Shown here piece by piece: positions 1 through 64,000 of a stretch of DNA of 64,000 bases (position 1 is the first letter of the stretch; the number at the start of each line of letters is the position of its first letter). Under the pieces are notes generated by a model. That model did not search any database. It saw nothing but the letters and a program-made list of their open reading frames with translations, and had not been told where the DNA came from. The position numbers were made by a program, and so were the translations under genes. Source of the DNA: Anaerolineaceae bacterium (GTDB lineage: Bacteria > Chloroflexota > Anaerolineae > Anaerolineales > Anaerolineaceae); the NCBI GenBank assembly GCA_019429225.1, contig JAHYJK010000003.1, positions 1-64,000 of the forward strand, given 5' to 3'.

Positions 1-1
1 A

Positions 2-673
2 GAATTACACACATCCGATGACTTATTTGAATCAATGCAATCCATGGCTGATATGGTTGATTTTTCATCATCATTGCGAATTTTAGCAGTTACATTAACA
101 AGAATCGCCAATGATTTCCGTTTATTATCTTCTGGCCCAGCAACTGGACTGGATGAAATTAGATTACCACCCGTTCAACCAGGTTCGAGTATTATGCCGG
201 GCAAGGTAAATCCAGTTCTGGCTGAGATGCTCAATATGACGATGTATCACATATTGGGAAACGACACCACAGTCAGCCTTGCAGCTCAAGCAGGTCAACT
301 CGAATTGAATGTGATGATGCCCATTATCGCTCATAATTTATTTGAAATGATGCATGTAATGATAGGCAGCATGGATGCATTTACCAATAAATGTGTCATA
401 GGTATTACCGCAAATGTAGAAAAAGCAGAGGGTTGGTTAGAAAAGAATTCAATTTTAGTGACTGCTCTCAACCCATTAATTGGATATCAGGTGGGAGCGG
501 CATTAGTTAAAGAAGCAATTTCACGAAATATTACGATCCGGGAAATTGCTTTGGAAAAAGTCAAAAATGGATTGTTGATAAACAAGAACACACAACAACC
601 TCTTCAGGAGTCTGACATCCTGAATGTTTTTAGTGATCTTAGAAAATTCACAGAGGGAGGAATATTATCCTGA
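2..673 (+). CDS. aspA: Aspartate ammonia-lyase / class II fumarase family, C-terminal part (5' truncated by window edge)
   Basis: Reading frame is open to the window start; signature GSSIMPGKVNPV plus the fumarase/aspartase C-terminal domain (NPLIGYQVGAALVKEA). Confidence 0.85.
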   Translation, partial: ELHTSDDLFESMQSMADMVDFSSSLRILAVTLTRIANDFRLLSSGPATGLDEIRLPPVQPGSSIMPGKVNPVLAEMLNMTMYHILGNDTTVSLAAQAGQLELNVMMPIIAHNLFEMMHVMIGSMDAFTNKCVIGITANVEKAEGWLEKNSILVTALNPLIGYQVGAALVKEAISRNITIREIALEKVKNGLLINKNTQQPLQESDILNVFSDLRKFTEGGILS

Positions 674-1417
674 TGGCTCTGATTGTTCTTTTGCATATAT
701 AGCAGCCCCTACAATGCCAGCTTGATTTAATAACAAAGCTGGTATTGTTTTTGTCTGAACTGTAAAATATTTAGCATACTTTTCAAATTTTTTGCTGATT
801 CCCCCACCAATGACAAACAGGTCAGGCGAAAACAAAGCTTCCAATGTAACAAGAATTTCATTAAACCGTTCTCCCCATTTTTTCCAGGATAAGTCATTTT
901 CCTGACGAACAGCATCTGAAGCGCGATCTTCTGCGTCCTTTCCCCTAATTTTCATATGTCCAAATTCCGTATTAGGTACAAGCACACCATCGGTAAAAAT
1001 GGCAGAACCAATGCCAGTTCCAATGGTTATGAGAATCACAACACCCTTGAGATATTCCTGTCCAACCCCAAACTTCATTTCTGCAATTCCCGCAGCATCG
1101 GCATCATTCAAACTAAAAATTTGATTTCCGGTTTCCTGAGAAAGCAAAACATTCAAATTTTGGCCTATCCAATTTTTGGAAACATTCGCCGCAGATAGTA
1201 CGATTCCATGTTGAACAATAGCAGGGAACCCAACACCTACTGGTCCAGAATAATGAAAATATTGACAAATCTGATGAACTGTCTTTGCCACATCTGATGG
1301 TTCAGCCCCTTCAGGTGTATCAATCCGATACCGATCTGTCATCAATTTACCTGATACTGTATCAACCATCGCTCCTTTAATTCCGGAGCCACCAATGTCA
1401 AGACCTAAAATTTCCAT
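665..1417 (-). CDS. ppgK: Polyphosphate glucokinase (ROK family)
   Basis: N-terminal LGLDIGGSGIKGAMVD, ITIGTGIGSAIFTDG and VIGGGISKK motifs. Confidence 0.85.
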   Translation of the reverse strand: MEILGLDIGGSGIKGAMVDTVSGKLMTDRYRIDTPEGAEPSDVAKTVHQICQYFHYSGPVGVGFPAIVQHGIVLSAANVSKNWIGQNLNVLLSQETGNQIFSLNDADAAGIAEMKFGVGQEYLKGVVILITIGTGIGSAIFTDGVLVPNTEFGHMKIRGKDAEDRASDAVRQENDLSWKKWGERFNEILVTLEALFSPDLFVIGGGISKKFEKYAKYFTVQTKTIPALLLNQAGIVGAAIYAKEQSEPSG

Positions 1418-1426
1418 TTTCTCTCC

Positions 1427-2569
1427 TCAAGGACAACCATTTCCTAAATGTTCTTCATACGTTTCCGCAAAATTATGGTAACCGGATCCATCACATTTCG
1501 CCCGAAAATAATAATAAGGTGTTTCTGGTGCAAATGCAACCGCTTTGATAGCATTCAAACTCGGATTACAAATCGCGTGTGGTGGCAAGCCATTATACAA
1601 ATAGGTATTGAATGGGGAATCAAATTGCAGGTCATTCAAAGATAATGGATTAGTCCACCAGGTTGCTTGACTGATGTTATAACCCACTGCGTATTGGACA
1701 GTAGGATCACTATCAAATTTCATGCCAATTAAATTTCTATTCAGAAATACCGCTGCAATCATAGGCATCTCATCGAAGTTTACAGCTTCTCTTTCAACCA
1801 TCGAAGCAATGATAATAGCCTGATTTAATGTTAATCCTTTTTCTTTGATAGCATTCAGATGTTCATCGTTTAAATTCTCTAAGAATGCACTCAAAAATAT
1901 TTGTAAAAAATCAATGGTTGTTATTTTTCTATCCACCAGGTATTCACCAGGAAACAGGTAACCTTCCAGGGAAGTTACTCCCTGTAACTCGGTGGGTAAC
2001 CATTCCGGCAAAGGATTTCTAACCAACTGCAAAAACTCTTCTGGATTTATATCCAATCCTGATTCTGGTAAAATGCCTCCGATTTCTTCCATGCGCCAAC
2101 CCGGCAGGATGATAAAACGTACTCTATCAGGAATTGGATTGATTATCTTTTCAGCAATTTCAACACCATTCATCTCAGGTTTGATGAGGAAATACCCGGA
2201 TTGAACTTTGCGATCATAACCCTTGTAAATCAAAAAATCATTAAAGGTTTCCGAATCCTGAATGAGCTCATTCATCTTCAATCGAAAAGCAATTTGGCCA
2301 ACCGTTTCTCCTGGAAGAATTTCAAAATAATAATCATCACTTTGTTTATTTTGGTCAACCAACAAATTCCCCTCAGAAAAATATAGCCTGGTTGTATACG
2401 CGAAATTTTTATAAAAGCTCAAGGATGGATCTGGATCACCATAGATTAATTTCACATCATGTGCAACGACAGTATATGACCAGGCCAATCCCCCCAATAA
2501 CCCGATAATACTAATCATAAAAAGGATTAATAAGCAACTTTGAAGTCGATTCTTCTTTTGTTTAGCCAT
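1427..2569 (-). CDS. mltG: Endolytic transglycosylase MltG (YceG-like)
   Basis: N-terminal TM helix; IIASMVEREA, VFLNRNLIGMKFDSDPTVQYA and YNGLPPHAICNPSLNAIKA motifs of MltG. Confidence 0.9.
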   Translation of the reverse strand: MAKQKKNRLQSCLLILFMISIIGLLGGLAWSYTVVAHDVKLIYGDPDPSLSFYKNFAYTTRLYFSEGNLLVDQNKQSDDYYFEILPGETVGQIAFRLKMNELIQDSETFNDFLIYKGYDRKVQSGYFLIKPEMNGVEIAEKIINPIPDRVRFIILPGWRMEEIGGILPESGLDINPEEFLQLVRNPLPEWLPTELQGVTSLEGYLFPGEYLVDRKITTIDFLQIFLSAFLENLNDEHLNAIKEKGLTLNQAIIIASMVEREAVNFDEMPMIAAVFLNRNLIGMKFDSDPTVQYAVGYNISQATWWTNPLSLNDLQFDSPFNTYLYNGLPPHAICNPSLNAIKAVAFAPETPYYYFRAKCDGSGYHNFAETYEEHLGNGCP

Positions 2570-3033
2570 CAGGGCTCCAGTAAATTATTAGAATAACTGG
2601 CATTCTTTGAGAGTGAATCAAGATACGATTGTAAAATGATTGTAGCCGCCAGATCATCCATATGCGTAATTTGCTTCTTTTTCTTAACGCCCATCTCTTT
2701 ACGAGCTTTTCTGGCTAATTGTGTGCTTTCATGTTCATCCCATAAAATGACAGGAATATCCGTGATTTGCATGATTGCATCCGCCAGTCGTGCAGATTTT
2801 CTCCCGGAAGGATTTGGTTCACCATTCGAATAGAAGGCCTGACCAATTATGATTAATTTTACAGAATTTTCCAGAGCAATTTTAACAATCTGTTCAGCAT
2901 CCTTATTCCTCTGTACATGTTTGATAACAGTAATCGGATTCGCAATAGTTGCTGTAAAATCACTGATTGCAACCCCAATTCTTTCCGCACCGGGATCGAT
3001 TGCCATGATTTTCTTTAATTCATTTTCCATCAA
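2569..3033 (-). CDS. ruvX: Holliday junction resolvase-like YqgF/RuvX
   Basis: AIDPGAERIGVAISD start and a DEHESTQLA...DDLAATIILQSYLD C-terminal motif. Confidence 0.85.
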   Translation of the reverse strand: MMENELKKIMAIDPGAERIGVAISDFTATIANPITVIKHVQRNKDAEQIVKIALENSVKLIIIGQAFYSNGEPNPSGRKSARLADAIMQITDIPVILWDEHESTQLARKARKEMGVKKKKQITHMDDLAATIILQSYLDSLSKNASYSNNLLEP

Positions 3034-4522
3034 TCACCATATTAATTCTAAATGGAAGAAATGGCAAATATTTCCAAAACGATGGTGAAATTACAATTAT
3101 CGGTTCATTACTCAACTTAATTTCATTTTTGATGATTGATTTTGCGGTCTCAATCTTTAACCCAAGGATATTCTGAATGATAAAGTTTTCATCAATATAA
3201 GGTGAAATTTCTCGAGTCGCTTTGACTTCCCATTGGAGTCCATTTTCATCCATAATTACGGAATCATCAATAATTTCAATATCTATATCTTTTTCATTTG
3301 TATTGAATTGACTATTTAAATCCGCATTCATAGCCAACTCAACTGATTTTTCAACGTCTTCTTCAGTAAGAACCCAGCCCGATACGTTTGCTCTAACTCT
3401 TAAAACATATCTCTCAGCTGGATCGCCAACCGCAGGAATTCTCTCTTCAACAATAATTTCATCAATTCTTATTGAGTTTTTTGGAATCAAAATTGCTTGA
3501 GAATTTGTTGCTCTGATTTCCTCAATTGATTTCATTTCCAATAGTTCTATAAGTTCGATTTTCAATTTTTGATAATCATTTTCTGTTGGTGAAAATGTTT
3601 TTATATCAACACCACCATAGATTGCATCGTTATTAACCACAACGATATTTCCACCCAGATCATTTTCTATGGATGTGATACTCCCAACTGGCACATTACC
3701 GATCGTGCCTCCTGACAAACACAAAATGGGTACCTCAATTTGAGATTCAATTCCTGGTTTTAATATTGCTTCCTTGGTCGTTTCAAAACGGATTAATGGA
3801 TCACCACCTGTTCGCACGATTGTTCCCTCAGAAATAAAAATTTCTTTATCGGATAAATTTCTGAAAGTCACTTCTCCGGTTGCTTTTTTATCAGGAATTC
3901 GAATAATACCAGTACTATTCCCTTCCAATTGACCCTCTATTTCAATTTCAACAATGTTTACTGGAATTGCGCCTGTCATGTTGATTTCTTTAATAGTAGG
4001 ATCAGATCGAAAATTCATTTGTACTGATTGTTTCTCAAGCATGGGGGATAAGGTAATCTGTGCAGAAGGAATGAAAATCAATATGATGAATAAAGTAGAC
4101 AGCAATCCAACAGCAAATACTATCCAACGGATATGAATAGTTAATTCCTTATTTTGGTTTTGACTTTTTCTATCGAAATTTATTTGGTTCCAATTTCGAT
4201 CGGAATTTTTCGATAATATAGCTTGATCTCTAATCTTTGGTTTTCTCCAGGGTTTCTTCTGTGCTTCTGGAATACTCGAAAATATAGAAACTCCCAGTTC
4301 TTTTAATTGATTAATGATCACCGGTTCATCAGTAACAACCGAAATTTGGGCTCCCAATCGTTCTGCAGACCTCAAAATCAGAATAATATCCATTGGATCT
4401 AATTTTATTTTTCCCTTATTCGGCCAAACCAATAATATCCTCTGAGTTTTACTCCAGGCAATTTTTTCCCTAATGGAAATTACATTGTCAAATGGATCAA
4501 GTTGTATAATAGCTGTTTTCAT
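3020..4522 (-). CDS. Baseplate-J-like domain membrane protein, function unknown
   Basis: N-terminal nucleotide-binding-like segment, one TM helix, then a beta-rich baseplate-J-like region (VTFRNLSDKEIFISEGTIVRT); overlaps ruvX by 14 nt. Confidence 0.6.
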   Translation of the reverse strand: MKTAIIQLDPFDNVISIREKIAWSKTQRILLVWPNKGKIKLDPMDIILILRSAERLGAQISVVTDEPVIINQLKELGVSIFSSIPEAQKKPWRKPKIRDQAILSKNSDRNWNQINFDRKSQNQNKELTIHIRWIVFAVGLLSTLFIILIFIPSAQITLSPMLEKQSVQMNFRSDPTIKEINMTGAIPVNIVEIEIEGQLEGNSTGIIRIPDKKATGEVTFRNLSDKEIFISEGTIVRTGGDPLIRFETTKEAILKPGIESQIEVPILCLSGGTIGNVPVGSITSIENDLGGNIVVVNNDAIYGGVDIKTFSPTENDYQKLKIELIELLEMKSIEEIRATNSQAILIPKNSIRIDEIIVEERIPAVGDPAERYVLRVRANVSGWVLTEEDVEKSVELAMNADLNSQFNTNEKDIDIEIIDDSVIMDENGLQWEVKATREISPYIDENFIIQNILGLKIETAKSIIKNEIKLSNEPIIVISPSFWKYLPFLPFRINMVIDGK

Positions 4523-4668
4523 AATTATGGTTGATTATAAGGTATCAACAAAACTTTATGAAATAAGATCGTTCAACCAGTCGTCCAATAGGGATAATTA
4601 TACATAAAGCATTTAAGGAAGAATACTAGACTATAATTAACCCAAGGTTTGTAGCCTTGGAGTTGTTT

Positions 4669-5523
4669 ATGTTCAAACAAACTTTATTTATCTTATCTTT
4701 GATGATAATTGTAAGTGTGACTGGCTGTAATCTCCCGAATTCACCAGAGATCAGTCCGGATATTATCGCGTCTCAAGTCGCAAATCTCTTGACAACTACA
4801 CCAGCTCTCGACGCGCCGATAGACATTCCATCGGAAGTTCCTACAATTACCACCCAATTTACCCCAGAAACAATTTTACCCATAGAAACTGTAACGCCTA
4901 CTCAGGAACCCTCTCTGACCCCAACAACCCTCCCCCAGGGTATTCCTACTGGTTCACCCAACTGGTTAGATTCATTTGATGATGGAACCCGTTTTGGTAT
5001 AAACCCTGAAGGATACGATGATGGTCAAACAAAAATTATTGTCTCTGATGGCTCACTTACGATGACCAGCATTTCCGCAATAGGCTGGAGAGGTTGGCGT
5101 TTGACCAGTCAGAAACCTGCAAATTATTATTTGCAGGCAAGTTTTCAAACAAACGATTGTGCAGGGAGTGATCAATACGGACTCGTTGTTCAATCTCCTG
5201 ATTTTGATAGTGGTTTTGGTTATTATTTTGGATTAACCTGTGATGGCAGATATGCATTCCAAAAGTGGGAGGATATCGGATTATCCAATTTACAGGGATG
5301 GATGAATGATCAAAACATAATCGCTGGCTCTAATCAGAAAAATACAATTGGAATTCTAAAATCAGGAAATCAATATAATCTTTATATCAATAATATTCCA
5401 ATCGTGACGATCGATGATGATAAATTTTCAGCTCCGGGATATTTTGGTCCTTATATAGCTGGAGTAAATACACCTAATTTTTCATTTCAACTGGATGAAA
5501 TATCCTACTGGAATCTTCAATAA
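4669..5523 (+). CDS. Predicted lipoprotein with Thr/Pro-rich linker and C-terminal laminin-G/concanavalin-like domain
   Basis: Signal peptide with lipobox (VSVTGC), low-complexity TP linker, then a globular domain; ATG at 4669 preferred over TTG at 4657. Confidence 0.6.
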   Translation: MFKQTLFILSLMIIVSVTGCNLPNSPEISPDIIASQVANLLTTTPALDAPIDIPSEVPTITTQFTPETILPIETVTPTQEPSLTPTTLPQGIPTGSPNWLDSFDDGTRFGINPEGYDDGQTKIIVSDGSLTMTSISAIGWRGWRLTSQKPANYYLQASFQTNDCAGSDQYGLVVQSPDFDSGFGYYFGLTCDGRYAFQKWEDIGLSNLQGWMNDQNIIAGSNQKNTIGILKSGNQYNLYINNIPIVTIDDDKFSAPGYFGPYIAGVNTPNFSFQLDEISYWNLQ

Positions 5524-5532
5524 TACGATAGG

Positions 5533-6108
5533 TTGTTGATGTATCCTTCCTTTTCTAACAGCAAATTTGTAACCAGACAACAGGTTGTTGAATACGCAAA
5601 GAAAAAGATTAAAAGTGATCCAGTCTATCTCGATACCGAAACTACCGGACTTGAAAGCACCGATGAAATTATTGAGATTGCCATTGTCAATTCATTGGGT
5701 GAAGTGATCTTTGAATCCTTTGTAAGACCTCAAAAACCCATTCCGGCTTCCGCTACCGCAATTAACAATATAACGAATGCAATGGTCGCAAATTCCCCCT
5801 CCTGGGCAGAAATTTGGTCCACAATTCGAAATCTCTTGCTGAACCATCCCATCGGCATGTATAATGCGGAATTTGATATTCGGATGATCAAGCAATCTTT
5901 AGAAATCAATAAAATACCAAACACGACCAAATTAAACGCCTTTGATGTTATGAAGGTGTATTCCGATTATATGCGCTCAGATCGAAGATTTCGTTTAGAA
6001 CAAGCCGGAAGAAATCTAGGCATTGTTATTCCTAATTCTCACCGCGCAGCAGATGACACACTCCTAACACGTGCGATCTTCCATAAGATTGCAGGAGAAT
6101 CATATTAG
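5533..6108 (+). CDS. 3'-5' exonuclease, DnaQ/DEDD family
   Basis: YLDTETTGLESTDEIIEIAIV (ExoI), MYNAEFDIRMI (ExoII), HRAADDTLLT (ExoIII). Confidence 0.85.
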   Translation: MLMYPSFSNSKFVTRQQVVEYAKKKIKSDPVYLDTETTGLESTDEIIEIAIVNSLGEVIFESFVRPQKPIPASATAINNITNAMVANSPSWAEIWSTIRNLLLNHPIGMYNAEFDIRMIKQSLEINKIPNTTKLNAFDVMKVYSDYMRSDRRFRLEQAGRNLGIVIPNSHRAADDTLLTRAIFHKIAGESY

Positions 6109-6110
6109 AA

Positions 6111-6797
6111 TTGTTGGATAAAGCATTGATGCCAAAATTTAAATTCAATCGATTACAGTGGGTTGTCCATTTAGGCTCTATTATTCCTTTGCTGGTTTTG
6201 GTTTGGGATGCTTTTTCTAACAATTTAACGGTCAATCCAATCCAGGAAATCACACAAAGAACTGGACGGACAGCCATTATCTGGTTAGTTCTATCATTGG
6301 CTTGTACACCACTCAATATAATTTTTGGACTGCGTCCTTTTAATCAAGTCCGTCGTCCACTTGGTTTATATTCTGCTTTTTATGCAACATTGCACTTTAT
6401 TACTTTTTTAATTTTGGATTACGGATTCAACTTGAATCTAATATGGCAAACGATTATTGAGAAACCTTACATACTTTTAGGTGTTACTGGATTCCTGATT
6501 CTAACCTTGTTAACATTTACTTCCACAAAAAAATCAATGCAAAAGTTAGGTAAAAAATGGAATCAACTTCATCGCCTTGTTTATCTAGCTGCAATTATTC
6601 TATTGTTGCATTTCTTTATGGCCTTAAAATTCATTAACGCCCTCGCTATTGCGATTGCAATTATCCTGGCGAGCCTTCTTCTCATTCGAATCCCTATCAT
6701 TCGAAAGTTTTTCATCAAAAGACAACCTGCCTGGTCACGGCCCGTTAACAATTTTCTTACCGGAAGAAAAAAGAAAACAATAACGATCCAAAAATAG
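6111..6797 (+). CDS. msrQ: Heme-binding membrane protein MsrQ/YedZ-like (ferric reductase-like TM domain)
   Basis: Multiple TM helices; TGRTAIIWLVLSLACTPLN, RRPLGLYSAFYATLHF, LHRLVYLAAIILLLHF motifs. Confidence 0.8.
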   Translation: MLDKALMPKFKFNRLQWVVHLGSIIPLLVLVWDAFSNNLTVNPIQEITQRTGRTAIIWLVLSLACTPLNIIFGLRPFNQVRRPLGLYSAFYATLHFITFLILDYGFNLNLIWQTIIEKPYILLGVTGFLILTLLTFTSTKKSMQKLGKKWNQLHRLVYLAAIILLLHFFMALKFINALAIAIAIILASLLLIRIPIIRKFFIKRQPAWSRPVNNFLTGRKKKTITIQK

Positions 6798-6912
6798 ACA
6801 TTCCAGGGTGCAATTATTTTATCAATATTAATCTGATGTGATTTAGCTTTTCGAAATGTTATAAAATCACAGTAACATACTATCGTAATCCGCAGAAAAT
6901 CGAGATATCCAA

Positions 6913-9015
6913 ATGCTATTTACAGATTATCAGGAAAAAATTGCCAAACAAGCACTTAAAGGAAGTGTATTCCTCACTGGTTTTGCAGGCAGCGGAAAGA
7001 CGACCATTGGAAAGATTTTTCTGAAATATCTTTTGGAACAGGATACCCCCGGTAATAGGATCCTTGTTTTGGTGCCACAAAAATCTTTGGGGCTCACCTA
7101 TTCAGACTTTTTGGAAAGCATTGAAATTTATAACGGGAACTTACCTGTAATTCAGACCATCAGTGGAATCAGCCAGAAAATTATTCGCTTGTTTTGGCCC
7201 ATCATTGCACCTCAATTTAAATTTAAACATCCCAAATACTACCCCACCTTTTTAAACATTGAATCCGCACAATATTTTATGGCGAAGGTATGTGAACCTT
7301 TTTTTGAAAAGAATTTTTTTTCATCCATAAAGTCCGAAAAACCAAGAATTCTCTCTCAAATCCTCGATAATCTCAATAAATCAGCACTTGTTGGCTTTCC
7401 CCATGAAGAAATAGCAATGCGATTAAAATCTGCCTGGAGTAAGGAAAGTAATCACTTAATTGCTTACGAAGAAGCGCAGGAATGCGCAAACGCTTTCAGA
7501 GATTACTGTCTGGAATTCAACCTCATTGACTTCTCCCTTCAATATGAAATTTCTAATAAGGTCATTCATGAATCATTTTTAATTCAACAATATTTATTCA
7601 ATAGTTATGAATATTTGGTATATGACAATATTGAAGAGGATACCCCATCAGCCCATGACCTCATCTTGAAATGGTTACCAAGGCTTAAATGCGCACTGCT
7701 GATCCAGGATGAAAATGCAGGCTTTCGTTCCTTTTTGGGTGCAGATCCCATCAGTGCTGCCAGGTTATCTAAAAGCTGTCAGGAAATCATTGAGGTCAAT
7801 GATTCGTTTATATCAGACCCACCTATTCAGGAAATAATTTCCATTTATGGAAAAGCGTTATCTCATCAGCCGATTGGTGGAATTTCAGAACCTGGATTTA
7901 AAAGGTTATCATTTCACCACCATAAGTTTTATCCGGATATGATCGACCGTGTCGTGCAACAAATCGATAATTTTATTAATGAGGGAATCGACCCTGGGAA
8001 AATAGCGATTTTGGCACCATTTGTTAGTAATGCTCTGCGTTTCCAAATCCAACAAAGGATGAATGAAAAAAATATCAAATTGGTTACGCATCGCCCTTCT
8101 CGCAGTTTACGAGAGGAATCAATTACGCATGGCTTGATTTCGTGGACAAAACTGGCTTACCCGGAGTGGGGTCTATCACCTTCCATTTATCAATTCCGAA
8201 CAGCAATTACACAGACGATCGGGAATATGGATCCCATTCGTGCTGATTTATTGTCGCGTATTGTCTTATCCAAAAATACTACTTTTGCACTGCGTCCAAT
8301 GGATGATGTCCGTCCTGAAATGTTGGAAAGAATCACAATCCAGGCAGTATTTCAATATCAGAAAATTTTTTCCTGGTTAATGAATTACCAGAATAACAAA
8401 TCTGAAATGGATGTTTTTTTGGCGAGTTTTTTTGGAGAAATTTTGTCTCAACCCGGATTTGGTTTTCACGAAAATTATGAAGGTGCAGAAATTACTGGCC
8501 GATTGATTGAATCCATGCAAAATTTTAGAAAGAATACTTATTCACATTTTCAAAAAACAGGCGAAAATTGGGCTCTGGATTACATCACCATGTTGGAAAA
8601 TGGTCTTATATCTGCTTTGTATTTGCAAACCTGGGATTTACCTCCGCAGGATGCAGTATATCTGGCACCAGCCCATACATTTTTAATGCAAAACAGACCT
8701 GTCGAAATTCAGTTTTGGTTGGATATAGGCAATATGGGTTGGTGGCAAAGGTTAATGCAACCACTTACCCAACCCTATGTTTTATCAAGAAATTGGATCG
8801 ATGGATTGAAATGGACTGATATCCATGAGTACGAAAATAATCAGAAAAATTTAGAGAAATTAATCAGTGGATTATTGCTTCGCTGTTCGGGCAACCTCAT
8901 TCTTCATACAATCGGATACAACGAAAATGGCGATGAACAAACAGGTCCGCTCCTGAAAGCCACGCAAAGGATCTTGCGGACATATCATCGCCAGATTGGG
9001 CATCAAAATGTTTAG
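6913..9015 (+). CDS. AddB/RecC-like degenerate SF1 helicase
   Basis: Walker A GFAGSGKTT; motif II position reads LVYDNIEED rather than DExQ; motif III-like LLIQDENAGFRSFLGADP; directly upstream of an intact UvrD-like helicase. Confidence 0.65.
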   Translation: MLFTDYQEKIAKQALKGSVFLTGFAGSGKTTIGKIFLKYLLEQDTPGNRILVLVPQKSLGLTYSDFLESIEIYNGNLPVIQTISGISQKIIRLFWPIIAPQFKFKHPKYYPTFLNIESAQYFMAKVCEPFFEKNFFSSIKSEKPRILSQILDNLNKSALVGFPHEEIAMRLKSAWSKESNHLIAYEEAQECANAFRDYCLEFNLIDFSLQYEISNKVIHESFLIQQYLFNSYEYLVYDNIEEDTPSAHDLILKWLPRLKCALLIQDENAGFRSFLGADPISAARLSKSCQEIIEVNDSFISDPPIQEIISIYGKALSHQPIGGISEPGFKRLSFHHHKFYPDMIDRVVQQIDNFINEGIDPGKIAILAPFVSNALRFQIQQRMNEKNIKLVTHRPSRSLREESITHGLISWTKLAYPEWGLSPSIYQFRTAITQTIGNMDPIRADLLSRIVLSKNTTFALRPMDDVRPEMLERITIQAVFQYQKIFSWLMNYQNNKSEMDVFLASFFGEILSQPGFGFHENYEGAEITGRLIESMQNFRKNTYSHFQKTGENWALDYITMLENGLISALYLQTWDLPPQDAVYLAPAHTFLMQNRPVEIQFWLDIGNMGWWQRLMQPLTQPYVLSRNWIDGLKWTDIHEYENNQKNLEKLISGLLLRCSGNLILHTIGYNENGDEQTGPLLKATQRILRTYHRQIGHQNV

Positions 9016-11257
9016 ACCAAGGCCAAAACAACTGGAGATTCTAAAATATACCAGTGGGAAAATGGGAATTTCTGCGGTTCCTGGAAGTGGAAAAACACAG
9101 ACCTTATCTTATCTGGCCGCCAATTTGCTGTTTGAAGGCAAAATTGAAGATGACCAGGAAATCCTGGTTGTTACATTGGTGAATGCAGCCGTCAATAATT
9201 TTTCTACTCGAATCTCAGGTTTTATGGAATCATTCGGTTTACTTCCCGGGGTGGGATATCGCGTCAGAACATTACATGGCTTGGCGCATGATATCGTAAG
9301 AGAACGACCTGATCTTGTTGGTTTAGGAAACGAATTTGAAATTATTGATGAACGTGAGACAAACCAAATCCTGGATACTTCTGTCGAAAGCTGGTTAAAA
9401 CGAAATCCAAATTTTATTGATCGTTGGGGTAAACCGGATTATACAAATAACTTAAGTCGGAATCAGAAATCAGATTGGCAATCTGCTATTTCATCTGTCT
9501 GTACAAATTTCATTCGCACAGCAAAAGATCTTCAATTATCACCCCAGGAAATTTATAAAAGATTATCAGAGCTTAAAATTGATGACTCTTTATTAAACCT
9601 GGGTGCAGATATTTATGAAGACTATCAAAGAGCATTGAATTATCGATCAGCTGTTGATTTTGATGATTTAATTCGTCTGGCTCTTATGTCCTTACAGATT
9701 GATCCAGATTATTTAAACCGGTTGAGATATCAATGGCCATACATCCTTGAAGATGAAGCTCAGGATAGCAGTCGTTTACAGGAAGTGATTTTACAAACGC
9801 TAGTTGGAGAAAACGGTAATTGGGTGCGTGTTGGTGATCCAAACCAGGCAATATTTGAATCATTCACCACGGCTAGTCCTGAATATTTAAAAAAATTCCT
9901 TGCCCATCCTGAGGTAAGCTCGAAAACACTGCCAAATTCGGGTCGATCTACACAATCTATCATCAATCTTGCCAATGAATTAATTCGCTGGACAAATCAA
10001 AATCACCCCAACCGTGCATTACGAAATTCATTAACAAAGCCATTCATTGAACCCACCCCGAAATATGACCCTCAGCCCAACCCGGAAGACCACCCAGAGA
10101 AGATTATTCTGTTTGGTAAGGCACAATCATCCGAACAGGAAATTAAGAGTGTGATTGTTTCTTTGGGTAAGTGGTTACCAGTAAGTACTGATAGTACAGT
10201 GGCTGTACTTGTTCCCCGAAATTTCAGAGGTGGAAAAATTGTCGAAGCCCTGCAGAAAGAAAAAATCCCTTATGTTGAAATTTTACAAACCAGCCAATCG
10301 ACCAGAAACACTGCTGCTATTCTGGCTTCGATTCTGAATTTTTTAGAAAGCCCAAATCAGACCACGCGACTCATAAAAATATTTGACTTCCTATCACGAA
10401 TCAAATTTTCAATATCGAGACAGACCAGGGAAGAAATTGTCAAGCTGATTCGAACATGTAATTATCTAGAAGAATTCTTGTTCCCTGTCCCGGATCATGA
10501 TTGGATACAGCATTTATTAGGTCAAAAAAAACCACCTGAAAATGATAAGGTTCAAATTTTGCTTGAATTCAGAACCCAATTATCAAGATGGTTAAAAGCA
10601 GCCGATTTACCAATACACCAAATTATTATCACGATCAGCCAGGAATTATTTGAAAAACCAGCCGATTTAGCCCTGGCACACAAATTGGCACTCATACTTG
10701 AACAATATGCGAAAAACCATCCTGATTGGTTGCTGCCTCAGTTTGCTGAAGAATTAACATTAATAGCCGAAAACCGCAGAAAACTACAGGGATTTTCTGA
10801 CGAGGAGGCCGGCTTTAATCCTGAAATGCACAAAGGTAAAGTCGTCGTCACAACATACCACAAAGCCAAAGGGCTGGAGTGGGATCGGGTTTATTTGATG
10901 TCAGTAAACGATTATGATTTTCCTTCGGCATCGATAGGAGATCATTTTATATCAGAAAAACATATCTACAAAGATGAAATTAACCTGGAAGCAGAAATAA
11001 ATCAAAAACTTAAGGCATTGGCTGAAAGCAATCTTGAAAACCTCTACCTGGAATATGGGCTCGCAACCGAACAAGCCAGATTAGAGTATGCAGCAGAAAG
11101 AATTCGTCTGTTTTTTGTTGGAATTACTAGAGCAAAAAAGGAATTGATCATTACCTGGAATACAGGTGATACGCATCATAAAAACAGGAAAAATGCCAAT
11201 CCTTCCATACCTTTCTTAGCATTATCAGCTTTTTGGGAGAAACAAAATGAAATTTGA
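8996..11257 (+). CDS. UvrD/PcrA/AddA-like superfamily 1 DNA helicase
   Basis: AVPGSGKTQTL (Walker A), YILEDEAQDSS (motif II), VRVGDPNQAIFESF (III), TTYHKAKGLEWDRVYL (V), LFFVGITRAKKEL (VI). Confidence 0.9.
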   Translation: MGIKMFRPRPKQLEILKYTSGKMGISAVPGSGKTQTLSYLAANLLFEGKIEDDQEILVVTLVNAAVNNFSTRISGFMESFGLLPGVGYRVRTLHGLAHDIVRERPDLVGLGNEFEIIDERETNQILDTSVESWLKRNPNFIDRWGKPDYTNNLSRNQKSDWQSAISSVCTNFIRTAKDLQLSPQEIYKRLSELKIDDSLLNLGADIYEDYQRALNYRSAVDFDDLIRLALMSLQIDPDYLNRLRYQWPYILEDEAQDSSRLQEVILQTLVGENGNWVRVGDPNQAIFESFTTASPEYLKKFLAHPEVSSKTLPNSGRSTQSIINLANELIRWTNQNHPNRALRNSLTKPFIEPTPKYDPQPNPEDHPEKIILFGKAQSSEQEIKSVIVSLGKWLPVSTDSTVAVLVPRNFRGGKIVEALQKEKIPYVEILQTSQSTRNTAAILASILNFLESPNQTTRLIKIFDFLSRIKFSISRQTREEIVKLIRTCNYLEEFLFPVPDHDWIQHLLGQKKPPENDKVQILLEFRTQLSRWLKAADLPIHQIIITISQELFEKPADLALAHKLALILEQYAKNHPDWLLPQFAEELTLIAENRRKLQGFSDEEAGFNPEMHKGKVVVTTYHKAKGLEWDRVYLMSVNDYDFPSASIGDHFISEKHIYKDEINLEAEINQKLKALAESNLENLYLEYGLATEQARLEYAAERIRLFFVGITRAKKELIITWNTGDTHHKNRKNANPSIPFLALSAFWEKQNEI

Positions 11258-12068
11258 TTATTCTCAGAACAAGCTTCATGATTACCTGGAATGTCCCCGC
11301 AGATTTGAATTGCGGTATCTTTTACAAAGAATTTGGCCAGCGGTGCACTCAGAACCTGTTCTCGAAATGGAAGAGCAAATCAATAATGGAAAAATCTTTC
11401 ACCTTATGGCGCAACAATATTTCAGTGGCATTCATCCGGATGTCATCCTTATGCAGGTTGAAAATGAAAAAATTTCCACCTGGTGGAAAGAATTTCTCAG
11501 ATTTGCGGAATCATACAATAACTTACCTCATCAATCCGAGGTATTGATTTCTTCAAAAATTAATAATAAAAGCTTTATAGGTGTTTTTGATTTACTGGTG
11601 TACTCGCCAGGAGAGAAAAATACCATCATAGATTGGAAAACTAATCACCTCAGACCATCCAGGAAAAATTTGGAACAGCATATACAAACACGCCTTTATC
11701 CATTGTTATTAACTTCAGGCGGAAAACAATGGAACAATAACAATGAAATTCAACCCGATCAAATTGAGATGATTTATTGGTTTGCCAATTATCCAGATGA
11801 ACCGCAATCATTTTTATATTCCGAACAACAATATCAATCAGATCTAAATTTTATTAAGGATTTGATCAACCAAATTGAAACAACAAATTTAGGAGATTTT
11901 CCATTAACCGATCATCAAAATCGATGTAATTACTGCAATTATCGTTCTCTTTGTGGTCGTGGGTCAAAACCTGGCTCAGCAGAGGAACTTGATACTTTAG
12001 ATTTAGAATTTCTTTACGAAGAAATAGAAGAGATTGATATGAAACAAATTGGAGATATTGCTTTTTAA
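11247..12068 (+). CDS. PD-(D/E)XK nuclease, Cas4/RecB/AddB-type with Fe-S cysteines
   Basis: DYLECPRRFELRYL, GVFDLLVYSPGEKNTIIDWKT (GxxD...DWK nuclease motif), CNYCNYRSLC cysteine cluster. Confidence 0.85.
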   Translation: MKFDYSQNKLHDYLECPRRFELRYLLQRIWPAVHSEPVLEMEEQINNGKIFHLMAQQYFSGIHPDVILMQVENEKISTWWKEFLRFAESYNNLPHQSEVLISSKINNKSFIGVFDLLVYSPGEKNTIIDWKTNHLRPSRKNLEQHIQTRLYPLLLTSGGKQWNNNNEIQPDQIEMIYWFANYPDEPQSFLYSEQQYQSDLNFIKDLINQIETTNLGDFPLTDHQNRCNYCNYRSLCGRGSKPGSAEELDTLDLEFLYEEIEEIDMKQIGDIAF

Positions 12069-12070
12069 TC

Positions 12071-14386
12071 ATGGCAACGTATCAATGGGTAGAAAAGAAA
12101 AAAAGTCCAATCCCAAAGGAAATCCAGGAAAAATTTTCCAATCCGTGGGTCCAACAGATATTAGTCTGTAATAATGTCTTCAATTTTGAAACAGCACAAA
12201 GATTTATTAACCCCTCGCTTTATATTCCGACTTCGTCTGCAGAATTACCGGATCTTGATATAGCAGCCCAACGATTACTGAAAGCCATTTCAAACCAGGA
12301 ATTAATTGGAATTTGGGGTGATTTTGACGTGGATGGCCAAACAGCTACCACGGTATTGTTTGAAGGTCTGCGAAATCTGGGAGCAAATGTAATTTACTAC
12401 ATTCCCGTTCGCTCAAAAGAATCTCACGGGATTAAGTTAAGTTCTTTAAAGGAATTTCTCAAAAACGGAATTTCTATCCTTTTGACATGTGACACTGGCA
12501 TCAGTGAACATGAATCAATTGAATATGCCAACCAACAGGGTGTAGATGTTCTGATCACAGATCACCACAGCTTGCCAGAAATCCTTCCCAACGCCATGGC
12601 AAAAGTTAACCCACAGCGTTTACCAGAAGCACATCCCTTAAGAACACTATCAGGTGTAGGTGTGGCGTACAAACTCATTGAATGGTTGTATCAATTATCC
12701 GGTAACAATGAAAATTACGTTACTTTGTTGGATTTAGTTGCTCTTGGTACAGTTGCCGATGTGGCAATTCTGACCGGAGAAAATCGTTACCTTGTCCAAA
12801 TGGGGTTAAGACTTTTACAAAATCCGGCGAGAATTGGCTTACAGGAAATTTATAAAAACCGAAAACTCCAGAATGGTCAAATTACAGAAACTCATATTGG
12901 ATTTTATCTCGCACCCCTATTGAACGCGCTCGGTCGATTATCCGATGCCAATCCGATTGTTGAATTTCTGACAACCAACGATCTGCAAAAAGCAAAAGTA
13001 TTTGCCGCACAATTAGAAAATATTAACGAACGACGTAAATTAATTACTGAGCAAATAACCGAAGCAATTCTTTCAAAATTTGAACAAAATAAAGAACTAC
13101 AGAATCAACCAGCAATCATCATGCACCATCCGGATTGGGAAGCAGGTGTTCTCGGTATTGTAGCCAATCGCCTGGTTGAGATGTATCAGAAACCTACAAT
13201 TTTATTATCAGGGAATGATGATTCTGGCTATTTCGGTTCAGCGCGTTCCATTGAGAAATTAAATATCATTCAGGCAATTCAGGAAAATGCAGATTACCTT
13301 AAACACTTTGGAGGACACGCAATGGCTGCTGGCCTCTCCCTGGAAGCGGATAAATTATCATCATTCCAGGCTGGTTTTTACAAAACAGTCCTGAATGTAG
13401 TGGGTGACACCATTTTTCAAAAAGAGTTACAAATTGATGGATATATCAATTTTGATTTGATCACGAAGGATTTTGTGCGAGAATTGGAAAAATTAGCACC
13501 TTTTGGTCCTGGTAACCCAGCTCCATTATTTGCCAGCAAAAATGTAATCATTGAGAAAATCCGGAAAATGGGCAGAAAATCGGAACACTTGAAAATTACA
13601 GCTGCAGATGCGCTCAAAAATATTCAGGAATTGATTTGGTGGCGTGCCAATCAGGAGGATTTCCCTGACGAAAAAATTGATATTGCCTACCATTTACATA
13701 GTTCAAACTTTCAGGGCAAACCGAGTGTTCAGGTTGAAATATTAGCCATTCAACCCAGTGAAAAAACGTTGTTTGAGATTAGAACAAAAAATGAAGAACT
13801 TGAAGTTATTGATTATCGAAAGAATCATCCTGAAAATCAAGAATGGCTCGAAAAATATGACGATATCCTCTGGTATCAGGAAGGGCTGAAGCAGGATTTT
13901 TCACCTGCTCAAAATCGTCTCAATTTACATCCAGCTGATACATTAATCATTTTTACGATTCCACCAAACTTAATAGAATTACAGAAAGTGTACATAACAG
14001 TTCGCCCAAAGCATCTGGTTCTTTTTGGAAATGAACCACTTGAAAAATCCGTGAACCTGGTGATTAAAACAATAATTGGCATGCTAAACCACGTAATCAA
14101 TAAACAAAGCGGTCTATTTCAGCCAATTGATATTGCAGCTGCAACAGGACAGCGAAAAACAATGGTAGAAACAGTCTGCAGATACTTACATGCAATCGGT
14201 CAAATAACTTTGCTGGAGCATCCTGATACACAATGGAAGATTAAACCTGGAGGAGAAAAAGATGCAATTAAAGCAGGGTTATATGAACAAAATATAAAAT
14301 TTTTACACAGGGAAACCCTTGCATTTTATGAATGGTTTAAAGAGGTAGATCTGGATAAAATGAAAAAATCTTTGCTTGATTTTTAA
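12071..14386 (+). CDS. recJ: Single-stranded-DNA-specific exonuclease RecJ
   Basis: GIWGDFDVDGQTATTVL, LLTCDTGISEH, LITDHHSLPE, FGGHAMAAGLSL; long C-terminal extension with winged-helix-like tail. Confidence 0.93.
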   Translation: MATYQWVEKKKSPIPKEIQEKFSNPWVQQILVCNNVFNFETAQRFINPSLYIPTSSAELPDLDIAAQRLLKAISNQELIGIWGDFDVDGQTATTVLFEGLRNLGANVIYYIPVRSKESHGIKLSSLKEFLKNGISILLTCDTGISEHESIEYANQQGVDVLITDHHSLPEILPNAMAKVNPQRLPEAHPLRTLSGVGVAYKLIEWLYQLSGNNENYVTLLDLVALGTVADVAILTGENRYLVQMGLRLLQNPARIGLQEIYKNRKLQNGQITETHIGFYLAPLLNALGRLSDANPIVEFLTTNDLQKAKVFAAQLENINERRKLITEQITEAILSKFEQNKELQNQPAIIMHHPDWEAGVLGIVANRLVEMYQKPTILLSGNDDSGYFGSARSIEKLNIIQAIQENADYLKHFGGHAMAAGLSLEADKLSSFQAGFYKTVLNVVGDTIFQKELQIDGYINFDLITKDFVRELEKLAPFGPGNPAPLFASKNVIIEKIRKMGRKSEHLKITAADALKNIQELIWWRANQEDFPDEKIDIAYHLHSSNFQGKPSVQVEILAIQPSEKTLFEIRTKNEELEVIDYRKNHPENQEWLEKYDDILWYQEGLKQDFSPAQNRLNLHPADTLIIFTIPPNLIELQKVYITVRPKHLVLFGNEPLEKSVNLVIKTIIGMLNHVINKQSGLFQPIDIAAATGQRKTMVETVCRYLHAIGQITLLEHPDTQWKIKPGGEKDAIKAGLYEQNIKFLHRETLAFYEWFKEVDLDKMKKSLLDF

Positions 14387-14481
14387 TTCACTGTTGATCT
14401 TGTACTGCCATTTTTACCCCTCCCTGTTTCTAAAAAAATATGTTAGACTTGTGTTCAATATGGGCGGCAACGTTGTTGTCA

Positions 14482-14548
14482 CCTTTCCGCTTCTGGCTCA
14501 TGATCAAATGAGTACAGCAGCAAACCCGAGGAAAGGAGGAAGTTTTAA
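14482..14548 (+). promoter_or_regulatory. Candidate S6:S18-binding rpsF leader RNA structure
   Basis: CCTTTCC (14482-14488) pairs with GGAAAGG (14530-14536) overlapping the Shine-Dalgarno; inner hairpin GCU-CUG-CUCAU / AUGAG-CAG-AGC; unpaired 3'-side AAACCCGA contains CCG, recalling the known S6:S18 leader. Confidence 0.6.
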
Positions 14549-14833
14549 ATGCGAAATTATGAGTTAATGGTTTTACTTCAACCAGATCTGGATGAAACTG
14601 CTTTTGGTGATGTTACATCAAAAATTACTGGTTGGGTAACTGATAATGGCGGTACAGTTGAAAAGACTGTCGATTGGGGAAATCGCCGAATGGCTTATCA
14701 AATTCGAAAGCAACGCGAGAGTCATTATGTGCTTTTCCATATTGCCGTCGATCCATCAGCTACCAAAGAATTAGAACGCAATATCCGGTTTTTAGAACCT
14801 GTAATGCGTCATATGCTTTCAGTTGCTGAGTAG
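14549..14833 (+). CDS. rpsF: 30S ribosomal protein S6
   Basis: MRNYELMVLLQPDLDE...; followed by ssb and rpsR. Confidence 0.95.
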   Translation: MRNYELMVLLQPDLDETAFGDVTSKITGWVTDNGGTVEKTVDWGNRRMAYQIRKQRESHYVLFHIAVDPSATKELERNIRFLEPVMRHMLSVAE

Positions 14834-14889
14834 CATTTGTTGTATGGATGTAGTGAGTGCTGGTTAATCGAACCCAGTTGGAGTTGTTG

Positions 14890-15285
14890 ATGAGTAGAGG
14901 TTTGAATAAAGTCATGCTAATTGGATACCTGGGACGCGATCCTGAGATGCGGGTAACTCCCTCAGGACGGGCAGTGACGACATTTGTTATTGCCTGCAAT
15001 CGATCCTGGAATTCTTCTGATGGTGAACGCCATCTTGAAACCGAATGGTTCAATGTTGTGACCTGGGGAAATCTCGCTGAGATTTGTAAACAATATCTAT
15101 TCAAAGGCTTACAGGTTTACATCGAAGGACGGCTCCAGTCCAGACGCTGGGAGGATACAGAAGGTTGTAAACATACCAGTGTGGAAATAGTCGCCTCAGA
15201 GATGATGATCCTGGGAGATCGAAAAGAGATCAACGCTCAAACTCCTCCATCTACACTTGAAGTAAATGATAATTATTCCGTATAG
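14890..15285 (+). CDS. ssb: Single-stranded DNA-binding protein
   Basis: [33 protein letters not shown] fold; ATG at 14890. Confidence 0.93.
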
Positions 15286-15296
15286 GAGAGAACGAA

Positions 15297-15569
15297 ATGA
15301 CAAACGAAAATGGTCAATTTCGAAGGGGTCCTGGAAATCGCCGTGGTTTTACCCCCCGTCCAAAAATTTGCCAGTTTTGCTCTGACAAAGAAGCAAAAAT
15401 TAATTACAAGGACGTAGATTTATTGCGCCGCTATGTAATGGAAGATGGGAAAATCCGACCACGCCGACAAACAGGCACATGTGCCAAACATCAAAGAGAG
15501 ATCGCAGCTGCTGTAAAAAAAGCTCGCTTTGTAGCACTACTACCTTTCGTTGCATCTATGGAAGATTAA
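15297..15569 (+). CDS. rpsR: 30S ribosomal protein S18
   Basis: [60 protein letters not shown]. Confidence 0.95.
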
Positions 15570-15593
15570 GTCTTCTATCAAAAAATACTACTG

Positions 15594-15633
15594 AAAGGGC
15601 ATGGTGTGGTTCTACCTCCTATGCCCTTTTTAC
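15594..15633 (+). terminator. Rho-independent terminator after rpsR
   Basis: AAAGGGCAT (15594-15602) / ATGCCCTTT (15621-15629) followed by T tract. Confidence 0.8.
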
Positions 15634-15650
15634 AAATTGAGGTTTAAAAT

Positions 15651-16967
15651 ATGGCACCTTCCCCAGAGAAAAAAATTGTATCCAAAAAACATAAAGCACG
15701 ATTACAACAAGAGCAACAACAACGCAAGATGCTGGTTATTGCTTCCATCATTATTGTTGCAATTGTCCTGATTGTGGTTGCTTATGGAATTTTGGACCAA
15801 ACGATCCTAAAAAATCAGAAGCCTGTAGCAAAAGTTGGCGATACTGTCATCCGGGCAGAAGAATTTATCAAAATGGTTAAACTCGAACGTCAACAAATGA
15901 ACGGTCAGGCTTACCAGTATGAAACGTACAAACAATTCTTTGGTTTTGATGAACAAAATACTGCCTATTTTGACAGTTTAATACAACAAATACAGGCACA
16001 AATGGCTGTTCCAGAAACTGTTGGCGCAACCGTTTTAACCAGTATGATTGACACAAAAGTAATCGGATTTTATGCAGAAGAAAACGGAATTGATGTCACA
16101 GAACAGGAAATTCAGGATGCGATTCAAAGAGATTTTGGATATTTTCCCAATGGTACCCCAACACCTGAAAACACTGTGGTTCCTTACGCTACTTCAACCA
16201 TGAGTCCAACACAATACGCTTTAGTAACTCCAACCCCCACAGTAACACCCATTGAAGAAGTTGATGAGAACGAAGAAGAATCTTCAACAGAAGTAGAAGT
16301 TGTTGAGCCCGAAGCAACACCAGAAGAAGTGGAGGAAGTAATTTCCGCTACTCCGACAGTTTCGCCCTCTCCAACCGCTTATACTGAAGATTTATATCAG
16401 GAAAATTACAGATCATTTGTTGAAAATTTTGGTAAGATCGGTCTGAATGAGAAAGATATTCAAAAACTTTATCGGGTTCAATTAATCAGTCAGAAAGTGT
16501 ACGAACTGATCACTGCTGATGTTCCAACCGAAGAAGAACAACTTTGGGCACGCCACATTCTGGTGGCAACTGTTGAAGAAGCACAAGACGTTCTGAACCG
16601 TCTGGAAGATGATGAAGATTGGTCAAACATTGCTGCTGAAGTTTCCACCGATACCAGCAATAAAGACAGAGGTGGTGATTTAGGATGGTTCGGGAAAAAT
16701 GCAATGGTAACCGAATTCGAAACCGCTGCCTTCGAATTGGAAATTGGTGAAATCAGCGATCCAATCGAGACTAGATTTGGTTTCCACATTATTCAACTTC
16801 TGGGTAAAGAAGTTCGTCAAATTGAAAGCAGTAAATTAGATCAAAACAAACAATTATTCTTCAATGAATGGCTCACTCAAGAAAAAGCAAAGTACACCAT
16901 TGAACAATATGATGATGTCTGGACAAAAATTGTACCGAACACCCCCGCATTTGGAGATGTTCAGTAG
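15651..16967 (+). CDS. Membrane-anchored parvulin-type peptidylprolyl isomerase
   Basis: N-terminal TM, SurA-like N domain, rotamase core ARHILVATVEEAQDVLNRL...DRGGDLGWFGKNAMVTEFETAAFELEIGEISDPIETRFGFHIIQL. Confidence 0.88.
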   Translation: MAPSPEKKIVSKKHKARLQQEQQQRKMLVIASIIIVAIVLIVVAYGILDQTILKNQKPVAKVGDTVIRAEEFIKMVKLERQQMNGQAYQYETYKQFFGFDEQNTAYFDSLIQQIQAQMAVPETVGATVLTSMIDTKVIGFYAEENGIDVTEQEIQDAIQRDFGYFPNGTPTPENTVVPYATSTMSPTQYALVTPTPTVTPIEEVDENEEESSTEVEVVEPEATPEEVEEVISATPTVSPSPTAYTEDLYQENYRSFVENFGKIGLNEKDIQKLYRVQLISQKVYELITADVPTEEEQLWARHILVATVEEAQDVLNRLEDDEDWSNIAAEVSTDTSNKDRGGDLGWFGKNAMVTEFETAAFELEIGEISDPIETRFGFHIIQLLGKEVRQIESSKLDQNKQLFFNEWLTQEKAKYTIEQYDDVWTKIVPNTPAFGDVQ

Positions 16968-17000
16968 ATTATTCAGTGGATTAGTAAGTTCTGAATTTAA

Positions 17001-17030
17001 AAATCGGGTTATTCACCCGATTTTTTTATT
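17001..17030. terminator. Terminator hairpin between convergent prolyl isomerase gene and smc
   Basis: AAATCGGGT / ACCCGATTT with T tract on + strand and A tract upstream. Confidence 0.8.
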
Positions 17031-20000
17031 TAACCAAATCGTCGCTCACTTCATCCAATCTCAATGAAATTATCTGGCTGGACGAATCTCTTCCCATGGT
17101 TATTCCATAAATTACATCAGCTGCCTGAACAGTATTTCTGTTGTGTGTGATGACAATAAATTGAATTGATTTTCCTAATTCACTTAATAAATCGCAGAAC
17201 CGGCCTACATTCGCTTCATCTAGTGCCGCATCTACTTCATCTAACACACAGAAAGGAGGTGGAGACACCCGCAGTAATGAAAAGATTAATGCAACCGCAG
17301 TGAGACTTCTTTCTCCACCGGATAGTAATGACAATCCTTGTTCACGTCTACCGGGTAATCTGGCTTCTATCTCAATTCCGGTATTATTAAAATTCTCTTC
17401 GTCGGTGAGGTACAATTTCGCAGATCCCCCACCAAATAATCTGGTAAATAAATCCTTAAATTCCAATGCTACCGCATCGAATGTTTTCTTGAATTCACGT
17501 TGCATCAATTCATCCAACTCGGCAATTACTTGTCGAAGATCCTGATCAGCCTTTTTGAGATCCTCAACCTGCTCAGACAGAAACTCAAATCTTTCTTTAA
17601 CCGAGCGATACTCTTCTTCTGCCTCAGGATTGATCGGGCCGATTCTTCGCATTTGTGCTCGCTGGCGATTTATATTTTCTTCTAAATTTGGTTCAATCTC
17701 AGTTACAATGGGTAATTGTTCAACAAGACCATCAAATGGTAAAGGATTGGGTCCAGTTATAGAAGAAGAATATTCAAAAGATACTAAACCAAAATCTTCT
17801 TCTATGTGTCTGCGTAGATTTTCCAAAACATCTTTATTTCGTGAATAATCCAACTGTCCCTGAGTCAAATATCTTTCGCCAATGGTGACAGTTTGTTGCG
17901 CATTGCTTATTTCTTCCTGTAATTTATCAAAAGTTTTTTCAAGAACTCTTAATTCGTTTTCTGTTGGTAAAATGTGTTGCCGGATTTTTTCAATTTCATC
18001 TTTTAATTCAGCTTCTTTGGCTTTTTTAATGGCTCGCTCATCATCAATTTCGAGCAATGCATTCTTGAAATCCTCTAATCTGCGATGGATGGATTTAAAC
18101 CTCTGCCGATTCTGATCAATGTTTGTTCTGTTTTCCTGTAATCTTTTTTTAGCTTCATTTGTTGCCCGTTCAACAACAGCCAGATTTGTTTTCCAATGCC
18201 CAACATTGGATTGAAAATCATCAATGGGTATTTCATTTAATTCTGCTCGCAGAACATCGCATTCTTTTCTTTGGGTTTCGATTTTTTTGACAATTTCCTG
18301 CAACAAATTCTTCGTTATTGATTCTGATTCATGACTATTAGCGAGTTGTTGTTCTAACGACTTAATTTGGTTATCTACCCATTGTTTTCTTTGTCTTAAT
18401 TTTTCAAAGTCCAGATTTCGTAGGTTCACAAGTTTCTGGCTTTGCTGCAATTCCTGATTACTTTTTTGTTCGCCCTGTGTGATTTGATTGTAATCCTGGT
18501 TTAAAGTAGCTAATTCGCGCTCAAGATCAACCACTTCTGCTTCCAGCGATTTAAATCTTTCTTGAGTTTCTTGGATTACCATTTCCAGTTCTTGTTTCTG
18601 TCTAGGCCGAGCAATAATTGATGACCTGGTTTCCTTTCCTGCAAAAACAATTCCATTTCCTTGAAAAACCTCACCATTAAGAGTTACAAGTCTCGTGTGG
18701 GAAGGGATCTCTCCTAATGCCTTTGTTGCATTCTCATGAGTGTCAACAATAATTGTATTCCCTAATAAATTCTGAACGACAGGTTGATAGTGATGGTCAA
18801 ATTTGACAAGTTCGCTTGCTCTCCCCACCAGTCCATTTATTGAAGGTAATTTCTGTTCTTTCTCATTTTTTAGCCATTGCAATGGGAGAAGAATAGCGCG
18901 ACCTTGATCTCCTTTTGCTAAATATTGAATGGCAAACGAAGGGTCTGACTTATCCAGTAATACAATTGAATCAAGAAATTCACCCAAAGCCGCAGCTATG
19001 GCAGTCTCCAACTCGCTCGGAACATTAAGAACTTCACTGAGTGGTTGGTATTGTCCAGAAAATTTTCCAGATCTATGTGCATTCATCAGGTTTTTCGCAC
19101 CCTGATTGAAACCACTTAAAGTCTTTTCGGCCTGGATTAATGCTTCATATTGAGCATTCAGCTTTATGACTTCCGACTGTAATTTATTTAGAATATTTCT
19201 TTTCTCCTGGAGTTTTTTATCAATATCTTGTTTTTTGGTTAAATAGACAAGTGCATTTTTCTTGATAATTTCAATTGATTTCTCGACGGCAAACAAATCC
19301 TTTTTGGATTTTTCAAGGTCTTTTTCTTTTTCTTTTAATTCTTTTTGAATATCCTGTTCTTCCAGTCTTAATTTTTCCAGTGAGAGTTTCAGGTTGTTAA
19401 TTCTTTCAGCCAATTCATTTAATTTTGCTTTGGCTTCGACTGATTTTGTTTCATTTTCAATCAGTGCCCTCCTGTTTTTTTGAAGCGCACTTTCTACTTT
19501 ACCTCTCACATTAAGCCTTTCGTTTAAGGCTATTTGCGCTTCATCCAGGTTGGTTCTTGCTTCATTAACCTCCTGGGTTAACTTTTGATATTCTGCTTCT
19601 AAATTTTCAAGATATGATTCTTTCGATTTTATTTCTTCCTCTAATCGCACCAAATCATAATTTTGATTATATTCCTGGTCATTTAAGGATCGCTGGCGTT
19701 CCTCTAATACTGCTAAGTCCCGGATGATTTTCTCGAGTTCCAGATGCTGGGTTGAAGACTGTGAATGAAGCTCATTTAACACAATGCGTTTCGAAGAAAT
19801 TTGGTTTCGAATTTCCGAAAATTGTTTTTCAATTTTTTCGTAATTGTTTTTAACTTTGTTTAGATGGATTTCTCGCTCCTGGAGCACCTGTCTTGATTGA
19901 GACAAATCTTTTTGAGCATTATTCCAGTGATATCCATACCAGATTCGTAATAAAACCTGAAGATCAGCCTGCAATGTTTTATATTCCAAAAACCTTCTTG

Positions 20001-20631
20001 TTTGTCGATCCAAACTTCGCAATCGAGGCTCTAACTCACTCAAAATATCAGTAACTCTTTCTAAATTATGGCGAGTCTGGTCGAGACGATTTAACGAATC
20101 TTCTCTTCTGGATCGATAAAGACCAATACCTGCAGCTTCTTCAAAGAATTTCCTTCTTTCATCAGCACGAATAGATAGCGCAGAATCTACCAATCCTTGA
20201 CCAATTAATGTGTAAGTTCGTTCTGCCAGACCTGATTGACCAAGCAATTCCTGAATGTCTCTTAACCTGATTCTTTGCCCATTTAATAAATATTCATTCT
20301 GTCCATCTCGGTATGCTCGTCTGGTTACAGAAACTTCCGAAAAATCAATGGGAAGCCATCCATCTTCATTATTGAATGTAATGGTGGATGATGCCATTCC
20401 AGCTCTGGAGCGACCTTCACTTCCGGCAAAAATCATGTCTTCCGTTTTTCGTCCACGTAATAAGCGGTAGGATTGTTCCCCTAATACCCAGCGAATTGAA
20501 TCAGCAATATTTGATTTTCCGGATCCATTTGGACCTACGATCGCAGTAATTTTTCCAGGAAATTCAAAAATTGTTTTCGTAGCAAAAGTTTTGTAACCTT
20601 GTAATTCTAATGACTTTAAGCGTGAAATCAT
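17026..20631 (-). CDS. smc: Chromosome segregation protein SMC
   Basis: [47 protein letters not shown]; coiled coils, hinge; [40 protein letters not shown]. Confidence 0.96.
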   Translation of the reverse strand: [1201 protein letters not shown]

Positions 20632-20650
20632 TTATGCAGGGCTCCAAATG

Positions 20651-21430
20651 TTATTCATCAATTTTTCTCTGTTTTTGTACGAGACCTAGGCGGATCAATG
20701 CCTGTTGTGCAGCAACTTTTGCTGCCGCTTGTTTACTGGGTCCTTCACCGCTTCCAAATGGTTCACCATTTAACAAAACTTCCACCTGAAATACTTTCGA
20801 GTGATCCGGTCCAAAGGAATTTCTTGTTACATATAATGGAGCAAAATATCCTTGAGACTGTGCCCATTCTTGAAATAGACTTTTTGGATCTTCATTTTTG
20901 TTATTTAACAAAATATCTTCTGAAGCTTCTATCAGTAAAGTTTCCAGAAATTCATTGATGGCGGGTATACCTCCATCCAGATAAAGCGCACCGACCAATG
21001 CTTCAAAAGTATCACATAACAAGGCTGGACGCGTTCTACCACCAGCCTGTGCTTCTCCACGCCCAAGCCGCATTGCTCTTCCAAGATCAATTTGTTCAGC
21101 GAACACTGCCAATTGCTCAGTATGAACCAGAGCTGATCTCATTCTGGTAAGATCACCTTCTGGCATTTCTGGAAAATGATGATATAACCATGATCCAACA
21201 ACAAAATCCAGGACTGCATCTCCAAGGAATTCTAAGCGTTCATTGTCTTCTAACGCTTCAGGGTGTTCATTCAAAAATGAGCGATGCGTTAATGCTCTGC
21301 TGAGTAACAACCAATCCGTTATCCGTAACCCCAATCTTTTTGCTAATTCTTGAGGGCTCTCCAACTTAGGAGTGTGATTATCACCTTTCATACTTCCTCC
21401 TAAGAACTTGCGATGCGGAAGCCACCTCAC
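20651..21430 (-). CDS. rnc: Ribonuclease III
   Basis: NERLEFLGDAVLDFVVG signature and C-terminal dsRBD; likely start at an internal M. Confidence 0.93.
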   Translation of the reverse strand: MRWLPHRKFLGGSMKGDNHTPKLESPQELAKRLGLRITDWLLLSRALTHRSFLNEHPEALEDNERLEFLGDAVLDFVVGSWLYHHFPEMPEGDLTRMRSALVHTEQLAVFAEQIDLGRAMRLGRGEAQAGGRTRPALLCDTFEALVGALYLDGGIPAINEFLETLLIEASEDILLNNKNEDPKSLFQEWAQSQGYFAPLYVTRNSFGPDHSKVFQVEVLLNGEPFGSGEGPSKQAAAKVAAQQALIRLGLVQKQRKIDE

Positions 21431-21524
21431 TTTTAGAAATCAAGTAGCTTACGCACCAAAAGTTCATCTTCAATTTATCTACAATTATATTGCTCATTGA
21501 TGTATGTATCAATGGTGCAATAAT

Positions 21525-22262
21525 TTAATCCCCTTTCCCTGGTATGTAATCTCCTTCAATCCAGGTTTCACCATCTGGACTGATTTCTTTTTTCCAAATT
21601 GGGACAATTTCTTTTACACGATCGATACCATACTTTGCAGCATCAAATACCCCGGTATGACGGTGCGCAGCCGAACAGAGAACCACCACCGTTGGCGTTC
21701 CTGCGTCCATGTAGCCAATTCTCTGGATAATGACGATTTTTTGCACAGTTGGCCATTTATCGCGAATTTCTTCGGCAACCTGAGTCATTTTTGCCTCCGC
21801 CATAGGAATATAGGCTTCATACTCCAAACCACTGGTTAATGGATGATCAGAATTATTTGTTTCTCCGCGAATGACGCCAGTGAACATCACAACCGCGCCG
21901 GTGCTACTTTGAATTGATTGTGTAATCAAAGCATTAAAATCAAATTCATTCGTGGAAACTGCAATCATTACATCATCGTCCAATTGACCTCCACTGACGG
22001 GAGGAAAGCAAGCTACTTCGGCACTTTCAGGAATTGTATCGGAATTAAAGGCGAAATTTTGATTGATGGAAACCAACATAATGGGTAAAAAGTCTTTTAA
22101 TTGTGGATATTTTACAACCAATTGATTCTTAAGCTCCTGAATGGTTGATCCTTTTTCAATTTCAAATTTAATTTCTGCAGCACCAATGAGTTCTTTCAAC
22201 TTGGCAAAAAATAAGATTTTAAGTTGAATAAATTCTTGATCGGATTGATTATTATTATTCAT
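21525..22262 (-). CDS. Fused MoaD-MoaE molybdopterin synthase
   Basis: N-terminal MoaD-like ubiquitin fold ending FPPVSGG then MoaE ([12 protein letters not shown]...[24 protein letters not shown]...PIWKKE). Start at 22262 overlaps moaC by 8 nt; ORF extends to 22316. Confidence 0.88.
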
Positions 22263-22737
22263 TAAAAACGTCTCCACTTGTTCCACCTTTTTTCTCAACC
22301 AGGCGAATATTTTCAATCCTGGCAGATTTTTCTACTGCTTTAATCATGTCATATATCGTCAATCCAGCAACGGATACCGCAGTCAGGGCTTCCATTTCCA
22401 CGCCTGTCTTACCATCAGTTATAACAGTAGCTTCAATCTGAACACCAGGTAATCCTTCATCTATGTGGAGCTCAAGATCAATTTTATTAATGATAAGTGG
22501 GTGGCATAAAGGAATAAGTTCGGATGTTTTTTTTGCAGCCTGAATACCAGCTATTTTTGCCACTGTCAAAACGTCACCCTTTTTTAGTAATCCTTTCTTT
22601 ATCATCTCAACGGTGGTTGATAAAAGTACAACCTGACCTTTTGCTTTCGCAATACGATGGCTGACCGGTTTATCACCAACATCAACCATACTTGCATTTC
22701 CATTTGAATCTATGTGGGTTAGTGTATTATTTTTCAT
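22255..22737 (-). CDS. moaC: Cyclic pyranopterin monophosphate synthase MoaC
   Basis: [62 protein letters not shown]. Confidence 0.95.
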
Positions 22738-22821
22738 TTGAGTATTTTTATCGCATGCTTTCAGAGTTTGAATTTTTTATAAGTAATCAAAAATGTAGTT
22801 GCTTCTGCTATAATTGCTCAC

Positions 22822-23613
22822 GTGGCGCAACAGATAGGTAATTATTATAACCAAGATTATCGAGTTGATACGGATCTTTATCAAGGTCCTCTTGATATAT
22901 TATTAGAGTTAATTGAAAGCGCTGAATTAGATATTACTAAACTGGCGTTGGCTAAAGTCACAGACCAATATTTGGAATATTTAAAGAAAATAGAAACTGA
23001 GAATCCATCAGAAGTTTCCTCTTTTCTGGTTATTGCCTCCAGATTATTACAAATTAAATCTCAGGCTTTACTTCCAAAACAATCTTTGGAAATCTTTGGT
23101 GAAGAGGAAGAAGATCCCGGAGAAGCATTAGCTCAACAACTTATCGTTTATAAACGGTTCAAAGAAATTTCCAAATGGCTTTTAGAACGTGAAGAAGAAG
23201 GACTACGAGCTTATTTAAGGATAGCTCCTCCCCCAAAAATAAATTTTCAGCCAAAATTAGACCTTACCGGCATAACTTTAGAGGATCTGGTGCAGGTCGC
23301 CCGAGAAATTTTTATCAATGGCATGCCGCTTCAGAAATTGGATACGGTAATTAATTTCCCTCGCATTACGATTAAAGAACGCATAACGACCATATTGGAT
23401 CATTTACGAAAATTCCGGAAAACCACATTCAAGAGTTTGTTAACCCAAAAGAACTCTCGCGTGGAATTGGTGGTCACTTTTCTGGCATTATTGGAACTGG
23501 TTAAAAGACATATTATTGAAGCCAATCAAAACGAGCTTTTTGGGGAAATCGATTTGAATTCCGAAAAGCTCGTAGATGAAAACCTGGAACTTGATATTGA
23601 GTTTAATGAGTAA
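22822..23613 (+). CDS. scpA: Segregation and condensation protein ScpA
   Basis: YQGPLDILLELIESAELDITKLALAKVTDQYLEYL and FLVIASRLLQIKSQALLP; GTG start 7 nt after TATAAT. Confidence 0.93.
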   Translation: MAQQIGNYYNQDYRVDTDLYQGPLDILLELIESAELDITKLALAKVTDQYLEYLKKIETENPSEVSSFLVIASRLLQIKSQALLPKQSLEIFGEEEEDPGEALAQQLIVYKRFKEISKWLLEREEEGLRAYLRIAPPPKINFQPKLDLTGITLEDLVQVAREIFINGMPLQKLDTVINFPRITIKERITTILDHLRKFRKTTFKSLLTQKNSRVELVVTFLALLELVKRHIIEANQNELFGEIDLNSEKLVDENLELDIEFNE

Positions 23614-23620
23614 ATAAATT

Positions 23621-24232
23621 TTATTCTTTTTCTTCCTGGAACAAACCTTCAACCATTTCGTATGGTAAACGATTACTGAGCCATACGACCATCAAACTGA
23701 CGTCATCATCACTGAGTGAATAGTCCGGGTATTTTTCCCTGAAAGAATCGATCAGGATTTCAAACGAATCTTCTTTTGGCCATTCAAGCATAAATCCTGG
23801 TAATAAACTCCTATCTGCTTCTATAGGTAATAATTTCCAGGATCTCTCTTCCAGATAGTGAAATATCGTCTTTTTCGTCTCAAAATTGATTTCTGACCAG
23901 GCGGCGAGTATCTGTGCTACAAATTCATGAGATTTTTTATATGTATCAATACAACCGTTAATTTTTAAGGGTAATGGTGCCACAGAGCTATTTCTGAATC
24001 CTTGTACGCGTACAAGATTTTTGATAAGTGATTTAATTTTTCGTTGTCTTTCCTCTGAAAGTTTATTGAAATTCCCTAAAACTGATTGGATTACCAATTG
24101 CCGATAATCATCTAGCATGTATTCATTGATTGCATGAAACGGTAAGAATCTAGCCTTTTTATCCATCATTATTTTATATATACCTTCCTCGTCTTTTTCT
24201 AGAGAGAGTAATTTTACTTGATTAATAACCAT
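23621..24232 (-). CDS. Hypothetical protein
   Basis: 203-aa ORF with SD-like AGG upstream; no recognised family. Confidence 0.6.
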   Translation of the reverse strand: MVINQVKLLSLEKDEEGIYKIMMDKKARFLPFHAINEYMLDDYRQLVIQSVLGNFNKLSEERQRKIKSLIKNLVRVQGFRNSSVAPLPLKINGCIDTYKKSHEFVAQILAAWSEINFETKKTIFHYLEERSWKLLPIEADRSLLPGFMLEWPKEDSFEILIDSFREKYPDYSLSDDDVSLMVVWLSNRLPYEMVEGLFQEEKE

Positions 24233-24296
24233 TTTTAAAAAATCCTTTTCTTTTCCTCATTCGTTAAAATTGATTTGAACTTGCAGAAAAGCAGAT

Positions 24297-26888
24297 GTGA
24301 ACTTAGAATCAGTTTCTATGAGTGAAAACGAAGTCACCCCAATTCGCAGACAATACTTAAATATTAAGAAAAATTATCCAGATGCAATTGTTTTTTTCAG
24401 ATTAGGTGATTTTTATGAAACCTTTGATAATGATGCGGAAATAACCTCCAGAGAACTGGATATTGTGCTGACATCCAGAAACGTAGCCAAAGGAATTCGC
24501 ATTCCGATGGCTGGAATTCCTTATCATGCTGTCGATAATTATCTTTCCAGATTAATAAACAAGGGGTATCACGTAGCCATTGCTGAACAATTAAGTGAAC
24601 CAGATGGACATGGAATTGTTGATCGCGATGTGGTTCGAGTTGTTACACCAGGGACTGTAATAGAACCAAATCTGCTGAAAAAGGATCAAAATAATTATCT
24701 TGCCAGTGCAATTATTGATGAAAATCGCGTTGGTATAGCCTATGTAGATATTACAACCGGGGAATTTAAAGCGACAGAATTGGTTTCTTCTGAGCCGTTG
24801 AATGAATTAAGATCTGAATTGCTGCGCCTCAATCCAGCTGAAATATTATTACCAGAATCAATAAAAATTCAGAATGAACTACCCGGACACATCACTCATT
24901 ATCCAAATTGGCATTTTGAACCAATCCGTTGTGAGGAAAAACTGAAAACCCATTTTAAGGTAAGTACCTTAGACGCATTTGGAATAAAGGGGCTAACGCT
25001 TGCTCTGCAGGCTTCAGGTTCAATCATTGATTATCTCAATGATACACAACCGTCTGCTTTAAAAATTTTGAGCAATATATCCAACTACTCAACCTCAACT
25101 TTTATGACTCTGGATGCTGCAACACGTAGAAATTTGGAATTAACGGAAACACTTCGGAAAAACGAAGTAAAGGGTTCGTTATTGCACATACTGGATTATG
25201 CGGTCACCGCTATGGGGAAACGTCTATTACGTCAATGGGTCTCACAGCCATTATTAGATATTGAAGAAATAAAACTCAGACAGGAAAGTGTTGGTTTTCT
25301 CAAAAACAATGGTTTACAACGTGCTGAATTATTTGTTCAACTGAAAAAAATTAATGATATAGAAAGGTTGACCAGTCGAGTCATTTCCGGGAATGCAATC
25401 CCTCGTGATTTGGTAGCCATTCGTTCTACGCTCCAAAACCTACCAGAGTTGTTGCAGGTATTATCCTCCATGGATTCTCCTTCTTTGAAAAAACTCACCG
25501 AAAAAATCCATGTATGTAACCAGGAATTGGATCTCCTGGAATCTTCCATAGACAAAGACCCCCCTGCTACACTGCAGACCACCGGGATTATTCGGCCAGG
25601 TTATTCATCCGAATTGGATCAAATCATCGAGGCATCCCAACATGCCCGGGATTGGATCAACAATCTCGAAAGCATCGAAAGAGAAAGAACAGGCATAAAA
25701 ACTCTAAAAGTTGGTTATAACAAAGTGTTTGGCTATTATATTGAGGTCACCAGAGCCAATAGCTCATCAGTACCCTCAGAATATATTAGAAAACAAACTT
25801 TGGTAAATGCGGAACGTTTTATAACCCCCGATTTAAAAGAATATGAAACCCTGGTTCTTAATGCAGAAGATCGCATTAAAGAAATAGAGCAACGATTATT
25901 CAAACAAATTTGCGAACAATTAAGCTCCTCCGGCAAAAGATTATTAGAGACCTCAGCGGGGATCGCTGAAATCGATGTTCTGGCTTCTTTCGCCGAAGCA
26001 GCATCATTAGGCAACTATTGCCAGCCAGAATTGCAGGATACTCAAATCCTTTACATTTTGGATGGCCGACATCCCGTGGTTGAAAAATCATTGCAGGGGA
26101 AACGTTTTGTTCCCAACGATTCTGTGTTTGAAGAAGGTGAACTGATCCGCATCATCACAGGCCCTAATATGAGTGGAAAAAGCACCTTCTTGCGTCAGGT
26201 AGCATTAATTGTTCTGATGGCACAAATTGGCAGCTTTGTTCCTGCCAGTGAAGCCATAATAGGAATTTCAGACCGAATTTTTACCAGAATTGGCGCTCAG
26301 GATGAAATTCATGCTGGGCAATCCACCTTCATGGTTGAGATGATTGAAACAGCAAATATTTTGAATCATGCAACACCGAAAAGCCTTTTGATCCTGGATG
26401 AAATCGGACGGGGAACTTCTACCTATGATGGTTTATCAATTGCCTGGGCAGTCATTGAACACATCCACAATCATCCTGGCATTCGTTCAAGAACTTTATT
26501 TGCCACCCATTATCATGAATTGACTCAATTAAGTGATTTATTGCCAGGAGTTAGAAATTATAATGTTGCTGTTTCGGAAGCAGATAACAATGTTGTGTTT
26601 TTACATAAGATCATACCTGGTGGAGCTGATCGATCCTACGGAATCCATGTGGGTCAACTGGCTGGATTACCAAGACCAGTTATTCAAAGATCAGCTGAGA
26701 TTCTGCGGCAATTGGAAATAAGCTCCGGCAAAGCAATCACCATTCAACCAGACCTTCCGCAACAATTAACACTCTTTCCTGAGAATAACCCGATGATCAG
26801 TGCGCTTAAAGAATTGGATATCAATTCACTATCACCTATCGAAGCGTTGAATAAACTTTATGAGTGGAAGAAAAAATTTACTGGATGA
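24297..26888 (+). CDS. mutS: DNA mismatch repair protein MutS
   Basis: FFRLGDFYETFDNDAEI, ITGPNMSGKSTFLRQVALI, LILDEIGRGTSTYDGLSIAWAVIEHI. Confidence 0.96.
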   Translation: MNLESVSMSENEVTPIRRQYLNIKKNYPDAIVFFRLGDFYETFDNDAEITSRELDIVLTSRNVAKGIRIPMAGIPYHAVDNYLSRLINKGYHVAIAEQLSEPDGHGIVDRDVVRVVTPGTVIEPNLLKKDQNNYLASAIIDENRVGIAYVDITTGEFKATELVSSEPLNELRSELLRLNPAEILLPESIKIQNELPGHITHYPNWHFEPIRCEEKLKTHFKVSTLDAFGIKGLTLALQASGSIIDYLNDTQPSALKILSNISNYSTSTFMTLDAATRRNLELTETLRKNEVKGSLLHILDYAVTAMGKRLLRQWVSQPLLDIEEIKLRQESVGFLKNNGLQRAELFVQLKKINDIERLTSRVISGNAIPRDLVAIRSTLQNLPELLQVLSSMDSPSLKKLTEKIHVCNQELDLLESSIDKDPPATLQTTGIIRPGYSSELDQIIEASQHARDWINNLESIERERTGIKTLKVGYNKVFGYYIEVTRANSSSVPSEYIRKQTLVNAERFITPDLKEYETLVLNAEDRIKEIEQRLFKQICEQLSSSGKRLLETSAGIAEIDVLASFAEAASLGNYCQPELQDTQILYILDGRHPVVEKSLQGKRFVPNDSVFEEGELIRIITGPNMSGKSTFLRQVALIVLMAQIGSFVPASEAIIGISDRIFTRIGAQDEIHAGQSTFMVEMIETANILNHATPKSLLILDEIGRGTSTYDGLSIAWAVIEHIHNHPGIRSRTLFATHYHELTQLSDLLPGVRNYNVAVSEADNNVVFLHKIIPGGADRSYGIHVGQLAGLPRPVIQRSAEILRQLEISSGKAITIQPDLPQQLTLFPENNPMISALKELDINSLSPIEALNKLYEWKKKFTG

Positions 26889-26896
26889 TTGCTGGA

Positions 26897-28312
26897 TTAA
26901 GCATCCTGAACCATAATATTGCTGCGTTCAAAAAACCTGCGGTAAACATCTTCTCCATTTAATTTATTATTGTGCGAATGTACCACTCTTAAAAGCGGCA
27001 GGAGTTCTGGTAAGTAATCTTTACCACTAACTTGCTGTGTCCAGTAGATCGCTTGCGCAGCGTATGCAATCACATTTTGGGGTTCTATGCGATCAAAATC
27101 TTCAAAAAACCATCCGCAAGATGTGTACATTCTTTGCCGTTCATATTGAGCAGATAATAAATTGTCAATTTTTAATTCTTCAGAAATATTTAGGCCAGGA
27201 CCAATCATCTGGCGAATAAACGTTACTTTTGGTTTTCTATCTAAAATCACATCAATAAATCGATGCCTTAATTCCCAAATATTTGCTGTGTATTTCGACA
27301 TTTCCGTTTGATACACCTCATTGACAATTTCACTTACTTTGTCAATAAATTTTCTTAGATAATTTTTCCATTCACTATTCGGAGTACAATCACATCCAGT
27401 TGACCATCTCTTCACACCATGGTAACAACTCCAGGATGTTTTATCTTTTATTTTTATATACTCTGTGGGCGGGTTTTCTTTTAACCACAACCCTGGAAAA
27501 ATTTGAGAAATATTCTTATTTGATAATGAGCCATTCATGAGTTGCGCTAAAAATTTGTCCCGGAATGGTTGATGATGTCCATATAATTCACCATCGGATG
27601 CTAATAATAAATATTTGGATTTTTTTGGATCACCATTGTGGATCAGGTTAGGCATAACGAAATTATTGGCAAAAATGTCTGCATTGATCGTGGTCATTGG
27701 ATTGAAACTAATTTGTGTACTCAACTCTTGATGATAAAAGAATACAGTAATCCTTTTTTTGTCTGAGAGTTTTACCCAATATGGTTGTGTAATATCCAGG
27801 ATTTCAGCATCGGCCTGCCAGGGTGCAAGTATAGTGAATTCAATACCAAATTCAACCAGGACCTCAAGTGTTTCCATATCAACAGCTGTTTCTGGTAGCC
27901 AGGCACCTGATGGCTGATGTCCAAATCGATGCTTATAATCTTCAATCCCCCATTGGATTTGGGTGATTTTGTCTTCCTTATTGGCTAAAGGCAAAATTGT
28001 ATGATGATAAGGCTGGGCAAGTGCGTTTCCTACGCCAAATTTTTCAAAATTTTCGTGTTCCTGATTAATAATTCTTGTGTAAATTTCAGGATATTTTTTC
28101 TCCATCCAATTTAACAGTGTTGGCCCAAAATTGAAACTGATTTTTTTGAAATTATCTAACTCTGTATTTGGTAAATAACAGTGACTGAAGATTAATTCAT
28201 TCCAATTTTTGTATGGAAACGCTCCCCGTTCTTCTGGAATTTCGCCGGTTATTGGATCTTCACGTGATGGTTGATAAAAATGGCCATGAACACAAAAACC
28301 TAAATCACTCAT
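26897..28312 (-). CDS. Glycoside hydrolase family 57 / DUF3536-like protein
   Basis: LGFCVHGHFYQPSREDPITGEIPEE, GAWLPETAVDMETLEVLVE, LLLASDGELYGHHQPF; internal ATG at 28312 preferred over the longer ORF. Confidence 0.85.
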   Translation of the reverse strand: MSDLGFCVHGHFYQPSREDPITGEIPEERGAFPYKNWNELIFSHCYLPNTELDNFKKISFNFGPTLLNWMEKKYPEIYTRIINQEHENFEKFGVGNALAQPYHHTILPLANKEDKITQIQWGIEDYKHRFGHQPSGAWLPETAVDMETLEVLVEFGIEFTILAPWQADAEILDITQPYWVKLSDKKRITVFFYHQELSTQISFNPMTTINADIFANNFVMPNLIHNGDPKKSKYLLLASDGELYGHHQPFRDKFLAQLMNGSLSNKNISQIFPGLWLKENPPTEYIKIKDKTSWSCYHGVKRWSTGCDCTPNSEWKNYLRKFIDKVSEIVNEVYQTEMSKYTANIWELRHRFIDVILDRKPKVTFIRQMIGPGLNISEELKIDNLLSAQYERQRMYTSCGWFFEDFDRIEPQNVIAYAAQAIYWTQQVSGKDYLPELLPLLRVVHSHNNKLNGEDVYRRFFERSNIMVQDA

Positions 28313-28329
28313 AATTTTTCCTTGTTGTA

Positions 28330-29220
28330 TCAAGATGTAAGAAAATCTAAAGATTGGGTAAACCTGGCTGGTAGAATGCCAAATTGTCTGGGCAAAATGT
28401 CCAGTGCTGTTGTTCGATCCTCTGACAGACTGTCTAGCCAATACAGTGAAATTGGAAATTTCGGGATTAATTGATCTACATAAATAACAAACATTCTAAG
28501 ATATGCAGGAGATACATTGATTACATACCGGCGAATGTTTAATTTATTCATGATAATTTCAATAATCTCGCGGAACGTAAACACTTCTCCCCCACCAATG
28601 TCAGTAATTTTGTTCGTTAATTCTGAATTCATGATGGATAAATTAAGGCACGCAACCAGATCATTTACACTTAATGGTTGTAAAGCGCTATCCCCTTTTC
28701 CAGGTACAAGAAAAAAACCGGGCGATAAGCGTAATAATTTTGCAAATGCTTCAACAAATTGATCACCTTTTCCATAAATGTGTGAGGTTCGAAAAATCGT
28801 GTAAGGCACACCGCTATTAACGATTTCTTTTTCTGCTAATGCTTTTGCTTTTAATACAGGAAATGCTGAATTTTGATCTGCGCCAAGATGACTCAGATAG
28901 ATGAGTTGTGATATTTTACTTTTCCTGGCCGCATGTAAAAGGGTCCTGGTTCCAATGACATCGACTTCCATCAGGTCGGATCTCGAGGATAATCTTTCGG
29001 ATCCAGCTAAATGAAAAACTACTTCAATACCTTTTAATGCTGCTCTTAATCCCCTCTCATCGTTCAAACTACAAACGACAGCTTCTACCGGGATACCTTT
29101 TGGAAGATTTGGATTTTTTTGAGATGGTTTTAGTAAAGTTCGGACCTCAAAACCATTTTCAATTAATAATTTAACCAAATTTCTTCCAATAAATCCGGTT
29201 CCGCCAGTGACTAAGATCAT
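28330..29220 (-). CDS. NAD(P)-binding SDR/NmrA-like epimerase (complex I NDUFA9-like)
   Basis: ILVTGGTGFIGRNLVKLLIENGFEVRTLLKPS Rossmann fold; YxxxK-type region degenerate. Confidence 0.8.
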   Translation of the reverse strand: MILVTGGTGFIGRNLVKLLIENGFEVRTLLKPSQKNPNLPKGIPVEAVVCSLNDERGLRAALKGIEVVFHLAGSERLSSRSDLMEVDVIGTRTLLHAARKSKISQLIYLSHLGADQNSAFPVLKAKALAEKEIVNSGVPYTIFRTSHIYGKGDQFVEAFAKLLRLSPGFFLVPGKGDSALQPLSVNDLVACLNLSIMNSELTNKITDIGGGEVFTFREIIEIIMNKLNIRRYVINVSPAYLRMFVIYVDQLIPKFPISLYWLDSLSEDRTTALDILPRQFGILPARFTQSLDFLTS

Positions 29221-29353
29221 ATGTTTAAATTATATCAGAGCTTGACCCTGAAAAAGGCTTTTTATAAATAAATTCTGTATCGCGTTTATTTACAATTTTT
29301 GGCATAAGACTTGCTACATAAAGTTCAAATCCAATATTAATTAAGAGGATTAA

Positions 29354-30691
29354 ATGGAAAAAGCTCAGGATATGTCAGTCAATAATCAATTCGGAATTCA
29401 CTATTTTTTGGACACACTTCATTACAGGCAGGAAGATTTAAAAATCTGGTTGCCTGTATTAAAAGATTTAAGAATCGGATGGATTGTTCTCAAATCAGAA
29501 AAAAATCGTGCAATTCCAGAAAATTTCTTGAAATCATTACTCAATGAAGGCATAACACCCATCATTGAGTTCAATTTACCACTAAGATCAAATATTGGTA
29601 CACGAGATTTGAAGTTATTATTACAGGTTTATGCGAAGTGGGGCGTTAAGTATTGTGTCTTTTTTGATCGCCCCAATCAGAAAGATTCCTGGTCTGATAA
29701 TAATTGGGCACAGAATGATTTGGTCGATCGGTTTTTGGATCAATACATACCTTTAGCAAAATTTGCGTTGGATGAGGGTTTACTTCCTGTTTTTCCTCCG
29801 CTTGAGCCCGGTGGAAATTATTGGGATACCGCGTTTTTAAGATCCTGCATCAAAAGCCTGGTCAGGCGAGAACAAAATCAAATTATAGAAAATCTGGTTC
29901 TGTCGGCATACGCCTATACACACCACCATGATCTAAATTGGGGAAAAGGCGGACCTGAATTATGGCCTCAATCAAAACCTTACATCACCCCTCAGGGATC
30001 ACAGGATCAAAAAGGTTTCAGAATATTTGATTGGTATGAAGCAATTAGCAATGCTTTACTTCAGAAAGAAGTTCCGATTATTTTATTCGCTTCAGGATTA
30101 GCAAACAACCCTGATCAAACAAAAACAACCAGTGATGAAATTAAAAAGAATTGGTTTAACCAAAAATTAATTTCTTTAATACTTCATACACAACAAAGCG
30201 TCGATTTGGAAAACAACGTTTCAATAGATCCAGTCCCTCCAACCGTGCTTGCCTGTAACTTTTGGTTATTAGCATCTGAAATAGGTCAACCAGAAGCACA
30301 GCATGCCTGGTATGTGGGAACAAATCATCAAAATCCATTCATCAAAGAGATGATCGAGACGCTTAAACATGAACAAAAACAAGTTCAGACTGCCTTTGAG
30401 AAACAAAATAAATCCCGTCGATCGGATCCAAAACAATGCTTGATCAAGCATTACGTATTATTACCAGACCAGGAATTTGGAATATCGGATTGGGATTTTG
30501 ATCAAATTAAGCCACTGATTAATAAATCCAGGGTTACGGTGGGTTTCTCCATCGATGAAGCAATTCTTTCCAAAAAAGTAACGCTTTTATCTGATCCAAC
30601 TTACTATTCGAATGAAACAATAAGAATTCTTAAAAAATTCGGTTGCGAAATTGAACAACTCCAAAAAGATGGCACGAGTATTGCAACATAA
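29354..30691 (+). CDS. Glycosyl-hydrolase-like (TIM-barrel) hypothetical protein
   Basis: DLRIGWIVLKSEKN..., PPLEPGGNYWDTAFLRSCI pattern resembles TIM-barrel glycosidases; no definite family. Confidence 0.5.
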   Translation: MEKAQDMSVNNQFGIHYFLDTLHYRQEDLKIWLPVLKDLRIGWIVLKSEKNRAIPENFLKSLLNEGITPIIEFNLPLRSNIGTRDLKLLLQVYAKWGVKYCVFFDRPNQKDSWSDNNWAQNDLVDRFLDQYIPLAKFALDEGLLPVFPPLEPGGNYWDTAFLRSCIKSLVRREQNQIIENLVLSAYAYTHHHDLNWGKGGPELWPQSKPYITPQGSQDQKGFRIFDWYEAISNALLQKEVPIILFASGLANNPDQTKTTSDEIKKNWFNQKLISLILHTQQSVDLENNVSIDPVPPTVLACNFWLLASEIGQPEAQHAWYVGTNHQNPFIKEMIETLKHEQKQVQTAFEKQNKSRRSDPKQCLIKHYVLLPDQEFGISDWDFDQIKPLINKSRVTVGFSIDEAILSKKVTLLSDPTYYSNETIRILKKFGCEIEQLQKDGTSIAT

Positions 30692-30709
30692 GATCTCAAG
30701 AGGTGACCC

Positions 30710-31861
30710 ATGAACAATGTTTATTCAAAACCCATTTCTAGAAATTCAGAGTTTTCTGCCATGAAACCCGTGTTGAAAGTCGTCGGTATGGGTGGCGGTG
30801 GATCGAATGCAATTAATCGCATGATCGAGTTAGGCTTGAAAGGTGTCGACTTTATTGCGGTGAACACAGATGCCCAGGCATTGCAATCGAATCTGGCACC
30901 CACGAAAATCCAGATTGGTCCATTGATTACGCGAGGGCTGGGTGCTGGAGGAAACCCACAGGTTGGGTTCGAAGCTGCAAAAGAAAGTGTTGAAGATCTG
31001 TCCTATGCGTTACAGGGAGCAGATATGGTGTTCCTGACTGCTGGTATGGGCGGTGGTACTGGAACTGGTTCGATCGCCATTGCAGCACAGGCTGCCAGGA
31101 ATGTTGGGGCTGTGACTGTTGCAATCGTCACCACACCTTTTAGTTTTGAAATGGGTAGAAGACAAAGAAATGCTCAGGAAGGTTTGTCAAGATTGCGCCA
31201 ACATGTTGACACCTTGATTACCATCCCAAATGATCGATTATTGAAAATAGCACCTCGGAATTTACCTCTGGATATGGCATTCAGATTAGCAGACGATGTT
31301 CTCAGACAGGGTATTCAAGGGATATCTGAATTAATAAACCAGACCGGATACATTAACGTAGATTTTTCTCACATACGTCAATTGATGAAGGCTGGTGGTG
31401 GTTCATTATTGTCCATCGGAATTGGCAAAGGCAAAGATAAAGCCAAACAAGCTATTCACAATGCGCTCAACCATCCCTTACTAGAGGCAGTCAACATTCA
31501 AAATGCAAGTGGGATTATCGCCAATTTCACGGCAAGCGAAGATCTTTCATTCTTTGAAGTAACTGAGGCTTTAACTCATTTAGCAGAACAAACCAATACC
31601 AATGCCGATATTATCCCTGGTCTCATCATGGATCACAAATTAAACGATCGTTGTGAAGTGATCCTGGTCATTACAGGGCTAGGAGCTACCCCCCTGGACG
31701 CGAGTATGAATCAGGTAACGAAACCTGAACAACGAGAGCAATTCTCAATGCGCACCTCGCAGAAAGTTGTTCAAAATCAATTCAGAGAACCAGCTGAAGC
31801 ATTGGTTTCCGATGAAAACCTTGATATTCCAGCGTTCTTAAGACGTCGTAGATTTCAATAA
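30710..31861 (+). CDS. ftsZ: Cell division protein FtsZ
   Basis: [17 protein letters not shown], tubulin signature GGGTGTGS, C-terminal tail [12 protein letters not shown]. Confidence 0.95.
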
Positions 31862-31872
31862 AAGAGGATACC

Positions 31873-32076
31873 TTGGACGAAATTTATCTTAAGGTCTATC
31901 AGAAATTTCCTGAAGTTTCCGGAAAAAAACCAGTTCGCCACAGCCAACCAGATGGAAAAACTTTGTTGGTTTTCAAAGGTGAAGGGAAATCTTCCGACGG
32001 GGTCAAAATCCCACGTGTTGTCAGAGTCCTGATCGATCAAAATGGCAAAATCCTGAAAATGACTACGTCCAGATAA
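31873..32076 (+). CDS. Small hypothetical protein
   Basis: 67-aa ORF starting TTG shortly after ftsZ with an upstream AGAGGA. Confidence 0.5.
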   Translation: MDEIYLKVYQKFPEVSGKKPVRHSQPDGKTLLVFKGEGKSSDGVKIPRVVRVLIDQNGKILKMTTSR

Positions 32077-32090
32077 TTGGTGGAGTTGCG

Positions 32091-32306
32091 ATGAAAGAAT
32101 TAATATTGACTACAGAATTACTTTTTTGGGATACATTAATCCCCCTCATGAAACAATCAAAGCTGATCCAATGGATCATCCGGGTTGCTTATCCATTTGT
32201 TGAAGGTTTGAAATTTAGCCAGATTATTAAAACATTGACAATCACATGTGTTAGCGGTTTTCTATTAGGGTGGTTAGCTTTTTATACTTATTATTTGACC
32301 AAATAA
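32091..32306 (+). CDS. Small membrane protein, hypothetical
   Basis: 71-aa ORF with one C-terminal TM helix; followed by a terminator. Confidence 0.5.
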   Translation: MKELILTTELLFWDTLIPLMKQSKLIQWIIRVAYPFVEGLKFSQIIKTLTITCVSGFLLGWLAFYTYYLTK

Positions 32307-32328
32307 CAAAAAAATTGTTCAGGTAATC

Positions 32329-32361
32329 AGATCCCACTTATTCATCGAAGTGGGATTTTTT
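32329..32361 (+). terminator. Rho-independent terminator
   Basis: ATCCCACTT..AAGTGGGAT followed by TTTTTTTT. Confidence 0.85.
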
Positions 32362-32434
32362 TTGATTTCAGGCAACTTCAGAATTCTTTCCATGCTAAAA
32401 TAATTTAATACATGAAAAATTACCCAGACCAACC

Positions 32435-33091
32435 ATGCAGAAAATTCTAAGAATCCTCATCATCATTTTTTTGTTCATGATGTGCCTGTTAATCGGTGCA
32501 AAATTAGCCAATGTTTCGCTGTCTGGTGATGAGAACATTGTTATCAATAATGATATGCAGGAGCAAAACCAAATACGCTTTTTGGTTTTTATTGTGGATG
32601 AATTAAACGAAAAAAATCCTGAATTAAAATCTGTTTGGTCAGTTATTATCTATGATCAGGATTCAAGCGGATTTATGTTTCTCCCTTTGACCGATGTAAA
32701 TGCAGGTGGGTTTAAGGATATAAAACGATCATTTATTTTGACGACCGAAAAAGATCCTCATGAGAAAACAATAAAATTCTTCAACACAAAATTCAAGACC
32801 AAATGGGATGCACACATCGTTCTTGATCGTTACGCAGTCGAATATTTACTAAACTGGATAACTCGGGATTCCCTGGATGTTAATTCCATGGTGGAAGTAT
32901 CGCAGCCAGTTTTAATTCAGAATATGTGTACATCCATCATCTCCAGAGAATTAAATCCAATCGAAACTTTAGAGTGGACTTTGATTAATCCTGACCATTT
33001 TAAAACCAATTTGCAATTTGATAGAATTGTTGAAAGATGGCAAAATTTGAGAATATCCAATACAATTCTTTGTGAAATAATTAGTGAATAA
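32435..33091 (+). CDS. Hypothetical secreted/membrane-anchored protein
   Basis: N-terminal TM/signal; weak LytR-CpsA-Psr-like features only. Confidence 0.5.
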   Translation: MQKILRILIIIFLFMMCLLIGAKLANVSLSGDENIVINNDMQEQNQIRFLVFIVDELNEKNPELKSVWSVIIYDQDSSGFMFLPLTDVNAGGFKDIKRSFILTTEKDPHEKTIKFFNTKFKTKWDAHIVLDRYAVEYLLNWITRDSLDVNSMVEVSQPVLIQNMCTSIISRELNPIETLEWTLINPDHFKTNLQFDRIVERWQNLRISNTILCEIISE

Positions 33092-33205
33092 TTGAATTTT
33101 TACCGTTTATCAGATAAATATTTTAAATAACACTTTTTTCGAATGTCTGCATGATATAATTTTATCACCTGGTTTACAGGTAAATTTTTACTTTTATGGA
33201 GTGTC

Positions 33206-33787
33206 ATGGATACCGAAAACAAACCATTTGTGGTTGAAGATAATGTTGTAGTAACGATGAATTATTCACTTAGTATTGACGGTGAGGTAGTAGATTCGTC
33301 TGAAGGTGAAGATAATGACCCAATTATTTTCTTGCAGGGTACAGGTCAAATCATCCCTGGTTTAGAAAAATCCATTTATGGATTAAAAGTTGGTGACAAA
33401 AAATCTGTTACCGTTGATCCCAAAGATGGTTATGGGGAAGTTGACCCAGAATCGATCGTGGAAGTTCCAAAGGACGAATTCCCGGAAGATTTTCCTCTTG
33501 AATTAGGTGTTGAAATTACAGTCAACGCTGATGATGAGGATGAAGAGGGTGAAGAGGAGATGGAAGCAACCATTGTTGCTGTTAATGAATCAACTGTTAC
33601 GCTTGATTTCAACCATCCTTTGGCTGGAAAGACCTTAAATTTTGATGTTCATATTATTGATATCCGTGAAGCAACATCAGAAGAAGTAGAGCATGGTCAT
33701 GTGCATGGAGATGATTCCGAATTCTATTTTGAAGATGAAGATTTCGACGAATTAGACGAGGAAGACGAAACCAATCACCACCACTAA
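33206..33787 (+). CDS. slyD: FKBP-type peptidylprolyl isomerase, SlyD-like
   Basis: VTMNYSLSIDGEVVDSS, QIIPGLEKSIYGLKVGDKKSVTV, FNHPLAGKTLNFDVHI; acidic/His-containing C-terminal tail. Confidence 0.9.
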   Translation: MDTENKPFVVEDNVVVTMNYSLSIDGEVVDSSEGEDNDPIIFLQGTGQIIPGLEKSIYGLKVGDKKSVTVDPKDGYGEVDPESIVEVPKDEFPEDFPLELGVEITVNADDEDEEGEEEMEATIVAVNESTVTLDFNHPLAGKTLNFDVHIIDIREATSEEVEHGHVHGDDSEFYFEDEDFDELDEEDETNHHH

Positions 33788-33796
33788 AACTAAAAA

Positions 33797-33820
33797 CACC
33801 CTCTTCGGAGGGTTTTTTAT
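33797..33820 (+). terminator. Rho-independent terminator with TTCG loop
   Basis: ACCCTC-TTCG-GAGGGT-TTTTT. Confidence 0.88.
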
Positions 33821-33873
33821 AACATTATGAAATAAGCCTTCAACTGAAGTTTGCAAAATTCCACATTTAGTAA

Positions 33874-35400
33874 ATGCTAATGATGAATAATCAAACAAAC
33901 AAATTCATATATCTTCCAATAATTGTTTTATTCACATTTGTTCTTGTTGGTTGTTCACACACTGGTAATCTAGAAACTCAGGTGGTTGAAACACCAATAC
34001 CAGTGATCAATACGCCTTCTCCTGAAATAAATACCTTCATTGAAAAAACCAAAATTGTTAGCCAAACCCAGACACCGGAACCTGAAGAAATTGAATTCGA
34101 ACCAGCATTACCTGAATATTCGTTATCGGTTAAATTTGATTATTCTAATCAGTCAGCCAGGGTGAATCAAACGATTATTTATGTTAATAATTCAAAGCAA
34201 ATGTTGAATGATATCCGTTTGGCGACTGACACTTTGCGCTACCCAGGATCATTTTCCCTCGAGAATGTGTTCGTCAACTCGAATGAAGAAAAATTGGAAC
34301 AGAGAAAATACTATTTTACGCTCCTGCTCAATGAAGGACTCGCGCCTGGTGAGGAAATAGAAATTCAAATAAATTATTTTCTTTCAATTCCACCTTTACC
34401 ACCTCCAGCTGATGATCTCAAACCAGGCATATTTGGTTATTCCACAGTTCAAACCAACCTGGTTGATTGGTATCCTTTCATTCCACCTTTGTCTGAAAAT
34501 GGTGAATGGTTACTTCACGATCCCTGGTTCTATGGAGAATATCTGGTATATGATCTGGCAAATTTCTATGTGGAAATTGAGCTCATCAATTCGCCAACAA
34601 ATACAACCATAGCAGCTTCATCCATAATACCAACTTCACAGGTGGACAATCTTTATCATTATTCATCGTCCAGGGTAAGAAATTTTGTCTGGTCATTAAG
34701 CCCATCCTATGTTGTAGAAACAAAAGAATTGAATGGAATAACAATTTCCACACATACATTTCCTTTTCACCAACCAGGAGGATTACATGTTCTGCAGGAA
34801 GCATCAAAAGCAGTAGAACTCTATTCAAGGTTATTTTCTCGTTATCCAAGAGAAAATTTGACAATTGTGGAAGCCGATTTTCTGGATGGAATGGAGTATG
34901 ATGGCCTCTTTTTCCTCAGCCGTGGTTTTTACAATCTTTTTGATTACACGCCACAAAATTACCTGACAGCCATTGCGGTACATGAGACAGCCCATCAGTG
35001 GTGGTATGCATCGATTGCGAATGACCAGGCGCTTGAGCCCTGGCTCGATGAAGCATTGTGTACTTATAGTGAAGTATTATTCTACGAAGAATACTATCCA
35101 GAGCTTGTTGACTGGTGGTGGGAGTATCGCGTTAATTATTATCAACCCGGGGGATACATCAATAAATCTATTTATGAATATCAGGGCTTTGTCCCATACA
35201 GAAATGCAACTTATCTTCAAGGTGCAAAATTTCTACAATCTATTCGTGATGAACTTGGAGACAAGATTTTTTTTGATTTTCTAAAAGAATATGCCACCAA
35301 TCAAAAAGACAAAATTTCTTCTCAAACATATTTTTTTGATTTACTACGAAATTATTCTGATATTGATTTCTACCAATCATCGAATTATCTCTTTAAGTAA
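33874..35400 (+). CDS. M1-family-like metallopeptidase lipoprotein
   Basis: Lipobox FVLVGCSH; HETAHQWWY ... WLDEALCTYSE zinc ligands. Confidence 0.85.
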   Translation: MLMMNNQTNKFIYLPIIVLFTFVLVGCSHTGNLETQVVETPIPVINTPSPEINTFIEKTKIVSQTQTPEPEEIEFEPALPEYSLSVKFDYSNQSARVNQTIIYVNNSKQMLNDIRLATDTLRYPGSFSLENVFVNSNEEKLEQRKYYFTLLLNEGLAPGEEIEIQINYFLSIPPLPPPADDLKPGIFGYSTVQTNLVDWYPFIPPLSENGEWLLHDPWFYGEYLVYDLANFYVEIELINSPTNTTIAASSIIPTSQVDNLYHYSSSRVRNFVWSLSPSYVVETKELNGITISTHTFPFHQPGGLHVLQEASKAVELYSRLFSRYPRENLTIVEADFLDGMEYDGLFFLSRGFYNLFDYTPQNYLTAIAVHETAHQWWYASIANDQALEPWLDEALCTYSEVLFYEEYYPELVDWWWEYRVNYYQPGGYINKSIYEYQGFVPYRNATYLQGAKFLQSIRDELGDKIFFDFLKEYATNQKDKISSQTYFFDLLRNYSDIDFYQSSNYLFK

Positions 35401-35504
35401 AAAGTGGAAATAGCATTGAAATTTTGTTGTTTCTTTTTTGCGTAGTTAATATATAATAATTTTATATAATGTATCAATATATAACAAATAGATTGGGAGG
35501 ACTA

Positions 35505-35909
35505 ATGGCAAAAATATCAGATATTGAAGGTATCGGTCCTAAATATGCAGAGTTACTTGGCAAAGAAGGGATCAAAACAGTAGAAGGTTTACTGAAGGTT
35601 GCAGCAAAATCAAAAGATAGAAAGAAATTATCGGAAGCATCTCAGATATCCGAGAAATTAATTTTGGAGTGGGTAAATCTCGCTGACCTGTTTCGGGTCA
35701 AAGGAATTGGTGAAGAATATTCCGATTTACTTGAAGAAGCTGGTGTAGACACCGTGCCAGAACTGGCACAACGGAAACCAGAAAATCTTCTTCAAAAATT
35801 AGTCGAAGTCAACAAAGAAAAAAAATTGGTTCGCAGATTGCCGGTTTTATCACAGGTAGAAGACTGGGTAAAGCAAGCGAAAGATTTACCAAGAGTAGTC
35901 GAATATTAG
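35505..35909 (+). CDS. DUF4332 / helix-hairpin-helix protein
   Basis: IEGIGPKYAELLGKEGIKTVEGLL and VKGIGEEYSDLLEEAGVDTVPELAQR repeats; ATG at 35505 preceded by GGGAGG. Confidence 0.8.
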   Translation: MAKISDIEGIGPKYAELLGKEGIKTVEGLLKVAAKSKDRKKLSEASQISEKLILEWVNLADLFRVKGIGEEYSDLLEEAGVDTVPELAQRKPENLLQKLVEVNKEKKLVRRLPVLSQVEDWVKQAKDLPRVVEY

Positions 35910-35919
35910 GAAATGACGA

Positions 35920-35950
35920 AACCGTGGCTTTAGTAGTCACGGTTTTAATT
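35920..35950 (+). terminator. Rho-independent terminator
   Basis: AACCGTG / CACGGTT hairpin followed by TTAATTT. Confidence 0.75.
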
Positions 35951-35963
35951 TAAAAGGTTAAAT

Positions 35964-36383
35964 ATGAATAACCAAAAAAATTCCAAATTATTTTTGTGGC
36001 TTGGCTTATTAATTGGGGTAAGCAGCACCATTTACTTAATTCTTTACCAATTAGCCAATAAAAACAAAAAAAGCATATCATCGGTTGTTAATAAATATAT
36101 AAAAATTTCCTCGGACTATAAATCATCAGAGTTGGTGAAAGTTGAAAATGAGCAAATCCAATCAGAAATCGCAAAAGACAACTTGAAAGAAATCAAAGGT
36201 ATCGGACCAGCCATAGAATCTCTATTAAACGAGAATAATATATATACATTTTCAGATTTGGGTTCAACAAGCATCGAGGAATTGGAAATTATTCTGGATA
36301 AGAAGAACCTGAGACTCGCTAACCCACAAACCTGGTCAGTCCAGGCTCAACAGGCTGAAAAAAACAAAAAAAAATCAGTATAA
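35964..36383 (+). CDS. Membrane-anchored helix-hairpin-helix protein
   Basis: N-terminal TM, then LKEIKGIGPAIESLLNENNIYTFSDL HhH motif. Confidence 0.7.
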   Translation: MNNQKNSKLFLWLGLLIGVSSTIYLILYQLANKNKKSISSVVNKYIKISSDYKSSELVKVENEQIQSEIAKDNLKEIKGIGPAIESLLNENNIYTFSDLGSTSIEELEIILDKKNLRLANPQTWSVQAQQAEKNKKKSV

Positions 36384-36436
36384 TCTTCGACTAATTAATT
36401 TCAGAAAATTTGAATCTTAAAATTTTTCAAGGCATA

Positions 36437-36465
36437 TTGACTTGTCTATACAAAACCTCTATAAT
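36437..36465 (+). promoter_or_regulatory. Sigma70-type promoter (TTGACT-17-TATAAT)
   Basis: TTGACT at 36437-36442, exact 17-nt spacer, TATAAT at 36460-36465, no ORF downstream on the + strand. Confidence 0.85.
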
Positions 36466-36471
36466 GAAATT

Positions 36472-36687
36472 GCAGGGAGCTCTGAGAAATTGAATTAGCC
36501 CCTTTACCTTAAAAACTAAATCATAAGTTTGTAGTACCGTGAGAGAAATTCTCCGAATAGGTGAAACAAACGATTTAGGAAAAGTTTCTAAGTAATAGGA
36601 CATAAGTCTTTTAAGAAAGTGGAGAAAGCAGTTAACTTAGAAAAGGGCAAAGGAATGCTAAAATTAGGTTACTTAGAGCCCCTGTTT
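36472..36687 (+). ncRNA. Unassigned structured non-coding RNA, about 215 nt
   Basis: Promoter immediately upstream; end-closing stem CAGGG-GCUCU / AGAGC-CCCUG; P2 in three blocks; two hairpin arms closed by CUAAAUC/GAUUUAG and CUAAGU/ACUUAG; no coding potential. Confidence 0.8.
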
Positions 36688-37281
36688 CAATTTAACCGAG
36701 TTGTTGGCTGACTGTTGAAAAATTTCTGTTGTTAATATTCCCACATATGGAATGTTCCGATAACGCTCATTGTAATCCAGACCATAACCAACAATAAATT
36801 TATCTGGAAGATCAAATCCTTTGTATAAAATCGGCAATTCAATTAGTCGACGTGTAGGTTTGTCAAATAGCGTACAAACCTCAAGACTGGCTGGTGACCG
36901 TTCCTGCAAATTTCGCAATATGTAATTCAACGTTAACCCAGTATCAATAACGTCTTCAACAAACAGCACATGTCTGCCTTCAATTGGGATATCCAGATCT
37001 TTAACCAACCTGACCACACCTCGTCTTCTGGCGTCATTACTGTAATTACTGATCGCCAGGAAATCAACCTCACACTCAATAGCTATTTTTCGTAATAAAT
37101 CAGCCATAAAAATGAATACACCTTTGAGAACCCCAACAAAAATTGGATATTTGTCCTTATAATCTTCGTTGATCGTTTCGGCTAATTCAAATATTCGATT
37201 TTTAATTTGATCTTCAGTGAACAAAATTTGACTGATTGCATCATGTGTTTTATTTTGTAATTTATTCACTTGCCACCTCAT
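36673..37281 (-). CDS. hpt: Hypoxanthine phosphoribosyltransferase
   Basis: IFVGVLKGVFIFMADLLR, HVLFVEDVIDTGLTLNYI PRPP loop, FDLPDKFIVGYGLDYNERYRNIPYVGIL. Confidence 0.93.
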   Translation of the reverse strand: MRWQVNKLQNKTHDAISQILFTEDQIKNRIFELAETINEDYKDKYPIFVGVLKGVFIFMADLLRKIAIECEVDFLAISNYSNDARRRGVVRLVKDLDIPIEGRHVLFVEDVIDTGLTLNYILRNLQERSPASLEVCTLFDKPTRRLIELPILYKGFDLPDKFIVGYGLDYNERYRNIPYVGILTTEIFQQSANNSVKLKQGL

Positions 37282-37652
37282 TGAGCATCCGTACCATGCA
37301 AATTCTGAGCTTCATCGTACAGCCCATATTTAATTAACATATCCCGGATATCGCGTCTTTTCATCAATTTAATTTTCACATCTGGATAGAGCTCGTTCAT
37401 CAATCTTAATTTCTTGTTTTTAATGGTTGCTAATTGTGGCCGGAGTGTTGTTAATTCTATAAAGAGATTTTGATCCGGTAAATAAAAATCTGGGGAAAAA
37501 GCTAATTTCACTTTCCCTTTTTCATTCCATTCTAATTCAAATGTTTTTGGTTCATATTCCCAAACAACACCATAAAAATCAAGAATACGAGCAAACATTT
37601 CTTCTGCTGCGTGAGAAAATCTCACCAATTTTTTTCCTTCATCAGCTGACAT
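37278..37652 (-). CDS. Small PD-(D/E)XK-like restriction-fold protein
   Basis: FSPDFYLPDQNLFIELTTLRPQLATIKNKKLRLM resembles the PD...ExL core; internal ATG at 37652 fits the gap to the upstream gene. Confidence 0.55.
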   Translation of the reverse strand: MSADEGKKLVRFSHAAEEMFARILDFYGVVWEYEPKTFELEWNEKGKVKLAFSPDFYLPDQNLFIELTTLRPQLATIKNKKLRLMNELYPDVKIKLMKRRDIRDMLIKYGLYDEAQNLHGTDAQ

Positions 37653-37659
37653 ATGAATC

Positions 37660-38208
37660 CTATAATTTAATAATCCAATTTGCGATGGAATCCAGATCAA
37701 GATGATCTGTATTAATTGTTAAATCATACAAAGATGGGTCATTCCAATTTTCGTGGTAAAACTTTTTAATGAAATTCTGGCGATTTTGATCGCTCTTCTC
37801 AATTTGTGCTTTGGCAGCTTTTTCATTAACATTTTTGGATAATTGAATATTTTTAATCCTTGTGTCCATCCCCGCGATAATCTTAAGATGTAAACAATTA
37901 GGAAATCCTTTCAAGATTAATTGACTGGCTCTTCCAACAATGACAACATTTCCCTTTTCAGCTATTTCTGTCACAACCTGACCGATTGCCTCCCTGAATT
38001 TTAAGCAGGTCTCATCATCCGGGCAAATGCCTAACAACCCCAGTTCGTCAATGACCGCTAATGCCATGTCAGGAGCACCGATCGTAATGGCGGCTTGATT
38101 GATTAACTCCCGCCAAACTAACTGATATCCGCTAATTTCCGCGAGTTTGATGGCCAGCTTACTTCCCCCACTCCCATATTGTCTCGAAATGGTATAAATG
38201 GAAAACAT
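37660..38208 (-). CDS. Cytidylate kinase-like family protein
   Basis: ISRQYGSGGSKLAIKLAEISGYQLVWRELI, VVIVGRASQLIL; SD AAGGAGG upstream. Confidence 0.8.
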   Translation of the reverse strand: MFSIYTISRQYGSGGSKLAIKLAEISGYQLVWRELINQAAITIGAPDMALAVIDELGLLGICPDDETCLKFREAIGQVVTEIAEKGNVVIVGRASQLILKGFPNCLHLKIIAGMDTRIKNIQLSKNVNEKAAKAQIEKSDQNRQNFIKKFYHENWNDPSLYDLTINTDHLDLDSIANWIIKL

Positions 38209-38387
38209 ACGTCCTCCTTTTCTTCCGACGATTTTATTATAGCATCCATAAATTCATGGAAGGAAAACAAATTATTCTTCTTATTCTTTATTTGATAAAT
38301 GATATAGTTAAGTTATCAAATGAGTAACCGAATCACTTGGTTGTCTACACGAAATAATAATCTATACATCCAAAAATGGAGAATGTT

Positions 38388-39500
38388 ATGGCAGGGAAAA
38401 TTGGAATTTTAACCGCAGGGAATGATGTGCCAGGGCTAAATTCAGTAATTCGCGCAATTGGTAAATCAGCTCAAAGTGTTTATAAAATGGAAATTGTTGG
38501 ATTTCTGGATGGTTTCAAAGGATTGATCCAAAATAACCATATCTCATTAAAAGGCTCTGAGTTTTCTGGGATTCTTACAACAGGTGGAACAATCCTTGGC
38601 ACCAGCCAGGAACTACCAAACCAATCATTTGAGAACACTGAATCACTCGACAAAGCAATATCATCCTATAAACACCACAAATTAGATGCCCTTGTTTGTT
38701 TAGGTGGAGCAGAAATGCAGGTTGGAACACTGGCATTATCTCAGAGAGGATTGAATGTCATTGGGATTCCCAAATCGATTGATAATGATGTCTTCGGTTC
38801 TGATTATGCAATTGGTTTTGACACAGCCTTATCCGTTGCCACAGAAGCAATTGATCGACTTCACAGTACAGCTCATAGCCACCATCGTATCATCGTCGTT
38901 GAAATTTTAGGGAAACAAACGGGTTGGTTAACATTGGGAGCAGGAACGGCAGGTGGAGCGGATGTAATTCTAATCCCAGAAATTCCTTATAACCTCAATA
39001 AAATTTCTCAGGCAATCCTTGAAAGAAATAAAGCTGGTAAACGCTTCAGCATCATCGCCGTATCCGATGGAGCATTGACCCAGGAAAGTGTAGAGTTTTT
39101 CAAAAGAAATCGAGAATTCAACATCCGGCTCAGAAATGGTGAGGAAAGAAAAGAAATTGAAGATAGATTAGATGCAATTGAAAATGATTATGCTGACAAT
39201 ACCAATCTTCTTTCACATTTCCTCCATCAAAAAACAGGTCTCGAAACAAGAATAACGATCCTGGGCTTTCTCTTAAGGGGCGGCGTTCCATCATCCGTAG
39301 ATCGTATGCGTGCCGCACAATTAGGCACCACCTGTGTGAGAATGATACACCAGGGGCAATTTGGGATTTTATTAGGAATAAATAATTACCAGATTGAGCC
39401 TGTTCCTTTAATCGATGTCGCTGGAAAACACAAGACGATACCACTTGACCACGAATGGCTTCAAGCAGCGCGAGATGTTGGAACTTGCTTCGGAGATTGA
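38388..39500 (+). CDS. 6-phosphofructokinase-like protein with altered active-site motifs
   Basis: PfkA fold motifs (GIPKSIDNDVFGSDYAIGFDTALS, SHHRIIVVEILGKQTGW, RGGVPSSVDR). Confidence 0.85.
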   Translation: MAGKIGILTAGNDVPGLNSVIRAIGKSAQSVYKMEIVGFLDGFKGLIQNNHISLKGSEFSGILTTGGTILGTSQELPNQSFENTESLDKAISSYKHHKLDALVCLGGAEMQVGTLALSQRGLNVIGIPKSIDNDVFGSDYAIGFDTALSVATEAIDRLHSTAHSHHRIIVVEILGKQTGWLTLGAGTAGGADVILIPEIPYNLNKISQAILERNKAGKRFSIIAVSDGALTQESVEFFKRNREFNIRLRNGEERKEIEDRLDAIENDYADNTNLLSHFLHQKTGLETRITILGFLLRGGVPSSVDRMRAAQLGTTCVRMIHQGQFGILLGINNYQIEPVPLIDVAGKHKTIPLDHEWLQAARDVGTCFGD

Positions 39501-39527
39501 TCTAAACACTGATAAAATTACTATCTT

Positions 39528-41222
39528 ATGTTTATACCAACAACCAGAGAAGAAGCTCAAAAACTAGGTTGGCACCATTTCGATATCATCCTTGTGTCGG
39601 GAGATAGTTACATTGATAGTCCCTATATGGGTATTGCTGTTATTGGACATATCCTGATGGATGCTGGATATAAAGTAGGTATCATCGCCCAACCAGACAT
39701 TTCCAGTGGTGATGACATAACCCGACTTGGTGAACCAGGTCTTTTTTGGGGTGTTTCTGCTGGGAGTATCGATTCCATGGTGTCTAATTACACAGCATCG
39801 TTGAAGAAACGAAAAAGTGACGATTACACACCTGGTGGTCAGAATAATCGGCGACCGGATCGGGCAACCATTATATACACTAACTTGATCAGGAAATTCT
39901 TCAAACAGACCAAACCAATTGTTCTGGGGGGGATGGAAGCTAGTCTCCGAAGAATTGCCCATTATGACTACTGGAGCAACAAGATCCGACGATCTGTTCT
40001 TTTTGATGCAAAAGCGGATTATCTGCTTTATGGAATGGCAGATCGATCCATTATCGAATTGGCTGCTGCAATCCTTCGTGGAAATGATCCGAAATCCATT
40101 CGCGGACTTTGCTATATCAATAAAGATCCAATTCAGGATTATTATCAACTAGCATCCTATGAAGAAGTCAGTTCAGATAAAATCGCTTATATTGACTGTT
40201 TTGAAATATTTTACAAAAATAATGATCCGTTGACCGCTAAAGGGCTTATTCAAGCCCACGGTGACCGTTATCTTGTTCAAAATCCGCCAGCTTATTCATT
40301 AAAACAGGAAGAATTAGATAGGATCTATGCTTTGCCATATGAGCGAGCTCAACATCCTTATTATGAGAAGAATGGGAAAGTAAAAGCATTGGAGACGATC
40401 CGGTTCTCGATCAGTACCCATCGGGGGTGTTATGGTGAATGTAATTTTTGTGCCATTGCAGTGCATGAAGGTCGGACAATCCAATGGCGCAGTAAAGAAT
40501 CCATCCTGAATGAAGTAGAAGCATTATCAAAAATACCAGAATTCAAAGGAATTATTCAGGACCTGGGTGGACCGACAGCCAATATGTATGGTTTTGAGTG
40601 TAGAAAAAAAACTACGCGTGGAGCCTGTCAGGATAGAAGATGTATTTCACCTGAAGTCTGCACCGCTTTGCGGCCCAATCACCATCCCCAGATCGATTTA
40701 TTGCAATCTGTACGTGAACACCCCCAGGTTCGCAAAGTCTTTGTTGCATCCGGGTTGCGTTATGACCTCATTATCGAGGATAAGCAATTTGGTAACAAAT
40801 ATCTCGAAGAGATATTGGCCCATCATGTTTCCGGTCAATTGAAAATTGCCCCTGAACATACTGATAATAAAATCCTAAAATTAATGGGGAAACCTGACTC
40901 AGAGAAACTCCTGGTGTTCAAGAATCGAGTTGATAAACTCAATAAAAAATTAAATAAAAATCAATACTTAACTTATTATTTCATCGCTGCCTATCCAAGT
41001 TGTTCAGATAGAGAAATGCAGCAACTCAAGAATTTCACCTCTGAAAAACTAAAAGTGAATCCCGAACAAGTTCAAATTTTTACTCCTACACCATCGACAT
41101 ATGCCAGTGTAATGTATTACACGGAAATGAATCCTTTCACAAAAGAACCAATTTTTGTAGAAAAATCAATTTCAAATAAGAACAGACAAAAAGAAATCCT
41201 GGTAAAAAAAACTAATGTATAA
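39528..41222 (+). CDS. YgiQ family radical SAM protein
   Basis: RGCYGECNFCAIAVHEGRTIQWRSKESI; YgiQ N-terminal domain. Confidence 0.93.
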   Translation: MFIPTTREEAQKLGWHHFDIILVSGDSYIDSPYMGIAVIGHILMDAGYKVGIIAQPDISSGDDITRLGEPGLFWGVSAGSIDSMVSNYTASLKKRKSDDYTPGGQNNRRPDRATIIYTNLIRKFFKQTKPIVLGGMEASLRRIAHYDYWSNKIRRSVLFDAKADYLLYGMADRSIIELAAAILRGNDPKSIRGLCYINKDPIQDYYQLASYEEVSSDKIAYIDCFEIFYKNNDPLTAKGLIQAHGDRYLVQNPPAYSLKQEELDRIYALPYERAQHPYYEKNGKVKALETIRFSISTHRGCYGECNFCAIAVHEGRTIQWRSKESILNEVEALSKIPEFKGIIQDLGGPTANMYGFECRKKTTRGACQDRRCISPEVCTALRPNHHPQIDLLQSVREHPQVRKVFVASGLRYDLIIEDKQFGNKYLEEILAHHVSGQLKIAPEHTDNKILKLMGKPDSEKLLVFKNRVDKLNKKLNKNQYLTYYFIAAYPSCSDREMQQLKNFTSEKLKVNPEQVQIFTPTPSTYASVMYYTEMNPFTKEPIFVEKSISNKNRQKEILVKKTNV

Positions 41223-42342
41223 AATCTTTCTGGTAGTTCCCCCCGGTATTGAAAAAATTGCGAAAAAAGAAGTAGCAATTCATTTTCCTAAGCTGAGACC
41301 ATTTTCCCCCTCAGATGAATTGGATTACGAATGCGATTTGCAAACGATATACAGGCTCAATTTATTATTAAAGGTGCCAAACCGTATACTTGTTCGATTC
41401 GGAGAATTTGAATCGACCAGTTTTCAGGACCTGTTCACAAAGTCGGTTCGACTTCCCTGGAAACAATTCTTAAAAAAAGATGTCAGTGTTAAAATTCGCA
41501 CAACCTGTCACAAATCGAAGCTTTATCATAGTGACGCTGTCACCCAGCGCATCCATCAAGCGATCGAATCAAACCTGGCCAAAAAAGTTCCTTTGTTAAA
41601 AGGAGAATCCGAAGAGTCGCATGGAAAACAACAACTGATCATCGTTAGATTGCTTCACGATCAGGTAACCATCAGCATTGATTCCAGTGGAAACCCGTTA
41701 TACATGCGTGGATATCGTGAAATTGTCTCCAAAGCGCCACTCCGAGAAAACATAGCCGCCAGTTTATTACTGGCTTCAGAGTGGACTCCTGAATTTCCGT
41801 TGATAGATCCGTTTTGTGGGTCTGGAACAATACCGATTGAAGCTGCGCTCATCGCAAAAAATCATCCACCCGGATTATACAGGGATTTTGCTTTTGAAAA
41901 TTGGCCAGAATTTAATCAATCCACCTGGCAAAATATGAGAAGGGAATACGTTCAAAATTCCACTGAAATCACATCGCAAATTCATGGAAGTGATCGAAAT
42001 ATCGGATCAATCGAAATTGCCAGGAAAAACGCTGAGAAAGCCGGTGTTAACCAATTTATTGAGTGGAAGCATCAATCCATATCGGATGTTAAACCAAACA
42101 GTCAACCCGGTTGGATTGTCACGAATCCTCCATATGGTTTGCGTTTATCTTCAAACAAAGATATTCGAAATCTCTATGCTCAATTCGGCAATGTGTTGAG
42201 ACAAAAATTCCAGGGTTGGAATGTGATTTTTTTATGTAATAGTGTCAACCTTGCAAACCAGACCAAATTAAAACCAAAAAGCCTGCTTTCGTTTTCCAAT
42301 GGTGGCATCAATGTGCAGGCTTTCTTTGCGAGAATAGATTAA
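41215..42342 (+). CDS. THUMP-domain class I SAM RNA methyltransferase (RlmL/Trm14-like)
   Basis: DPFCGSGTIPIEAALIA and WIVTNPPYGLRL motifs; 8-nt overlap with ygiQ-like gene. Confidence 0.88.
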   Translation: MYKIFLVVPPGIEKIAKKEVAIHFPKLRPFSPSDELDYECDLQTIYRLNLLLKVPNRILVRFGEFESTSFQDLFTKSVRLPWKQFLKKDVSVKIRTTCHKSKLYHSDAVTQRIHQAIESNLAKKVPLLKGESEESHGKQQLIIVRLLHDQVTISIDSSGNPLYMRGYREIVSKAPLRENIAASLLLASEWTPEFPLIDPFCGSGTIPIEAALIAKNHPPGLYRDFAFENWPEFNQSTWQNMRREYVQNSTEITSQIHGSDRNIGSIEIARKNAEKAGVNQFIEWKHQSISDVKPNSQPGWIVTNPPYGLRLSSNKDIRNLYAQFGNVLRQKFQGWNVIFLCNSVNLANQTKLKPKSLLSFSNGGINVQAFFARID

Positions 42343-42344
42343 TT

Positions 42345-42851
42345 TTATCGTCTTACAGGTACTTCAACGTCAATTTTTACAGCCTCATCTTGGACATAGA
42401 TAGCTTTAATCAATGCATTTTCCCCTGATTGGGCTACTTGATCACGAATTAATCCGGATAATTTTTCATTGATATTCTTAACAAAATCACTGGCTAAATC
42501 CAATCCTGGAATATTGACCCATGTAATTTCAACTTTTGGCTGATCGTTTTCGATGGAAAAAGTTAATTCAATTTCACCACTCACTCTGGTGGCATTCGGC
42601 AGTCCATAAAAACCAGTTAGCCTGACTTTGTCCGGTTCGATAAATTGAATATCTTCAACCTCTATCAACAAATCTGAGTCAGACACAGTGCCGGCAATTC
42701 CCTGTGCGCTATTGATAATTTGCATTAAATTATCTCTTTTCAGGGTAATCGTCAGGGTGATATTACCGTTCTGAAAGCCTAAATTACATGCAAGGGTTGA
42801 TAGGATAATCAAAGCAATCAGTAAAGGAAAAGCATACTTTTTATTGGTCAT
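42345..42851 (-). CDS. Hypothetical lipoprotein
   Basis: Signal peptide with LSTLAC lipobox; SD GAAAGGA. Confidence 0.6.
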   Translation of the reverse strand: MTNKKYAFPLLIALIILSTLACNLGFQNGNITLTITLKRDNLMQIINSAQGIAGTVSDSDLLIEVEDIQFIEPDKVRLTGFYGLPNATRVSGEIELTFSIENDQPKVEITWVNIPGLDLASDFVKNINEKLSGLIRDQVAQSGENALIKAIYVQDEAVKIDVEVPVRR

Positions 42852-42952
42852 TTCATTCCTTTCAATAAAAATTACTGAAAATAAAATTCGTATTTCCTGA
42901 TAGATATTTTACCCGATAGAGTCAAATCACAAAAAACCACTGTCTCATCTTA

Positions 42953-42984
42953 AAAATTGAGAACCAGGTATTAGCCTGATTCTC
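42953..42984 (-). terminator. Terminator after the protease gene (minus strand)
   Basis: Minus strand GAGAATCAGG ... CCTGGTTCTC followed by AATTTTTA. Confidence 0.7.
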
Positions 42985-43003
42985 CACTTTTTTAGCGAAT
43001 TGC

Positions 43004-44506
43004 TTAAGGTAAGGTCCCGACCACATCAAAAGTTCGTAAAATTTCATCTAAAGCTACCAGATCTGCATCAGATAGTATTTGAACCATCTCGGTGGCCAAA
43101 AATGACGTTTCATTGGCGATAGGTCGAGCTGCAAGAACAATTATGATGCTACCGGTACTTCCACAGTTGGTAAACACATCATAAGAACCAAGAAATCCAC
43201 TATCCTCGTAAGGATATCTACCATCGAGAGAGCAATCACCCATAAAGCTCTCTCGATAAACATCTAATAGCTGTATGTAGCCAGCTAATCTGGCAACATC
43301 ATCCGATACGCCAAAGAAAACACCTGGTTCATCGTAAGTGTTATAAAATGCATCAATATTAGCTGCAGCAACAATACTGGACCCAATTACATCATCACCA
43401 TCATACCAGGGCTCGCCACTTACCTCAGCCCATGCCGTTGGGATGGAAACCTGGATAGCACCATAATCATCGGTTACGGTAACAAATTCAGAATATGAAC
43501 CACCCTGATCCACCACCTCATTTTCAAATTCCTGTGCGAATGAGAATTGGGTTTCAAGTTTATTGCCATTCAATTGGCCGGATAAATATTCTTGTGTATC
43601 AAATCGCAGGACTTCGATGGCGATGGTGTCATGAGGGTTTCGGGACCTGAGAATATCACAATAATCCGCCATTGTCCCATCCAGACCTAAAACCAGCCTT
43701 TCCTTCGTGGTTAAGATATCACCACCTTGCAAACCAGATTTATCGGCAGGTGAACCGGATTTTACCGAGGAGACCCAGACTCCACTGATGCTTCCATCCT
43801 CAGAAACGACAGCCTGCCCATTGATACCAATTGATTCATAATCTTCACCCAGGCGCATTTTTTCAATCACAGGGATCGCATTTTGCGCACTGATCGCAAA
43901 GTTCTGATCAAAAACATCATTACCAGCATAATTCACACCCACCACCTTGCCATCCGGAGTGATCAATGGTCCGCCTGAATTGCCACCACGGATACGGGCA
44001 TCATGTTCAATCACTGCATCGATCGAAGCCCAGGAAGATTCTCCATTAGCCTGTGCTTTCGAGACAATACCTTTGGTTAAGGTATATTCTGGATCACCAA
44101 GCGGAAAACCAGCTGCATATACTTCCATACCTGGACTGATACCGCCTTCATAATATCCAAGATAGGGATAACCTTCTCCATCGATATCAATTACTGCCAG
44201 ATCCCAACATTCAGATACACCTAACACCCTGGCATTTCTGGGTTGAGATTCACCTGCAACCCACACTTTCAGGAGAGCTGCACCGGTAACAACATGGTTA
44301 TTGGTAACAGCAATACCGCTGGGGTCTATAATAAAACCAGTTCCCCTTCCAGCAGAATTATATACCGTGCCTAATTGTGGGTCTACAAAACTCCCCTGAG
44401 CTTCTATTTGTACCGTCGCATTCTTGACTCCTTCGAGCGAATTAACCATGCCAGACTGAGATGATATTTCAGGAGTAGCAACCTGATGCACTTCCTGTGT
44501 AGGCAC
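43004..44506 (-). CDS. Trypsin-like serine protease with PDZ domain (DegP/HtrA-like)
   Basis: TGFIIDPSGIAVTNNHVVTGA, DLAVIDIDGEG, RGGNSGGPLI; PDZ-like region. Confidence 0.85.
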   Translation of the reverse strand: MPTQEVHQVATPEISSQSGMVNSLEGVKNATVQIEAQGSFVDPQLGTVYNSAGRGTGFIIDPSGIAVTNNHVVTGAALLKVWVAGESQPRNARVLGVSECWDLAVIDIDGEGYPYLGYYEGGISPGMEVYAAGFPLGDPEYTLTKGIVSKAQANGESSWASIDAVIEHDARIRGGNSGGPLITPDGKVVGVNYAGNDVFDQNFAISAQNAIPVIEKMRLGEDYESIGINGQAVVSEDGSISGVWVSSVKSGSPADKSGLQGGDILTTKERLVLGLDGTMADYCDILRSRNPHDTIAIEVLRFDTQEYLSGQLNGNKLETQFSFAQEFENEVVDQGGSYSEFVTVTDDYGAIQVSIPTAWAEVSGEPWYDGDDVIGSSIVAAANIDAFYNTYDEPGVFFGVSDDVARLAGYIQLLDVYRESFMGDCSLDGRYPYEDSGFLGSYDVFTNCGSTGSIIIVLAARPIANETSFLATEMVQILSDADLVALDEILRTFDVVGTLP

Positions 44507-44702
44507 CTCAGCAGGTTCTTCATCACCCCCAATAGAAAAGCCACAAGATAAATTTTTATATCTAATTTGGAAGAAAATAAAAAATTTATATAATGTTTAT
44601 AAATTTTACCAAAATTATAAAATTAGATCATATTGATTTTTCAATCATTCTTTTTTTTCATCGTGATAAACTTAAATCAAACAAAAAAAAGGACAAACAT
44701 CA

Positions 44703-45683
44703 GTGAAAATTTTTACCTCCACCGCTATTGCACACCCCAACATCGCATTGATCAAATACTGGGGAAACAAAAATCAAATCTTACGTATCCCGGTGAATGG
44801 ATCCATTTCATTCAATCTCGATCGTCTGTTCACCAAAACACAAGTTTCATTTGACTCAGAACTGACCGCCGATATCCTTTTTATCAATGGGATCGAGACG
44901 ACTGGTTCGGGATTAAGCAGGGTGGTTTCATTCCTGAATATCGTTCGTGAAATAGCTGGAAAACAAATCTTCGCACAAGTGAATAGCGAAAATAATTTCC
45001 CGGTCGGGACAGGGATTGCCTCTTCAGCATCTGCCTTTGCTGCCTTAAGTCTCGCAGCCAGTAATGCTATTGGGCTCAACATATCTGAAAAAGAATTAAC
45101 CTGTCTGGCAAGGCGTGGCTCTGGCTCAGCCAGCAGATCTATTCCAGATGGATTTGTGGAATGGTTTCCTGGCGAGACGGACTCTGACTCATTTGCAGTC
45201 AGCATTGCTCCATCTACCTATTGGGATCTGGTCGATTTAGTAGCTGTTGTTTCCCATGAGCATAAAAAAGTCGGGTCAACCGCAGGGCACGAGTTAGCCA
45301 ACACCAGTCCCTTGCAAAGTGCTCGTGTGGAAGACGCTAATCGTCGTCTGGATATTGTTCGAAAGGCAATTATAAATCGTGATTTTCAAGCAATGGCTGA
45401 AATGGTCGAATTGGATAGCAATATGATGCATGCCGTGATGATGACCTCCAGTCCGGCTTTAATGTACTGGGAGAATACCTCCATTAGTATCATGAAAAAC
45501 GTCCAGAAATGGCGTGCTAGCGGGATACCGGTGTGTTACACTATGGATGCTGGCCCAAATGTTCATGTGATTACAACAAAGGAATATTCAGAGAATATCA
45601 ATCAAAGATTAGCTTCCATGAGCGGGATCAAGCAGATATTTACTGCTGCGGTTGGGGGAAAAACCAGATTGGTTGAAAATTAA
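44703..45683 (+). CDS. mvaD: Diphosphomevalonate / phosphomevalonate decarboxylase
   Basis: AHPNIALIKYWGNKN, FPVGTGIASSASAFAALSLAA, RRGSGSASRSIPDGFVEW, CYTMDAGPNVHVI. Confidence 0.9.
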   Translation: MKIFTSTAIAHPNIALIKYWGNKNQILRIPVNGSISFNLDRLFTKTQVSFDSELTADILFINGIETTGSGLSRVVSFLNIVREIAGKQIFAQVNSENNFPVGTGIASSASAFAALSLAASNAIGLNISEKELTCLARRGSGSASRSIPDGFVEWFPGETDSDSFAVSIAPSTYWDLVDLVAVVSHEHKKVGSTAGHELANTSPLQSARVEDANRRLDIVRKAIINRDFQAMAEMVELDSNMMHAVMMTSSPALMYWENTSISIMKNVQKWRASGIPVCYTMDAGPNVHVITTKEYSENINQRLASMSGIKQIFTAAVGGKTRLVEN

Positions 45684-45777
45684 CATTTCCTTAGAGTTCT
45701 ACGCTCAAATTGATACCTGTTAAAAACCAATTATAATTGGGTGTAGATTTCATATTTGCTAGATTACAGGTGATTAA

Positions 45778-46845
45778 ATGATGATTATTGAGTTTATTTT
45801 GATTTTTGGTGTCTTACTCTTCATTCACGAGTTTGGACATTTTATATTTGCAAAGTTATTCAAAATTAATGTTGAGGAATTTGGATTTGGTTTTCCTCCC
45901 CGATTGTTAAAAATCGGTCAATTCCGGGAAACCGAAATAACCTTGAACTGGATTCCATTTGGTGCGTTTGTGAGGCTGAGTGGTGAAAACGATCCAGAAG
46001 TAAAAGGCGGCTTCGGGGATTCTTCCATTCTTGCACGTTTCATGACGCTTATTGGTGGACCGTTATTCAATTTAGTTCTTGGTGTGGTGCTCTTCGCAAT
46101 TATTTTTATGCAGGTCGGAATTCCCGATTTGAAATCAGTACAAATATATGGTGTCAATGAAGGCTCTCCAGCGGAAATTTCTGGGATTTCAGCTGGCGAA
46201 CTGATCGTAGAGGTTAATGGGGTTGCCATAACCAGTACACAGCAACTTTCTGAACAGGTTGAGTTGAACCGTGGAAAACCGATCACGATAAAGCTTCTCA
46301 CCCCAGAGGGAGAGGAACATATCGTTACTGCTATTCCTCGTGTAGATCCCCCACCTGGTGAAGGATATTTAGGAGTAACCCTGGTGAATCCTTATAAGGA
46401 TGCGAGCGTTGTAGAAGCATTACCTTATGCCTTTCGGGCAACAGGCGGTTACGCCATTCAATTATTGGCACTCCCAGGCCAGTTGATCAGAGGAACAATT
46501 TCTGCCGAAGAAGCCAGGCCTGTAGGCCCGGTTGGAATTTATAGCATCTACTCACAAGCAAGAGAACGAGATGAAACGAATGCTGAATCGGCTAATCCAG
46601 AAGATCGGCTGAATACTTTACTGATATTAGCGATCATTTCCGTGGCCTTGGGTTTCACAAATTTACTCCCCATCCCGGCTTTGGATGGCGGAAGATTAAT
46701 TTTGTTATTGCCGGAAATTTTCTTACGAAAGAAGGTGCCAGCCAAAGTAGAAAATATCGTTAATATGGTTGGTTTTGCAGCCTTGATTGCTTTGATGGTC
46801 ATCATAACAACCATGGATATTATCAATCCGATAGTAATGCCTTAG
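45778..46845 (+). CDS. rseP: Site-2 metalloprotease RseP (M50)
   Basis: FIHEFGHFIFAKLF (HExxH), PDZ domain, LLPIPALDGGRLILLL. Confidence 0.93.
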   Translation: MMIIEFILIFGVLLFIHEFGHFIFAKLFKINVEEFGFGFPPRLLKIGQFRETEITLNWIPFGAFVRLSGENDPEVKGGFGDSSILARFMTLIGGPLFNLVLGVVLFAIIFMQVGIPDLKSVQIYGVNEGSPAEISGISAGELIVEVNGVAITSTQQLSEQVELNRGKPITIKLLTPEGEEHIVTAIPRVDPPPGEGYLGVTLVNPYKDASVVEALPYAFRATGGYAIQLLALPGQLIRGTISAEEARPVGPVGIYSIYSQARERDETNAESANPEDRLNTLLILAIISVALGFTNLLPIPALDGGRLILLLPEIFLRKKVPAKVENIVNMVGFAALIALMVIITTMDIINPIVMP

Positions 46846-46857
46846 GATAAATGGAAT

Positions 46858-47970
46858 ATGACAACGAAAAACATCAACTTTAATCAAGTTATCGATTCCT
46901 TATTGGATGACAATGCCCAATTCCCGGTTGCTTATATGATGAGTTTATCCGACATCCTGCCAGCTAACCTGGAGATTTTAAAAAGATCATGGGGACAGAT
47001 TTCACCTGCTCGTAAAGCAGTTTTAATGGAAAACATTGAAATCATTCATGAAACAGAGATTACCTCGAATTTTGAAGACATCGCCGAATTAGCACTGGAA
47101 GATGGAAATTCAGCCGTTCGAATCAGTGGATTACGCTTATTTTGGGATTATGAAAACGCTCATTTGATCCAAAAATTCATAGATTTGATGCACAATGATC
47201 CTGACATTGGCGTCCGAACCCAGGCAGCCAGTACTTTGGGCAAATACATGTATCTTTCAGAAATTGAGATGATCGACACCAGATATATGCGTTTGATTGA
47301 TGAAGCATTGATTAAAGTATTGCGTTCAAATGAACACGAATTAGTCCGCCAGAAGGCATTGGAATCTTTTGGGTACTCCAGCAACTCTGCGGTTAAAGAA
47401 TTTATACACAACGCTTACAACTCTGGTGACTACAATTGGATATCCAGTTCATTGGAAGCTATGGGAAGATCGGCTGATGAAAACTATGGTTCGCTGGTTT
47501 TGCCCATGTTAGCCCACCCTGATCTTAAGATTCAACGCGAAGCCGTTTTTGCAGCAGGTGAATTAGAACTAACATCTGCACGCAAGCTACTTTTAAGAAT
47601 GGCTTTAGAACTGGAACAGGATGAAGATTTATGGGTTCAGGTAGTATCAGCTTTATCAAAAATTGGAGGCGAAGGAGTATTTGAAGTCTTCGAAAAACTC
47701 TTGGAAGATGCATCGACTGATGAAGAAGAAGATTTCATGAATGAGGCAATTGAAACTCTAAATCTCACCAATGATATGTCCTTGGGTTTTGACTTTATGG
47801 GTCTTAAAGAACCTGTTGAAGATACTTTCCGTGAGATTAATCTTGAAGACGAAGAGTTCGATATAGATGATTATGGTAAATCCTGGATTGATGAATTGGA
47901 AGAAAATTTGGATGCCAGAATCGGTGATGAATTTGATGAAGATGACGACGACGAAGATGAGGAGTATTAA
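46858..47970 (+). CDS. HEAT-repeat protein with acidic C-terminal tail
   Basis: Tandem alpha-helical repeats; tail DEFDEDDDDEDEEY. Confidence 0.75.
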   Translation: MTTKNINFNQVIDSLLDDNAQFPVAYMMSLSDILPANLEILKRSWGQISPARKAVLMENIEIIHETEITSNFEDIAELALEDGNSAVRISGLRLFWDYENAHLIQKFIDLMHNDPDIGVRTQAASTLGKYMYLSEIEMIDTRYMRLIDEALIKVLRSNEHELVRQKALESFGYSSNSAVKEFIHNAYNSGDYNWISSSLEAMGRSADENYGSLVLPMLAHPDLKIQREAVFAAGELELTSARKLLLRMALELEQDEDLWVQVVSALSKIGGEGVFEVFEKLLEDASTDEEEDFMNEAIETLNLTNDMSLGFDFMGLKEPVEDTFREINLEDEEFDIDDYGKSWIDELEENLDARIGDEFDEDDDDEDEEY

Positions 47971-47988
47971 TCCTATATTCTCAGGTCG

Positions 47989-48291
47989 ATGAATCACCAG
48001 ATAATGTCTGAAAATGTTGGAATTCATGTGTTAATCGAAGGTCGGGTGCAGGGGGTAGGATTTCGATTTTTCACGAAAGAACAAGCCCAGAAATTAGGTT
48101 TAACCGGATGGGTAAGAAATACATTTGATGGTGACGTAGAAGCTTATGCTGAGGGTTTGAAAGAAGATTTGGAAATCTGGCTGACACGCCTTCAACGAGG
48201 TCCCAGTTCAGCATTTGTAACCAATATCAAAAAAGATTGGTCTCCTGCGCAAGGAAAATTCAGAAAATTCCAGGTAGTTTCTACCCTGTAA
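47989..48291 (+). CDS. acyP: Acylphosphatase
   Basis: VLIEGRVQGVGFRFFTKEQAQKLGLTGWVRNTFDGDVE. Confidence 0.93.
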   Translation: MNHQIMSENVGIHVLIEGRVQGVGFRFFTKEQAQKLGLTGWVRNTFDGDVEAYAEGLKEDLEIWLTRLQRGPSSAFVTNIKKDWSPAQGKFRKFQVVSTL

Positions 48292-48299
48292 CCACCTGA

Positions 48300-50348
48300 T
48301 TAGATATGTTTTTCTCCAGAAAGAATGGCTGCTTTTCTCCAGGGAGGAATGTTGGCTTCTTCCGCCCAAATATTGCGTAATTCATAGATTTGATCCCGGA
48401 TGGCAGCTGCTTTTTCAAATTCCAAATTTTTGGCAGCGTCTCGCATTTGTTGTTCTAAATGTGAAATCGTGCGTTCGAGCTCTTTCACGTTCATTTTGCG
48501 ATCACGTTCCCCAGCTTTGTATTCCGCTCGTGATTCAGCCATCATCATCGACGGAGCTACCCGTTCTGTCAGGTCATGAATAGCCTTCATAATACTGACC
48601 GGTTCAATACCATGTTCCACATTGTAGTTATGTTGTTTCTCGCGCCGTCGGTTTGTTTCCTTAATCGCTTTGTCCATCGAATCTGTGATGCGATCGGCGT
48701 ACATGATCACTTTTCCATTCACATGCCTGGCTGCACGACCAACCGTTTGGATCAGAGCTGTTGCCGAGCGTAAAAACCCTTCTTTATCCGCATCCAGAAT
48801 CGCAACCAGAGAAACTTCCGGCAAATCCAACCCCTCACGTAAAAGATTGATCCCTACCAAAACATCGAAGATACCCTTCCGCAAGTCTCTCAAAATCCCT
48901 ACCCGATCGAGGGTCTCAACTTCAGAATGCAAATAATGCACTTTTATCCCAATCTCCAATAAATAATCAGCCAGATCTTCAGACATGCGCTTAGTCAACG
49001 TAGTTACCAGTACGCGTTGACCGACCTCAATTCGTTTTCTTATTTCAACTAACAGATCATCAATTTGACCTTTGGTTGGACGAACTTCAATCTCCGGGTC
49101 AATCAATCCGGTCGGTCTGATGATTTGTTCCGTAATTTGTTGCGCATGTTCCATTTCATAACTGGCCGGCGTGGCAGAAGTATAGATGGTGTATCCCATA
49201 TGCTCTTCAAATTCTTCAAATTTCAATGGACGATTATCCATGGCAGAGGGTAATCGGAATCCGAAATCGACTAATGTTTGTTTCCTGGATTGATCTCCCC
49301 GATACATTCCTCTGATTTGCGGTACAGTCATATGAGATTCATCCAGAAATAATAGATATTCACTGGGAAGGTAATCAATTAATGTCCAGGGTGCAGAACC
49401 TTTTGACCTCTGATCAAGATGTCGGGAATAATTTTCAACACCAGAACAATACCCGGCTTCTCGAAGCATCTCGAGATCATATCGGGTTCGTTGTTCAATA
49501 CGTTGCGCTTCCAGATGCATTTCAATTTTTTTGAAATATGCAATCCGCTCTTCCATTTCATCTTCAATTTCCTGGATAGATTTTTTCATCCTCTGTTCAT
49601 CGGTTATGTAGTGTTTTGCCGGAAAAATTTTTATGGATTCCGGTTCCTGTACGATTTCTCCTGTCAATGGATCAACACGGCTGATTCGTTCCACTTCATC
49701 CCCAAAAAAAGACACCCGGTATGCATACTTATCTTCATACGCAGGAAATATTTCGATCGTGTCTCCCCTGACTCGAAATACACCAGAATGTAAATCCAGG
49801 TCATTTCTGGAATATTGACCTTCGATCAGGTGTCTTAAAAGTGCGTTTCTTCGATATAATCCGCCCAGGTTAATTTCAATAACGCTTTTTCCATATGCTT
49901 CCGGATTTCCCAAACCGTATATACAGGAAACAGATGCAACGATGATGACATCTTTACGAGACATCAACGCAGTCGTAGCTGCCAATCTTAACCGGTCAAT
50001 TTCCTCATTTACGTCTGTCTCTTTTTCAATATACAAATCTGTTCTGGGAACATAAGCTTCAGGTTGGTAATAATCGTAATATGAAACAAAATATTCAACC
50101 GCATTATTAGGAAAAAACTCTTTGAATTCTGCATATAATTGGGCTGCTAACGTTTTATTATGAGCCATGATCAAGGCTGGCATCTGTAATCGCTGAATAA
50201 TATTGGCCATAGCGAAGGTTTTACCGGTGGCTGTTGCGCCTAAAAGAACCTGATGGCGATAACCTTTTTGAACACCGCTTACCAGTGCTTCAATCGCCTC
50301 GGGTTGATCGCCCATCGGTTTAAATGGTGCTTTTAATTCAAAATCCAT
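48300..50348 (-). CDS. uvrB: UvrABC system protein B
   Basis: [76 protein letters not shown] motif at C-term. Confidence 0.97.
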
Positions 50349-50425
50349 TCGATCCTCATTAATAGAACATTTTGTCTATTTCTATTATAAACCATTTTTT
50401 CTCGTGGTACAGATGGTGTAGAACA

Positions 50426-53400
50426 TTAACGATCTGATGTCAATACCGGGGAGAATTCGCTCAATTCGGACAATATTTCCAGCAGAAAGTCCTGCCAGTT
50501 ATCACCATATTTCCGATATGCAAACCAATAGCTGTTCTTTCCACTACGAACAAAATTCCCTGGCAAAAGCAATTCCTTTAATACTAATTTCTCATTCTGT
50601 GGCACAAACCGAAGCACGATCTGATCCAATTCCATCCCGACGGAAGCCAATCCTGCTTTTTCGGACAATATTTTTACTTTGATCTGGAATATTAAATTCT
50701 TTACTTCTTCAGGCATAGCACCAAATCGGTCTTCGAACTCGTTATTCAGTGCATCTAATGCTTCCAATGTTTCAATCTCTGCAATGCGACGATACAAACT
50801 TAATCGCATCCGTTGGTCAGTTATGTAGTCAATCGGCAAGCCTATCGTCATTGGCAGATCAACGGCCACGGGCATCCGGATTTGTTTGATTTGTTGTAGA
50901 TCAGAATCAGGAATCTCACTGTCAACTGTTTTTATTCTCTTGACTGCTTGAGCCAGCAATCTTGTATAAAGATGGAAACCAACCGAAGCAATAGCCCCAT
51001 GTTGTCTGGTGCCTAACAATTCACCCGCCCCACGCATCTCCAGATCTCTCATCGCAATTGAATATCCAGATCCTAACTGGGTATATTCAGCAATTGTTTC
51101 CAATCTTTCCTGACCATCAAGGGTGGGTTGCTTTTTTCTATGACGGAAGAAGTATGCATACGCGCGCTGTGCTCCACGTCCAACCCGCCCCCTTAATTGA
51201 TATAGTTGAGCCAAACCAAATGTATCACCCCTGTCCACGATCAGTGTATTTGCATTCGGAATATCGAGCCCTGATTCAATAATCGACGTACACAACAGAA
51301 CATCGATATCGCCATTTGTAAATGATTGCATTACCCGGGACAATTCGCCTTCATTCATCTGGCCATGCGCAATACCAACCCTGGCTTCAGGAACCAGATT
51401 ATTAAGATGTGATTTCATGGCGTTGATCGTTTGAACTCGGTTGTGCACAAAGAATATCTGACCACCTCGTTCCAGCTCTCTCAAAATTGCCTGCCGGACC
51501 ATGGATTGTGAGTATGGTCCAATATGAGTAACAACTGGTTGTCTTTCTGCTGGTGGTGTATTAATGTTGGATATATCCCGAACACCGGTTAATGCCATAT
51601 ATAAAGTTCTGGGAATGGGAGTGGCTGTTAAGGTAAGAACATCCAATTCAGTTCGTAACCGTTTGAAGAATTCCTTGTGCGAGACCCCAAAACGTTGTTC
51701 TTCATCGATAATCACCAATCCGATGTCTTTAAATGCAATATCCTTCGATAAAAGACGATGCGTCCCAATCACGATATCAATTTCACCAAATGCCATCTTT
51801 AGGACGATTTCATCCTGTTCTTTGTGAGAACGAAAGCGGGATAACATTTCGACATTCACAGGAAATGGAGCTAATCGCTCTCTGAATGTATCATAATGCT
51901 GTTGTGCCAACACGGTTGTCGGAACCAGAATAGCAACCTGTTTGCCGTCCATCACGGCTTTAAACGCAGCCCTTAATGCAACTTCAGTCTTCCCATAACC
52001 AACATCGCCACATAGCAGGCGATCCATTGGTCGTTCAGATTCCATATCCTGCTTGACTTCAATGATGGCTTTCTTTTGGTCATCCGTCTCAATATATGGA
52101 AACGAAGCTTCTAATTCCTGTTGCCAGACAGTATCACTGCTAAATTTTGTCCCAACAGCTACTCTACGGAGAGCATATAATTCCAGAAGTTCTCCGGCGA
52201 TCTCCTGAACAGCTTCTCTTACACGGGATTTGGTGGTTACCCATTCCTGCGTACCCAATCTCGTGGGAGAGGGAGCAGAACCATCAGGTCCAATATATCT
52301 ACCCAAGCGATCTGCCTGGTGAATTGGAACAAAAAGTTGATCTCCACCAGCATATTCCACACACAGAAACTCGCGCTGCATTCCTTCCAGAAAGCGTTGA
52401 ACGAGCCCAACAAATTTTCCAATGCCAAAGTCTACATGCACAACCCAATCGCCAATTTGCAAATCCGAATAATCGGTCTCCGGTGAATGAACAATGGGTC
52501 TTGGTCTCTTCCTGGGTTGGGGTCGATCCCATCCAAATATTTCGCTATCCGTGATGAGCAAATATTTTTCTTTCCCATCAAGATCATTTAGAATCCAACC
52601 TTCTGAGAGACTACCTTCCAAAAATATTGGTTTTTTACCCTGGCAGTGCTGTTCGCTCCATAAACTCTTAATTCTATTCAGTTGCCTCGAAACGATCATG
52701 GTTTGAATGCCGGAAGAACATTTCTGATCGAGATATTCCAGAAAAGTCTTTATTCTGCCACCAAATCTTTCCCCGGGTATAAACACATTTTCAAACAATG
52801 GAACTTCTTCGGTCAATGCAAAACCAAAATCAACCCATTTTTGTATTGTTAAAATATCTTCCATTTCTGACCAGGATAGGTATGGAAGTGGAAAATCATT
52901 CGTAATAATATCCTCTTTAATCGAGTCCATCCGAAAGCGCACGGCTTGCTCTTCAATTTCATTGGCAATCGTGCCAATTAATTCTCTATCATCAAAGACA
53001 ACCAGTGATTTCTTTGGTAAGTAATCCAATAAAGAAGCAGCGAAAGGATATAACAAGGGCAAAGAAAATTCATTTAAGTTTTGTGTGTCAAACCCCAATT
53101 GTTCTGCTTTTGATAAAAGCACCTCGCTGGCTGGTGAAATGGTAAATTCATTAATCATTCGCAAAGTGCGCTGGGTGGCAGGATCAAATTGGCGAATTGA
53201 CTCGATCTCATTCCCAAAAAAATCCAATCTGACCGGGTATTGATCAGAAACTGACCAGATGTCCAATAATCCACCCCGTCTCGAGAAAAAGCCAGGCTCA
53301 ATGACGATCTCACTGGATTGATAACCATTACCAACCCACTCTCTGACCAATTCATCCTGTTTGATTAATTGACCTACTTTGATTGTTCGAATAGATTTAA

Positions 53401-53824
53401 GAAAATCTCGGCGTGGAATTGTACGTGTCAACAAGCCACGCACCGTTGTAATAATAACTTTTGGGTTTACGATAGATTTGGATCCAGGTAAGTGATAATT
53501 TGCCAGATAGGTTAAGGTTTGTAATCGATCTCGCCGGGTTAGTGATCCCCAGGCTGCCTTTTCATAAAATGTAGGAGATGGTTCCGGGAATAAGATGATG
53601 TCATCAGCGTTCATCCAGAACCCGAGTTCATCTGCAAAAGCAATCGCCTGATCCATGCGCTCAACAATAACGAGAACCGGTCTATCAATGGAGGTTTTTA
53701 AAGAAGCTAATATAGGTAATCGAACGGAACGAATCAATCCCAAAGCTGGCAGGTTCAATTCATGTTCGATCAGATCAACCAATTCTTTAAAATGAGGATG
53801 TTGCTTAATGGGGTCTAACATCAA
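50426..53824 (-). CDS. mfd: Transcription-repair coupling factor Mfd
   Basis: GDWVVHVDFGIGKFVGL, LLCGDVGYGKTEVALRAAFKA, DEEQRFGVSHKE, LRGRVGRGAQRAYAY, TRCF C-terminal domain. Confidence 0.97.
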   Translation of the reverse strand: MMLDPIKQHPHFKELVDLIEHELNLPALGLIRSVRLPILASLKTSIDRPVLVIVERMDQAIAFADELGFWMNADDIILFPEPSPTFYEKAAWGSLTRRDRLQTLTYLANYHLPGSKSIVNPKVIITTVRGLLTRTIPRRDFLKSIRTIKVGQLIKQDELVREWVGNGYQSSEIVIEPGFFSRRGGLLDIWSVSDQYPVRLDFFGNEIESIRQFDPATQRTLRMINEFTISPASEVLLSKAEQLGFDTQNLNEFSLPLLYPFAASLLDYLPKKSLVVFDDRELIGTIANEIEEQAVRFRMDSIKEDIITNDFPLPYLSWSEMEDILTIQKWVDFGFALTEEVPLFENVFIPGERFGGRIKTFLEYLDQKCSSGIQTMIVSRQLNRIKSLWSEQHCQGKKPIFLEGSLSEGWILNDLDGKEKYLLITDSEIFGWDRPQPRKRPRPIVHSPETDYSDLQIGDWVVHVDFGIGKFVGLVQRFLEGMQREFLCVEYAGGDQLFVPIHQADRLGRYIGPDGSAPSPTRLGTQEWVTTKSRVREAVQEIAGELLELYALRRVAVGTKFSSDTVWQQELEASFPYIETDDQKKAIIEVKQDMESERPMDRLLCGDVGYGKTEVALRAAFKAVMDGKQVAILVPTTVLAQQHYDTFRERLAPFPVNVEMLSRFRSHKEQDEIVLKMAFGEIDIVIGTHRLLSKDIAFKDIGLVIIDEEQRFGVSHKEFFKRLRTELDVLTLTATPIPRTLYMALTGVRDISNINTPPAERQPVVTHIGPYSQSMVRQAILRELERGGQIFFVHNRVQTINAMKSHLNNLVPEARVGIAHGQMNEGELSRVMQSFTNGDIDVLLCTSIIESGLDIPNANTLIVDRGDTFGLAQLYQLRGRVGRGAQRAYAYFFRHRKKQPTLDGQERLETIAEYTQLGSGYSIAMRDLEMRGAGELLGTRQHGAIASVGFHLYTRLLAQAVKRIKTVDSEIPDSDLQQIKQIRMPVAVDLPMTIGLPIDYITDQRMRLSLYRRIAEIETLEALDALNNEFEDRFGAMPEEVKNLIFQIKVKILSEKAGLASVGMELDQIVLRFVPQNEKLVLKELLLPGNFVRSGKNSYWFAYRKYGDNWQDFLLEILSELSEFSPVLTSDR

Positions 53825-54481
53825 TCACCTATCGATATTGTTTTCACCATTAAATTTATTCATAGCGATTTCGATTCCAGATTCCAAAATACTTTCTACA
53901 GCTTTGGTTATGGTGTCGAATAAAAATGGCAACTCTTTTTCTTCTTGTTTTGGAAAATTTTGAAGCACATAATCCGCTGCATCCATTCTGCCAGGGGGAC
54001 GCCCAATACCAATCCTAACGCGGTTAAACTGTTGCGTACCCAGATTTTGGATGATCGAAGCGACCCCTTTTTGCCCTCCAGCTCCTCCACCAGGACGTAA
54101 TCGGATAGAAAGGGGCGGCAGGTCTAAATCATCATGGATAACTATCAGGTTTTCTGGACTAATTTTGAAAAATCTCACAAGACTGGCAACAGCTGATCCG
54201 GAGAGGTTCATGAAAGTCTGTGGTTTGACCAGGATAATTTTCTTGTTATCTTTTTTTCCTTCCATAATAATGGCCTTAGATTTGACTTTTTTGTTTTCGA
54301 TACCAAATTCATGCGCAATTTTATCAATGGCCATAAAACCTACATTATGTCTATTCTTCTGGTAGTCCTTACCCGGATTACCCAAACCAACAATCATGAA
54401 GCCACCCATTTGTTCTTCATCAGATTTAGACAATTGTTGTTTGTTCTTCCGAAAAAAATCAAATAATTTATGATCTACCAT
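53825..54481 (-). CDS. pth: Peptidyl-tRNA hydrolase
   Basis: MIVGLGNPGKDYQKNRHNVGFMAID, KPQTFMNLSG, VIHDDLDLPP; the N-terminal ~28 aa may be non-coding, with MIVGLG the true start. Confidence 0.92.
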   Translation of the reverse strand: MVDHKLFDFFRKNKQQLSKSDEEQMGGFMIVGLGNPGKDYQKNRHNVGFMAIDKIAHEFGIENKKVKSKAIIMEGKKDNKKIILVKPQTFMNLSGSAVASLVRFFKISPENLIVIHDDLDLPPLSIRLRPGGGAGGQKGVASIIQNLGTQQFNRVRIGIGRPPGRMDAADYVLQNFPKQEEKELPFLFDTITKAVESILESGIEIAMNKFNGENNIDR

Positions 54482-54483
54482 AA

Positions 54484-55101
54484 TTAACCCATTTTTCTAC
54501 TACGAATGATGATGAATAAAGCGATAACCAATAAAAACAACACACCCAGGATCCCCCCTTGAATGGCTGTTGTGATGAACTGTGATTGAGAGATGACCAT
54601 TTCATTAGGTGGCATTGCTGTAGGGGAAGATCTCAAGGTCGGGGTAGTTTCAATTGTTACGTTCTGATTTTGAAGAATGTCTGTTGATAAAACCTCTGGG
54701 TTTTCAGTTTGAATCGGATCAAAGGGTGTGTAATTTCTCACGTTCAGATTATTAATAATTTTTTCCTGCTCTCTTCCATTCTCATATACCGCAAGAACCC
54801 TGATTTGATATACACCATCTGCAATCGTTGAAGTGTCCCAGGTCGCAAGGATGTCGTCCACAACCGGAGAGTTGATTTGGCTGATAACAAACCAGCTTTG
54901 TGATTGTGAATCCTGATAGCGAAAACTGATTTCAGCTGTTTGCAATCCAGTACCAGTCACCGTGCCAATAATCTGAACGCTACCCTGTAAATAATCTCCA
55001 TCCACTGGTGTCTGAATTCTGACCAAATCCAACTGAGGGAATGGAGAAAACCAGACATTCATCAAAGAAAGTACCAGGAATAAAGCGGAAATAATTTGCA
55101 T
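54484..55101 (-). CDS. Hypothetical secreted protein with C-terminal TM anchor
   Basis: Signal peptide, Ig-like segment (VDGDYLQGSVQIIGTVTGTG), C-terminal TM. Confidence 0.6.
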   Translation of the reverse strand: MQIISALFLVLSLMNVWFSPFPQLDLVRIQTPVDGDYLQGSVQIIGTVTGTGLQTAEISFRYQDSQSQSWFVISQINSPVVDDILATWDTSTIADGVYQIRVLAVYENGREQEKIINNLNVRNYTPFDPIQTENPEVLSTDILQNQNVTIETTPTLRSSPTAMPPNEMVISQSQFITTAIQGGILGVLFLLVIALFIIIRSRKMG

Positions 55102-55228
55102 AACGTTTTATTTTAACATGAAGAAAATAAAGCAGCAAACCTTTTAGACTCAAAGTAAATGTTTATTTGCAAAAAAGTTCCTTCACTAATACTTTCTCCT
55201 TTCTCACGCTTCGTGTATAATCTACTGT

Positions 55229-55693
55229 ATGAGTGATAATGAATTTGCCCCAAACACGGTCGAATCAGTGCCAACACCTGTCGTCGCGAAAGAATCCACG
55301 AATAAAGGAAAACTGATTGGCATCATAATTGCCGTCGTGGTTCTACTGGCTTTAATCATATTTTCACTCGTCAGTTTGTTCAGGGCGGATTTGGAAACAA
55401 CATCAAAAGTCAGAGACATCTTCATCATCATCATGGCACTTGAATCATTACTTTTGGGTGTCGCGTTAATCATTTTAATTATCCAGATCGCCGTATTGAT
55501 TAATGTATTGAAAAATGAAATTAAACCAATCCTGGATACGACGAATGAAACGATTAACCATCTACGTGGAACAACAACTTTCTTAAGTAATAATCTTGTT
55601 GAACCAGTAATCAAGATGAATGAATATTCCGCTGGTTTCAAAAGATTCTTTGATATACTGAAACCTTCAGGAAAGTCACGAAAATCAAAATAA
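55229..55693 (+). CDS. Hypothetical membrane protein
   Basis: Two TM helices; ATG 7 nt after TATAAT (55216-55221); upstream of a YtxH gene. Confidence 0.65.
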   Translation: MSDNEFAPNTVESVPTPVVAKESTNKGKLIGIIIAVVVLLALIIFSLVSLFRADLETTSKVRDIFIIIMALESLLLGVALIILIIQIAVLINVLKNEIKPILDTTNETINHLRGTTTFLSNNLVEPVIKMNEYSAGFKRFFDILKPSGKSRKSK

Positions 55694-55725
55694 TTAGTTA
55701 AGTATATAAGGAAAGGAGAAAACAA

Positions 55726-56088
55726 ATGTCAAGTCGAGATGAATTTGGAGCATTCTTAATCGGATTTTTAGTGGGAGGTCTTACTGGTGCTGTCGCATCA
55801 TTACTCCTCGCCCCTCAATCTGGTGAAGAAACACGCACCGTTATCAAAGAACGGGCTATTGAATTAAAAGATAAAGCCAGCGAAACTGCAGAAGATGTTT
55901 ATTCTAAAGCAGAGTTTGCTGCGAATGATGCAGTCAAACGGGCAGAAGAACTTCTTAAAGAAGCGAAATCCAAAGCAGTTGAAGCCAAAGAAAAGGGCGT
56001 TCAACTGGTTGAGGAACAAAAAACCAAACTGAGTAAGAAGATCACTGCAGAAACCTCAAGCGACGCACCTGCAGAAGTTGAACTGTAA
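55726..56088 (+). CDS. YtxH domain-containing protein
   Basis: FLIGFLVGGLTGAVASLLLAPQSGEETR; SD AAAGGAGA. Confidence 0.85.
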   Translation: MSSRDEFGAFLIGFLVGGLTGAVASLLLAPQSGEETRTVIKERAIELKDKASETAEDVYSKAEFAANDAVKRAEELLKEAKSKAVEAKEKGVQLVEEQKTKLSKKITAETSSDAPAEVEL

Positions 56089-56103
56089 ATTACTGTAGAA
56101 ATT

Positions 56104-56141
56104 AAAAACGGTTATCCTGAAAAATGGATAACCGTTTTTCT
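56104..56141. terminator. Bidirectional terminator between ytxH-like gene and nnrDE
   Basis: AAAAACGGTTATCC / GGATAACCGTTTTT. Confidence 0.88.
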
Positions 56142-57751
56142 TATCCCAATCTTGCCAAAACTGCTGCGACTGATCCTAATAAATCCCCAGCAATAACTGA
56201 TGCAGGATGCCCAATGCGCTCAGCAGCTTCAATACCAGCCTGGGCATGAATCCAGACACCAGCTGTGGCTGCTTCAAATGGTTTTTTCCCCTGAGCAAGC
56301 AGTCCAGTAATTAGACCTGCTAAAACATCCCCTGAACCCGCACGGGCTAAAGCAGGATTCGCCACTGGAATAATTGTCAACCTGCCGTCTGGTGCAGCAA
56401 CAATGGTCAAAGCGCCCTTAAGAACAACCACATGTCCCCATTTTTGGGAATATTCTAAAGCGACCATCATACGATTCGCCTGAATATCCTTTACATCAAG
56501 GTCTGTCATGACTGCCATTTCTCCTGGATGTGGAGTCAGCACAGAATTTTCAGGTAGGATTTTCTGCCAGTTGCTAATTTTTGAGAGTAATTTCAACCCA
56601 TCTGCATCAACCACGATGGGAGGTAATTGGCTTGTTATTCCAGCTTCTTTTTCTGCATCCATCATCACAAAACCAATCCCACTTTTTTTCTTCTGGCTGT
56701 CTGATTTCCCCTTTAATAATCTCTCTAAGAATTCTTTGGTCGTATCTTCCAATCCCCAACCGGGACCCAATAAAAGCGCTGTCACTTTATCCAGATTCTT
56801 TTGGACAAGCGCAGCACTATCAGCCTGGATAACGCCCATATCATGTGGTAACAATAACCAGGTTGCCTCAGAAAAATTACCAGCTAATGCTGAATAAATC
56901 GGGCCCGGAACAGCCATTTTCACCAGGCCAGTCCCAATCCGATAGGCTGCCATGCCTGATAAATAAGCTGCACCGGTGTAATTGATCGACCCAGCTATGA
57001 TCATGGCGGTACCAAAAGTACCCTTATGCGCCTGTAAGGGGCGAGCGGGTAATAATTTTCGAACACATTCAGCCGTGGCAACTTCTCTTTTTACCTTTTG
57101 TTCTGATTCCAGATTATCTGGTAGATCCAGATTCACAATTTCAAGTTGACCCAGATATTGGTAAGCTGGAAAAGATAACATCCCTATCTTCACCGCTTGC
57201 ATACAAACAGTAAGATCAGCAAACAAGCATTTATCCGCTGTTTCCCCAGTGTCGCAATTCATGCCAGAAGGGCAATCAACAGCCACAATTTTAAAATTAT
57301 CGCTGTTTTGGTTAACCAAATGCATGATAGATTGATAAGGTTCACGCAGTGGAAGTTGAAAACCTGTTCCTAAGAGACCATCGATCACAACCTGACTCTC
57401 CATTAGCCATTTTTTGAGGGTGTCATTTGATTTTTTTGTTGTGATATCGACAATTTTTCCACCAGCCTCTTCAACTCTTTTTATTAAGGGGTCATCTCTT
57501 TCCTTTGATAAAAATGCTCTTACTTCCCAGCCTTGTTTTGCTAAATATGCCAAAGCAACCAAAGCATCACCGCCATTATTTCCTGAGCCAACCAGTGCAG
57601 TGACGACTGGATTTTGGGTTGAGCCATAATATACTTGAACGAAATCGGCAACACCTTTGCCGGCTCGTTCCATCATCTCATCGTATGAAACCCCTTTTTG
57701 ATTTGCTTCGTCTTCAATTGATCGCATTTCTGCTACCGTTACCAGTTTCAT
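56141..57751 (-). CDS. nnr: Bifunctional NAD(P)H-hydrate epimerase / ADP-dependent dehydratase
   Basis: N-terminal NnrE (GSGNNGGDALVALAYL), C-terminal NnrD (LTPHPGEMAVMT, NPALARAGSGDVLAGLITGLLAQG). Confidence 0.95.
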   Translation of the reverse strand: MKLVTVAEMRSIEDEANQKGVSYDEMMERAGKGVADFVQVYYGSTQNPVVTALVGSGNNGGDALVALAYLAKQGWEVRAFLSKERDDPLIKRVEEAGGKIVDITTKKSNDTLKKWLMESQVVIDGLLGTGFQLPLREPYQSIMHLVNQNSDNFKIVAVDCPSGMNCDTGETADKCLFADLTVCMQAVKIGMLSFPAYQYLGQLEIVNLDLPDNLESEQKVKREVATAECVRKLLPARPLQAHKGTFGTAMIIAGSINYTGAAYLSGMAAYRIGTGLVKMAVPGPIYSALAGNFSEATWLLLPHDMGVIQADSAALVQKNLDKVTALLLGPGWGLEDTTKEFLERLLKGKSDSQKKKSGIGFVMMDAEKEAGITSQLPPIVVDADGLKLLSKISNWQKILPENSVLTPHPGEMAVMTDLDVKDIQANRMMVALEYSQKWGHVVVLKGALTIVAAPDGRLTIIPVANPALARAGSGDVLAGLITGLLAQGKKPFEAATAGVWIHAQAGIEAAERIGHPASVIAGDLLGSVAAVLARLG

Positions 57752-57823
57752 AAGCCCTCCATCTATATTATACGCAAATGAATTCTAAATACCTAAATCA
57801 TTTGCTTACGGTATAATTTTGAG

Positions 57824-59374
57824 ATGCGAAAAATTCTTTACGTAGCTGTGTTTTTCTCAGGGATGGTCACACTTGCAGCAGAAATGGCTACCGGACGATT
57901 GCTCGGTAATTATTTTGGAACCAGCAATCTTATCTGGGCTTCCATCATTGGTCTGATCTTAATTTATCTTACCGTTGGTTATTTTGTAGGTGGAAAATGG
58001 GCGGATCGCTCTCCCAAATACGAGACTTTCTTCTCCATTTTAGCATGGGGTGCTTTTTCTATCTGTCTGGTTCCATTTGCAGCCAGGCCGATATTACAAT
58101 TTGCTGCCAACGCATTTGACCAGTTATGGATTGGGAATCTTATCGGGTCCTTTATCGTGGTGATGGTCCTATTTATCATACCCATTACCTTGTTAGGTAC
58201 GGCATCCCCATTCGCTATTCGATTAGCAATCCAGGATTCAAGGCAGGCCGGCACGGTATCAGGAAAAATTTATGCCGTCTCTACCTTAGGATCATTTGTT
58301 GGCACTTTTATCCCTGACATCTTATTAATTCCATTAATTGGTACCTATCGAACTTTTCTCGTAATTGGTTCTATCCTTCTTGTGTTTGCGCTGGTTTCGT
58401 TAATTTTTGTGGTTAACTGGAAAAAAGCGTTTTCGCTAATCTGGATGCCCATCATCGTACTCATACTGGGATTATATGGTGCTCCTGGGAGCGATAAAAA
58501 AACAGAGGGTATGATTTTCGAGACCGAATCTTCCTACAATTACATTCAAGTTATAGAAGTGAATGGATTTCATTTATTGAGATTAAATGAAGGACAGGGT
58601 GTCCATTCCATTTACCATCCCGACCAACTAAATTATTATGGACCCTGGGAACAGGTTCTGGCTGCTCCATTTTTCAACAATCCTCCCATTGAAATTGAGG
58701 AAATTGATTCAATCGCGATTGTTGGGTTGGCAGCAGGAACAACCGCCAGACAGGCAGCCGAAGTTTATCCTGGAATTTTGATTGATGGTTATGAAATCGA
58801 TCCAAAAATCGTTGAGGTTGGAAATGAATTTTTTGGAATGGATATTCCAAATTTATCGATATACGTTCAGGATGGTCGCTGGGGATTAAGCACCAGTAAA
58901 AATACGTATGACATCATCAGTGTAGATGCTTATCGTCCCCCTTATATCCCCTGGCATTTCACAACCAGAGAGTTTTTCAGCGAAGTTTATGATCATCTGG
59001 AACCAGATGGGGTGATGGTTATTAACATTGGAAGAGGGCTGAACGATCGCCGATTAATTGACGCCCTCGGTTCAACGATTCTGGATGTCTTTCCTACCAT
59101 CCATGTCATGGATTTGCCAGATTCTTTCAATTCAATTTTATTTGCCACGAAAACACCTACCGAAACATCCAACCTTGAAGTGAATTTTCAACAATTGAAT
59201 ACACAAAAAACACATCCTTTGTTGTTAGAAACACTCAAAATTACGGTGGAAAACCTGCATGAGCCCCCAAACCAATCGATTGTCTTTACAGATGACAAAG
59301 CACCCATTGAGTGGCTGACCAATGCAATGATCATTGATTTCTTTCTGCATGGAGAAGTGGAGACATTACAATGA
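57824..59374 (+). CDS. Fused membrane / spermidine synthase-like protein
   Basis: N-terminal TM helices (MVTLAAEMATGRLLGNYFGTSNLIWASIIGLILIYLTVGYFVGGKWADR) plus Rossmann spermidine-synthase-like domain. Confidence 0.85.
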   Translation: MRKILYVAVFFSGMVTLAAEMATGRLLGNYFGTSNLIWASIIGLILIYLTVGYFVGGKWADRSPKYETFFSILAWGAFSICLVPFAARPILQFAANAFDQLWIGNLIGSFIVVMVLFIIPITLLGTASPFAIRLAIQDSRQAGTVSGKIYAVSTLGSFVGTFIPDILLIPLIGTYRTFLVIGSILLVFALVSLIFVVNWKKAFSLIWMPIIVLILGLYGAPGSDKKTEGMIFETESSYNYIQVIEVNGFHLLRLNEGQGVHSIYHPDQLNYYGPWEQVLAAPFFNNPPIEIEEIDSIAIVGLAAGTTARQAAEVYPGILIDGYEIDPKIVEVGNEFFGMDIPNLSIYVQDGRWGLSTSKNTYDIISVDAYRPPYIPWHFTTREFFSEVYDHLEPDGVMVINIGRGLNDRRLIDALGSTILDVFPTIHVMDLPDSFNSILFATKTPTETSNLEVNFQQLNTQKTHPLLLETLKITVENLHEPPNQSIVFTDDKAPIEWLTNAMIIDFFLHGEVETLQ

Positions 59375-60039
59375 AAGTAATAACAAAATTATTATCCCTG
59401 TTCATCACAATTACTTTTCCTTTTGTCCTGATCATGTTTTCTATTCGGGTTCTTTTTACCCCATTATTTTTGGTCGTTGAATACAACATGCCAGGTTTTC
59501 CATCAGATCCTTACGGTTTTTCGAAAGAAGAGCGTCTTAAATGGGGATCTCTTTCCATCCAATATCTATTTAATGATGAAGATCCAGCATTTCTTGAGAA
59601 TCTTCGATTTGAGGATGGTAATTCCATATACAACGAACGTGAAGTAAGCCACATGGTCGATGTTAAGATCCTTCTCCAGCAAACACTACGCCTGTTTTAT
59701 CTCTTCCTGATTGTTTATATTGTCATCATTATCTGGGCAAAAATAAAAAATCAGCTCCACTGGGTCTGGGATGCTGCCAGTAAAGGAGGCTGTTTCACGC
59801 TGGGTCTGATTGGTGCAATCTTGGCAGCTGTTGTGATCAGTTTTGATGCCTTATTCACGGCATTTCATAAGGTATTTTTTGTGGGTGACACCTGGTTGTT
59901 TTATTTTTCCGACACGTTAATTCGCCTGTTCCCCATGCGTTTATGGCAGGATGCCTTCATTTTTATGGGTATAATTACAGTTGCAGTAGCACTGTTTTTC
60001 GCCATTTATGGCAATAAAAAGAAATTCAAGAAAATTTGA
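59371..60039 (+). CDS. DUF1461 / TIGR01906-like integral membrane protein
   Basis: Several TM helices with a [19 protein letters not shown] motif; 4-nt overlap with upstream gene. Confidence 0.75.
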
Positions 60040-60089
60040 TTAATAAAAACCAAAGTGGTTTAATTTCCAAAATGATGAGAGGTAAAAAA

Positions 60090-60836
60090 ATGTATAAACT
60101 TGTATTAATTCGCCATGGTGAAAGTGAGTGGAATAAATTAAATCTTTTTACTGGGTGGACGGATGTTGACCTGACTGAAAAAGGAATTGAAGAAGCCAAA
60201 AACGGTGGAAAGTTATTAAAGGCAGAGGGATTTACCTTTGATGTTGCCTATACTTCTGTATTGAAACGTGCCATCCGAACATTATGGATCGTAATGGATG
60301 AAATGGATCTGATGTGGATCCCGGTCATCAGAAATTGGCGCTTAAATGAACGTCATTATGGTGCTTTACAGGGTCTAAACAAAGCAGAAACTGCTGCGAA
60401 ATATGGGGATGATCAGGTAAAAATTTGGCGCAGGAGTTATGACACACAACCTCCAGCCCTTGAGATTAGTGATTCCCGTTTCCCCGGTCATGATCCTCGT
60501 TATGCAAATTTAACAACCAATGAATTACCTGTCACGGAATGCTTAAAGGATACTGTTGCTCGCTTTTTGCCATTGTGGAATGATGAAATTGCACCGTTGG
60601 TAAAAGAAGGCAAAAAGGTTGTAATTGTTGCTCATGGAAATAGTTTACGTGCACTGGTAAAACACCTGGATAATGTATCAGAAGAAGACATTATTTCCTT
60701 GAATATCCCCACTGGAGTTCCCCTGGTGTATGAATTAGATGAAAATCTAAAACCAATTCAACATTACTATTTGGGAGATCCAGAAGCCATCAAAAAAGCG
60801 ATGGATGCAGTAGCAAATCAAGGCAAAGCAAAATAG
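60090..60836 (+). CDS. gpmA: 2,3-bisphosphoglycerate-dependent phosphoglycerate mutase
   Basis: [59 protein letters not shown] at 60090. Confidence 0.95.
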
Positions 60837-60860
60837 GTCTCAAAAAATTGGTAAATTTAA

Positions 60861-60902
60861 GATGCTTATCTTGTTGGTCATGATCAAGATAAGCATTTTT
60901 AC
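60861..60902 (+). terminator. Rho-independent terminator after gpmA
   Basis: ATGCTTATCTTG / CAAGATAAGCAT perfect 12-bp stem followed by TTTTT. Confidence 0.85.
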
Positions 60903-60915
60903 TAAAGGAAAAAAT

Positions 60916-62919
60916 ATGAGCAAAAACATAGTTCAGGAAACAGATTTATATCGCATGCAATTGATACAGGATGCTTGCATCTCACCGAATGGAAAACATG
61001 TAATAAGCGCGGTGAGTCGAGTCAGGGAAAAAGATCAGAAAAAATTTTCCAATTTATATTTACATGAAATTGAATCAGGGAAAGAATTGGTTTTTACTAC
61101 GGGCGACCAGAATGACTCCAGTCCCAAATGGTCTCCAGATGGAAAAACCATAGCTTTTTTATCAAACCGCGATAATGAAAAGCAAGCTCAAATTTATCTG
61201 ATTTCCATTAATGGTGGTGAAGCTCAGAAATTAACGAATCTGGATGGTGAATTCCTGAGCTTTTCATGGTCTCCTGATGGCAAAAAAATTATCTCTGAGT
61301 TCCGCAAGAAGAATCCGGACACCCTCGAGAGAGAGAAAGATGAAGCAAAAAATAAGCTGGGAATTGTATCAAGGCAGATAACCCGCGTTTTCTATCGATT
61401 AGATGGATATGGATGGTATCCTGAAGATCGTCGACATTTATGGGAAATCAGTCCAAAAACCGGTAAAGCGAAACAACTAACCAGTCATCCCGTTTTTGAT
61501 GATTATTCGCCTTTCTGGTCACCTGATAGCAAAGAACTGGGTTATTTTTCAAACCAGACGCCAGACCCTGATTTGCAACCAGATCGCATCGACTTATTTG
61601 TTATGAATCCCGCAACAGGTGATCTACGCAAACTTGAAACCCCTATTGGTCCCAAAGATAATGGCACATTCTCACCCGATGGGAAATGGATCAGTTATAT
61701 TGCTCAAATTGGTGAAGGTGAGGGCTGGAGAAATCACAATCTCTGGATTGTTCCCTCTGATGGAAGTCAATCAGCCAAAAATCTAACGGAGAAATATGAT
61801 CTTCATGTGAATGGAAGTACCCTCAATGATAATGCCCCCGCTCCAGCAGTTTCTCCTTTCTGGTCAACGGATGTAAAATGGATCTATTTCCAGATCGCAA
61901 AACATGGAAACACCTTGTTGATGAAAATAAACATCGAAACGAATGAATTATTACCCGTCATCGATGTCCTCGGTGTCGTTGGAAAGCCAATGTTTGATAA
62001 ATCTCAAACAAAACTGATGTTTCTGCTGGGACAATCCAATGCACTTCCCCAGATTTTCATTCGTTCCATGGATCATACCGCGGACTTGAAGCAATTAAGT
62101 AAATTCAATGAAGATTGGTTTAATAAATTGGATTTGGGTCAGTTGGAAGAAGTCTGGTTCAAAGGCAGTGATGATAATGATCTGCAAGGTTGGATTCTTA
62201 AACCCCCAGGGTTTGACCCAGCAAAAAAATATCCTTCCATTATGGAAATCCACGGTGGTCCAATCACCCAATATGGTAATTTTTTCATGCACGAGTTCTA
62301 CTTCCTGGCCGCAAAGGGTTATGTTGTTTACTTCTCAAACCCCAGGGGTGGAACCGGATATGGCGAGGAACACACAAAATCCATTCATGGCGGCAAATGG
62401 GGTACCAAAGATTTTCAAGATTTGATGTGTTGGGCTGATTTTGTTGAAAAATTACCCTATATTGATCCTGACAAAATGGGTGTGACAGGAGGAAGCTATG
62501 GTGGTTACATGACACTCTGGATCATTGGTCATACCCAGCGCTTTAAAGCTGGAGTTGCCCAAAGAGTTGTCAGTAATTTCATCAGCATGTGGGGTTCCAG
62601 CGATTTCAATTGGGCTTTCCAGGAAATTTTTGGAAATCAACCACCTTATGAAAATATTGAAATACTTTGGGAAAACTCACCGCTGAAACACTTGGGCGCG
62701 GCTAAAACTCCTACCTTAATCATCCACAGTGAACAGGATTTCCGTTGTCCATTGGAACAGGGACAACAGGCATTTGTCGCCCTGAAAAAATTAGGGGTCG
62801 ATACCAAATTAGTGATCTTCCCGGATGAACCACATGGCTTATCCAGAGGAGGAAGAACAGACCGTCGCATTGTCCGCTTGAATGAAATTGCGGGATGGTT
62901 TGAAAAATATCTGAAATAA
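60916..62919 (+). CDS. S9 family prolyl oligopeptidase / acylaminoacyl-peptidase
   Basis: WD40-like beta propeller (WSPDGKTIAFLSNR), catalytic GGSYGGYMTLW, HSEQDFRCPLEQGQQ; ATG at 60916, not 60862. Confidence 0.92.
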   Translation: MSKNIVQETDLYRMQLIQDACISPNGKHVISAVSRVREKDQKKFSNLYLHEIESGKELVFTTGDQNDSSPKWSPDGKTIAFLSNRDNEKQAQIYLISINGGEAQKLTNLDGEFLSFSWSPDGKKIISEFRKKNPDTLEREKDEAKNKLGIVSRQITRVFYRLDGYGWYPEDRRHLWEISPKTGKAKQLTSHPVFDDYSPFWSPDSKELGYFSNQTPDPDLQPDRIDLFVMNPATGDLRKLETPIGPKDNGTFSPDGKWISYIAQIGEGEGWRNHNLWIVPSDGSQSAKNLTEKYDLHVNGSTLNDNAPAPAVSPFWSTDVKWIYFQIAKHGNTLLMKINIETNELLPVIDVLGVVGKPMFDKSQTKLMFLLGQSNALPQIFIRSMDHTADLKQLSKFNEDWFNKLDLGQLEEVWFKGSDDNDLQGWILKPPGFDPAKKYPSIMEIHGGPITQYGNFFMHEFYFLAAKGYVVYFSNPRGGTGYGEEHTKSIHGGKWGTKDFQDLMCWADFVEKLPYIDPDKMGVTGGSYGGYMTLWIIGHTQRFKAGVAQRVVSNFISMWGSSDFNWAFQEIFGNQPPYENIEILWENSPLKHLGAAKTPTLIIHSEQDFRCPLEQGQQAFVALKKLGVDTKLVIFPDEPHGLSRGGRTDRRIVRLNEIAGWFEKYLK

Positions 62920-62926
62920 TCAGAAT

Positions 62927-63373
62927 ATGTTTCTTCAAAATAAATTACGGATATTTGCCAGCGTTCTGATTGGCATTGTTTTTATGATCAATATTCAGGC
63001 AGGCATTGATTTTTATTTCAATCCAGAAAAATACACTGCTGCCTATGAGTTATCTGGTATTCCAGGAGAAATCTCCGTTGCCGGGGTTGGATTATTATTT
63101 ATAATGTGGAATGTGCCTTATGCCTTTGCATTATGGAATCCGATCAAAAATAAAGTTTCATTGATTCAGGCAATAATCATGCAGGTTATAGGTGTGATCG
63201 GCGAAACCGCCCTGCTCTACCGATTTTCAGTTCAGGATTTTCCATACCTGGCGAGTTCCATCAAACGATTCATTTTTTTTGATGGCGCAGGCCTGATACT
63301 CTTATTACTGGCTGGTTATTTAATTTATCGTTACAAAAAAGAACAGCGTGGGGTTGATTCCCACGCTGTCTGA
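62927..63373 (+). CDS. Hypothetical membrane protein
   Basis: 148-aa ORF with about four TM segments. Confidence 0.65.
   Translation: MFLQNKLRIFASVLIGIVFMINIQAGIDFYFNPEKYTAAYELSGIPGEISVAGVGLLFIMWNVPYAFALWNPIKNKVSLIQAIIMQVIGVIGETALLYRFSVQDFPYLASSIKRFIFFDGAGLILLLLAGYLIYRYKKEQRGVDSHAV
63332..63369 (-). terminator. Terminator for the minus-strand ABC gene, embedded in the 3' end of the + strand ORF
   Basis: ACAGCGTGGG ... CCCACGCTGT; minus strand reads ...CGCTGTTCTTTTTTG. Confidence 0.7.
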
Positions 63374-63390
63374 TCTTGATTGAATTGTTT

Positions 63391-64000
63391 TTAGCGTACG
63401 GCTGGAGGATTTTCTCGATCAGCAGACGGATCAAAGATGTGGAAGTTATCCATATTGATCGCCAGTTTAACCTCATCACCCATATGGAAGCGGGTACGAG
63501 GATCTACACGGCCAACAAAATTATGCTCACCGGCAATCAGGTACAAATAAATCTCGTTACCCATTAACTCAGTGAAATCAACCTTTGCTGGAATCTCTGC
63601 TGCTGAAACATCTGGTGGTACAAACAGTGGATTGTGAACGTCTTCTGGACGAATACCAAATATAACTTCTTTGTCCACAAGATGCATGAATGTACCGGCT
63701 TTTGCTTCAGGAACTTTGACAACAAATGCACCTGTATCCACCATCAAATTGTTTCCATCTTTGCGAAGTTTTGCAGAGAAGAAATTCATGGCTGGTGAAC
63801 CAATGAATCCGGCCACAAAAAGGTTGGCTGGATAATCATAAAGCATTTGTGGTGTGTCAAGTTGTTGTAAGAGACCTTTATTCATGACCGCAATACGAGT
63901 TGCCATGGTCATAGCTTCCGTCTGATCGTGTGTTACGTAAATAAAAGTCGTCTGCAAATTCTGATGCAGTTTGCTGATCTGCGCACGTGTCTGAACGCGT
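63391..64000 (-). CDS. ABC transporter ATP-binding protein (UgpC/MalK-like), C-terminal part (truncated by window edge)
   Basis: FIYVTHDQTEAMTMATRIAVMNKG, TOBE-like C-terminal domain; frame open to the window end. Confidence 0.92.
   Translation of the reverse strand, partial: RVQTRAQISKLHQNLQTTFIYVTHDQTEAMTMATRIAVMNKGLLQQLDTPQMLYDYPANLFVAGFIGSPAMNFFSAKLRKDGNNLMVDTGAFVVKVPEAKAGTFMHLVDKEVIFGIRPEDVHNPLFVPPDVSAAEIPAKVDFTELMGNEIYLYLIAGEHNFVGRVDPRTRFHMGDEVKLAINMDNFHIFDPSADRENPPAVR

Follow-up and report, generated by a model that had tools for sequence, protein, structure and literature searches.

We have described here a four-gene locus of the Anaerolineae that probably encodes a DNA-end processing machine resembling AddAB and AdnAB, with one nuclease and a dedicated RecJ. 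Its four products, namely two helicases (one inactive, one active), an Fe-S nuclease and a second RecJ, make up a set that is undescribed. In the 64,000-nt stretch of DNA analysed (the window), the four open reading frames overlap or abut their neighbours, and the features of the locus are as follows.

5533-6108, + strand: DEDDh (DnaQ-like, RNase_T) exonuclease gene, upstream of g1
6111-6797: ferric-reductase-like gene, between the DEDDh exonuclease gene and g1
6913-9015, + strand: g1, a 700-aa inactivated SF1A helicase-like protein without a nuclease
9008-11257, + strand: g2, an intact SF1A (UvrD-like) helicase of about 750 aa without a nuclease
11247-12068, + strand: g3, a 273-aa stand-alone PD-(D/E)XK nuclease with Fe-S cysteines
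11967-12065, + strand: C-terminal acidic tail of g3 (approximately residues 241-273), disordered, a predicted docking tail
12071-14386, + strand: recJ2, a second, long RecJ of 771 aa

The mechanically delimited g2 frame begins with a TTG at 8996 and encodes 753 aa, but the start codon that is conserved among genomes is an ATG at 9008, and the 20-nt g1/g2 overlap given in an earlier note on this DNA becomes 8 nt; the 11-nt g2/g3 overlap and the 2-nt gap between g3 and recJ2 stand as first described. These contacts recur across genomes, with overlap kept between g1 and g2 in 29/35 and between g2 and g3 in 28/33 of those in which the pair shares one locus, and the locus is strongly conserved. Many genomes of this family have the DEDDh exonuclease gene directly before g1, and it is possibly a local accessory outside the class-wide core. 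Some of the module genes are annotated only as 'hypothetical'.

The g1 product was proposed to be a degenerate SF1 protein of 700 aa with no nuclease of its own, and neither its sequence nor its AlphaFold2 model reveals a nuclease domain. The model is confident (pLDDT 89.4) and has an SF1A helicase fold along the whole chain, whereas sequence searches give sub-threshold UvrD and DEAD matches only, with no Pfam match over the cut-off and no NCBIfam match. Walker A is intact (K29 in 38/38), the catalytic Glu of motif II is replaced by Asn (N239 in 37/38), the motif III Gln and motif IV Arg are unrecognisable, and there is a conserved C-terminal block around QFWLDIG..GWW.RL.QPLT.PYVLSR.W. The fold compares with that of AdnB at a TM of 0.68 and with AddB at 0.62, and hhalign aligns g1 with AddB over 529 columns (E 1.4e-10). 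Because g1 resembles g2 and AddB to an equal degree, an AddB-like role is suggested for it by analogy.

The motor is presumably g2, which matches the UvrD N (E 1e-44) and UvrD C (E 3e-25) domains and nothing else, has all of its motor motifs invariant (35/35), and stops just past motif VI, as anticipated for an intact SF1 helicase without a nuclease. It scores 67.6 bits with the AddA model TIGR02785, for which the cut-off is 707.65, lacks the C-terminal nuclease, and scores better with PcrA/UvrD/Rep profiles than with AddA. In the phylogeny it forms a clade apart from AddA and RecB (support 100/100), and by these sequence comparisons g2 is an SF1A lineage of its own and not a split AddA.

The separate PD-(D/E)XK nuclease with a CxxCxxxxxC motif is likewise borne out, with g3 matching PDDEXK_1 (E 1e-26) and the residues H52, D115, D129, K131, Q147 and Y151 invariant in 37/37 sequences. 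The motif cysteines C227, C230 and C236 are equally invariant (37/37), as is a fourth beyond the motif, C16, and g3 thus has the complete AddB-type Fe-S set. It aligns with the AddB nuclease domain, cysteines included (E 4.5e-9), and AdnA is among its best structural matches. The C-terminal tail has pLDDT below 50 and terminates with a conserved peptide, here IDMKQIGDIAF, typically xDFDQIGEIxF, and in Salinibacter DLDDVEEIEF; we predict that it is a docking tail.

RecJ2 belongs to the RecJ family (518.9 bits with TIGR00644, cut-off 396.9) and consists of a DHH/DHHA1/OB core with a C-terminal extension of roughly 200 aa. Module RecJs are about 770 aa long as opposed to about 565 aa for the housekeeping RecJ, which in the window genome is about 560 aa and encoded on contig C181, and they form a separate clade. 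The long RecJ is present in 39/44 module carriers and 0/17 non-carriers (5e-11), and is kept even though unlinked in G026, G033, G047, G056 and G060; the carriers without it are G014, G015, G021, G023 and G042, some of which are incomplete genomes. This co-occurrence, the separate clade and the occurrence of the four-gene block in another phylum support RecJ as a genuine member of the module, as had been proposed.

Full-length g1 is found in 135/201 Anaerolineae genomes, two thirds of the class, and is absent from every sampled Chloroflexota genome of other classes. For other phyla, the genome scan covers the best 80 of 566 confirmed loci, and these 80 are all in Chloroflexota. The g3 gene is present in 125/135 Anaerolineae genomes with g1 and 0/66 without it (Fisher 9e-43), although in several families g1 occurs by itself or g3 lies at an unlinked site, and on single contigs the two lie 1.2 Mb (G118) and 3.1 Mb (G246) apart. 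The module genes are under purifying selection (dN/dS 0.06–0.18), and the distances among g1, g2, g3 and RecJ are correlated (r 0.72–0.90). The four genes g1, g2, g3 and long recJ are co-inherited and constitute a module. Apparent g1-g2 fusions in G074 and G129 are g1-stop-g2 arrangements in one frame, and a 1,320-aa frame in G079 suggesting an upstream fusion has a GC-rich, spurious N-terminal portion.

The same four genes, in the same order, are present on plasmid pSR56 of Salinibacter ruber M8, a member of another phylum, with identities of 35% (g1), 41% (g2), 33% (g3) and 36% (RecJ). The pSR56 RecJ falls inside the module RecJ clade, and its g1 and g2 are nested among those of the Anaerolineae. 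The four genes have been transferred together as one unit. A plasmid match in Ilyobacter, at 19% identity and to a single gene without partners, was treated as a distant SF1 relative. A phage or viral origin was rejected, as there are no matches to the module in 50,697 phage records or in IMG/VR contigs.

The window genome also has a canonical AddAB, on other contigs, and the module is therefore not the only such enzyme in that genome. The earlier note had regarded a canonical enzyme elsewhere, together with poor conservation of this locus, as counting against a distinct system; the first is found, yet the locus is strongly conserved. About 60% of module carriers lack AddB, including Longilinea arvoryzae (G036), Bellilinea caldifistulae (G010) and Ornatilinea apprima (G018), and across the class 53 genomes have both the module and AddB, 82 the module only, 23 AddB only, and 43 neither. 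There is no association between the two (p 0.37 in the order, 0.64 in the class), and since AddAB occurs independently of the module, the latter is not simply its replacement.

We favor a model in which g1, g2 and g3 most likely form a heterotrimer that would operate in the manner of AddAB or AdnAB with one nuclease, and the proposal of a multi-chain helicase-nuclease with one nuclease is supported. The g2 motor would load at a double-strand end and move 3'-5' along one strand, while g1 would bind ATP, hydrolyse it poorly and guide the opposite strand, and may, like AddB and RecC, also recognise a regulatory sequence. The g3 nuclease, held through its C-terminal tail, would cut the unwound strand or strands, and RecJ2 would next digest the 5'-ended strand. 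This would either provide RecA with a 3'-ended single strand or destroy the molecule, and we infer that the main role is in repair and not in clearing foreign DNA.

Several other readings merit consideration. One is defence, in which the same helicase-nuclease-RecJ chemistry would degrade incoming plasmid, phage or transforming DNA and not repair the chromosome. The pSR56 block adjoins an RmrA-like XRE/IrrE regulator, a type I restriction system, a DpdF-like helicase and candidate defence genes; the presence of the module is independent of AddAB; and in Synechococcus elongatus, loss of uvrD, of recJcy (a second recJ) or of a PD-(D/E)XK gene, parts similar to those here, each favours RSF1010 plasmids and transformation (PMC10653904). 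However, two thirds of the class carry the module with correlated divergence, the phage and IMG/VR searches are negative, PADLOC has no dedicated family for it, and its neighbours at the sampled Anaerolineae loci are housekeeping or metabolic genes (SSB, SMC, transporters, UPF0029), so that a wide defence-island context was rejected. The defence-like option of the earlier note thus draws support from the plasmid but not from the Anaerolineae chromosomes, and we consider it rather unlikely. Nor does the module qualify as a Gabija system, since the ORFs examined include no neighbour of GajA type and the GajB matches reflect SF1A motifs in common.

A replication-fork or gap-repair complex, with UvrD/Rep- and RecJ-like fork processing in place of a double-strand-end machine, is less likely again. 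In other bacteria RecJ is active at stalled forks, PcrA/UvrD/Rep are nearest to g2 by profile score, and SSB and SMC genes adjoin the module in the window, but an inactive partner with an Fe-S nuclease is the anatomy of AddAB and AdnAB, and we know of no fork helicase complex that matches it. Simple fission of AddAB, with g1 and g3 together equivalent to AddB and g2 to AddA minus its nuclease, was implied by the earlier description as a split AddAB, and profile alignments do pair g1 with AddB, g3 with the AddB nuclease domain and g2 with AddA. The placement of g2 outside AddA and RecB and its higher PcrA/UvrD/Rep scores, the equal similarity of g1 to g2 and to AddB, and the intact AddAB in the same genomes oppose this origin, which we regard as highly improbable.

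According to a published survey, 88% of bacterial genomes have RecBCD, AddAB or AdnAB (PMC6452273), and in a large environmental class the module could fill the remaining gap. We tentatively suggest that the DNA-end processing machine proposed here represents one more class of bacterial enzyme for processing double-strand ends, beside RecBCD, AddAB and AdnAB, with three chains, one nuclease and an obligatory dedicated RecJ, that it is the sole such enzyme in many Anaerolineae, and that the four-gene cassette is mobile between phyla. With inactive partner, motor and nuclease on separate chains, each function can be removed singly, and the association of a RecJ paralogue with a machine of AddAB type makes the proposed exonuclease hand-over directly testable. 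Cultured carriers include Longilinea, Bellilinea, Ornatilinea, Anaerolinea and Salinibacter ruber M8.

Among known systems, the S. elongatus set of UvrD, RecJcy and the PD-(D/E)XK protein (Synpcc7942_0992) resembles the module in its parts, namely a second UvrD-type helicase, a second RecJ and a PD-(D/E)XK protein, although the likeness is at the level of the parts list, and no g1 is reported (PMC10653904). UvrD and Cas4-like proteins occur as fusions and as pairs, unfused in Clostridiales, and similarly join an SF1 helicase with a PF12705 nuclease, but an inactive helicase partner and dedicated RecJ are not described in the portions of that report considered here (Hudaiberdiev 2017, PMC5704561). 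RecBCD shares the single nuclease and one inactive helicase-like partner, RecC, whereas the four-gene block has no RecD-type gene, its nuclease is not fused to the motor, and it has no PF04257 match; among 61 relatives, RecC (PF04257) is found only in a non-carrier (G050) and in no carrier. The actinobacterial AdnAB has the SF1A fold, and g1 reaches its highest TM with AdnB, but AdnA and AdnB each combine helicase and nuclease, with neither a separate nuclease nor a RecJ. A parallel in composition is with AddAB (RexAB), which coexists with the module in some genomes and likewise has an inactive SF1 partner, an active SF1 motor and an AddB-type Fe-S PD-(D/E)XK nuclease. AddB fuses the degenerate helicase to the Fe-S nuclease, whereas the module encodes g1 and g3 separately, has a single nuclease on its own chain, uses a motor of another lineage, and includes a dedicated RecJ.

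Four proteins encoded together in the window make up a real and conserved module:

6913..9015, + strand, g1, an inactivated SF1A helicase-like protein (700 aa)
9008..11257, + strand, g2, an intact SF1A helicase
11247..12068, + strand, g3, a stand-alone Fe-S PD-(D/E)XK nuclease
12071..14386, + strand, recJ2, a long RecJ

An earlier note, made from the sequence, had described these four open reading frames, and all are present as described. Pfam and NCBIfam identify g2 as a UvrD-type SF1A helicase, g3 as PDDEXK_1 and the fourth gene as RecJ, and give g1 P-loop and UvrD matches that are all sub-threshold. The proposed g1-g2 overlap exists, although it is 8 nt long and not 20 nt, because the conserved g2 start is the ATG at 9008. 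In most relatives, too, the genes overlap or nearly touch, and all module genes are under purifying selection (dN/dS 0.06-0.18). In G074 and G129, genomes of one genus (loci L182 and L183), a single TAG stop parts g1 from g2 in the same frame. Upstream, a DEDDh (DnaQ-like) exonuclease gene (5533-6108) abuts or overlaps g1 in many same-family genomes (G010, G014, G024, G031), and in those genomes the operon may therefore also include a 3'-5' exonuclease. The ferric-reductase-like membrane protein gene between it and g1 (6111-6797), found there in the window's genus and a few relatives (loci L044, L048, L053), is probably unrelated to the module.

Of 61 relatives, 42 have full-length g1, and strong g1 matches (E < 1e-50) appear in 135 of the 201 genomes of the class; a phylum-wide sample (n=299) held no strong match outside class Anaerolineae, the g1 matches in other Chloroflexota classes being short and mostly to the N-terminal P-loop region. 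g3 is present in 42/61 relatives, 40 of them with g1, and in 125/135 g1-positive as against 0/66 g1-negative class genomes. Among the 61 genomes, PDDEXK_1 matches are absent from G050 and G012 only, and G050 alone has a RecC-type (PF04257) match (G050:C29:63383-64240). At loci with enough flank, from the best 80 of 566, adjacency holds for g1-g2 (46/62), g2-g3 (47/61) and g3-recJ (30/48); in some families g1 and g3 have drifted apart and both are still kept (1.2 Mb in genome G118, 3.1 Mb in G246).

RecJ belongs to the module, as its earlier placement in the operon had implied. All 61 relatives encode a RecJ, which measures about 565 aa when complete; a second, long RecJ (about 770 aa) is found in 39/44 module carriers and 0/17 non-carriers; in five carriers it lies apart from g3, yet is present. 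The long RecJs group together with full support in an 85-row tree, as a single clade separate from the same genomes' housekeeping RecJs and from those of other phyla. The window's genome holds both, the long one of 771 aa on contig C128 and the shorter one of about 560 aa on C181.

In another phylum, Rhodothermota, the four genes stand in unchanged order, g1-g2-g3-recJ, on the Salinibacter ruber M8 plasmid pSR56 (WP_013060222 to WP_013060225). The plasmid's RecJ groups within the clade of long RecJs and is the sole plasmid-borne RecJ to match over 80% or more of the query. The plasmid copies of g1 and g2 are nested within those of Anaerolineae, and the plasmid-encoded proteins retain the catalytic residues as well as the g3 tail. 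Judged by these sequences, the four-gene module appears to have been transferred as a unit.

The predicted g1 model (pLDDT 89.4) is a whole SF1A helicase fold and, as previously claimed, contains no nuclease; its top TM-scores are to AdnB (0.68) and AddB (0.62-0.63). Since Walker A is kept (K29 in 38/38) but asparagine replaces the glutamate of motif II (N239 in 37/38), g1 likely binds ATP without efficient hydrolysis. g2 retains all motor residues checked (35/35), and g3 the RecB-family catalytic residues and an Fe-S cluster of four cysteines, not the three first proposed (37/37). The g3 model matches AdnA, Cas4-family nucleases, Exo5, Dna2 and AddB. After residue 240, g3 continues as a disordered, acidic stretch that closes with a conserved peptide of type xDFDQIGEIxF (31/37 sequences show this pattern with a C-terminal F or Y), a predicted docking tail.

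Canonical AddAB, which the earlier note had suggested looking for, is present elsewhere in the window's genome (4.2 Mb, 368 contigs, 97.9% complete, 4.2% contamination; closest named relatives among the matches listed, HGW-Chloroflexi-2 and -3, which puts the lineage in Anaerolineae, Chloroflexota), broken across three contigs:

C79, helicase portion of AddB
C64, Fe-S nuclease of AddB and beginning of AddA
C261, nuclease-bearing C-terminus of AddA

Contamination is ruled out for AddAB because same-genus genomes also carry it intact, and for the window's contig, C128, by gene order and 87-95% identity common to same-genus genomes. Besides the module, same-genus genomes G001 and G002 have two AddB genes each (L082-L084; G001:C8; G002:C45 and C63).

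The module is likely devoted to DNA end processing. AddB is missing from 27/44 carriers in the order sample and 82/135 in the class, no RecC was found in module carriers, and Longilinea arvoryzae, Bellilinea caldifistulae and Ornatilinea apprima (G036, G010, G018) have the module and lack AddAB. The module is not merely an AddAB substitute, however, because the two are statistically independent. The module's main role is more probably repair, with the removal of foreign DNA as a live rival. The latter draws on pSR56, where the module lies among many restriction and candidate defence genes (NC_014028.1, loci L222 / L280: a type I restriction system, DpdF-like helicase, RmrA-like XRE/IrrE regulator, PDC-S14 and HEC-05 candidates, BrnT/BrnA and dinB), and on S. 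elongatus, where, according to PMC10653904, RSF1010 plasmids and transformation are favoured by loss of uvrD, a second recJ or a PD-(D/E)XK gene, parts similar in kind to those of the module. Against it, module neighbours in Anaerolineae are housekeeping genes: SSB and SMC in the window's family, and transporters, UPF0029 and peptidases elsewhere. The window's SSB gene lies downstream of recJ (14857-15285), and in this genus the protein ends in NDNYSV, unlike the acidic YPF/FPF end of related families.

A search of open-access papers found no published description of the four-protein module, which is apparently undescribed so far. Profile comparisons relate g2 to AddA (E 3.4e-37), g3 to the AddB nuclease domain (E 4.5e-9) and g1 to AddB (E 1.4e-10) and, equally, to g2 (E 3e-12). 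Nevertheless, g2 forms a distinct clade (100/100) outside both AddA/RecB and PcrA/UvrD/Rep, and the 'split AddAB' of the earlier note therefore holds as likeness, not descent. The module is predicted to work like AddAB and AdnAB in outline, but by membership tests it is neither, and it differs from both in including its own RecJ.
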